Program-made: the position numbers and the translations under genes
The notes under the pieces: generated by a model
The model's database searches: none
The model's input: the letters and a program-made list of their open reading frames with translations, nothing else
Told to the model about the DNA's origin: nothing
Shown: one piece after another, positions 1-40,579 of the stretch
Layout of the letters: the number at the start of each line of letters is the position of its first letter
How positions within the stretch are numbered: the stretch's first letter is position 1
Assembly: GCA_945890885.1 (NCBI GenBank)
Contig: CAMDDF010000007.1
Coordinates: forward strand, 1 to 40,579
Direction: 5' to 3'
DNA: 40,579 nt
Source: Candidatus Kuenenia stuttgartensis
Lineage (GTDB): Bacteria > Planctomycetota > Phycisphaerae > Sedimentisphaerales > CAMDDF01

Positions 1-623
1 GCACGCTGAGGCACCGTTAATGTTTTTACACCATCACCGAAATATTCCACTACACAGCCGACGTTGCCCTTAGTCGAAAGTATGCTCAAAAGTTTTAATA
101 TGATATCTTTGCTGGCGACCCATTTGTTGAGCTTGCCGGTAAGTTTTACACCTATGACTTTCGGTGCGGTAAGGTAGAATGCTCCGCCACCCATTGCTAC
201 GGATACATCCATTCCGCCAGCGCCGATGGCTAACATTCCAATGCCGCCGCCGGTTGGTGTGTGCGAGTCGGAACCTAATAATGTTGCACCAGGCCTGCCG
301 AAGCGTTCCAGATGCACCTGATGGCAGATTCCGTTACCGGGACGCGAGAAATATGCGCCGCATTTTGCAGCTACCGTTTGCAGGTATAAATGGTCATTGT
401 GATTTTCCGGGCCGAACTGACTCATATTGTGGTCAACATAGCTGACGGAAACTTCGGTTTTGACTCGGCTGACACCCATTGATTCAAAGAGCAAAAATGC
501 AGTTGTGCCTGTTGCGTCCTGCGTGAGGGTCTGGTCTATGCGGATGCCGATGGGCTGACCCTGCTTTAATTGGCCCTCGACAAGATGCGATTCGAGGATT
601 TTGTATGTTAGTGTTTTTGACAT
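1..623 (-). CDS. acn: Aconitate hydratase, N-terminal part (cut by window edge)
   Basis: Aconitase interconverts citrate and isocitrate through cis-aconitate in the TCA cycle, using a [4Fe-4S] cluster. The minus-strand translation (about 207 residues, running off the left edge) begins MSKTLTYKILESHL and contains the family blocks IDQTLTQDATGT (about residues 29-40), YVDHNMSQ and GSDSHTPTGGGIGMLAIGAGG-type sequence (starting near residue 118). These are typical of the aconitase/3-isopropylmalate dehydratase large-subunit superfamily; the length and block spacing suit aconitase better than LeuC. The cluster-binding cysteines lie beyond the window. An in-frame ATG four codons upstream (635) is also possible; neither start has a strong ribosome binding site. 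A good promoter lies just upstream (667-695), so the gene seems to be transcribed independently of the small RNA behind it. Confidence 0.9.
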   Translation of the reverse strand, partial: MSKTLTYKILESHLVEGQLKQGQPIGIRIDQTLTQDATGTTAFLLFESMGVSRVKTEVSVSYVDHNMSQFGPENHNDHLYLQTVAAKCGAYFSRPGNGICHQVHLERFGRPGATLLGSDSHTPTGGGIGMLAIGAGGMDVSVAMGGGAFYLTAPKVIGVKLTGKLNKWVASKDIILKLLSILSTKGNVGCVVEYFGDGVKTLTVPQR

Positions 624-666
624 TTTGTATTCCATTCTGTAAAAAATAAATCTTAAAGCATAAGGA

Positions 667-695
667 ACTATAGCTTATTTACGCCAAATTGTCAG
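667..695 (-). promoter_or_regulatory. Sigma70-type promoter of the aconitase gene
   Basis: On the minus strand CTGACA (695-690) and TATAGT (672-667) are separated by exactly 17 bases, each one mismatch from consensus. The predicted start near 660 gives a leader of about 25-37 bases. It begins immediately after the T-run of the upstream terminator, arguing that aconitase and the small RNA are separate transcription units. Seen by pattern only. Confidence 0.6.
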
Positions 696-696
696 C

Positions 697-731
697 AAAA
701 AAAAGGCCGCGGGCTTTTAACCTGCGGCCTT
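697..731 (-). terminator. Rho-independent terminator of the candidate small RNA
   Basis: On the minus strand AAGGCCGCAGG (731-721) pairs with CCCGCGGCCTT (713-703) around a short TTAAAAG-type loop: 11 pairs with one G-U. It is followed directly by eight T residues (704-697, partly overlapping the stem foot). This is a textbook intrinsic terminator pointing leftwards, ending a transcript that contains no gene. Confidence 0.85.
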
Positions 732-940
732 ACAACCATCCGTGAAACCCTGATCTGACATCCGTATCAGAGGATATATCATTCTGCGCAAACCGTCATC
801 CATGACGTAACACACGCGCAACGCGGGCGCAGAACTGAACCTATGTATTACTAATCGAAAAAAATCCATCCATGTGATTATACTCACCATCCTCGCGATT
901 TTACGGCTTCCCCATTACGAATCGACCGTTAAACTGCTAA
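697..940 (-). ncRNA. Candidate CsrA-sequestering (CsrB/RsmZ-like) small RNA
   Basis: No protein frame fits this minus-strand stretch, yet it is bracketed by a good promoter (945-973) and a strong terminator (697-731), predicting an RNA of about 240 bases. It carries five GGATG motifs (892-888, 871-867, 801-797, 763-759, 741-737). Four sit in apical loops of small hairpins: TCGC/GTGA (898-884), AATC/GATT (879-863), CGTCA/TGACG (807-794) and TCTGA/TCAGA (771-754). An eight-pair stem, TTCTGCGC (834-827) with GCGCAGAA (789-782), encloses the third. GGA in hairpin loops with context A-N-GGAUG is the known CsrA/RsmA recognition pattern, and decoy RNAs of the CsrB/RsmZ type carry many copies. CsrA is known in planctomycetes but none lies in this window. 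The assignment as a Csr decoy is inference; the existence of a structured RNA is better supported. Confidence 0.6.
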
Positions 941-944
941 CGGA

Positions 945-1005
945 ATTCTAATGAACTATTGGTACGCGGGCAAGCATAAACTTTTCGATTTTTTAATTTT
1001 TTTTA
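945..1005 (-). promoter_or_regulatory. Promoter with A-tract UP element for the small RNA
   Basis: Minus strand TTGCCC (973-968) and TAGAAT (950-945) are 17 bases apart. Upstream, between about 975 and 1005, lie phased A-runs like an UP element, typical of strongly expressed stable RNAs. The start should fall at about 938-942. Confidence 0.55.
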
Positions 1006-1070
1006 ATAACCCGCTGTATGATATTAAAATTCAACGATTTAGCCATTTGAAAAATTTTGCACAAAAACAA

Positions 1071-1104
1071 TTTAACAGCCTTGAAATACTATTTACCTGT
1101 TAAA
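1071..1104 (-). terminator. Possible weak terminator after miaA
   Basis: On the minus strand TTTAACAG (1104-1097) can pair with CTGTTAAA (1078-1071) across an 18-base loop, followed by TTGTTTTT. The stem is AT-rich, so it may be weak. Confidence 0.35.
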
Positions 1105-1114
1105 TGTACGTCGT

Positions 1115-2032
1115 TTAGAACAAATATAAAATTTTTCCAAGCATCGACGGAGCAGTATCATCTTCATCAACGTCAAACCAATGGACGTTTTCGAACCGTT
1201 TAAACCACGTTCTTTGGGCTTTTGCAAGCTTACGCGTATTTATTTTTATTTTCTCTATCGCATCAGCGAGTGAAATATTTCCCTTCAGATGTTCAATTAT
1301 TTCCGCATAACCTATTGCGCATGCGGCCTGTGGGCTCAACGGCTTATCTTCAGCAAGCAAAGATTTCACCTCGTCAACAAGCCCATCAACAATCATTTTT
1401 TTTACCCGCGCATTGATGCGTCTGCTTTCGGCTTCTTTTTCACGGCGCAAACCTATTATTAGCCAGTCATCCGGAAAGGGATTATCAAAATGATTTTGAA
1501 AACTCGAAATCGGCTTGCCTGTGAGTTCATAAACTTCCAGAGCGCGAATAATGCGTTTTTCGTCGTTGACGTGAATCCTTTCCGCTGCGGCTGGGTCGAT
1601 ATATGTCAATTGTTTATGCAGAGTTGCAAGTCCGTCAGCTGCGATACGTTTTTGGAGTGTTTCACGGATAGCGACATCTGTGCCGGGGCCATCAAAAATG
1701 CCGTGGAGCAATGCCTTTATATACATCGCGGTGCCGCCTTCAGCCAGTACAGGTTTGCCAAGCGACTGCATAAGGCTGATTTTTTCATTGGCACCAGTTA
1801 AAAACTGGTCAACGCTAAACGACTGGCTCGGTTCAACAATATCTATCAGGTGATATTTAACCTGGCTTTGCCGCTCTTTAGAAGGCTTTGCGGTACCGAT
1901 ATCCATTCTGCGATAAACCTTCATAGAATCTATGCTTATGATGTCTGTGCCAAGTTTTTTGGCAAGTTCAAAAGATAAACCACTCTTACCTGAGGCGGTA
2001 ACTCCGATTATAAGTATTTTCTTGTCAGCCAT
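1115..2032 (-). CDS. miaA: tRNA dimethylallyltransferase
   Basis: MiaA transfers a dimethylallyl group to A37 of tRNAs that read codons starting with U, the first step towards ms2i6A. The 305-residue product has the usual length. It shows the N-terminal P-loop GVTASGKSG (residues 10-18), the block IISIDSMKVYRRMDIGTAKP (30-49) with the conserved DS and GTAKP elements, HLIDIV, and the C-terminal TRKLAKAQRTWFK motif. The P-loop has Val where Pro is usual. The gene is divergent from ispA, whose pathway makes the allylic diphosphate donor. The ATG at 2032 has only an A/T-rich upstream region and no clear Shine-Dalgarno. Confidence 0.97.
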   Translation of the reverse strand: MADKKILIIGVTASGKSGLSFELAKKLGTDIISIDSMKVYRRMDIGTAKPSKERQSQVKYHLIDIVEPSQSFSVDQFLTGANEKISLMQSLGKPVLAEGGTAMYIKALLHGIFDGPGTDVAIRETLQKRIAADGLATLHKQLTYIDPAAAERIHVNDEKRIIRALEVYELTGKPISSFQNHFDNPFPDDWLIIGLRREKEAESRRINARVKKMIVDGLVDEVKSLLAEDKPLSPQAACAIGYAEIIEHLKGNISLADAIEKIKINTRKLAKAQRTWFKRFENVHWFDVDEDDTAPSMLGKILYLF

Positions 2033-2106
2033 TTAAAATGAGATAAAATATTAAAAGTTAAAAAGCAAAATTACGTACCAAAAATCAAAGTGCAGTTAGT
2101 CTAAAT

Positions 2107-2118
2107 TGCTGGTATAAT
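2107..2118 (+). promoter_or_regulatory. Extended -10 promoter of the ispA operon
   Basis: A perfect TATAAT (2113-2118) is preceded by TGG, giving an extended -10 element; no good -35 is visible at 17 bases. The predicted start near 2125 leaves a short leader with AGGAAG ahead of the ispA ATG. Confidence 0.55.
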
Positions 2119-2150
2119 GAGGATTTTAATTATCAGGAAGCAATAAGTAA

Positions 2151-3041
2151 ATGAGCAAATCGGAAAATATCGATTTTAAGACTCGGCTAAGCCAGACAGC
2201 GGCCAAAGTAGAGAAAATTCTCGAAACTCTACTGAAAAACACCGATATTCAGCCGAGAATCCTTGAAGCTATGCAATATTCGCTGCTCGACGGTGGAAAA
2301 CGGCTTCGCGGATGCATCACGATGTGGAGCTGTGAAATCATTAACGGTCAGGTCAACGAAAACGCTAAACTGGCGGCGGCAGCAGTGGAAATGGTGCATT
2401 GCTATTCACTGATACATGATGATTTGCCTGCGATGGACAATGACGACTTTAGGCGAGGTAAACCCAGCAGCCATAAGGCTTTCGATGAAGCGACAGCTAT
2501 TCTTGCAGGCGATGGGCTGTTGACGTATGCGTTTGAAATTTTAGGCAGAGCAAAACCGGAAAAAGTCGCTGTTAATATGATACAAACCCTCGCCCAGGCA
2601 GCTGGGCCAGCGGGCATGATAGCGGGGCAAATGGCTGATGTTGAGGCTGAAAATGCGGTTCCTGCCATTGATAAGCTGGAATATATACATACCAATAAAA
2701 CCGCTAAAATGTTTGCCGCCTCTGCGGTTATGGGTGCTTTGGCTGCAGGGGCAGAAGACAAGCAGATAGAAAATTTCCGGCAGTTCGGGTTAAAATTGGG
2801 TCTTTGCTTCCAGATTGCCGATGATATACTTGATGTGGAATCAACCTGTCAGGAACTCGGAAAAACGGCAGGCAAAGACGCTGCACAGGGTAAAATGACA
2901 TACCCGGCCTTGATGGGTATTGAAAAGGCACGGCAGATAAAGGAAAAACTCACTGCGGAAGCGGCAGAGTCGCTGAAATGTTTCGATAACGCCGATATTC
3001 TTGTTCAGCTTGTGGAATATCTGTTAAAAAGAAAGATGTAA
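2151..3041 (+). CDS. ispA: Polyprenyl (farnesyl/geranylgeranyl) diphosphate synthase
   Basis: A short-chain trans-prenyltransferase that condenses isopentenyl diphosphate with allylic diphosphates. The 296-residue protein shows both aspartate-rich motifs: the first, DDLPAMDND (from residue about 90), and the second, DDILD (about 225). It also has the GGKRLRG block near residue 48 that binds isopentenyl diphosphate. The two-residue insertion in the first motif (DDxxxxD) is typical of bacterial FPP and type II GGPP synthases, so chain length cannot be fixed from sequence. AGGAAG precedes the ATG. Its TAA overlaps the dxs ATG by one base (TAATG), implying translational coupling with the enzyme that begins the MEP pathway. 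Confidence 0.94.
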   Translation: MSKSENIDFKTRLSQTAAKVEKILETLLKNTDIQPRILEAMQYSLLDGGKRLRGCITMWSCEIINGQVNENAKLAAAAVEMVHCYSLIHDDLPAMDNDDFRRGKPSSHKAFDEATAILAGDGLLTYAFEILGRAKPEKVAVNMIQTLAQAAGPAGMIAGQMADVEAENAVPAIDKLEYIHTNKTAKMFAASAVMGALAAGAEDKQIENFRQFGLKLGLCFQIADDILDVESTCQELGKTAGKDAAQGKMTYPALMGIEKARQIKEKLTAEAAESLKCFDNADILVQLVEYLLKRKM

Positions 3042-4924
3042 TGGCTAAATTGCTTGATAAGATAGACAGCCCAAAGGATTTACAACAGCTTTCGATAGCT
3101 GAACTGAAAGAACTGACACAGGAAATTCGTGAATACATCATCGAATGCGTCAGCAAAACCGGCGGACATCTGGCAAGCAATCTCGGCTTAGTCGAAGCAA
3201 CGGTGGCAATGCATTATGTGTTCGATTTCAAGGCGGATAAGCTGCTGTTCGATGTAGGCCATCAGTGCTATACGCACAAAATCCTCACCGGCAGAAAAGA
3301 TCTGATGAAGAAACTCCGCACCGAAGGCGGCATAACAGGATTTCCAAACCCCGATGAAAGTCCGTATGACCAATTTTCTGTTGGCCACGCAGGTACAGCT
3401 ATTTCAACGGCACTGGGTATGGCGATGGGGTCGCAATTACAGAAAAAAGATGACAAAATTGTCGCTATCGTCGGGGACGCAAGCATCGTTAACGGCTTAT
3501 CGTTTGAGGCGCTAAACAACATCGGGCTGGTGAAACGCCAGATGCTTATCGTGCTTAATGACAACTCAATGGCGATAGATGTTACACAGGGCGCGATGGC
3601 AAAATATTTTTCGAAAATTCGCTTGAGCCATACTTATGAAGATCTGCGGAAGACGACCAATGCAATTTTGGAACACGTTCCGCTTATCGGGAAAAAAGTC
3701 GAAGGCGCTATCGAAAGATTCAAGAAAACTTTGCGCATGGCGTTTTCGGCAAGTCAGCTTTTCGAAAGTCTCAATATCGCGTATTTCGGCCCTGTCGATG
3801 GGCACGATGTCGGGGCACTTGTTGAGCTTTTCACTACGATAAAAGAGCTTGACCGCCCAGTGATACTGCATATCTATACAAAAAAAGGCAAAGGTTTTGA
3901 TCCGGCTGACCTTGACCCAAAAAAATATCACTCGACCGGACCTTTTGAAATCAACGGCGAAGCAGTCAACGGCCTCGTTGGCAAAGAAACTTTTACTGAT
4001 GTTTTCTCTGATGCACTGCTGGAAGCCGGCAAAAAAGATGAAAAAGTCGTGGCAATTACTGCTGCGATGCCCGATGGCACAGGAGTAGTAAAATTCCGTG
4101 AGAAATTTCCGAACCGTTGTTTTGATATAGGAATCGCTGAAAGCGTCGCTGTGGATATTGCCGCTGGAATGGCTAAACAGGGCTTAAAACCTGCGGTTTG
4201 CATATATTCGACATTTTTGCAGCGCTCTTACGACCAGATATTCCAGGAAGTTTGCCTGCAAAATCTGCCGGTGATATTCTGCATCGACAGGGCTGGATTT
4301 GTAGGCTCCGACGGCCCAACGCATCACGGCACACTTGATATTTCTTTCCTGCGTTCACTGCCGAATATGACACTTCTTTCGCCAGCCAACGAGTCAGAGG
4401 TTTACGCTGCGATGGATTTTGCCATAGCACACAACGGCCCATCGGCGATACGTTACCCCAAAGATGCTATATGGAAAACCGCTGAAAGCCCGGAAATTTT
4501 ACGCAGCCCATTTGAACTGGGCAAAAGCGTCTCGATTGCCGATAATAACAGTGATATAACTATTTTAGCTTACGGCAGTGTCCTGAAGCAGGCTTTTGAC
4601 GCTGCTGAAATCTTAAAGCAGCAAAATATTAAAATTGATATTATAAACGCACGGTTTGCAAAGCCCCTTGATGAAAAAATATTCGCCGCTGTAAAGGCAG
4701 GAAAACATATTATAACAGTCGAGGACAACAGCTTAATCGGCGGTTTCGGCTCAGGGTTGCTGGAAGAATGCAATCGACAAAAAATATCCACGGGCAAGAT
4801 TATCTGCCTTGGCGGGCCCGACAGATTCGTAGATGTTGCATCAAGAGGCGTTCAGCTTGAAGAAACGGGTATCGGAAAAAACAGTATTGCTGATTGCGTA
4901 AAGAAAATTTTAAATCGTTCATAG
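3041..4924 (+). CDS. dxs: 1-deoxy-D-xylulose-5-phosphate synthase
   Basis: DXS is the thiamine-diphosphate enzyme that joins pyruvate and glyceraldehyde-3-phosphate, committing carbon to the MEP isoprenoid pathway. The 627-residue length is typical. Visible blocks are SKTGGHLASNLGLVE (about 38-52), GHQCYTHKILTGR, the cofactor region VGDASIVNGLSFEALNN ending in LNDNSMAID, and transketolase central and C-terminal domains with DRAGFVGSDGPTHHG. One oddity is that the usual GDG triplet of the cofactor motif reads GDA here; the metal-binding Asp and the downstream NDN are kept, so activity is still expected. It starts one base into the ispA stop and lies 13 bases before nadK, in one operon. Confidence 0.97.
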   Translation: MAKLLDKIDSPKDLQQLSIAELKELTQEIREYIIECVSKTGGHLASNLGLVEATVAMHYVFDFKADKLLFDVGHQCYTHKILTGRKDLMKKLRTEGGITGFPNPDESPYDQFSVGHAGTAISTALGMAMGSQLQKKDDKIVAIVGDASIVNGLSFEALNNIGLVKRQMLIVLNDNSMAIDVTQGAMAKYFSKIRLSHTYEDLRKTTNAILEHVPLIGKKVEGAIERFKKTLRMAFSASQLFESLNIAYFGPVDGHDVGALVELFTTIKELDRPVILHIYTKKGKGFDPADLDPKKYHSTGPFEINGEAVNGLVGKETFTDVFSDALLEAGKKDEKVVAITAAMPDGTGVVKFREKFPNRCFDIGIAESVAVDIAAGMAKQGLKPAVCIYSTFLQRSYDQIFQEVCLQNLPVIFCIDRAGFVGSDGPTHHGTLDISFLRSLPNMTLLSPANESEVYAAMDFAIAHNGPSAIRYPKDAIWKTAESPEILRSPFELGKSVSIADNNSDITILAYGSVLKQAFDAAEILKQQNIKIDIINARFAKPLDEKIFAAVKAGKHIITVEDNSLIGGFGSGLLEECNRQKISTGKIICLGGPDRFVDVASRGVQLEETGIGKNSIADCVKKILNRS

Positions 4925-4937
4925 CTGGAAAATCAAA

Positions 4938-5801
4938 ATGGCAGGAAAAAAAACAAAGCCTAAAATTGTTATCTTCGGCGACCCCGAAAGAAAACAGGCG
5001 GTAAAAGCTGTCAAAAGATTCCTCAAATTCGCAGAGGGCAAAGCCGAAATTATGGGCAATTTCTGCAACGAGGGAACCTGCGTAAACATTTTGGGTCAGG
5101 CTGATTTTGCAATCGCTTTCGGCGGAGACGGCACAATTCTGGCAGCGGCAAGAGATTTAAGCAAAGCATCCGTGCCGGTTGTCGGCGTAAATGTCGGCAA
5201 GTTAGGATTTTTGGCTGAGTTCAAGGAAGATGAGCTTGAAGAGCTTTTCGGACAAATCGTTGAAGATGAAAGTCTCATTGAAAAAAGGATGATACTTGAC
5301 TGCGTTATTGAAAACAACGGAAAAAAAGTTTTCCATTCAATCGCGATAAACGAAGTTGCGGTAAACTCAGGGCCGCCTTATAAGATGATAGACCTGCACA
5401 TAAAGGCAGATGAAAAGACTCTGGCAAATTGCATAAGCGATGGACTGATTGTAAGCACGCCGACCGGCTCAACCGCATATAATCTTTCCGCTGGCGGGCC
5501 CATACTGGCATCAAATTTATCCGCAATTGTTATTACTCCGATATGTCCTCATTCACTGAGCTTCAGGCCAATCGTTATGAGTTCGCAAAAAAAAGTCAGC
5601 ATTGAACCGCGAAGAGTTAATGCCGGCACGACAATTACTCTTGACGGCCAGCTTTCGCATAATCTGACCTGTCAGGACAGCGTAATAGTACAAAAACACA
5701 ACGATGTGTTCAGAGTTATAAACAACCCCAGAAGAACACAATGGGACACTCTTGCGTCAAAGTTGAACTGGGCCGGCATTCCAAAGTATAGTAATGTGTA
5801 G
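4938..5801 (+). CDS. nadK: NAD kinase
   Basis: Phosphorylates NAD to NADP with ATP or polyphosphate. The 287-residue protein has the diagnostic FGGDGTIL motif (residues 61-68), VGVNVGKLGFLAEF (about 82-95), the NE pair (138-139) and the glycine-rich DGLIVSTPTGSTAYNLSAGG block (about 168-187). It follows dxs by 13 bases and is presumably cotranscribed. NADPH is needed by DXR and other MEP-pathway steps, so the position next to isoprenoid genes is sensible but may be incidental. Confidence 0.96.
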   Translation: MAGKKTKPKIVIFGDPERKQAVKAVKRFLKFAEGKAEIMGNFCNEGTCVNILGQADFAIAFGGDGTILAAARDLSKASVPVVGVNVGKLGFLAEFKEDELEELFGQIVEDESLIEKRMILDCVIENNGKKVFHSIAINEVAVNSGPPYKMIDLHIKADEKTLANCISDGLIVSTPTGSTAYNLSAGGPILASNLSAIVITPICPHSLSFRPIVMSSQKKVSIEPRRVNAGTTITLDGQLSHNLTCQDSVIVQKHNDVFRVINNPRRTQWDTLASKLNWAGIPKYSNV

Positions 5802-5824
5802 GGTTATATATAGGGATTTTAAAG

Positions 5825-7378
5825 ATGCATAAAATTGTAACAATATCTGCTTTTGCTTGTTTGATGGTACTGGTTGGTTTGACGACGGGCGATGTAAGAA
5901 ACCCTGGAGTTACGTCAAGCAGCACTTCCCGTTATCCATCGGCAAAGTCAGCAACTTCGCAGAGCCAATACGATTCAACAAATTTCCAGCTTGGCAATGA
6001 TATTGTTACAGGAAACGTCAGCGGCGGAAAACATTTCAGGGGTGTTGTGCCTTATGGCTCAGCTTATGAATTTCAGGGTGTCCAAGGCTCTTCCACTTTA
6101 AATAATTTTTACCGACGAGCAGCTTCTGTGCCTCAGGGCAACACTCAGAATTTTCAGAACCAAACGCAAAGATATTATCTTCCAAGTACCGGCGTAACGT
6201 CGGTTGAGGGGCCAGGCGGAACAAGCGGACTTAATATGCCAAGGATCGAAACAAACCCGTCTTCTTATCAGATGAATCTTGCTGAACCTGACCTCAAAAA
6301 GGTTGAGCTTCAACAATTTGGCAGAACTAATCCGAACATTGCCAATATGCGGCCGCTCGAAAGAGACCTCGGTGAAGTAAAGACCGGCCTTGAAAAATAT
6401 CTTAAGAATATTCAAACACCCGCTGAAGAAGATACTGAAACAACAGGCTTGACCGAGGCTTTACAAAACGCACAGGCTAAAACAACTTTCCTTGAGCCTC
6501 TTACCGCAAAGCCTATTACAACTATTAAGGAAAAACAGGCACCAAAAGAACCCATAACAAAATTCCAGAGCCGATTCGACAAACCATCAGAAGAAGAAAC
6601 TCCTACGCTTACAAAGGAACAGCCTAAGCAGGATATGTACAGTGCTATGCTGGAAAAAATTCAGAAGCAGTTCAGTGAAGATGTTGAAACCAAGAGGCTT
6701 GAAAGATTGCAGCTTACAGAGGATGAAAAACTTGCGGAAATGGAAAAACAGAAACAGCGACAGGAACAAATCAACAAGATTCTGAAACAGCGTGATATTA
6801 TGCGCAGTGACAGAATGGAGGAAGAGGACAAAACCGCAAAAGAGCTTCTAGAGCAAGAAGAGCAGACCCAGGATGAAGTAGAGCTTCCTGATACGATTAA
6901 GTCATTTGCCTCAGCGGGCAAGGATATGTTCAATGTGTATATGAATCAGGCTGAGCAGTTTATGAAGGACGGAATGTTCTATAAGGCAGCTGATGCGTAT
7001 GCACTTGCAAGTGCATATCAGAATATGAACCCGCTTCCTTATATGGGACGCTCGATAGCACTTTTCGCAGCTGGCGAATACATGAGCAGCTCGTATTATC
7101 TGAATATGTCATTGCGAATATTCGAGGAGCTTGCGTTGTTTAAAGTCAGCATCAAAGATTTCATCGGCAATGAAGATGTTTACAATAAGAGGCTCAGTGA
7201 GCTTGGAGAAATTCAGATTCAGTCAGGCTCGCCGGAGATGCGTTTCCTGATGGCATATATTTATTATGTTGATGGTCAGCCCGATAAAGCAAAAGACGCA
7301 ATTAATGATGCATCGGCCAAGCTGGCAGATGATGCCGCTGTGCAGATATTGAAACAAGCAATAGATAAGAATCAGTAA
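5825..7378 (+). CDS. Secreted coiled-coil and TPR-like protein, function unknown
   Basis: I do not recognise this 517-residue protein as a named family. It begins with a Sec-type signal (about residues 1-22, hydrophobic FACLMVLVGL) without a lipobox Cys. A Ser/Thr/Gln/Asn-rich, probably disordered stretch follows (about 25-190), then a Lys/Glu/Gln-rich region that looks like a long coiled coil (about 270-350, with repeated EEQ/EKQKQRQEQ patterns), and an alpha-helical C-terminal part with TPR-like repeats (about 380-510, for instance MFYKAADAYALASAYQNMNP). It is likely exported to the periplasm or envelope and may act as a scaffold. It sits 23 bases after nadK and 13 before dinG in the same direction, so probably belongs to this operon. 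Composition matches its neighbours. Confidence 0.85.
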   Translation: MHKIVTISAFACLMVLVGLTTGDVRNPGVTSSSTSRYPSAKSATSQSQYDSTNFQLGNDIVTGNVSGGKHFRGVVPYGSAYEFQGVQGSSTLNNFYRRAASVPQGNTQNFQNQTQRYYLPSTGVTSVEGPGGTSGLNMPRIETNPSSYQMNLAEPDLKKVELQQFGRTNPNIANMRPLERDLGEVKTGLEKYLKNIQTPAEEDTETTGLTEALQNAQAKTTFLEPLTAKPITTIKEKQAPKEPITKFQSRFDKPSEEETPTLTKEQPKQDMYSAMLEKIQKQFSEDVETKRLERLQLTEDEKLAEMEKQKQRQEQINKILKQRDIMRSDRMEEEDKTAKELLEQEEQTQDEVELPDTIKSFASAGKDMFNVYMNQAEQFMKDGMFYKAADAYALASAYQNMNPLPYMGRSIALFAAGEYMSSSYYLNMSLRIFEELALFKVSIKDFIGNEDVYNKRLSELGEIQIQSGSPEMRFLMAYIYYVDGQPDKAKDAINDASAKLADDAAVQILKQAIDKNQ

Positions 7379-7391
7379 GCAGACCCATAAC

Positions 7392-9383
7392 GTGATATAT
7401 TTCGATAAGCAATCAAACAAAATAGATGTCGCGACATTTTTGAGCGACAAAGGCCCTCTTGCGGATTCTTTCGGGAATTTTGAAACTCGCCCTGAGCAAA
7501 TCGAAATGGCCAAAGCCGTTGACAGCGCACTTGAAAAAAAACATCATCTCGTAGTCGAAGCAGGTACCGGAGTTGGGAAAAGTTTTGCATATCTTGTGCC
7601 AGCGATAAAACAAGTCGTCGAAAAAAAAGTCAAAGTTATCATCAGTACATATACCATCAATCTCCAGGAACAACTCATCAATAAAGATATTCCGTTCCTG
7701 GCTGACTGCACCGGATTTGATTTTGAAGCAACGCTGGCAAAAGGCAGAGGCAATTATCTTTGCATACGCAGGCTTGAATATTCGCTGAATAAATATGCGG
7801 GGCTGTTTGACGAGTTCGGCCAGATGCTCATAGACATCAGCAAATGGGCAAAGGAAACTTCCGACGGCAGTTTAAGTTCACTGGGCTTTTCGCCGCCATC
7901 GCAGGTGTGGGATATGGTGCAAAGCGAACACGGCAACTGCAAGGGCAGAAAATGTCCGCATTATAAAAACTGCTTCTATTGGAAAGCCCGCCGCCGGCTC
8001 GAAAAAAGCGATATTATCGTAGCAAACCACGCGCTGCTTTTTAGTGATTTAATATTAAAGGAAAATTCGCCTGCGGGTGTGCTGCCGGATTATGAATATC
8101 TGATTATCGACGAGGCGCATAATATTGAGCCTGTCGCTGAGGAGCATTTCGGGATAAATGTCAGCAGTTTCGCGTTCAGTTTTATTTTGAATAATCTTTA
8201 TAATCCCAAGAGCCGCAGAGGCCTTTTGACACTGACAGGCAATAATGACATTGTTGAAAATGTAAAGGACTGCCAAGATGCGGTGAAAGTTTTTTTCAGG
8301 CAGATACAGGCATGGTTCGACAACACCCATTCAGGGGATAACCTGACGAAAAAATGTCCAGCCAATTTTGTTGATGACAATATTACAGCGTCATTGAAAA
8401 ATCTTCGCGCAAAAATAAACGAAGTTCTTAAAGCTGACAAAAAAGAAGAAGACGAAGATGACTCCGATGATTCTTTCGAGCTTCAACGAGCTTACGAGAG
8501 ATTACGAGACATTGAAAATGAAATCAAGCAGTTTCTGAGCCAGTCCATAGAAGAACAGGTATATTGGGTGGAATGTTCCAGCAACAAAAAAAATTATCGG
8601 CTCAGAAGCGCACCAGTTAAAGCAGCTGACGATATAAAGCGTGTATTGTTCGACAAATTCGCGTCGATTATTATGACCAGTGCCACACTCAATTGCGGAA
8701 ATAAAGACCAACAGCACGGGTTTGAATTTTTCACTTCGCGTATCGGGCTTGGTGAACATAAAACATTGTGTCTCGGCTCGCCATATGATTACGCCAGACA
8801 GGTGAGTCTTTATATCGAAAAAAATATGCCGGAACCAAGCAGCAAAGAATTTACAATAGCGGCAGTTGAAAAGATTAAAAAATATATCCTTATGACGGGC
8901 GGCAAAGCGTTTGTGCTGTTTACCAGCTATTCAATGCTCCAGCAAACGGCCAATCTTATGCAGAACTGGTTTAGTGAAAACAATATATTACTGTTGCAAC
9001 AGGGCAAGGAAATCGACCGCACAACGCTTTTGAAAATTTTCAAAGAAGATACCAACAGCGTACTGTTTGGCACCGACAGCTTCTGGCAGGGAGTTGATGT
9101 TCCGGGCGATTCGCTTAGCAATGTCATTATCGTGAAACTCCCATTTGCTGTGCCCAACCATCCGCTCATAGAGGGCAAGATTGAGCAGATTCGAAAAGAC
9201 GGCGGCAATCCGTTTTTTGATTTTCAGCTTCCTGCTGCGGTAATTAAATTTAAACAGGGGTTCGGCAGACTCATCCGCTCAAGCTCAGATACCGGTATCG
9301 TTGCGGTGCTTGACAGTCGAATGGTCACCAAGAAGTACGGCCAGATGTTTCTTGAAGCTATCCCGAAATGTAAAATGTGTTAA
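7392..9383 (+). CDS. dinG: DinG/XPD-family superfamily 2 DNA helicase
   Basis: ATP-dependent 5'-3' DNA helicase with an iron-sulfur domain, related to E. coli DinG and YoaA. The 663-residue protein has Walker A AGTGVGKS (57-64), the DEAH box (240-243), four cysteines for a [4Fe-4S] cluster (C124, C183, C188, C194), and the C-terminal blocks GTDSFWQGVDVPG and QGFGRLIRS. DinG-like helicases remove R-loops and unwind forked or D-loop DNA. An acidic Lys/Glu/Asp stretch (about 345-360) is inserted between motor elements. The start is GTG at 7392, 13 bases after the previous stop, without a clear Shine-Dalgarno. It ends convergently with the PAP2 gene, overlapping it by 3-4 bases. Confidence 0.9.
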   Translation: MIYFDKQSNKIDVATFLSDKGPLADSFGNFETRPEQIEMAKAVDSALEKKHHLVVEAGTGVGKSFAYLVPAIKQVVEKKVKVIISTYTINLQEQLINKDIPFLADCTGFDFEATLAKGRGNYLCIRRLEYSLNKYAGLFDEFGQMLIDISKWAKETSDGSLSSLGFSPPSQVWDMVQSEHGNCKGRKCPHYKNCFYWKARRRLEKSDIIVANHALLFSDLILKENSPAGVLPDYEYLIIDEAHNIEPVAEEHFGINVSSFAFSFILNNLYNPKSRRGLLTLTGNNDIVENVKDCQDAVKVFFRQIQAWFDNTHSGDNLTKKCPANFVDDNITASLKNLRAKINEVLKADKKEEDEDDSDDSFELQRAYERLRDIENEIKQFLSQSIEEQVYWVECSSNKKNYRLRSAPVKAADDIKRVLFDKFASIIMTSATLNCGNKDQQHGFEFFTSRIGLGEHKTLCLGSPYDYARQVSLYIEKNMPEPSSKEFTIAAVEKIKKYILMTGGKAFVLFTSYSMLQQTANLMQNWFSENNILLLQQGKEIDRTTLLKIFKEDTNSVLFGTDSFWQGVDVPGDSLSNVIIVKLPFAVPNHPLIEGKIEQIRKDGGNPFFDFQLPAAVIKFKQGFGRLIRSSSDTGIVAVLDSRMVTKKYGQMFLEAIPKCKMC

Positions 9384-10267
9384 AACTTTTTGACTAAAGA
9401 TACGCCAAGGTTCGCCTGCTGATAACTGTCAAGGTATGGCACTAATTTAAAGCCTGCTAATTCGAATTTTTTATGTTCCCCCGCAACCTGATGGCCGACG
9501 ATATGGCCGAGTACCATACCGAAAAGGACATCGCTTGCCCAGTGGTCGCCGGAATCCATCATACGGTATCCGACAACACCGGCTCCTATATATGCCGGTA
9601 TTCCGATTGCCGGGCCATAATATTCGTCCATTACAGCCGCAACGGTAAATGAGCTTGCGGTATGCCCGCTCGGCCAGCCATCACCCTTTTTGCCATTTGG
9701 GCAATCGTCACGGACAATAAGTTTCAAACTTAATATCGTTGTTCCGGTTATCGAGAGAGCTTCAATTAGTTTCCAGGAGCGGGCTTTATTGAATTCGTCG
9801 CCGCGACCGTGAGCGACCGCATACCATAGACCTGCCGATGCAAAATGAAATCCCGGGCCACCGACAATTGCAAGCCCCTCGTCCGACCATTTATCACGAA
9901 ACGTCTGCTTACGTTCAAAATCTTCTGCCATTCTGCCATCGGCTCCGCTTTGTCTAAGAGCTATGCTTCCGCCGATCGCCAGCATCAAAGCCGTAAAGTT
10001 TTCTTTTTGCGTCAGGATGCTTCTGCCATCGGTGATAACAGTATCGGGAACTGTCCATAAATCATCGTAGAGCGAATCAGTCAAATTGATATCTTCCACA
10101 GATGAAGCATTTTCGCCGTTCATTTTAGCTACGATTCCGCGATGGTCGGCACCTGAATCTTCCCCAAGCCGCTCAAAAAAAGTCTGATTAGCATCGACAT
10201 TTGCGGCGCATTGCAAAGTAATAAATAAGATTGAACAAGTTACAACCAAAGCAAAAGTTGATTTCAT
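9380..10267 (-). CDS. PAP2-superfamily phosphatase-like exported protein
   Basis: PAP2-type enzymes dephosphorylate lipids such as undecaprenyl or phosphatidate phosphates at the membrane. The 295-residue protein starts with a signal-like segment (about 1-21) and has the central PSGH motif (199-202) and a third motif with R235, H242 and D246. The first motif is degenerate: in K182-x6-C189-P190 the usual Arg is Cys, and R235 to H242 is one residue longer than canonical. I chose the ATG at 10267: it has GGAG seven bases upstream and begins right at the signal peptide. An in-frame ATG at 10297 would overlap guaA and spoil the signal. It follows guaA by 20 bases. Catalytic competence is uncertain. 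Confidence 0.82.
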   Translation of the reverse strand: MKSTFALVVTCSILFITLQCAANVDANQTFFERLGEDSGADHRGIVAKMNGENASSVEDINLTDSLYDDLWTVPDTVITDGRSILTQKENFTALMLAIGGSIALRQSGADGRMAEDFERKQTFRDKWSDEGLAIVGGPGFHFASAGLWYAVAHGRGDEFNKARSWKLIEALSITGTTILSLKLIVRDDCPNGKKGDGWPSGHTASSFTVAAVMDEYYGPAIGIPAYIGAGVVGYRMMDSGDHWASDVLFGMVLGHIVGHQVAGEHKKFELAGFKLVPYLDSYQQANLGVSLVKKF

Positions 10268-10287
10268 CCATGAACTCCAGCAAAATT

Positions 10288-11829
10288 TTATTCCCACTCG
10301 ATGGTGGCTGGCGGCTTTGATGATACATCATAGACGACGCGGTTTACGCCGCGAACTTCGTTGATGATTCTCGTTGAGATATTTCCGAGAACCTCATACG
10401 GGATATGCGAAAAATCAGCCGTCATAAAATCTGTGGTTTCAACGCATCGTATCGCCACGACATTTTCATAACTTCGTTCATCGCCCATTACGCCGACGGT
10501 TTCAACCGGCACCAGAACCGCAAGTGCCTGCGAAATCTTCCGGTAAAGACCAGCCGCTTTTATTTCATCTATCAGTATTTCGTCAGCTTCACGAAGAACA
10601 GCAAGACGTTTCTCGGTTATCTCGCCGATGATTCGCACTGCAAGACCAGGGCCAGGGAACGGATGCCGCCAAACCAGATCTTCGGGCAGGCCAAGATATT
10701 CGCCAACAAGGCGAACCTCATCTTTGAATAACTCCCTCAATGGCTCGACGAGTTTAAAGCCCAGCTTTTCGGGCAGGCCTCCGACGTTGTGATGCAGCTT
10801 AATATTTGCCGCAAGGTTGCCGTCTTTGTTGCCGGACTCAATAACGTCGGGATACAATGTTCCCTGAGCGAGGAATTTGGCATTTGGAATTTTTTTGGAT
10901 TCAGACTTAAATGCCTCAATGAATTCTGCGCCGATTATTTTTCGTTTTTTCTGCGGGTCTATTACGCCGCTTAATTTATCGAGAAACTGCTTGCCCCAGT
11001 CAACAACGTGCAGGTCGATATGGAAATGGTCGCGGAAAGTCGAGATGACTTCCTCACGTTCATTTTTTCGCAGCAGGCCGTTATCAACAAAGATACACAC
11101 AAGCTGGCTGCCGATTGCCTTGTGAATCAGCGAAGCGGTAACCGCAGAATCAACGCCGCCGCTTAAGCCGCAGATGACGGTTGCATCGCCGACTTTATCA
11201 CGGACAGCTTTTATCGCTTCTTCAACGAAATTGCTCATGTGCCAGTTGCCCTGACATTTGCATATTTCGTAGAGGAAATTTTTTAGCATATCTTTGCCGC
11301 GCGGTGTGTGCGTTACTTCCGGGTGGAACTGTACGCCAAAAAATGCCCGCGTTTTATGCTTCACCGCAGCGAATGGACACGTCGGAGTATTTGCTATCGC
11401 GATAAAATCATCATTGAGCTGATTAACCTGATCGCCGTGGCTCATCCATACCGTCGTTGAATCGGGCATATTTGCAAATAGCTGTTCTTTGTTGGTAATC
11501 TGCAATGATGTTCTGCCGTATTCGCGCGCCTTTGCAGGGGCGATATCTGCGCCGAGCATCTTGCATCCTATCTGCATACCATAGCAGATTCCCAATATCG
11601 GCACGCCAAGGTCAAATATTCTGGGGTCGCACGTTGGGGCACCTGGAGTATAAACACTTGCCGGCCCGCCTGAGAGTATCACACCATTTACGCCGAGTTT
11701 TTTTAGCTCGTCAGCGTTTACCGATGGCTGATAAATTACCGAATATACGTTATGTTCACGGACTCGGCGCGCGATAAGCTGGCCGTATTGGCTGCCGAAG
11801 TCGATGATGGCTATCGTTTCTCTTTTCAT
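10288..11829 (-). CDS. guaA: GMP synthase (glutamine-hydrolysing)
   Basis: Converts XMP to GMP with ATP and glutamine, the last step of guanine nucleotide synthesis. The 513-residue bifunctional protein has the class I glutaminase domain, with catalytic C82 in [10 protein letters not shown]169 and E171 in FHPEVTH. The synthetase follows, with the PP-loop [10 protein letters not shown] (221-230), then the C-terminal dimerisation domain ending in the conserved PPATIEWE. It begins 12 bases after the guaB stop and is surely cotranscribed with it. Confidence 0.98.
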
Positions 11830-11841
11830 AATTCTTCAGAA

Positions 11842-13317
11842 TTAAATATTAGCATCTTCTGAGCCGCTATAATTAGGGGCTTCTCTTGTAATTTGTATAT
11901 CGTGCGGATGTGATTCGCTGATGCTTGCCGAGGACACACGAACAAATTTTGCATTTTGGCGGAGTTCTTCGATGGTGTCTGTTCCGCAGTATCCCATACC
12001 CGCACGAATACCGCCAACAAGCTGATAGACATAATCACTAAGTGTTCCGCGATACGGCACTCTACCTTCAACGCCTTCCGGTACGAGTTTATCCTTTTTT
12101 GTGGTTGCTTTTTGGCCGTAACGGTCTGCGGAGCCTTTGACCATCGCACCAAGCGAACCCATTCCGCGATATTCCTTGAATTGTCTTCCCTTATATATGA
12201 CAAGCTGGCCTGGGCTTTCTTTCAGCCCTGCCAGAAGTGAACCAAGCATTACTGAAGATGCACCTGCCGCCAGAGCCTTTGTTATATCGCCTGAATGACG
12301 AATTCCGCCGTCAGCGATAACCGGTATCCCGTGTTTCTGTGCAGCTTCGACGCAATCCATAATAGCGGTGATTTGCGGCACGCCTACCCCGCTGATAATC
12401 CTTGTAGTACAAATAGCACCTGGGCCTATGCCGACCTTGACAGCATTGACACCTGCTTTGATGAGGTCCTCGGCCGCTTGTTTGGTGGCGATGTTGCCTG
12501 CGATAATGTTAATGTCGTGTTTTTTCCTGATTTCTTTCACGGTTTCAATAACATTGGCTGAATGCCCGTGGGCAGTATCGACAACTATCACGTCAACTTC
12601 AGCGTCTATCAGAGCTTCGATTCTTGCGAAATCCAAAACTCCGACAGCAGCACCGACACGGAGCCTGCCCCTTGCATCACGGCAAGCCGTCGGGTAAAGC
12701 TTAACCCTGTCAATATCACGCATCGTAATCATCCCTGCCAGCTTGCCATCTTTGCTAACCAGCAAGAGTTTTTCAACCTTGTGTTTTTGCAGAATGTCTT
12801 TAGCCTGCTCAAGTGTGGTATTTTCACCAGCGGTAACCAGATTATTTTTGGTCATCACATCTTTAATCAGGACGTTATCGTCAGCAAGAAATTTTAAATC
12901 ACGCTTTGTAAGTATGCCCACAAGTTTGTTATCAGGATTGACAATCGGGATTCCCGATACGTGCTGAAGTTCCATCAGCTGTCTTGCCTGACTGACCGGA
13001 GCATCCGGCGTCAAAGTCAGCGGGTCAAGTATTATGCCATTTTCGCTGCGTTTTACCTTGGCGACTTCGCGCTTCTGTCCCTCGATGGAAAGGTTCTTAT
13101 GAATTATCCCGATGCCGCCTTCCTGTGCGAGGGCTATCGCAAGTTCGGATTCGGTTACGGTATCCATCGCCGCTGAAACTATCGGGATATTTATGCGGAT
13201 GTTATTGGTAAGCTGTGTATATGTCTGTGCCTGGCTGGGAACTATTTTACTGTATGCAGGGACCAGCAGAACATCATCGAAGGTGATGGCTTCGCCGATA
13301 ATTTTGTCTTGGTACAT
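11842..13317 (-). CDS. guaB: IMP dehydrogenase
   Basis: Oxidises IMP to XMP with NAD, the rate-limiting step towards GMP. The 491-residue protein is full length. It has a TIM-barrel catalytic domain with the loop [11 protein letters not shown] carrying catalytic C303, the flap with [10 protein letters not shown], and two CBS repeats (about 95-210) that normally sense adenine and guanine nucleotides. AAGGG lies just upstream of the ATG. It is the first gene of a guaBA operon, with a promoter-like TATAAT about 85 bases upstream and a leader palindrome between. Confidence 0.98.
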
Positions 13318-13352
13318 CGTGAACCCTTTCCGGAAACGCCAAAAATGACAGT

Positions 13353-13374
13353 TTATAGGGAAATTCCCCTATAA
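13353..13374 (-). promoter_or_regulatory. Palindrome in the guaBA leader
   Basis: TTATAGGG (13353-13360) and CCCTATAA (13367-13374) form a perfect 8-base inverted repeat around six bases, 36-57 bases upstream of guaB and downstream of the likely promoter. It could be an operator or a leader hairpin. No U-run follows directly, so it is not a clear attenuator. Confidence 0.35.
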
Positions 13375-13402
13375 AAAGCCAAAGCCGACAAAAAATGCCA
13401 TA

Positions 13403-13408
13403 ATTATA
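13403..13408 (-). promoter_or_regulatory. Probable -10 element of guaBA
   Basis: Minus strand reads TATAAT here, preceded at about 17 bases only by a T-rich, poor -35. The predicted start near 13396 gives a leader of about 80 bases. Confidence 0.4.
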
Positions 13409-13522
13409 AGCTACGAATGATAACAACAAAACCCGTCAAAATCAATTGGAAAATTCCCAAAACCGCCATAGTTGGTGGTTTCAGGAGTCAAAAACGGTTA
13501 GCTGTCGCCGATATTTTCAAGC

Positions 13523-16500
13523 CTATTTCTTGAACAAATCCTTCAGTGCCTTGTCGAGCTGCTGTTCGATTACTTGTTTGCCCGTCTCCTGAATCAGTTT
13601 ATCCGTATTGAGTTTCGGAGCATTGACCGGGCCTTCGATTGCAAGTTTGATTCTGTTGCTGACTTCCTGACCTGCCTTGGCGGTCTGGCCCGCAACTGTC
13701 CACGGCAACGTAACAGACATACTCATCATCTTGTCGAGATAAACATTCCCTGTGAAATTCAAGGGAGTCTCGCCGATATTGATCTGCATATTATCATAAT
13801 GCATTTCGCCATTTTCAAAAACAAACTTTGTCGGCAGCATCTCTATTTTGACATTGGGATTGTTAATTCCCGAAAGATTTACAATCTGCGACATCACTCC
13901 GCCGCCAGCGATAGCTACATCATTCATCCACACTGTGCCTTCGACGACAATCTTGTTGTTATAGCCGCCGCTTAGCGGTATCGCAAGCCGGTCGCACTGA
14001 AAACTTGCAAGGCCGCTGACATCAGCAACTTGAGCAAACATAGGATTAAGATACTTGAGCAATTGATTTGCCATTATCTTATCAATCTTAATTTTATCAA
14101 GCACCAGTATTGGCTCAGGCATCTTTAGAATCGCAGGATTTTCGCCTAAATTGGCATTAGCGGCAAATTTCAGCATGCCCTCGTTCACCACCGTCGAAAA
14201 CGGCTTAATCGTCATCTGCCCGCTAATGATTTCAACATCAACTTCTGTCTTGCCGAAATTAAGCCCCATATAGCTGGCTCTATCAAAACCGAACTTTGTT
14301 TTTGCGTTCAAATTCGCAAGCATCTTATTCGGATCATTAACTGGATATTCACTGCTGAAAACGAGACTGTCAGCATTTCTGCCGGAAATCTCAAACCCAT
14401 CAGGCAGAAACGGCGAAACCATCTCTGTGACTGCGGCAAGTTCAATATCATAATCAAACTTAGCGTCTATCTTCTTGATGCTACCCGTCTGCTTGCTCGT
14501 CATCTGCCCCTTGATTAGCTTGATCTGCGGGCTTATCAGCTTCATATTTTCTATCGAAATGGATTTATCATCAAGGTCAACTCCGCCCTCGAAATCAAGC
14601 GAGACCGAATCCTGCTTAAACAGCACTTTGCCCTGATGCGTAAAATCAGGATTATCAATCCTTGTACCGATTGTCCGAAGACTAATGTATTTGTCCTTGA
14701 TTGCGATATCAACATCGCTCTTCAACTTGCCGGCAAATCCGAATTCAGATGGTATCGCTCCGGCCATAACCGCAAACGGCATCATCTTGCCCAGGTCGAT
14801 ATCGGCATTGAGCTTAACCGTTGAATCAGCCTTGGAATCACCCATCGCCAATGCATTTGCTGATACTTCAAGCTTGCCGCCCTGACCATTAAAATTAAAT
14901 TTGTCAATATTCAAAGTTTTGGCATCTTTGTTGTAGTCAATGCTGAAATCCGCAGTAGCGGCAGGCTCAGAAGCCGACCTGCCGTCCTTTGATATAGCAA
15001 GATTATTTATCTTTGCTAAGCCGTCAACAGCGATAGCTTTGTCGGTTATCTTTACATTGCCCTGCTGCTCGAACTGGCCTTTAAAGTTATAGCCGCCGAA
15101 ATCAAAGAACTGCCCAAGCTCATTTTGAAACTTCAAAAGGTCTGCCTTGGCTGAGTACTTAAGACTATCAAGTCCGCCAGTGCAACCTATATCAGCAAAG
15201 CCGCTTTTGACATTTCCTTTTTTGATGTTCCACAAATTCTGATTCTGCTCAACGTCAAAACCAAAATTAACACTTTCACTGAGAGAGACAGTTTTGCCCT
15301 GGGCAAGAGCTTTTAAGCCACCAAGCTCTGCATTCAAAACTAAATCTCGCTTGTTCTGGTCGGTCAGGCAAAGCAGATTCCCCGCAAGCGTCCCGCCAGT
15401 AATATTAACGCCTTCGCGAACATAAAAAGTCTTAGGCATTGTCTGGGCGGCTTTGGCAATATCAAGATTGAACCGCATCTCAAACTCGCCTTTGAAGCCT
15501 GCGGCCTTACCCAACTTGCCGCTTCCGTTAATCACAAGCCAGTCCGACATTACATCGAACTTTTCAAAATTGTAAGACTCATTATCTCCGGTGATTTTAA
15601 TATCCGTCCCGATTGTCTTGCTCTGTATCCTGTCGCCCTTCAGTGCGGCAAGGGCAATATCGATATCCTTGCAATCAATCCTGCCAACAATATCTGAAAC
15701 AGCACCTTTGTCAACGGCAACTGCAATATTAACATCGACGATACCCTTTGCATTTACGCCGGCATCCATAAGATCGAACAACGGCTGTAAACTTTCGAGG
15801 TCAACCGAATCTACCTTGACATTGAATTCCCCGCTTGTACCTTTGAGCGACCAGCCTTTGTTATCCGCTACAGGCAAAACTTTGCCGTCAGCCTTTATCG
15901 ACGAGTTGGTATCGCTAACACCATCCTCAATTGATGCTACGATATTGAGTTTGTTATAATTGTTAAGCCCTTTCAAATCCACTTTGGCGCCGATATTTCT
16001 GAATTCCACCTTTTTACCTGAATCCGCCTCGATGGTTACATTACCATTATTTACCTCAAGGTCAATTTTGGCGAAGCCCATCGGCACGCCGGCACTGGTC
16101 TCTGTTGGCCCTGCCTCTGCGATGGTACCTGTAGATGGCGAAGAAACATCTGCGGGTTTTTCGCTTGAGAGTTTCAGATAAACCTCGGGCTTGTCGATAA
16201 CCGTCTTGCCGAGGTTGGGCTGGGAAGTTAAAAATGATAAATAAGAGGGCTTAGTCGTTATCTTTTCGACACTTACATGCGTCAGTCCCGCATTGTCATT
16301 AAATTTGAAGCGGTCAATTACGATTCCCTTGAACCAGCCGACCGAAAGTACCCCTATATCGACCTTGCCGTCGATGGAATTATTGATTTTACCGACAATG
16401 AAGTCGTTGCCGCTCCTGCTGGATGCGTAAAAGGGTATCGCCGCCAAAACCACTACTACCAGCAATATCACTATTACCAAAAAATACTTAATAAAACTTA

Positions 16501-16543
16501 AAAAGCCGCTTTTTTTCCTATCATTTTTTCTTAGGGCGCACAT
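13523..16543 (-). CDS. Large AsmA-like membrane-anchored protein
   Basis: The 1006-residue protein has a basic cytoplasmic start, one transmembrane helix (about 18-40, rich in Ile/Val/Leu) and a very long, repetitive beta-rich region with alternating polar and hydrophobic residues. The early blocks DRFKFNDNAGLTHVSVEKI and VIDKPEVYLKL, and the C-terminal LNFTGNVYLDKMMSMSVTLP plus KLAIEGPVNAPKLN, are typical of the AsmA/YhdP group. Relatives of this group are thought to bridge inner and outer membranes and move phospholipid. The C-terminal tail (about 975-1006) is a helical Lys/Gln-rich segment. AAGGGGG sits seven bases before the ATG. It stands alone with its own promoter region (about 16600-16650). 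Family membership is seen; lipid transport is inference. Confidence 0.85.
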   Translation of the reverse strand: MCALRKNDRKKSGFLSFIKYFLVIVILLVVVVLAAIPFYASSRSGNDFIVGKINNSIDGKVDIGVLSVGWFKGIVIDRFKFNDNAGLTHVSVEKITTKPSYLSFLTSQPNLGKTVIDKPEVYLKLSSEKPADVSSPSTGTIAEAGPTETSAGVPMGFAKIDLEVNNGNVTIEADSGKKVEFRNIGAKVDLKGLNNYNKLNIVASIEDGVSDTNSSIKADGKVLPVADNKGWSLKGTSGEFNVKVDSVDLESLQPLFDLMDAGVNAKGIVDVNIAVAVDKGAVSDIVGRIDCKDIDIALAALKGDRIQSKTIGTDIKITGDNESYNFEKFDVMSDWLVINGSGKLGKAAGFKGEFEMRFNLDIAKAAQTMPKTFYVREGVNITGGTLAGNLLCLTDQNKRDLVLNAELGGLKALAQGKTVSLSESVNFGFDVEQNQNLWNIKKGNVKSGFADIGCTGGLDSLKYSAKADLLKFQNELGQFFDFGGYNFKGQFEQQGNVKITDKAIAVDGLAKINNLAISKDGRSASEPAATADFSIDYNKDAKTLNIDKFNFNGQGGKLEVSANALAMGDSKADSTVKLNADIDLGKMMPFAVMAGAIPSEFGFAGKLKSDVDIAIKDKYISLRTIGTRIDNPDFTHQGKVLFKQDSVSLDFEGGVDLDDKSISIENMKLISPQIKLIKGQMTSKQTGSIKKIDAKFDYDIELAAVTEMVSPFLPDGFEISGRNADSLVFSSEYPVNDPNKMLANLNAKTKFGFDRASYMGLNFGKTEVDVEIISGQMTIKPFSTVVNEGMLKFAANANLGENPAILKMPEPILVLDKIKIDKIMANQLLKYLNPMFAQVADVSGLASFQCDRLAIPLSGGYNNKIVVEGTVWMNDVAIAGGGVMSQIVNLSGINNPNVKIEMLPTKFVFENGEMHYDNMQINIGETPLNFTGNVYLDKMMSMSVTLPWTVAGQTAKAGQEVSNRIKLAIEGPVNAPKLNTDKLIQETGKQVIEQQLDKALKDLFKK

Positions 16544-16592
16544 ATCAAGCCCCCTTTCTTTTTATCTGATTTTCCATAATTTATATTTCATT

Positions 16593-16645
16593 CCTTGATG
16601 TAATATTTTATACCCCCTTGATGCGCATGCCAATACATTTTTTCA
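16593..16645 (-). promoter_or_regulatory. Promoter region of the AsmA-like gene with a direct repeat
   Basis: Minus strand TTGGCA is followed 17 bases later by TAAAAT (or 15 bases by TATAAA). The 8-mer CATCAAGG occurs twice on the minus strand (16623-16616 and 16600-16593), 23 bases apart and flanking the -10, which would suit an operator. This is a pattern observation only. Confidence 0.35.
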
Positions 16646-16715
16646 CAAATTTCAAATGCATAATTGATGAAGAAGATTTAAAGAGGCAAAAAACCTGAAA
16701 ATTGGTGCCCAAAAC

Positions 16716-17273
16716 TTATTTGTCGTCTGTTTTTTTGGGACTGGCATGAAATAGGTTGGATATTACCATAAGAGCTACCGCCACGCAGAGCATCGAATCA
16801 GCGATGTTAAATGCGGGCCAATGCTGCTCTCTGCCGTTGAGACTAATATAAAAGTCAAGAAAATCGCGGACTTTGCCGTCGTTGAATATTCTGTCATATA
16901 AATTGCCGATAATGCCTGCGGCAAACAGGCTTACGGCAATAAATGTGATTCGGTGAACTATCTGGCCTGTGAAAAAAACCAGAACAATCAGCGTAAGGGC
17001 GACAAATGAAACCCCGATAAGAAAAAATTTCTGGCCCTGAAAACTGCTCCATGCGGCACCGGTATTTTCAGCCTTGACAAGATTAAAGAATCCTTCTATG
17101 ACCGGCGTTTGAAACAGGCCTATATTATCAAGATATGCAAAAGAAGCCTGCTTTGACCACAGATCTGCCGATACACCGACAGCAACGATGATAATAAACG
17201 CAAATATCGCACCCTTTGCTGGCAGAGCGGGCTTGAAATGTTTTAACGCATTAGAAATAGCTCTCAAAAGCAC
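16716..17273 (-). CDS. lspA: Lipoprotein signal peptidase (signal peptidase II)
   Basis: Membrane aspartyl protease that cleaves the signal peptide of lipidated prolipoproteins before the lipobox Cys. The 185-residue protein has four hydrophobic helices. Family motifs are DLWSKQ (near 37), ENTGAAWS (about 69-76), GNLYDR (123-128), VRDFLDFY with D137, and FNIADS with D159; D137 and D159 match the catalytic pair. The start is GTG at 17273, five bases after the stop of a TPR lipoprotein gene, so translation is probably coupled. The tail ends in a charged KKTDDK. Confidence 0.95.
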   Translation of the reverse strand: MLLRAISNALKHFKPALPAKGAIFAFIIIVAVGVSADLWSKQASFAYLDNIGLFQTPVIEGFFNLVKAENTGAAWSSFQGQKFFLIGVSFVALTLIVLVFFTGQIVHRITFIAVSLFAAGIIGNLYDRIFNDGKVRDFLDFYISLNGREQHWPAFNIADSMLCVAVALMVISNLFHASPKKTDDK

Positions 17274-17278
17274 CCGAC

Positions 17279-18262
17279 TTACTTTGAATATTTATTTAAT
17301 AGTTCGCCGAGTTTGGGCTGTCTTGGATTTATCGACATTGATTCTGTCCAGTGGTCGATGGCCATTGCTCTTGCTTCGCTATCATCATTGCTGATAGCTT
17401 TAAGCATATACGCAACGCCAAGCCCCTTGTGGGCCTGCCAGTCATTTTTATTGAAGTGAACTGCCATAAGGTAGTTTTTAAGTGCATTTTCAAAATCATT
17501 CGCCCTGATGTAGTAAACGCCGAGGTAGCGGTACGCAAGACTGTTTTCCTTGTCGATTTCTATAACTGAATCAAGTACTTCTCTTGCTGAGTCATTCTGT
17601 TTGGCCCGAAAATACGAAACCGCAAGGGAAATCATAATGTCGGGTTTGTTGCCCTCAATTTCGAGCGATCTCTTGTAGGAGTCTATCGCAAGGGCATTAT
17701 CTTTGCGGGTCTGATAGATGTCCCCCATAAGTGAATAGACATCGCCAGAGGTTGGATCAAGCTCCTTAGCACGCAAGCTGTATTCCATTGCGTTATCCAG
17801 TGCCTGCGAATCATCTTTTATCTCAAAATAGCAACGTGCAGCATTCAAATGGGCCGGGGCATTGTTCGGGTCAATCTCGCATGCACGTACATATGCTTTG
17901 GCCGCCAGATCGAATTTTTTAAGAACCTGTCGGACTTTGCCAAGGTTGAAGAAATCGTGGAACGAAAAATCATTCAGCTGGGTTGCTTTTTCGTAGGATT
18001 GCTCGCTATTGTTATAGTCGCCGACTTCCTGATATATATCGCCCAGCATCGAATGAGCCAGCGTAAATTCCGAACTAAGGTCAATAGCCTGTTTGAGTTT
18101 TTCAATAGCAAGGTCTTTTTCCTGGGTATCGTTGAGGATAGTTGCCTCGGTATAAAGCTGAGCAGCTCTTTCAGCCTCATTGCAACCAGTCAAAAATGAC
18201 AAAAGGCTGGCTAATATCAGCATCGATACTGCGGTTTTTTGCTTCAGAATAAAATAACGCAT
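17279..18262 (-). CDS. TPR-repeat lipoprotein
   Basis: A 327-residue protein with a lipoprotein signal: basic start, hydrophobic core (12-24) and lipobox LTGC with C27 as the lipidation site. The rest is a run of about eight tetratricopeptide repeats, such as AHSMLGDIYQEVGDYNNSEQSYEKA, expected to mediate protein contacts at the membrane surface. I place the start at 18262: AAGGGA precedes it, it begins exactly at the signal peptide, and an upstream in-frame ATG (18340) would lie ahead of the predicted transcription start. Partner and role are unknown. It is cotranscribed with lspA, which would process it. Confidence 0.87.
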   Translation of the reverse strand: MRYFILKQKTAVSMLILASLLSFLTGCNEAERAAQLYTEATILNDTQEKDLAIEKLKQAIDLSSEFTLAHSMLGDIYQEVGDYNNSEQSYEKATQLNDFSFHDFFNLGKVRQVLKKFDLAAKAYVRACEIDPNNAPAHLNAARCYFEIKDDSQALDNAMEYSLRAKELDPTSGDVYSLMGDIYQTRKDNALAIDSYKRSLEIEGNKPDIMISLAVSYFRAKQNDSAREVLDSVIEIDKENSLAYRYLGVYYIRANDFENALKNYLMAVHFNKNDWQAHKGLGVAYMLKAISNDDSEARAMAIDHWTESMSINPRQPKLGELLNKYSK

Positions 18263-18328
18263 AAAATACGTCCCTTCTAAAAGATTGTGGACAAGAAAAA
18301 GTCTCAAAGTAAGAATTTCAAGGGTGTG

Positions 18329-18356
18329 ATTATACCACAACAGGCGAGTCTGTCAA
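18329..18356 (-). promoter_or_regulatory. Consensus promoter of the TPR lipoprotein-lspA operon
   Basis: Minus strand TTGACA (18356-18351) and TATAAT (18334-18329), both perfect, are separated by 16 bases. The start near 18322 gives a leader of about 60 bases. Confidence 0.75.
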
Positions 18357-18444
18357 AGTGATAATTCAGCTTAATGCCCCAACTTTGCCGATGCGGAGGG
18401 CAGATCAAAATTATTGCGCCAACCCCCCTAATTTCAGGAACAAT

Positions 18445-18473
18445 TTGCATTGTTTTGGCAGATATGGTATATA
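18445..18473 (+). promoter_or_regulatory. Probable promoter of prfB and following genes
   Basis: TTGCAT (18445-18450), 17 bases, then TATATA (18468-18473) preceded by TGG as in an extended -10. The predicted start near 18480 lies about 22 bases ahead of the prfB ATG. Confidence 0.5.
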
Positions 18474-18501
18474 ACTGTTTTAGAATGGTAAAGGTTTATT
18501 A

Positions 18502-19627
18502 ATGATGGAAATATCAGAACTTAGAGCATCTCTCGAAAGTCTGTCGGCCCGGATTCAAACTGTCCGGGACTGGCTTTGACTTGCCCACCAAAATTTCACT
18601 GCGAAAAGAACTCGAAGAAAAAATAGCATCACCCGGCTTTTGGGACAAACCTGATTCAGCCAAGAGTGTTGTGTCGCAACTATCTGCTATTAAAATAGTT
18701 ATAGACCCGGTACAGAAAACTCAAGCTCAGATTGACGACCTTTTAGAGCTGTTCGAGATGGCAGCTGACGAAAACGATGCCGATACTCTCGCTTCAATAG
18801 AAGCTGACCTCGAAAAACTCGATAAAGCCTGCTCTGCCATAGAGTTAACTGGTACGCTATCTGGTGAAAATGATATGCGCAACTGCTTTTTCAGTATCCA
18901 CGCTGGCGCTGGCGGCACAGAAAGTTGCGACTGGGCGAATATCCTGCTCAGGATGTACACCCGCTATTTTCAGCGAAACGGCTATACATACGAAGAGATG
19001 GACATAACCCCCGGCGAAGAAGCAGGTATTCGTTCGATTACACTAAAGGTTTCCGGGCCGTTCGCGTTCGGGAAACTTTCGTGCGAAATAGGCGTACATC
19101 GGCTCGTCAGGATAAGCCCCTTCGACTCGCAAAAACGCCGACATACCAGCTTTTCAGCGGTCGATGTCGTGCCGGAGTTCGATGAAGATGTCGAAGTCGA
19201 GATAGACGAAAAAGATATTCGCCTTGATACTTACCGTGCAAGCGGCGCAGGCGGCCAACATGTAAATAAGACAAGTTCCGCTGTTCGTATAACGCATTTT
19301 CCAACCGGTATCGTTGTGCAGTGCCAGAACGACCGTTCGCAGCACAAAAATCGCGCGGAAGCTTTCGGGATGTTGAAGGCTAAAATTTATATGATGGAGC
19401 AACAGAAGCGCGACGCGGAGGTCGCCAAACTGTATTCCAGCAAGGGCGAAATCGCCTGGGGCAGCCAAATACGCAGCTATGTACTTCAGCCTTACCAGAT
19501 GATAAAAGACCACCGCACCGATTACCAGAGCGGAAATGTCAATGCCGTCCTCGATGGCGAAATTGATGATTTTATCGAAAGCTATCTGCGGTATCGTGCC
19601 GAAAAGAAGAATAAAGTGTCAAAGTAA
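18502..19627 (+). CDS. prfB: Peptide chain release factor 2, with programmed +1 frameshift
   Basis: RF2 recognises UAA and UGA and triggers peptide release. The gene is in two frames. Frame one runs from ATG 18502 for 25 codons to an in-frame TGA (18577-18579) in the context CTT-TGA-C. A +1 slip on CTT reads GAC next and continues to 19627 for 349 codons, giving about 374 residues. This CTT TGA C site at codon 26 is the classical autoregulatory RF2 frameshift. The upstream booster is weak here (CCGGGA rather than AGGGGG). The second part has the RF2 blocks: GGQ in RASGAGGQHVNKT for hydrolysis, the SPFDSQKRRHTSF region, and RSQHKNRAEAF. Starting it at TTG 18581 alone would lose the N-terminal helix. 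An in-frame second ATG lies at 18505. Confidence 0.96.
18565..18580 (+). other. Recoding site (+1 frameshift) in prfB
   Basis: CGG GAC TGG CTT TGA C: slippery CTT codon, weak UGA terminator with C at the fourth position, and a G-rich element a few bases upstream. This matches the known RF2 recoding signal. When RF2 is scarce the ribosome pauses at UGA and shifts forward, restoring RF2 synthesis. Confidence 0.93.
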
Positions 19628-19656
19628 AACCGGTTATATATTAGATAAGGAATAAA

Positions 19657-21198
19657 ATGAAGAAGCAGTTAATAACCATAGCGGTCAATTTTAAAAGTGC
19701 TGACGCATACAAGACCAAAGCGGATATGCTTGCGGTTGGTGTTTTTGAAGATGATTTAAAAAAGAGCAAGACCATCGAAGCTCTTGATAAAAAACTGGGC
19801 GGGTCAATAGGAAAACTAATCAAGCTTGGTGATTTCAAAGCGAAACAGCTTTCGACGGCTTGTGTTTATTCAGAGGGCAAAATTACACCTGAGAGAATTT
19901 TGCTTGTAGGCTTTGGCAAAAGGGAAAAGTTTAGTCCCGACATTCTCCGCAAGGCATCATCGCTTGCGGCAAAAACAGCAGTCGATGTGAAATGCGAAAC
20001 ATTAACCCTTGGCTTGCACAGCGAAATTGACAGCAAAACAATCTCTGCTGAAAAAATCGGGCAGGTACTTGCAGAGGGCGTGTACTTCGGCGCATACCGC
20101 TATGATGAATTCGTCGGCAGCGGAGAAAACGGCAGGCCTGTCAAGCTGACGGTTTCGATAATCGACACAACAGCGGCTTCAGCTAAAATAAGCAAGGGAA
20201 TCAAGACCGGCATAATCATCGGCCAGTCGCAGAATATTTCGAGAACGCTGGCCAATCGTCCGCCCAATGTTGTGTATCCTGCATCGCTTGCGGCAGAGGC
20301 AAAGAAAATCGCATCAAAAACGGCTGGTCTTACCTGTAAGATTTTCGATTACAAACAGCTAAAGCAAAAAGGCTTCGGCGGGATAGTAGCTGTCGGTCAG
20401 GGAGCAGAGAATAAGCCAGTGATGATAGTTTTGAAATATACGCCAAGAGGCACAAAGAAAATAAAAGCCGCTCCGGTAGCACTTGTGGGCAAGGCGATTA
20501 CATTTGATTCCGGCGGTATCGACATCAAGCCAAGCAATGGTATGGACGCGATGAAAATGGATATGACCGGCGGAGCGTCCGTTATGGCGACGATGAAAGC
20601 GATTGCGGAATTGAAGCTGCCGATTCCGGTGTATGGCATTATCTGTTCAGCTGAGAATAAGCCCGGCAGCGGAAGCTATAGGCCAGGCGATATTATCACG
20701 ACATACAGCGGAAAGACCGTTGAGATACTCAATACCGACGCGGAAGGAAGAATTATTCTCTGCGACGGGATACATTATGCAAAAGAATTAAAGTGCAATA
20801 CAATCGTTGATATATGCACTTTGACAGGCGCATGCATTGTTGCTCTTGGTCTGCACAAAGCTGGCCTGATGAGCAATAATGATAAACTTCTCGAAGAAAT
20901 GAAGCAGGCAGCTGTTGACAGCGGCGAGCCTTTGTGGCATCTGCCGTGCGGCGATGAATATGCTGACGAAATGAAGAGCAAGATTGCGGATTTGCGGAAC
21001 ATAAGCCTGACCAAAGGCGGCGGGTCGAGCAATGCGGCATCGTTCCTTGCGGAGTTTGCCGGCAACACAAACTGGGCGCATCTTGATATCGCACCAACGA
21101 TGGAAGCATCGGATCCGCTGAAAAAAATTACAACGCAGGGATCAATCGGTTTCGGCGTAAGGCTTATGACTGAATATGTGATTGGTCTTTGCAAGTAA
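19657..21198 (+). CDS. pepA: Leucyl aminopeptidase (M17 family)
   Basis: Cytosolic di-zinc or di-manganese exopeptidase that removes N-terminal residues; some relatives also bind DNA at Xer sites. The 513-residue protein shows the catalytic domain with [17 protein letters not shown] (metal-binding K279 and D284), MDMTGGASV, and the signature NTDAEGR (359-365) with D361, E363 and R365. An N-terminal macro-like domain precedes it. AAGGA lies ahead of the ATG, 29 bases after prfB, so it is likely in the same transcript. Confidence 0.95.
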
Positions 21199-21215
21199 AA
21201 AAAAGGAGTCCTGAC

Positions 21216-21794
21216 GTGGCTAAGAAAAAAGCAATTGACAAAAAAAGAATTGAAAACGCGGTAAAGGAAATCATCCTCGCTATCGGCGAAGACCTCAACC
21301 GTGAGGGACTTAAAGATACGCCCAAGCGTGTCGCCAATATGTACGAGGAGATTCTGTCCGGCCACAGTGATGACCCCGAACAGCATATCAAAAGCATTTT
21401 CAATGAAGACTATGATGAAATCGTTCTGCTGCGTGATATACCATTTTACAGTGTCTGCGAACATCACATGATGCCATTTATCGGCAAGGCCCATGTGGCG
21501 TATCTGCCATCTGGGAAAGTGTTAGGCGTAAGCAAACTTGCCAGAATTGTCGATTCTTTTGCGCATCGTTTGCAGGTTCAGGAACGGCTTACCAATCAGA
21601 TAGCGGATTTTCTGATGAGCAATCTCAATCCTCGCGGGGTTACGGTTGTTATCGAAGCATCGCATAGCTGTATGACAATACGCGGGATAAAGAAGCCCGG
21701 TTCGACGATGATAACTTCGGCGTTGCGCGGGATATTCATTAAAGACCAGCGGAGCAGAAGCGAAGTTTTGAGTTTGATAAATTCAGTAAGATAA
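21216..21794 (+). CDS. folE: GTP cyclohydrolase I
   Basis: Converts GTP to 7,8-dihydroneopterin triphosphate, the entry to folate, tetrahydropterin and queuosine pathways. The 192-residue protein has the zinc ligands in CEHHMMPF (C81 and the following histidines) and C152 in SHSCMTIRG, plus [10 protein letters not shown] and [10 protein letters not shown] chose the GTG start at 21216 because AAGGAG stands ten bases upstream; an in-frame ATG at 21189 lies inside pepA and adds a non-conserved lead. It is four bases upstream of a pyruvoyl-tetrahydropterin-synthase-like gene, which would use its product. Confidence 0.96.
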
Positions 21795-21798
21795 TAAA

Positions 21799-22605
21799 AT
21801 GCATAAATTAGTCAGACAGGTGAGATTTTCAATTAACCCCTTTCTGGATGAGGCGGACTGGGGCTTTAATTCGTACTCATCTAAGCCGACAGGCCAGGGG
21901 CTGGCGATTTTCTTTGCCTTGCGAGTCGGCCTTGAATGCAAGCCTAACGAAGATACCGGGTTTGTGGTCAATGTTACGGAAATTGACAGCGTTGTGAGGA
22001 ATCTTGTTGTGCCGGTTTTTGATGAGGCTGTTAAAAGAGATTATCGCAACAGGAGGCATATCTCTCTTGGCGGACTTTGCGAACTTCTTGATTATTCAAA
22101 AATTATTCTGTCAGAGCATTTTGCACAGATGCGTCTTTCGGAGCTTACACTTGAGCTTAATCCGGTAAGGATAATTGGTATTGGAAATTTTAAGAATGGT
22201 GGAAAGATGATTTGCTTTTCGGAAAAATTTGATTTTGCGGCTATGCATAAATTATGGAACGATAAATTCAGCGAGAAACAGAATTTCGAGGCGTTCGGTA
22301 AATGCGCCAATGCCGCTGGCCACGGACATAATTATGAAGCGGAAGTGGTGGTGGTAATCGATGAAAACAAGATTGATGATTTCAGCATCGCAGGATACCA
22401 AAAGGCAGTGAAGGAAAATTTTGTCGATTTCGTTGACCATAAGAATCTTAACGCCGATGTCGAATATTTTAAGCATAAAAATCCTACGGTTGAAAATATC
22501 GCGGCGTTTGCTTTCGGCCAGCTAAAAGGTAAATTTACAAACTCAAGGCTCGATAAGATAACAATCTGGGAAACAGAACGCACAAGCTGTACATATAGCG
22601 AATAA
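21799..22605 (+). CDS. Tandem pyruvoyl-tetrahydropterin-synthase-like protein
   Basis: At 268 residues this is about twice the usual PTPS/QueD length. The C-terminal half (about 138-268) has the zinc histidines H150, H175 and H177, catalytic C169, the D213-H214 pair, and the substrate-binding glutamate in the WETE block (257-260). The Cys motif is C-x5-HGHNY, the pattern of true PTPS (PTPS-II), rather than C-x3-HGH of QueD. The N-terminal half (about 1-130) resembles a PTPS fold (RFSINPF start, then FVVNVTEIDSVVRNLV) but lacks the metal and catalytic residues. It follows folE by four bases, so dihydroneopterin triphosphate is the likely substrate. Alternatives are QueD-like activity or a role in folate synthesis. 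The N-terminal assignment is an inference from pattern. Confidence 0.8.
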   Translation: MHKLVRQVRFSINPFLDEADWGFNSYSSKPTGQGLAIFFALRVGLECKPNEDTGFVVNVTEIDSVVRNLVVPVFDEAVKRDYRNRRHISLGGLCELLDYSKIILSEHFAQMRLSELTLELNPVRIIGIGNFKNGGKMICFSEKFDFAAMHKLWNDKFSEKQNFEAFGKCANAAGHGHNYEAEVVVVIDENKIDDFSIAGYQKAVKENFVDFVDHKNLNADVEYFKHKNPTVENIAAFAFGQLKGKFTNSRLDKITIWETERTSCTYSE

Positions 22606-22620
22606 AAAAGAAAGCGATAA

Positions 22621-23598
22621 ATGCGGAATAAAAAAATATTGATAACTGGCGGAGCGGGGTTCATCGGCTCGCATCTGGCGGATAAGCTAATCGGGGGCGG
22701 CAACGATGTCTCAGTGATAGACAATCTCAGTACCGGCGCAAAATCAAATATTGAACATCTGCTCGGCAATGGCAGATTCAGCTTTATCGAAGATTCAATC
22801 CTTAATAAAAAAACAATGGACACGCTGGCGGCTGGCTGCGATGTGATATATCATCTGGCGGCGGCGGTGGGAGTCCGTCTTATCGTTGAAGACCCGGTGC
22901 ATACAATCGAGACAAATATATTCGGCTCGGAAATTGTTTTGCAGGCGGCCAATAAATATAAACGGCCGTTGTTCATCGCTTCCACCAGCGAGGTGTACGG
23001 CAAGAATGACAATGTACCATTCCGTGAGGAAGATGATACCGTGATGGGTTGTACGCAGATGCCCAGATGGTCTTATGCGTGCAGCAAGGCGGTGGATGAA
23101 TTTCTTGCTTTGGCGTATTATAAACAGTACGGGCAGCCGGTGGTTATCGGCAGATTTTTTAATACCATCGGGCCAAGACAATCCGGCCAATATGGAATGG
23201 TGGTGCCGCGATTTGTCAAGGCGGCAATTGCCAATGAGCCGATACATATTTACGGCGATGGCAAACAAAGCAGATGCTTCAGCAATGTGGCGGATGTGAT
23301 TGAAGCGGCAATCAAATTGATGAATGAGCCAAAGGCTATCGGCGGGGTTTTCAATATAGGCTCGACCGAGGAGATAACAATCAATGAGCTGGCGGATTTG
23401 ATAATCAAACTTGCCGGCAGTAAAAGCGTTAAGGAATATGTTTCATACGAACAGGCCTACGGTGCCAATTTCGATGATATGTCGCGAAGACTTCCAAGCG
23501 CCGATAAACTTGAAAGAACTGTCGGGTTCAAGCCCACGACAAAATTAGCACAAACACTGGAGACTATTATCGATGCATTTAAAGCTATCCGCAAATAA
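22621..23598 (+). CDS. NAD-dependent nucleotide-sugar epimerase/dehydratase (extended SDR)
   Basis: The 325-residue protein has the N-terminal Rossmann motif GGAGFIGSH (G10-G11-x-G13-x-x-G16), the acidic residue of VIDNLSTG that prefers NAD, STSEVYG (111-117) and the catalytic pair Y142 and K146 in SYACSKAVDE. This pattern is typical of UDP-glucose 4-epimerases, UDP-glucuronate decarboxylases and dTDP-glucose dehydratases; the exact sugar cannot be told. It lies 15 bases after the PTPS-like gene and overlaps the following membrane protein gene by 26 bases. The glycosyltransferase-like neighbour supports a role in glycan precursor supply. Confidence 0.88.
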   Translation: MRNKKILITGGAGFIGSHLADKLIGGGNDVSVIDNLSTGAKSNIEHLLGNGRFSFIEDSILNKKTMDTLAAGCDVIYHLAAAVGVRLIVEDPVHTIETNIFGSEIVLQAANKYKRPLFIASTSEVYGKNDNVPFREEDDTVMGCTQMPRWSYACSKAVDEFLALAYYKQYGQPVVIGRFFNTIGPRQSGQYGMVVPRFVKAAIANEPIHIYGDGKQSRCFSNVADVIEAAIKLMNEPKAIGGVFNIGSTEEITINELADLIIKLAGSKSVKEYVSYEQAYGANFDDMSRRLPSADKLERTVGFKPTTKLAQTLETIIDAFKAIRK

Positions 23599-25096
23599 AG
23601 GGTATCTTCTGACATTTCTGGCTGTGCTGGGATTATATGTTTTCACCTGTGCGCCGACGGTGCTTTGGCAGGACAGCGGAATGTATCAATACCGTGTATG
23701 GAACAATGATATACGCGGCGGGCTTGGGCTTGCGCTGGCACATCCTCTTTATATTATGACTGGGATAGCAGTAACAAAAATTCCGATGGGCGATTTTGCA
23801 TATAAGATAAATCTAGTCTCAGCCGTTTGCGGAGCAATTACAGCGGCGAATATTTTTTTACTGGTATATCTGATAACATCAAGAAAAACAGCCGCGGTTA
23901 TCGGCGCAATTGCGATGGCGCTTTCGCATACGCTTTGGCAGCATAGCAATATCGCGGAAGTTTATAGTATGTACGCGGCGTTTGTTTCAGCTGAGCTGAT
24001 TGTACTGTTTTATTTTGTGCAGACGGGTAAAAATAAATTTTTGTATCTGCTTGGTTTTTTGAATGGGCTTTCAATCGTAGCACATATGCTTGGCATTATA
24101 CCGCTGTTTATTTATTTATGCTTCATCGCATTTGCTCTGAAGAAAAAGGAACTGAAATTCAAGGCGGTGCTGATAGCGGCGGTTTTCTGGATAATCGGTG
24201 CTTTGCCATATGAATATCTTATCGTAGAATATTTTTTAAAGACCGGCGATTTACTACTGACGGTTAAATCGATGTTATTTGGGGATAGCTGGGATAATGC
24301 TGTGCTGAACGCTTCGCTTAGTTTCAGAATGGTTTGTGAGAATTTTCTTTTCATAGGTTTAAATTTTCCTTCGCCAAATATTTTACTGATTTTTGTGGGG
24401 CTGGCGGTTATCTGCAAGCGAGCAAATAAACGCTATGCCATCTTGCTAACTGCGCTATTCGTAATGTTTCTGGGATTTGCTTTTCGATATACTGTGCCAG
24501 ACAGGTATGCATTTTTTCTATCATTCTATGTAATGTGTTCGGTGTTTCTTGGTGTCGGCGCAGATTACGTGATTGAAAAGTTTAAAAGCAAAAAATTGGC
24601 GATTGCAATTCTGGCGATGAGTTTTCTTGCATTACCGGTTTATTATTTTGCACCTGTTCTGGCTGAAAAGGCGAATGTTACTCTCGGCACAAAAAGAACG
24701 CTGCCTTATCGGAATGATTATGTTTATTTTTTACGGCCTTGGCAGAGAAACTATGACGGGGCGTATAAATTTGCTTTTGAGTCGCTGAATCTGGTTGAAG
24801 ATAACGCGGTAATTATCGCTGACGGCACAACGGTTTATGCGTTATGGTATGTTCAGAAAAATAATGGGATTAAACCGAATGTGAAAATAGTAGCTGGTCA
24901 CGGAGATTATAAATCACCGATACCATCTCCCGATGCTCAGGAGTTTGAGCGGTTGATTACCGAACATCCAATTTATGTTGTTTCAGCGGTAAAGGGATAT
25001 TGTCCGCCGTATGTGCTTGAAAATTACCAATTGCAGGATATGCAGGTTTTGACAAAGGTTGTCGGCAGGAAAATTAAATCAGAGGAAAACAAATGA
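23573..25096 (+). CDS. DUF2723-type polytopic membrane protein (GT-C glycosyltransferase-like)
   Basis: The 507-residue protein has about ten hydrophobic helices in the first 360 residues and a soluble C-terminal part (about 365-507). Early sequence CAPTVLWQDSGMYQYRVW and AHPLYIMTG resembles the DUF2723 family, related to membrane O-mannosyltransferases that use polyprenyl-phosphate sugars. An acidic residue in the first external loop (QDSG, D34) is the expected catalytic position. It overlaps the epimerase by 26 bases and the DUF362 gene by four (ATGA), showing tight coupling. Family assignment is fairly firm; substrate is unknown. Confidence 0.82.
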   Translation: MHLKLSANKGYLLTFLAVLGLYVFTCAPTVLWQDSGMYQYRVWNNDIRGGLGLALAHPLYIMTGIAVTKIPMGDFAYKINLVSAVCGAITAANIFLLVYLITSRKTAAVIGAIAMALSHTLWQHSNIAEVYSMYAAFVSAELIVLFYFVQTGKNKFLYLLGFLNGLSIVAHMLGIIPLFIYLCFIAFALKKKELKFKAVLIAAVFWIIGALPYEYLIVEYFLKTGDLLLTVKSMLFGDSWDNAVLNASLSFRMVCENFLFIGLNFPSPNILLIFVGLAVICKRANKRYAILLTALFVMFLGFAFRYTVPDRYAFFLSFYVMCSVFLGVGADYVIEKFKSKKLAIAILAMSFLALPVYYFAPVLAEKANVTLGTKRTLPYRNDYVYFLRPWQRNYDGAYKFAFESLNLVEDNAVIIADGTTVYALWYVQKNNGIKPNVKIVAGHGDYKSPIPSPDAQEFERLITEHPIYVVSAVKGYCPPYVLENYQLQDMQVLTKVVGRKIKSEENK

Positions 25097-26190
25097 GCAA
25101 GGTAGCTATAATAAGAACAAAGCCTGAGACGATTTTGCAGGACATACAGAAGGTGATGCAACTTGGCGATGTTGCAAATTCTCTGGATAAGTCAGCGACA
25201 ACGATCTTGAAGAATAATATTTCGTGGCACTTGATGTATCCGTCAGCCAACACTACGCCGTGGCAGCTTGAGGGGACGATCCTCGGCCTTAAAAACGCGG
25301 GATTCGATGAGATGGTTTGCGTGGAAAACGAAACCGTTGTTACAAACGCAAGCAAAGGTGAGATTTTTAATAAGCAAAAAGTCGTCTGCGATTATTATCA
25401 TGTGCCAATTAAATATAACTTCAAATCGTGCGATATGAAATGGCAAAAATATAAACCCAAGGCAAAAATGGAAGTGCTTGACGAGATATTTCCTGAAGGC
25501 ATATTCCTGCCTGATTATTTTCACGGCAAAAACATCGTTCATCTGCCCACAACGAAATGCCATATTTATACCAACATCACCGGCTCGATGAAAAACGCTT
25601 TTGGCGGCCTGCTCAACAACCGCAGACACTACTGCCACCGGCAGATTCACAAAACGCTGGTTGACCTGCTTACAATTCAAAAAGAAATACATAAGGGAAT
25701 TTTCACGGTAACCGACGGAACCACCGCGGGCAATGGACCCGGGCCACGGACAATGATACCTATTGCAAAGGATATTCTGCTGGCCTCATCAGATTGCGTA
25801 GCGATTGACGCGGTAGCTGCAAAGATTATGGGCTTTGATCCAATGGAGCATTTGTTTATTCGAAGCGCCCACGAACGGGGTCTTGGTATCGGCAGAATTG
25901 ATGAAATCGAAATTGTCGGAAACGTAGACATAGAACAGGAGAACTGGAATTTCAAGACCGGTGATAATGCCGCTTCTTCGGTCGGCAAGCTATTTTGGTT
26001 TGGCCCGATGCGATGGCTTCAAAGACTGATGTTCCATACACCGATTGTTTATGGATTTATTTTGGCTTCAGCAATATATCACGATAAAATCTGGTATCCA
26101 TCCAAAGGCAGAAAAGTTGTTGACAGCTGGCTCGAAAACAACTCTTGGGGCAGGCTTTTTAACGATTATCAGCCCGGAAAGCTGAAATAA
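25093..26190 (+). CDS. DUF362 domain protein
   Basis: The 365-residue protein matches the DUF362 pattern: KSATTILKNNISW, HLPTTKCHIYTNITGSMKNAFGG, a TDGTTAGNGPGPRTM block and SSDCVAIDAVAAKIMGFDP. Many DUF362 proteins carry a ferredoxin-like domain; this one has no paired CxxCxxC clusters, so it is the bare domain. No reaction is established for the family. The four-base ATGA overlap with the DUF2723 gene suggests the two proteins are made together. The C-terminal portion (about 295-365) contains a hydrophobic stretch (WLQRLMFHTPIVYGFILASA) that may touch the membrane. Confidence 0.83.
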   Translation: MSKVAIIRTKPETILQDIQKVMQLGDVANSLDKSATTILKNNISWHLMYPSANTTPWQLEGTILGLKNAGFDEMVCVENETVVTNASKGEIFNKQKVVCDYYHVPIKYNFKSCDMKWQKYKPKAKMEVLDEIFPEGIFLPDYFHGKNIVHLPTTKCHIYTNITGSMKNAFGGLLNNRRHYCHRQIHKTLVDLLTIQKEIHKGIFTVTDGTTAGNGPGPRTMIPIAKDILLASSDCVAIDAVAAKIMGFDPMEHLFIRSAHERGLGIGRIDEIEIVGNVDIEQENWNFKTGDNAASSVGKLFWFGPMRWLQRLMFHTPIVYGFILASAIYHDKIWYPSKGRKVVDSWLENNSWGRLFNDYQPGKLK

Positions 26191-26206
26191 CGATGTTTTT
26201 TCGTTC

Positions 26207-26234
26207 TTGCTATTTTTCGGCCATATCTTATAAT
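26207..26234 (+). promoter_or_regulatory. Promoter of the DegT-family gene
   Basis: TTGCTA (26207-26212), 16 bases, TATAAT (26229-26234). The predicted start near 26241 leaves a leader of about 30 bases with AAGGAG before the ATG. Confidence 0.65.
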
Positions 26235-26272
26235 TCTTGCGTTTGCATTCAAAAGATTTTAAGGAGAAACCA

Positions 26273-27379
26273 ATGCAGGTTCCAATGCTTGATTTAAAGG
26301 CGCAGTACGCAACTATCAAAACCGAAGTGCTGGCGCAGATAAATGACGTTCTTGATAGTCAGCGATGTATCGGCGGGCCAAAGATAACAGAGCTTGAAGA
26401 AAAAATAGCGGCTGTCAGCGATTGCAAATTCGGCCTTGGCGTATCCAGCGGAACCGATGCGATACTCGATTGCCTGATGAGTCTGGGCATCGGCCCTGGC
26501 GATGAGGTGATTACCACACCTTTTACATTTTTCGCAACAGTCGGGTGCATAGCACGCGTTGGGGCGACTCCTGTCTTTGTCGATATCGACGCAAAGACGT
26601 ATAACATCGACCCATCGAAAATAGAAGCTGCTGTAACAAAAAAAACAAAAGCGATAATTCCGGTGCATCTGTTTGGTCAGATGGCGGATATGGATGCGAT
26701 AATGAAAATCGCTGATAAACACGGACTTTATGTCATTGAGGATGCCTGCCAGTCGATTACCAGCACATACAAAGGCAAAAAGGCAGGGTCAATCGGCTTT
26801 GCGGGATGTTTCAGCTTTTTCCCAAGCAAAAATCTCGGCGGAATCGGCGACGGCGGAATGATAGTTACCAATGATAAAGGATTTTACGATAAGATTTCTA
26901 TCATGCGAAGTCATGGCGGCGGCCAGCAGTATTATCACGATGTCGTAGGCGGCAATTTCAGGCTCGACCCGATACAGGCGGCGGCACTTCTGGTGAAACT
27001 GCCACATCTGGATAGCTGGTCGGCAGCAAGAAGACGCAATGCGGAATATTATAATAAAAAATTTGCCGGCAGCAGCATTGTTACGCCATATGTCAGCAAA
27101 GACTGCGTGAGCATTTATAATCAGTATGTTCTGCGTGTACCTCACAGGGACGAGATGCTTAAGTATCTGCAAGACAATAACATTGGCTGTGCGGTCTATT
27201 ATCCCGTTCCGCTGCATTTACAGAACTGCTTCAAAAATCTGGGATATAAGGTCGGCGATATGCCAGTTTCGGAAAAGGCCGCAAAGGAAGTGCTGGCTCT
27301 GCCGGTGTATCCGGAACTTACCGACGAGATGAAAGATTATGTCGCGCAGAAAGTTCTGGAGTTTTCAGCGAAAGCCTGA
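26273..27379 (+). CDS. DegT/DnrJ/EryC1-family sugar aminotransferase
   Basis: PLP enzyme that aminates a keto group on a nucleotide-linked sugar. The 368-residue protein shows GVSSGTDAILDCL (about 56-68), TTPFTFFATV, VIEDACQS with PLP-binding D157, and the Schiff-base lysine K186 in FFPSKNLGG. It also has GDGGMI and HGGGQQYYHDVVGGNFRLD. The start at 26273 is chosen for AAGGAG just upstream; an in-frame ATG at 26237 lies ahead of the predicted transcription start. The substrate is unknown. The neighbouring epimerase and GT-C-like gene make a role in amino-sugar supply for a surface glycan plausible. It ends convergently with the recombinase gene. Confidence 0.92.
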   Translation: MQVPMLDLKAQYATIKTEVLAQINDVLDSQRCIGGPKITELEEKIAAVSDCKFGLGVSSGTDAILDCLMSLGIGPGDEVITTPFTFFATVGCIARVGATPVFVDIDAKTYNIDPSKIEAAVTKKTKAIIPVHLFGQMADMDAIMKIADKHGLYVIEDACQSITSTYKGKKAGSIGFAGCFSFFPSKNLGGIGDGGMIVTNDKGFYDKISIMRSHGGGQQYYHDVVGGNFRLDPIQAAALLVKLPHLDSWSAARRRNAEYYNKKFAGSSIVTPYVSKDCVSIYNQYVLRVPHRDEMLKYLQDNNIGCAVYYPVPLHLQNCFKNLGYKVGDMPVSEKAAKEVLALPVYPELTDEMKDYVAQKVLEFSAKA

Positions 27380-27420
27380 GAACCTCTGACACGAAATTTG
27401 CTTAAAGAGTAAAACCTTTA

Positions 27421-28416
27421 CTATGCGTCCATTCTCGGATGGGCGTTTTCGTATTGCTCTTTCAGCTTGGCCGTTGTCAAATGCGTGTAAATCTGAGTTG
27501 TCGAAAGCGACTGATGGCCAAGCAGCTCCTGAACGCTTCTCAGGTCCGCACCTCTGTTGAGCATATGGGTGGCAAAACTGTGCCTTAATGTATGCGGGCT
27601 GATAGCTGGGTCAAGTCCTGCCATAGCCAGATATTTGTCCATTTTTCTTCTTACGCTTCTGGTGCTAAGTTTCTTGCCGTGTTTGTTGACAAAAAGCACC
27701 CTTGTATCGAAATTGGAATTACTCTGCGCTCTTTTGCTGCGATATTCAAGATAACTCTGGATAGCTCTAAGGGCTGATGAGCCGATAGGGGAGATTCTTT
27801 CTTTTTTGCCTTTGCCGCGAACGTGGATTACCTCTGACAAAAAGTCAACATCATCCATATTCAAGCCTACAAGCTCGCTGACTCGTATGCCGGTGCTGTA
27901 CAAAGTTTCCATCATCGCCCTGTCCCTGATACCAAGCCAATTATCCAGAGCAGGTGTCTCAAGCAATCTCTTTATGTCATCATAGCTGAGGAATTTCGGC
28001 AGGCGTTTTTCCTGTTTTGGTGTTCTGATAGTCAGGATGGGGTTTTTATCTGTATAGTTTCTTTTCACGAGAAATTTATAAAAACTTCTCAGCGTAGCTA
28101 TTTTTCTTGCGGTTGTGGATTTAGAATAATTATTGCCGGCAAGTTCGGCAAGAAATGCCCTTGCGATATCAACATTCAGACTGAGCAGCATCTTCTGGAG
28201 GTCAACCTTTGTCTGTGTCTCGGTCGCAACTTGTGAGGAACTTGCATCGCCACTCCAAGGCTGGCTGCCGTCATTGCTGTCTGCGCGGCCGCTGTCTTTG
28301 AGGAAGTTGCAGAATTGTTCGAGGTCTGCGCTGTAGCACTTTGCGGTCTGCGGAGAAAAATGCCTCTCATAGCTCAGATAGTTTAAAAAGTCGTGAACAA
28401 TTACACAGTCTTTCAT
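27421..28416 (-). CDS. xerC: Tyrosine recombinase, XerC/XerD type
   Basis: Site-specific recombinase of the kind that resolves chromosome dimers at dif. The 331-residue protein has an N-terminal SAM-like core-binding domain and the catalytic residues R178 (STGIRVSEL), K202 (RGKGKKER), H285 and R288 (HTLRHSFA), H311 and the nucleophile Y320 (LGHQSLSTTQIY). It is about 30 residues longer than typical XerC/D because of a Ser/Gln/Asp/Gly-rich insert (about 43-70) in the core-binding domain. No att site, integrase cargo or phage gene lies near, and composition is like the surroundings, so a housekeeping Xer role is favoured. XerC versus XerD cannot be settled. Confidence 0.88.
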   Translation of the reverse strand: MKDCVIVHDFLNYLSYERHFSPQTAKCYSADLEQFCNFLKDSGRADSNDGSQPWSGDASSSQVATETQTKVDLQKMLLSLNVDIARAFLAELAGNNYSKSTTARKIATLRSFYKFLVKRNYTDKNPILTIRTPKQEKRLPKFLSYDDIKRLLETPALDNWLGIRDRAMMETLYSTGIRVSELVGLNMDDVDFLSEVIHVRGKGKKERISPIGSSALRAIQSYLEYRSKRAQSNSNFDTRVLFVNKHGKKLSTRSVRRKMDKYLAMAGLDPAISPHTLRHSFATHMLNRGADLRSVQELLGHQSLSTTQIYTHLTTAKLKEQYENAHPRMDA

Positions 28417-28448
28417 CGTTATAGTCCTTTAAATTTTTGTCATCCCTG

Positions 28449-28691
28449 TCAGCTTAAAAAGCTGGTTTGCCTGGGGCCGTTCTTATTCACAAGTTTTTCG
28501 GCCTGGTCAATCAGATTTTTAGTGAGCTTAAATCCCAGAACCGACGCATCAAAAAAATCCAGATCAAGCTCCGGGTTGCCGGCATAACTATATATTAGTT
28601 CAAGCAGGCTGTCTTCGGAGCCGGTATCGTAACGGAATATATACCGCTGGCCATTTTTGTTCAAAATAAGCTGCTTTACCTGTTTTTGCAT
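28449..28691 (-). CDS. Small hypothetical protein upstream of the Xer gene
   Basis: An 80-residue frame beginning MQKQVKQLILNKNGQRYIF, with balanced composition and no membrane segment. I do not recognise it. It is read in the same direction as the recombinase gene, 32 bases upstream of it, so may be cotranscribed. A TATACT (28722-28717 on the minus strand) with a poor -35 suits a promoter just ahead. No strong Shine-Dalgarno is visible. That it is a real gene is inferred from position and amino-acid make-up. Confidence 0.65.
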   Translation of the reverse strand: MQKQVKQLILNKNGQRYIFRYDTGSEDSLLELIYSYAGNPELDLDFFDASVLGFKLTKNLIDQAEKLVNKNGPRQTSFLS

Positions 28692-29013
28692 ACTTTATGC
28701 GCCGTTCCAAAAATTAAGTATAGATTGCTATGCTTTTTATCGGAATATTACCGAAACTTCTAAAGACACTTTTGTCGAAAACACCCAAATTTGCATAAAT
28801 TTTTTCATAGCAGTGATTTAACGGTCATATAAAATTATTTTTCGTACCTTTTGCATTGCCAAGTTATCGGACTATAACCATTTTCCAAGGCGATTTGATG
28901 TTCTGTCAGAGACCGCCCTGCCGTCATATTCTATTTCAAACTTGGCTTGACAGGTTTTAGCATAGAACATATCATTGGCGGATTACTTATTTTAGCGATT
29001 TGAGGATTTTGAA
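28692..29013. other. Intergenic region between small ORF and ileS
   Basis: About 320 AT-rich bases between divergent genes. It holds the candidate -10 of the leftward small gene (28717-28722) and the ileS promoter (28947-28975). No RNA gene, T-box leader or coding frame is visible in the rest. Confidence 0.5.
28947..28975 (+). promoter_or_regulatory. Near-consensus ileS promoter
   Basis: Perfect TTGACA (28947-28952), 17 bases, TATCAT (28970-28975). The start near 28982 leaves a leader of about 30 bases, too short for a T-box, with TTGAGG before the ATG. Confidence 0.75.
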
Positions 29014-31845
29014 ATGGCAGAAGAAAAGAAAAGTTATCGTGACAGTTTGAACTTGCCGGAAACAGGTTTTGCTATGAAGGCCAATCTGACCGAAAGAGAG
29101 CCGATTCAACGCAAGGAATGGGCCAAGCAGGATATGTACGGCCTGATTCGTAAAAGCCGACAGGGCAAGCCTTTATACATCCTCCACGACGGCCCGCCCT
29201 ACGCCAACGGCGATATTCATATGGGCCACGTTATAAATAAGGTTCTAAAGGATATCGTCCTCAAATATAAGACGATGACCGGCTACGATACACCTTATAT
29301 TCCGGGCTGGGATTGCCATGGACTGCCGATTGAGGTCAAGGTCATGGCTGAGCTTGGCGAAAAGGCGATGGAAATGGAAAAGACCGAGATACGCAAACTC
29401 TGCCAGAAATACGCCTCGAAATTCGTGAAAAACCAGTCAAAACAGTTTGCCGACCTCGGTATATTTGCCGACTACGATAATCCATATTTAACAATGAAGC
29501 CCCAGTACGAAAAGGGAATACTTGAGGTTTTTGCGGAATTGGTCGGTAATGGCTTGGTATATAAGCAGTTAAAGCCGATTCACTGGTCAGTCGGATGCCA
29601 GACAGCTTTGGCAGATGCCGAACTTGAATATAAGGATATAAGCTCGCCAAGCGTTTATGTGAATTTCCCCGCCACCAAAGAGAGCCGGGCTAAACTTGTC
29701 GAGCTTGGGCTTATCGAAAGCGATTGCGACAGCAAAGCTTGTTTTATGATATGGACGACAACACCCTGGACGCTGGCTGCGAATCTGGCAATTACGGTTC
29801 ATCCAAATCTGGAATACCGCTCTATAACATATAAAAAGGCTGGTCAGGAATTTACCTCGGTTGTCGTAGCTGACCGGGTTGAAGCGGTCATTGCCGCAGG
29901 CGGACTGGCGGAAGATCAGTTCAGCATCAGCGTAGCTACCGTAAAGGGAAGCCAGCTCGAAAACTTGCGGTATGAGCATCCTTATATAGGAAACCCTACC
30001 GACAAGGACGCTCATTTTGTGATACTTGCCGATTTTGTTACGACCGAGGACGGCACGGGTATGGTTCACACCGCCCCAGGCCACGGTGCCGACGACTATC
30101 TGACAGGTCAAAAATACGGACTTGCGGTTTATTCGCCTGTCAAAGACGACGGCAGTTATGACGAGACGGTGCCCGCTTGGCTGCAAGGGAAGAACGTTTT
30201 AAAAGTTGACGGCGAGGTCATCGCCAAACTTGAAGAGCTTGGCTTGCTTTTTGCCAAGGCTTCGATGATGCACAGCTACCCGCATTGCTGGCGAAGCAAG
30301 ATGCCGGTGATATTCAGAGCCACCGAACAATGGTTCATAGGCGTTGATAAGACCGTTGAAAAATTCGGCGGGTCATTGCGAGAGATGGCGCTGAAAAAAT
30401 GCGGCGATGTAAACTGGATTCCGGGCTGGGGCGAAAAACGAATCAGAGGTATGCTCGAATCAAGGCCCGACTGGTGCATAAGCAGACAAAGGTCGTGGGG
30501 CCTGCCGATACCGGCGTTTTATAATTCCAACGGCGACAGTTTTCTCACAAAAGAATCCATACTGGCGGTTGCAAATCACATCGGCCAGAAAGGTTCAAAT
30601 AGCTGGTTCACTGACAGCCCGCAGGAAATACTCGGCGGCGATTTCAAACTGCCGGCAGGATTCAGCTTCGATGACCTCAAGAAAGAGGAAAATATTTTCG
30701 ATGTGTGGTTCGAGTCCGGATGCAGTTGGCATAGCGTGGCAAAAAACGCGGGCTGGCATGTGCCGGTTGATTTATACTTAGAGGGAAGCGACCAGCACAG
30801 AGGATGGTTCCAGCTTTCGATGCTGCCTGCCCTCGGCGCAATCGGCGATGTTCCATTCAAAGCGGTTTTAACGCACGGCTTCACCGTCGATGAAAAGGGA
30901 ATGAAGCAATCCAAGTCGCTTGGCAATTATGTCAACGCGCAGGAAGAGATAAATAAATACGGCTCGGATATTCTCCGGCTGTGGGTTTCAAGCGTTAATT
31001 ATCAGGAAGATATGCGGTGCAGCGATGTGCTTATCGGCAGATTGCAGGACGCATACCGCAAGATACGAAATACCATCCGCTATCTGCTTGGAAATATCAA
31101 CGGCTTTGACGCGGCGACAATGAGCGTCAATTACAACGATATGTACGAGATAGATAAATGGGCGATGCAGAAATACAATAAGCTGGTGGAAGAGATTCTA
31201 AACGCTTATGAGACTTTCGCGTTCCACAGGGTTTTCTCGCTGGTTTATAATTTCTGCTCGGTAGATATGAGCAGTATATATATGGATGTGCTCAAGGACA
31301 GGATGTACTGCGACGGCACGTCGAGCGCTTCACGCAAAAGCGCACAGACGACAATGACAACAATCCTTGACGGACTTAGCAGGCTTATCGCGCCGGTTCT
31401 TGCTCACACGGCTGAAGAGATATGGAAGACAATGAACAAGCAAGGCAGCATTCATCTTGCGAATATGCCGGAAGTCGATAAATCAATCGATGCGGAAAAA
31501 GATGCCGCTAAATGGCAGACCCTGATGGGCGTTCGTGATGAAGTTCTCAAGGTGCTTGAAGAATTGCGTAAGCAGGAAAAAATCGCAAGCAATCAGGAAG
31601 CATCGGTGAATATCGAGGCCGACGCTGAGACGGTTAAGATTTTAAATACGTTCGGGCTTGATAATTTCGCGGCACTTTGCATCGTAAGCGAAGTAAAATT
31701 GTCGTCAGGTGATACGTTGAAAATTGTCGCTCAAAAGAGCGGTTACGAAAAGTGCGCTCGCTGCTGGAATTTCTGGTCAACTGTCGGCAAAGACAGCCAG
31801 AACCCAGACCTTTGCAGCAGATGCATAGAAGTTATCGCCAAATAA
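29014..31845 (+). CDS. ileS: Isoleucyl-tRNA synthetase
   Basis: Class I synthetase charging tRNA-Ile. The 943-residue length is normal. The HIGH motif reads HMGH (69-72); the editing domain (about 190-400) contains TTPWTLAANLAI and GTGMVHTAPGHGADDY; the second signature reads KQSKS (631-635), with Gln in place of the usual Met. A C-terminal zinc site has cysteines C914, C917, C934 and C937, characteristic of the bacterial-type (IleS1) enzyme. It stands alone behind a strong promoter. The KMSKS variation is conservative in that both lysines and serines remain. Confidence 0.97.
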   Translation: MAEEKKSYRDSLNLPETGFAMKANLTEREPIQRKEWAKQDMYGLIRKSRQGKPLYILHDGPPYANGDIHMGHVINKVLKDIVLKYKTMTGYDTPYIPGWDCHGLPIEVKVMAELGEKAMEMEKTEIRKLCQKYASKFVKNQSKQFADLGIFADYDNPYLTMKPQYEKGILEVFAELVGNGLVYKQLKPIHWSVGCQTALADAELEYKDISSPSVYVNFPATKESRAKLVELGLIESDCDSKACFMIWTTTPWTLAANLAITVHPNLEYRSITYKKAGQEFTSVVVADRVEAVIAAGGLAEDQFSISVATVKGSQLENLRYEHPYIGNPTDKDAHFVILADFVTTEDGTGMVHTAPGHGADDYLTGQKYGLAVYSPVKDDGSYDETVPAWLQGKNVLKVDGEVIAKLEELGLLFAKASMMHSYPHCWRSKMPVIFRATEQWFIGVDKTVEKFGGSLREMALKKCGDVNWIPGWGEKRIRGMLESRPDWCISRQRSWGLPIPAFYNSNGDSFLTKESILAVANHIGQKGSNSWFTDSPQEILGGDFKLPAGFSFDDLKKEENIFDVWFESGCSWHSVAKNAGWHVPVDLYLEGSDQHRGWFQLSMLPALGAIGDVPFKAVLTHGFTVDEKGMKQSKSLGNYVNAQEEINKYGSDILRLWVSSVNYQEDMRCSDVLIGRLQDAYRKIRNTIRYLLGNINGFDAATMSVNYNDMYEIDKWAMQKYNKLVEEILNAYETFAFHRVFSLVYNFCSVDMSSIYMDVLKDRMYCDGTSSASRKSAQTTMTTILDGLSRLIAPVLAHTAEEIWKTMNKQGSIHLANMPEVDKSIDAEKDAAKWQTLMGVRDEVLKVLEELRKQEKIASNQEASVNIEADAETVKILNTFGLDNFAALCIVSEVKLSSGDTLKIVAQKSGYEKCARCWNFWSTVGKDSQNPDLCSRCIEVIAK

Positions 31846-31857
31846 AGTAAAGCTCTG

Positions 31858-31961
31858 TGTCATTCCGACCGGAGGATACAAAGTATCCGGAGCGGAGAGC
31901 CGCAAAGCGAATCTAAGTTTATCCAATAGATTCCTCGTCGCTTTGCTCACTCGGAATGACA
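31858..31961. repeat. Imperfect palindromic intergenic repeat (REP/MITE-like)
   Basis: TGTCATTCCGA (31858-31868) and TCGGAATGACA (31951-31961) are perfect 11-base inverted ends of a 104-base element. Inside are a nested hairpin (GGATACAAAGTATCC) and a long imperfect match pairing GCAAAGC and GAATCT with AGATTC and GCTTTGC. The end sequence resembles the widespread TCATTCCGAGCGAAGCGAGGAATCT-like dispersed intergenic repeats of many bacteria (only partial match, from memory). It lies just after ileS and has no U-run. Only one copy is in the window. Confidence 0.65.
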
Positions 31962-32090
31962 GATTGGGCGAGAACAACTGCGAAAAATTATCCGGCAGCT
32001 TCCGCTGCTCGGCTTCTATCGTGTCGCTTGCGCTCCACGCTTTTGTTGTCATAATAACAGTAGCCGAAAGCGCCAGCGACGGATAGTATT

Positions 32091-33785
32091 TTAAAGGTTG
32101 ATATTTTTTCGAATCGTTTTTTTCGATTTGAAACTGTATGCCTTATCCGCGACAAGGACGGCTGAATCGTTATCGATATTCAGCTGCAGCTTCGCATCGG
32201 GTGTTCTATGTTTGATAACGTTCGCAAGCAGGAACGCTTTTTCGATGCCGTCGCCGCGAGTGTAGTTTGCGACTTCGTCAGGCTGAGCAAGTCGATTAAC
32301 GTCATAGATAGATTCGTTATCTATCGAACTTAGCCAGCCATAAATTTCATCTATCGGCTTATCCTTTAGCAGCTCTATCGAAACGGGGTTTCGCTCAAGA
32401 GCGGCCTTGATGAACGGCTGCCAATCACAGGAATCCATATCACGGTAAGCGTAAAACGCCAAATCCGCGACAGCGTTTCGGCTGCGAATCGATTGCAGAT
32501 AGTCGATGATTTCCTGCCTGGTCGTTTCCGTTGAAATTTCTATCGGGAGCGTTTTAGTGAAATTTTTCTTGAGCGACGGCAACTGCGGAACTACCGTGAG
32601 GAAATCGGAAATGTCCTCTACGAATTTTTCAGAATTTTCGATATAGGGCTTAAGATAATTGGCAAGCTTAATGCAGTCCTCGGATTTTTTCAGGTCGATC
32701 TTTTCCTTGTTCAGGAACTGCCGGAGATGTTCACAGCAGATTCGGTCTGCGTACTTGTATGTGGAAAAGTCTTCACCCTCAACATCGTCAATAAGTTTAT
32801 CATAGGTATCATCAGCTATGCGGAATTTTGAGCCGTGTTCGTAATTGAACATCACTTCAGCTTTGACGAATTTCACCGTGCCGTGAAGTTGCCGGCAGAA
32901 TTGAAAATTTGTCTGGTAATGGCTGTATGTCCGCAGAAAATTGACAAGGTTCAAAAGGTCAAGCTCAGCAGTGAGGAACGATTTAAGTTCTGCGCTGAAC
33001 TTGTCATAAGCCTGCGGGTCTATCGTGGCATCATCATAAAATGTATGAACGAAACCTGTCGGGTGAGCGACGATGGTGATTTTTTCGTTGCGAAGCGCAC
33101 GCTGGGCCTTGGCGCTTATTTCAGTGCCATTGAACCACATTGTTTTGTTGACGATTCTTCGATTGTTTGTAATGATGCCGCCGTTGAGGTCGATATAATT
33201 TTGCGAATGCAGCGGCGTCAGTATCATATAGATATCTTCGAGCGGTATGCCGCAGACAACAAAAGAGGCCGCTGCGTAAAGTGCCGCAAGCGAAACACAT
33301 TCGCCTGCGCCGGTGGAGTAGCCTTGCTTGTATCGGAATGCGTCCATCGCTTCGATGGTTTCGGTTTTCCAGTAGGGTATGATTTCGGTGTTGTATTTAT
33401 CAAGGCCGAAGTGTTTGCGGATATCGACATCGAAATAATATTCATCGCCGTGATAGCCGAACAGTGCGTTTGAGCTTGCGATATTTTCGGGGCTGATTAC
33501 ATCTTTGAATCTTTCAAGCTCGGTATCCCTGTGGGTCAGGCCCCATGTTTCAAGGTCGAGATTGAAATCGTAGTTGTCCATTATGTATTGCTTCATCCGC
33601 ATGAACTTTTTGTACGGGCCCTTGCCGTCGAGCTTTTTGAATGTATCATCCTCTCGCCATTTCCAAAGATTTGGACTCATAATGTTGGCCAGCACAAGCG
33701 AATACATCAATTCCGGAAATACGAATATTTCCATATCCGACATCGTTATCGCGGATGAATATTTTTCTAATGATACTTTATCCAT
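32091..33785 (-). CDS. Transglutaminase-like cysteine-fold protein, function unknown
   Basis: A 564-residue soluble protein without signal or membrane segment. The middle part reads GAGECVSLAALYAAA (C163 about the middle), then GIPLEDIYMILTPLHSQNYIDLNGG with H193 and D199. Cys, His and an acidic or amide residue in this order, with the GIP spacing, is the transglutaminase/peptidase-like fold pattern, so a protease- or cross-link-cleaving role is possible. The N-terminal 150 residues and the C-terminal half (about 280-564) match nothing I know. Its start overlaps the end of the ArsC-like gene by eight bases; GGAAG six bases ahead gives the ATG at 33785. Confidence is good that it is a gene, moderate for the fold. 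Confidence 0.8.
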   Translation of the reverse strand: MDKVSLEKYSSAITMSDMEIFVFPELMYSLVLANIMSPNLWKWREDDTFKKLDGKGPYKKFMRMKQYIMDNYDFNLDLETWGLTHRDTELERFKDVISPENIASSNALFGYHGDEYYFDVDIRKHFGLDKYNTEIIPYWKTETIEAMDAFRYKQGYSTGAGECVSLAALYAAASFVVCGIPLEDIYMILTPLHSQNYIDLNGGIITNNRRIVNKTMWFNGTEISAKAQRALRNEKITIVAHPTGFVHTFYDDATIDPQAYDKFSAELKSFLTAELDLLNLVNFLRTYSHYQTNFQFCRQLHGTVKFVKAEVMFNYEHGSKFRIADDTYDKLIDDVEGEDFSTYKYADRICCEHLRQFLNKEKIDLKKSEDCIKLANYLKPYIENSEKFVEDISDFLTVVPQLPSLKKNFTKTLPIEISTETTRQEIIDYLQSIRSRNAVADLAFYAYRDMDSCDWQPFIKAALERNPVSIELLKDKPIDEIYGWLSSIDNESIYDVNRLAQPDEVANYTRGDGIEKAFLLANVIKHRTPDAKLQLNIDNDSAVLVADKAYSFKSKKTIRKNINL

Positions 33786-34149
33786 TGGTTTCTTCCGGCA
33801 GGGTTTCGATGTATTCTTTTATCTGGTCGCGGCTCTGGCGGAATTTGTTCATCGTTTCTTCGATGGTGCCGATGAAGCCGGACGGGTCTTCTACACCGTG
33901 ATGGATATGCTTTGCTCCCTTGGGAAATATTCCGGTAAGGTGCCTGACGCTGTCGCAAAGAGTTATGACGTAATCAAACTTCAGGCCCGTCAGGTCGGAG
34001 ATGGGCTTGGGGGTATTGTCGGATATATCGATGCCAATCTCAGCCATAACTTTTACGGCGTTTCTGCTCAGTCGCGGTGCGGGGTTGGCCCCAGCGGAAA
34101 ATGCCTCGATGCAGTCGCCTTTCATTTTTTCACAGAAAGCTTCAGCCAT
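33778..34149 (-). CDS. ArsC/LMW-phosphatase-like protein lacking the catalytic loop
   Basis: The 123-residue product begins MAEAFCEKMKG, which in thioredoxin-coupled arsenate reductases and low-molecular-weight tyrosine phosphatases comes right after the Cx5R phosphate-binding loop. The later part fits the family: SAGANPAPRLSRNAVKVMAEIGID, FDYVITLCDSV, FPKGAKHIHHGVEDPSG and IEETMNKFRQSRDQIKEYI. The catalytic-loop segment (about 12-15 residues) is missing: upstream the frame meets a TAA at 34164-34162 and no other frame supplies it. GAGG stands just before the ATG, so it may still be translated. The start may instead be a GTG two codons upstream. It could be a 5'-truncated relic or a non-enzymatic binding protein. 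It overlaps the transglutaminase-like gene. Confidence 0.72.
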   Translation of the reverse strand: MAEAFCEKMKGDCIEAFSAGANPAPRLSRNAVKVMAEIGIDISDNTPKPISDLTGLKFDYVITLCDSVRHLTGIFPKGAKHIHHGVEDPSGFIGTIEETMNKFRQSRDQIKEYIETLPEETNG

Positions 34150-34252
34150 ATTCACCTCTGTTTAAAAATCCAATTACAGAGTACAGAAGAAGGGAAACTC
34201 TTCATTACCCTTATGTCTTATGCCTATTCTAGATTCGGAATTAACCCGTTTA

Positions 34253-34888
34253 TCAGTTCAGTCTTTTCTTAACCTCGACTACTACACCCATTTTGCCAAG
34301 TTCACCTGCGACTTGTGCATCATACGGGTCAAGCTGGAAACTCTTTTTGAAAGCTTCCTCTGCACGGGCAGCATCACCTTTTTTATTATAATAATACCCT
34401 AGCTGAGTATAGACAGCTGCATAATCAGGAGCAATCGCCGATGCTTTATCGAAACACTCATAAGCATACTCACCAAGCGATTCACTCATAAACGCCTTGC
34501 CGAGAAGCAGTAATGCTTCAGCTGAGTATGCGGACTGACTGATATAACTATCCGCCAAAACCTTAGATGCGTCTTTGTCGCCACGCTCAAGGTTCATCTT
34601 AACCATAGCGGCCTGAGCCTGTTTATGGCCGGGTTCAAACTGGAGTGCAACGCTATATTCAGACTCTGCCTGAACCCAACGCTTATCTTGACGATAAAGC
34701 TGGCCAAGCTCATAATGCCTCTGCGGGTTTTCATATTTTTCTTCAAACTCGCTGCTTTGAGTTTGCTGGCTTTTCACTTCGGTCGGCATATACCGCCCTT
34801 GGGGGGTGCTTTGCGGTTCGGCACAACCAGCCAGAATAAATGCGGTGCAAATTATCACAACTGTCAGCAGACTAACTGTTCTTATCAT
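34253..34888 (-). CDS. TPR-repeat lipoprotein
   Basis: A 211-residue protein with a lipoprotein signal (hydrophobic 5-19, lipobox LAGC with C22), a Gln/Ser/Pro-rich linker (about 24-50) and four or five tetratricopeptide repeats, such as HYELGQLYRQDKRWVQAESEYSVAL and AAVYTQLGYYYNKKGDAARAEEAF. It would be anchored to a membrane and bind protein partners. GGGAG sits seven bases before the ATG, and its own promoter lies between it and gyrB. No specific partner can be named. Confidence 0.86.
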   Translation of the reverse strand: MIRTVSLLTVVIICTAFILAGCAEPQSTPQGRYMPTEVKSQQTQSSEFEEKYENPQRHYELGQLYRQDKRWVQAESEYSVALQFEPGHKQAQAAMVKMNLERGDKDASKVLADSYISQSAYSAEALLLLGKAFMSESLGEYAYECFDKASAIAPDYAAVYTQLGYYYNKKGDAARAEEAFKKSFQLDPYDAQVAGELGKMGVVVEVKKRLN

Positions 34889-34924
34889 TTTTTTACTCCC
34901 TTAAAAGAGTTATTTATTGCATAA

Positions 34925-34953
34925 ATTATAGACTATCTACCACTTATCGTAAA
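34925..34953 (-). promoter_or_regulatory. Promoter of the TPR lipoprotein gene
   Basis: Minus strand TTTACG (34953-34948) and TATAAT (34930-34925), 17 bases apart, in the gap after gyrB; predicted start near 34918. Confidence 0.6.
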
Positions 34954-34963
34954 CAATATTTTT

Positions 34964-37402
<2,439 letters not shown>

Positions 37403-37409
37403 CTAAAAC

Positions 37410-37784
37410 CTATCTTTCAAGCTCGTATTTAATCTTCCTGATTTTTTTGCCTGCTGCTTTTTTGTTTAAACGCTCGACTAATTCTGTTCCGCTGGTTTGC
37501 AGCTTGTACAGCCAGCTCGGCGAATCAACTTGAATAATCAGCATACTGCCGTTTATCCGCAAAACTTTTGTATGAACCGCCAACTCTTCAGGAACAATAC
37601 TCCACCATAAATCATTTAAGCCGGAATACTGTTCTTTCTTAGGGGTTATCTCTTCAATCAGCGATGGTATTAATGATCGAAAAATACCGATGCGTTCGTT
37701 TCTATTCTTTATCTTACAGCTTTGCGTTCTCTGTTGGTCTGCGATCCGCAGGAATTGTTCTTCGTTTATATTCTCTTTCGACAA
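37410..37784 (-). CDS. dciA: DUF721 protein, probable DciA helicase-operator
   Basis: A 124-residue protein of the DUF721 family. The central NDLWWSIVPEELAVHTKVLRI and VDSPSWLYKLQTSGTELVERLN segments match the compact KH-like domain of DciA. DciA loads or operates the DnaB replicative helicase in bacteria lacking DnaC/DnaI. Its place between dnaN and gyrB, where recF and DUF721 genes often stand, supports this. The N-terminal 45 residues are charged and probably flexible. It starts 16 bases after dnaN. Confidence 0.83.
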   Translation of the reverse strand: MSKENINEEQFLRIADQQRTQSCKIKNRNERIGIFRSLIPSLIEEITPKKEQYSGLNDLWWSIVPEELAVHTKVLRINGSMLIIQVDSPSWLYKLQTSGTELVERLNKKAAGKKIRKIKYELER

Positions 37785-37800
37785 AACACTGCCTTAATAT

Positions 37801-38907
37801 TTAATCAAGATTTACCGGCATAACAATATACTGGAAATTTGAACCTGCCTTTATTAAACCTGGCCTGTCGCTTTCGCCTAGCTCAAGAGAAAATTCTCTT
37901 TCTTTCATAACCCTGAGAACATCCACTAGAAAGCTGGGATTAAAACCTATCGCTATCGGCGATCCTGAATATTCGACCGCCATATTGATTCTTGCATCGC
38001 CTGTTTCCGGCGCTCTGCTGGTAAATACTATCTCGCCTTTATCAAGAGCAAGCTTGATTCCCTTGCTGTCCTCATTGGTCAAAAGTGCCGCACGTTTGAC
38101 CGCACTAAGTGCTGATTCAGTAGACAACATAACCTTTTTATCGTTATCCTTGGGGATAATGTCTTCATATTTGGGGAAATTACCCTCAACGAGATTCGAG
38201 CTTACAACGACAGCACCGCTGCTCATTATTATTTTATTGTCTTTGAATTGGATTTTAACTTCGTCTTTGTCGCCGCCAACAACCTTGTCCAAAAGGGCAA
38301 GCACCTTCGTCGGCACAATCAACCTGCCTGTGGGAATTTCATCTACAGAAACCTGATCTAAATCTACTACCGCTTTGGCAAGCCGCCTGCCGTCAGTGGA
38401 AACAAGGATCAGCTTTTTGCCTTTTATCTCCCACAATACACCATTGATTGCGTATCTTGTGCTTTCCTTGGCAGCAGCAAACAATGTCTGCTCAATGCCT
38501 TCCTGTAATTTGTCGAGTCCGACAACAATATTGGGCTTTCCTTCAAATTCCGGTACAAGCGGGTACTGCTCCGGCTCGTGACCGTAAATTGTGAACCTGC
38601 TATCGGAGCTGACGATATTTACCGCAGAATCGCTGGTTTCAACACTGATAACCTCGTCGAGGCATTCCCGTACGATTGAATTGAACTTATCAGCAGGGAC
38701 GACAATTTCGCCTTCAGATTCTATCTCTGCCTGTTCCAGCTTAAGGTTGATACCGGCTTCCAAGTCGGTACCGCAAATCCTTACCGTTGAATTCTTACAG
38801 GTAATCTTGACACACTGCAAAATCGGCTTAGGTGTCCTGCTTGGTACAACAGAAGTTACCAGACCAAGTGCTTCAGCTAATGCTGCTCTATTAAACTTTA
38901 CTTTCAT
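37801..38907 (-). CDS. dnaN: DNA polymerase III sliding clamp (beta subunit)
   Basis: Ring-shaped clamp that holds DNA polymerase III on the template. The 368-residue protein has the three repeated clamp domains; characteristic parts are MKVKFNRAALAEAL, GTDLEAGI, KFNSIVREC, STDGRRLA (near 175) and the C-terminal NFQYIVMPVNLD. GGGG precedes the ATG. It leads the leftward replication gene set and sits directly beside the candidate origin. Confidence 0.97.
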   Translation of the reverse strand: MKVKFNRAALAEALGLVTSVVPSRTPKPILQCVKITCKNSTVRICGTDLEAGINLKLEQAEIESEGEIVVPADKFNSIVRECLDEVISVETSDSAVNIVSSDSRFTIYGHEPEQYPLVPEFEGKPNIVVGLDKLQEGIEQTLFAAAKESTRYAINGVLWEIKGKKLILVSTDGRRLAKAVVDLDQVSVDEIPTGRLIVPTKVLALLDKVVGGDKDEVKIQFKDNKIIMSSGAVVVSSNLVEGNFPKYEDIIPKDNDKKVMLSTESALSAVKRAALLTNEDSKGIKLALDKGEIVFTSRAPETGDARINMAVEYSGSPIAIGFNPSFLVDVLRVMKEREFSLELGESDRPGLIKAGSNFQYIVMPVNLD

Positions 38908-38928
38908 ATCGTACCCCGATAATCTTGA

Positions 38929-38934
38929 ATTATA
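38929..38934 (-). promoter_or_regulatory. Probable -10 of the dnaN operon
   Basis: Minus strand TATAAT, followed by a short leader to the dnaN ATG. The -35 at 17 bases (GTGCAA) is poor. Two inverted repeats lie just upstream. Confidence 0.4.
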
Positions 38935-38955
38935 TTTTTAGTTTTATTCATTTGC

Positions 38956-38999
38956 ACGATTTTAATGTACATTAACCCTATAATCTACACTAAAATCGT
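38956..38999. repeat. Nested inverted repeats upstream of dnaN
   Basis: ACGATTTTA (38956-38964) and TAAAATCGT (38991-38999) are a perfect 9-base inverted repeat. Overlapping the left arm is a perfect 14-base palindrome, TTAATGTACATTAA (38962-38975). They sit upstream of the dnaN -10, so could be operators or part of the origin. Confidence 0.5.
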
Positions 39000-39097
39000 C
39001 TATTTGAAAAGTATCTTATCTGCGGTGGAAAAGATTTTTTTATGAAATCTTAATCCTAAAGTTATCACCGACTGGGTATATTATATTAGTTTAAATA

Positions 39098-39115
39098 TAG
39101 TAGTAGTAATAGTAA
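39098..39115 (+). other. DnaA-trio-like TAG repeat
   Basis: Six consecutive trinucleotides TAG-TAG-TAG-TAA-TAG-TAA, followed by GCACGG. DnaA-trios are known single-strand binding motifs of this form near bacterial origins, beside a GC-rich linker and DnaA boxes. The nearest clear box is over 110 bases away, which is unusual. Confidence 0.45.
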
Positions 39116-39535
39116 GCACGGTGAAATTGTTATTAATTCTTCTATATAGACATAAGTGTTTAATTGACAAAGGTTTATATTTAACAATCCAACTCACTTG
39201 ATTCTGTATAGGTCCCGCTTCACACAGGTTTTCCACAACAGTTTTTTACAGGCCGTCAGATAATGTCCTGTTTATCAGTGTTAGCGTGTGAATTTATAGT
39301 TCAACTGCTTACATAATCTAACAGGTTATCCACAAAGAAATAACACCCAACAGGTGATTTATTTTCTTTTAATGACTCTGACAGGAACAAAAGTCGAGCA
39401 GGAAGCGGTTGGCGTAGGTTATGAAAAAGCTTGCGAATAAACCTTGGTCAATATATTATTACCATCTTAAATTTAGTTAATATCGCAATATAGATTTAAA
39501 ACAGATAAAGAAAAATATTTGAAAGGAACTGAAGG

Positions 39536-40303
39536 ATGAAAACAAAGTATTTTACTATTTCGGGTTTAATTTTGTTGGCGGTTTTGTCTGCAATCGTTAT
39601 GTCCGGCTGCTGCTCTTCTTGCAAGTCCGGCAAAACATCATTATGTGACACTATCGATCCGAACAGTGCAACCGTTATTCCTGTGTCAAAGTCTGATGAA
39701 TGGTGGACAACCCGTCAGGCGGCCATCAATGAAAGGGTTAAGCAGGGCAACGTGGACATTATTTTCTTCGGCGATTCAATCACGCACGGATGGGATGGCC
39801 AGCCGCAGCTTTGGCAGCAGTATTTCGGCAAATGGCAGACAATCAATGCTGGTTTCGGCGGCGACCAAACACAGCATGTTCTTTGGCGCATTGAAAACGG
39901 CGGTTTTACCAACATTTCTCCTAAAGTTTGTATGATAATGATTGGCACAAACAATTCCAACGGCGAAGACAACACCGCTGAAGAAATTGCCGACGGCATC
40001 AAGGCAATCGTCTGCAAGTTGCGGACAGAGCTGCCGCAGACCAAAATTTTGCTGCTCGCAATCTTCTCAAGAGGCGAAGGCCCATCAGCTCAGCGTGAGA
40101 AAAATGCACAGGCAAGCAAACTTGCCAGCGAGATCGCAGACAACAAAACGGTCTATTATATGGATATAAACGATAAATTCCTCGATAAGGACGGCATCCT
40201 GTCAAAGGATATCATGCCCGACCTGCTCCACCTTAGCGAAAAAGGCTATAAAATCTGGGGTGACGCAGTAACACCGAAGATCGAAGAACTGATGGCAAAA
40301 TAA
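39536..40303 (+). CDS. SGNH/GDSL-family hydrolase lipoprotein
   Basis: A 255-residue secreted esterase- or acetylhydrolase-like protein. It has a signal with a loose lipobox (MSGC, C25), then a Cys-rich tether. SGNH blocks are seen: GDSITHG with nucleophile S81, NAGFGGD for block II, GTNN (137-140) for block III, and DLLHLSEKGY with D229 and H232. The fold resembles platelet-activating-factor acetylhydrolase IB subunits, common in planctomycetes and Verrucomicrobia, where such proteins often act on acetylated or acylated polysaccharides; the substrate is unknown. GAAAGGAACTGAAGG precedes the ATG. It runs away from the candidate origin and is followed by a strong terminator. Confidence 0.9.
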   Translation: MKTKYFTISGLILLAVLSAIVMSGCCSSCKSGKTSLCDTIDPNSATVIPVSKSDEWWTTRQAAINERVKQGNVDIIFFGDSITHGWDGQPQLWQQYFGKWQTINAGFGGDQTQHVLWRIENGGFTNISPKVCMIMIGTNNSNGEDNTAEEIADGIKAIVCKLRTELPQTKILLLAIFSRGEGPSAQREKNAQASKLASEIADNKTVYYMDINDKFLDKDGILSKDIMPDLLHLSEKGYKIWGDAVTPKIEELMAK

Positions 40304-40357
40304 TAAGGCGGTAATAGCGATAAGCTATGGGCGGGTTCCTTTAGAAAATCTTTATAT

Positions 40358-40411
40358 TGACAGCGTGCGTAAACCTGCTTAGCAGAACTTGCATACGCTG
40401 TCATTTTTTTT
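40358..40411 (+). terminator. Rho-independent terminator of the SGNH hydrolase gene
   Basis: TGACAGCGT (40358-40366) pairs with ACGCTGTCA (40395-40403), and the stem extends inwards imperfectly. Eight T residues follow (40404-40411). Confidence 0.8.
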
Positions 40412-40512
40412 GTAAAGTATAATTACCGCTCTAACTTCTTATAATAAAATCATTTACGTTACTTAATAGTATTTTATTATCAGGTTTAGTGTCGGATTTT
40501 TGGATTTGGATT

Positions 40513-40540
40513 TTGAATTATTCTTCTATTTGAATATACT
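40513..40540 (+). promoter_or_regulatory. Probable promoter of a gene beyond the window
   Basis: TTGAAT (40513-40518), 16 bases, TATACT (40535-40540). An ATG near the end (40576) preceded by GAAAG may start the next gene, but only a few bases are visible. Confidence 0.45.
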
Positions 40541-40579
40541 CTCTGCATTAACAACCTTAACGAAAGAAACAAGTATGGA

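Follow-up and report, generated by a model that had tools for sequence, protein, structure and literature searches.

Antagonism of CsrA has been described in two forms, as small RNAs together with BarA-UvrY in the Gammaproteobacteria and as FliW in other bacteria (PMC4682653). Zere et al. found that 340 of 346 genomes with CsrA carry either BarA-UvrY or FliW, and FliW has been suggested as the CsrA antagonist in Planctomycetes (PMC4682653). A Csr-like ncRNA has been mentioned in Leptospira (PMC8668096), so a Csr-type RNA outside the Gammaproteobacteria is not wholly without precedent. The candidate RNA described here, from a planctomycete host, falls outside every Rfam family tested and may function like CsrB/RsmZ.

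The window, meaning the whole stretch of DNA that was analysed, is 40,579 nt long. All features of the candidate RNA are on the minus strand, between the miaA and aconitate hydratase genes, and miaA, the candidate and aconitase share that strand. The features are as follows, in the direction of transcription.

1115-2032, minus strand: miaA, tRNA dimethylallyltransferase, the upstream gene (Pfam PF01715)
981-1004, minus strand: A/T-rich tract upstream of the -35, UP-element-like (from sequence)
968-973, minus strand: -35-like hexamer TTGCCC (consensus match only)
945-950, minus strand: -10-like hexamer TAGAAT (consensus match)
697-938, minus strand: predicted sRNA of ~242 nt, its putative start placed 7 nt past the -10 (from sequence and folding)
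888-892, minus strand: GGAUG site 1, GAGGAUG, with a drawable hairpin at 898-884 (motif and fold)
717-890, minus strand: ORF of 57 aa, judged not coding (codon score, Pfam)
867-871, minus strand: GGAUG site 2, CAUGGAUG, with a drawable bulged hairpin at 879-863 (motif and fold)
782-834, minus strand: enclosing stem of 8 bp, 834-827/789-782 (folding)
794-807, minus strand: hairpin CGUCA-UGGA-UGACG with GGAUG site 3 at 801-797 (motif and fold)
754-771, minus strand: hairpin UCUGAUA-CGGA-UGUCAGA with GGAUG site 4 at 763-759 (motif and fold)
737-741, minus strand: GGAUG site 5, CACGGAUG, just 5' of the terminator stem (motif and fold)
697-731, minus strand: intrinsic terminator, 8+4 bp stem, -18.8 kcal/mol, U8 (folding)
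667-695, minus strand: promoter-like CTGACA-17-TATAGT between the terminator and aconitase (10 of 12 consensus matches)
3-623, minus strand: aconitate hydratase, the downstream gene, truncated by the contig end (Pfam PF00330)

A sequence-only reading had reported five GGATG motifs and a sixth, GGGGA motif in this interval. All were recovered on the minus strand, the five at 892-888, 871-867, 801-797, 763-759 and 741-737 and GGGGA at 913-909. GGAUG is the core of the CsrA SELEX consensus, RUACARGGAUGU (PMC7652899). Four of the five copies extend to YANGGATG, with an A two bases upstream; the base before GGA in these four sites is C or U, where the SELEX consensus has a purine. Dinucleotide shuffles of 940-732 gave a mean of 0.49 GGATG copies, so that the five CsrA-consensus sites of this non-coding candidate are in clear excess (P=1e-4), and the four YANGGATG copies compare with a shuffle mean of 0.06, four or more appearing in 0 of 20,000 shuffles.

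The array was also set against 3,380 intergenic windows of 200 nt (~3 Mb), drawn from the host genome (0.84 Mb), one relative (1.6 Mb) and the neighbourhoods of miaA genes (0.6 Mb). Five GGATG copies occurred in just one of these, the candidate locus, and the runner-up held three. Within the 0.84 Mb of host sequence, which is about 40% of that genome and the part to which the own-genome ranking applies, the candidate had the highest GGA-hairpin score and five GGATG copies vs two for the next locus; a triple-GGATG pattern run across the whole host genome matched the candidate locus only. Some GC-rich 5-mer is found five times over in 0.4% of the intergenic windows, which means that a repeated 5-mer is in itself nothing exceptional. 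The notable point is the identity of the recurring motif, the CsrA core.

An RNA of ~240 nt is probably made from this locus, judging by the predicted signals at its two ends. The UP-element promoter proposed earlier corresponds to a promoter-like site, TTGCCC-17-TAGAAT at 973-945, which has 9 of 12 consensus matches over the -35 and -10 together and an A/T tract upstream, and which is a consensus match only. The strong terminator proposed alongside it is also supported by folding, with a stem at 731-703 (-18.8 kcal/mol) and a U8 tail at 704-697. The candidate thus has a promoter and an intrinsic terminator of its own, both as predictions. That the terminator is strong and that aconitase has a promoter-like site of its own upstream both favour an independent RNA. 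A GacA/UvrY-type palindrome (TGTAAG-N6-CTTACA-like) was not found in 940-1114 with up to three mismatches allowed. A terminator-like sequence that resembles the candidate's (86% over ~34 bases) occurs at unrelated places in two relatives (L003:1501-1535, L004:1501-1534).

The RNA strand has a single sizeable ORF, of 57 aa at 890-717, whose frame is open over most of the 938-697 interval, as a small protein gene would require. However, its codon score of -0.198 bits/codon is lower than that of all 176 real 57-codon gene pieces and resembles off-frame sequence, and it has no Pfam match. An AGG abuts its ATG, leaving no proper ribosome site. The small-protein reading, which we consider very improbable, was dropped on codon usage, and the earlier description of the interval as non-coding stands.

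Like CsrB and CsrC of E. coli, the candidate would be an intergenic RNA that codes for no protein, ends in its own terminator and has repeated GGA(UG) motifs and some hairpin loops, and its length of 242 nt is close to that of CsrC (246 nt). It differs from both in having about half their GGA density (7 GGA over 242 nt; CsrB has 22 over 369 nt and CsrC 14 over 246 nt), in lower predicted accessibility, in the lack of an Rfam match and of a UvrY-type palindrome, and in its planctomycete host. The RsmX, RsmY and RsmZ RNAs of Pseudomonas have a small number of GGA sites, as does the candidate, which differs from them in having neither an Rfam match nor a GacA-type palindrome. The AYGGAY motif of TwoAYGGAY RNA (RF01731) is present in the candidate as ACGGAU and AUGGAU, but the window contains no match to that family.

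No Rfam family was matched by the candidate at the gathering threshold, which excludes the known unrelated RNA family that had been named as a possible refutation. CsrB (RF00018) and CsrC (RF00084) gave no match even at E up to 10, while the E. coli csrB and csrC genes used as positive controls were both recovered. A match to ar35 (14.2 bits, E 1.8; gathering threshold 45) was at chance level and was rejected.

The earlier description of the fold was borne out in part. Its eight-pair enclosing stem is present (UUCUGCGC/GCGCAGAA, 834-827 with 789-782), and the four GGATG motifs that it placed in the apical loops of independent hairpins can be drawn in this way, but the result is not the favoured fold. 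The drawn four-hairpin fold has an energy of -43.5 kcal/mol vs -73.1 kcal/mol for the MFE structure, and forcing all five GGA to be unpaired gives -65.3 kcal/mol. Site 763 is the only robust loop among the five, with a loop probability of 0.51-0.88. Site 801 has a loop probability of 0.13 globally and reaches 0.95 only when pairs are limited to 30 nt, and sites 892, 871 and 741 have values of 0.28 or less. The whole-RNA fold has a z-score of -1.07. Under the same procedure, the mean unpaired probability of GGA was 0.15-0.44 for the candidate, 0.69-0.76 for CsrB and 0.42-0.63 for CsrC; the candidate is therefore predicted to display its sites worse than CsrB and somewhat worse than CsrC. Because many CsrC sites are also predicted to be buried, we regard low exposure as a weakness and not as a refutation. 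The proposed CsrB/RsmZ-like layout is upheld in its GGAUG array, promoter-like site, terminator, non-coding character and accompanying csrA gene, but not in most of its hairpins.

A genome without csrA had been listed as grounds for rejecting a decoy, and this is excluded, as the host genome has one csrA. Its 63-aa product shares 51% identity with E. coli CsrA over 55 aa, keeps L4 and R44, and matches solved CsrA structures. FliW, the alternative CsrA antagonist, is a protein and was not detected in the host genome (95.6% complete). Flagellin is encoded there, and its presence in the absence of FliW strengthens the case for a decoy.

These observations lead us to propose, tentatively, that the candidate is a lineage-specific CsrB/RsmZ-like sRNA that binds CsrA, a reading suggested by sequence features that we hold to be quite possible but short of probable. 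A stand-alone RNA of ~240 nt would be transcribed on the minus strand from ~938 to 697, would bind CsrA via several of its GGAUG sites, and would draw CsrA off mRNAs by titration, as CsrB/RsmZ do. If each CsrA dimer bridges two sites, the five sites would load about two dimers. The absence of FliW alongside flagellin favours this interpretation, whereas the low GGA density and the failure to find a homologue count against it.

Homologues were sought in ~160 genomes of the order Sedimentisphaerales, from families other than that of the host, and no conserved RNA family was found among them. Blastn against 59 genomes of the order, a triple-GGATG pattern search across the order, the same kind of pattern combined with a terminator, and a single-sequence covariance model of 733-836 run on 159 genomes all failed to return a homologue; three weak covariance-model matches (E 0.1-0.6) proved to be random when inspected. 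No homologue lay beside miaA or aconitase in relatives, and 1.6 Mb of the FliW-less relative G103, scanned for GGA-hairpin arrays, held nothing decoy-like. Decoy RNAs diverge fast in sequence, so the absence of a homologue at this distance is expected under a decoy and under chance alike.

Several pattern matches were rejected. An apparently conserved GGATG element in ~10 genomes was the antisense of pyrG, recognised by translation as the C-terminus of CTP synthase. The antisense of the pyrG 3' end has three GGATG with conserved spacing and is a trap for motif searches of this type (L174-L177, L182, L183). The inspected matches to the pattern with a terminator were gene ends or coding sequence, such as the end of an elongation-factor-Ts-like gene (L195/L216), and had no array. 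Separately, tandem 21-base repeats with TACGGATGACC were seen in two different families of the order, L170 (G076:C29:4485-4636) and L171 (G131:C142:5400-5509).

The main rival to a titrating RNA is a role in cis at aconitase or miaA, in which the element would be either the miaA 3' UTR or an attenuated 5' leader to the aconitase gene whose read-through is under the control of CsrA or of a different factor. We consider this unlikely, although the arrangement of the locus is partly consistent with it. The terminator lies 74 nt before the aconitase start codon, site 5 is only a few nucleotides from the terminator stem, so that a bound protein could affect termination, the three elements are co-oriented, and no terminator is obvious by eye immediately after miaA. 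In E. coli, miaA is itself under CsrA and CsrB regulation (PMC12249760), which fits a cis role, and it may not be by accident that the candidate follows miaA. On the other side, the CTGACA-17-TATAGT site separates the terminator from aconitase. The prenyl synthase-dxs-nadK-miaA block is kept in relatives and the region after miaA is variable; aconitase directly after miaA was never seen in the relatives examined, an arrangement confined to the host genome. The aconitase itself is ~86% identical to ~660-aa proteins of relatives, and the 500 nt upstream of aconitase held no GGATG array in any of 29 relatives. Taken with the gene order, this indicates that the array is not a conserved leader. The break in synteny falls at 623-1115 of the window, between miaA and aconitase.

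Chance, in which GGATG merely happens to recur in an intergenic stretch or in an unrelated sRNA, is similarly unlikely in our view. It would account for the ordinary fold, for the lack of conservation in genomes of the order from families other than the host's, and for a recurrence of a kind that some GC-rich 5-mer reaches in 0.4% of intergenic windows. It would not explain why, of all 5-mers, the one that recurs is that expected of a CsrA site, or why four of the five have an A two bases upstream, nor a shuffle P of 1e-4 or less. The candidate could alternatively be a genuine base-pairing sRNA, independent of CsrA, in which GGAUG is a repeated seed that pairs with CAUCC in mRNAs. Base-pairing sRNAs are known that carry a short seed several times over in exposed loops, and ar35, the candidate's sole weak Rfam sRNA match, is a family of alphaproteobacterial trans-sRNAs. 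That match is at chance level, however, and GGAUG is the CsrA SELEX core in a genome with CsrA, and we consider pairing quite unlikely.

Turning from the locus to the order, CsrA was present in 126 of the 146 Sedimentisphaerales genomes, whereas FliW exceeded the cut-off in 12 of the 146, all in family f5. All 12 of these FliW genes adjoin csrA, within a few hundred bases. Most CsrA-bearing genomes of the order are thus without detectable FliW, a real gap in the account of how CsrA is restrained, and the RNA with the GGAUG array represents a concrete candidate CsrA antagonist in one such genome. It is conceivable, though rather unlikely, that those members of the order which have CsrA and flagella but no FliW independently evolved RNA sponges for CsrA, the candidate among them, in which case it would be a convergent equivalent of CsrB/RsmZ from outside the Gammaproteobacteria. 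The number of csrA genes also varies within the order, with four copies in one genome (G142) and two or three in several others.
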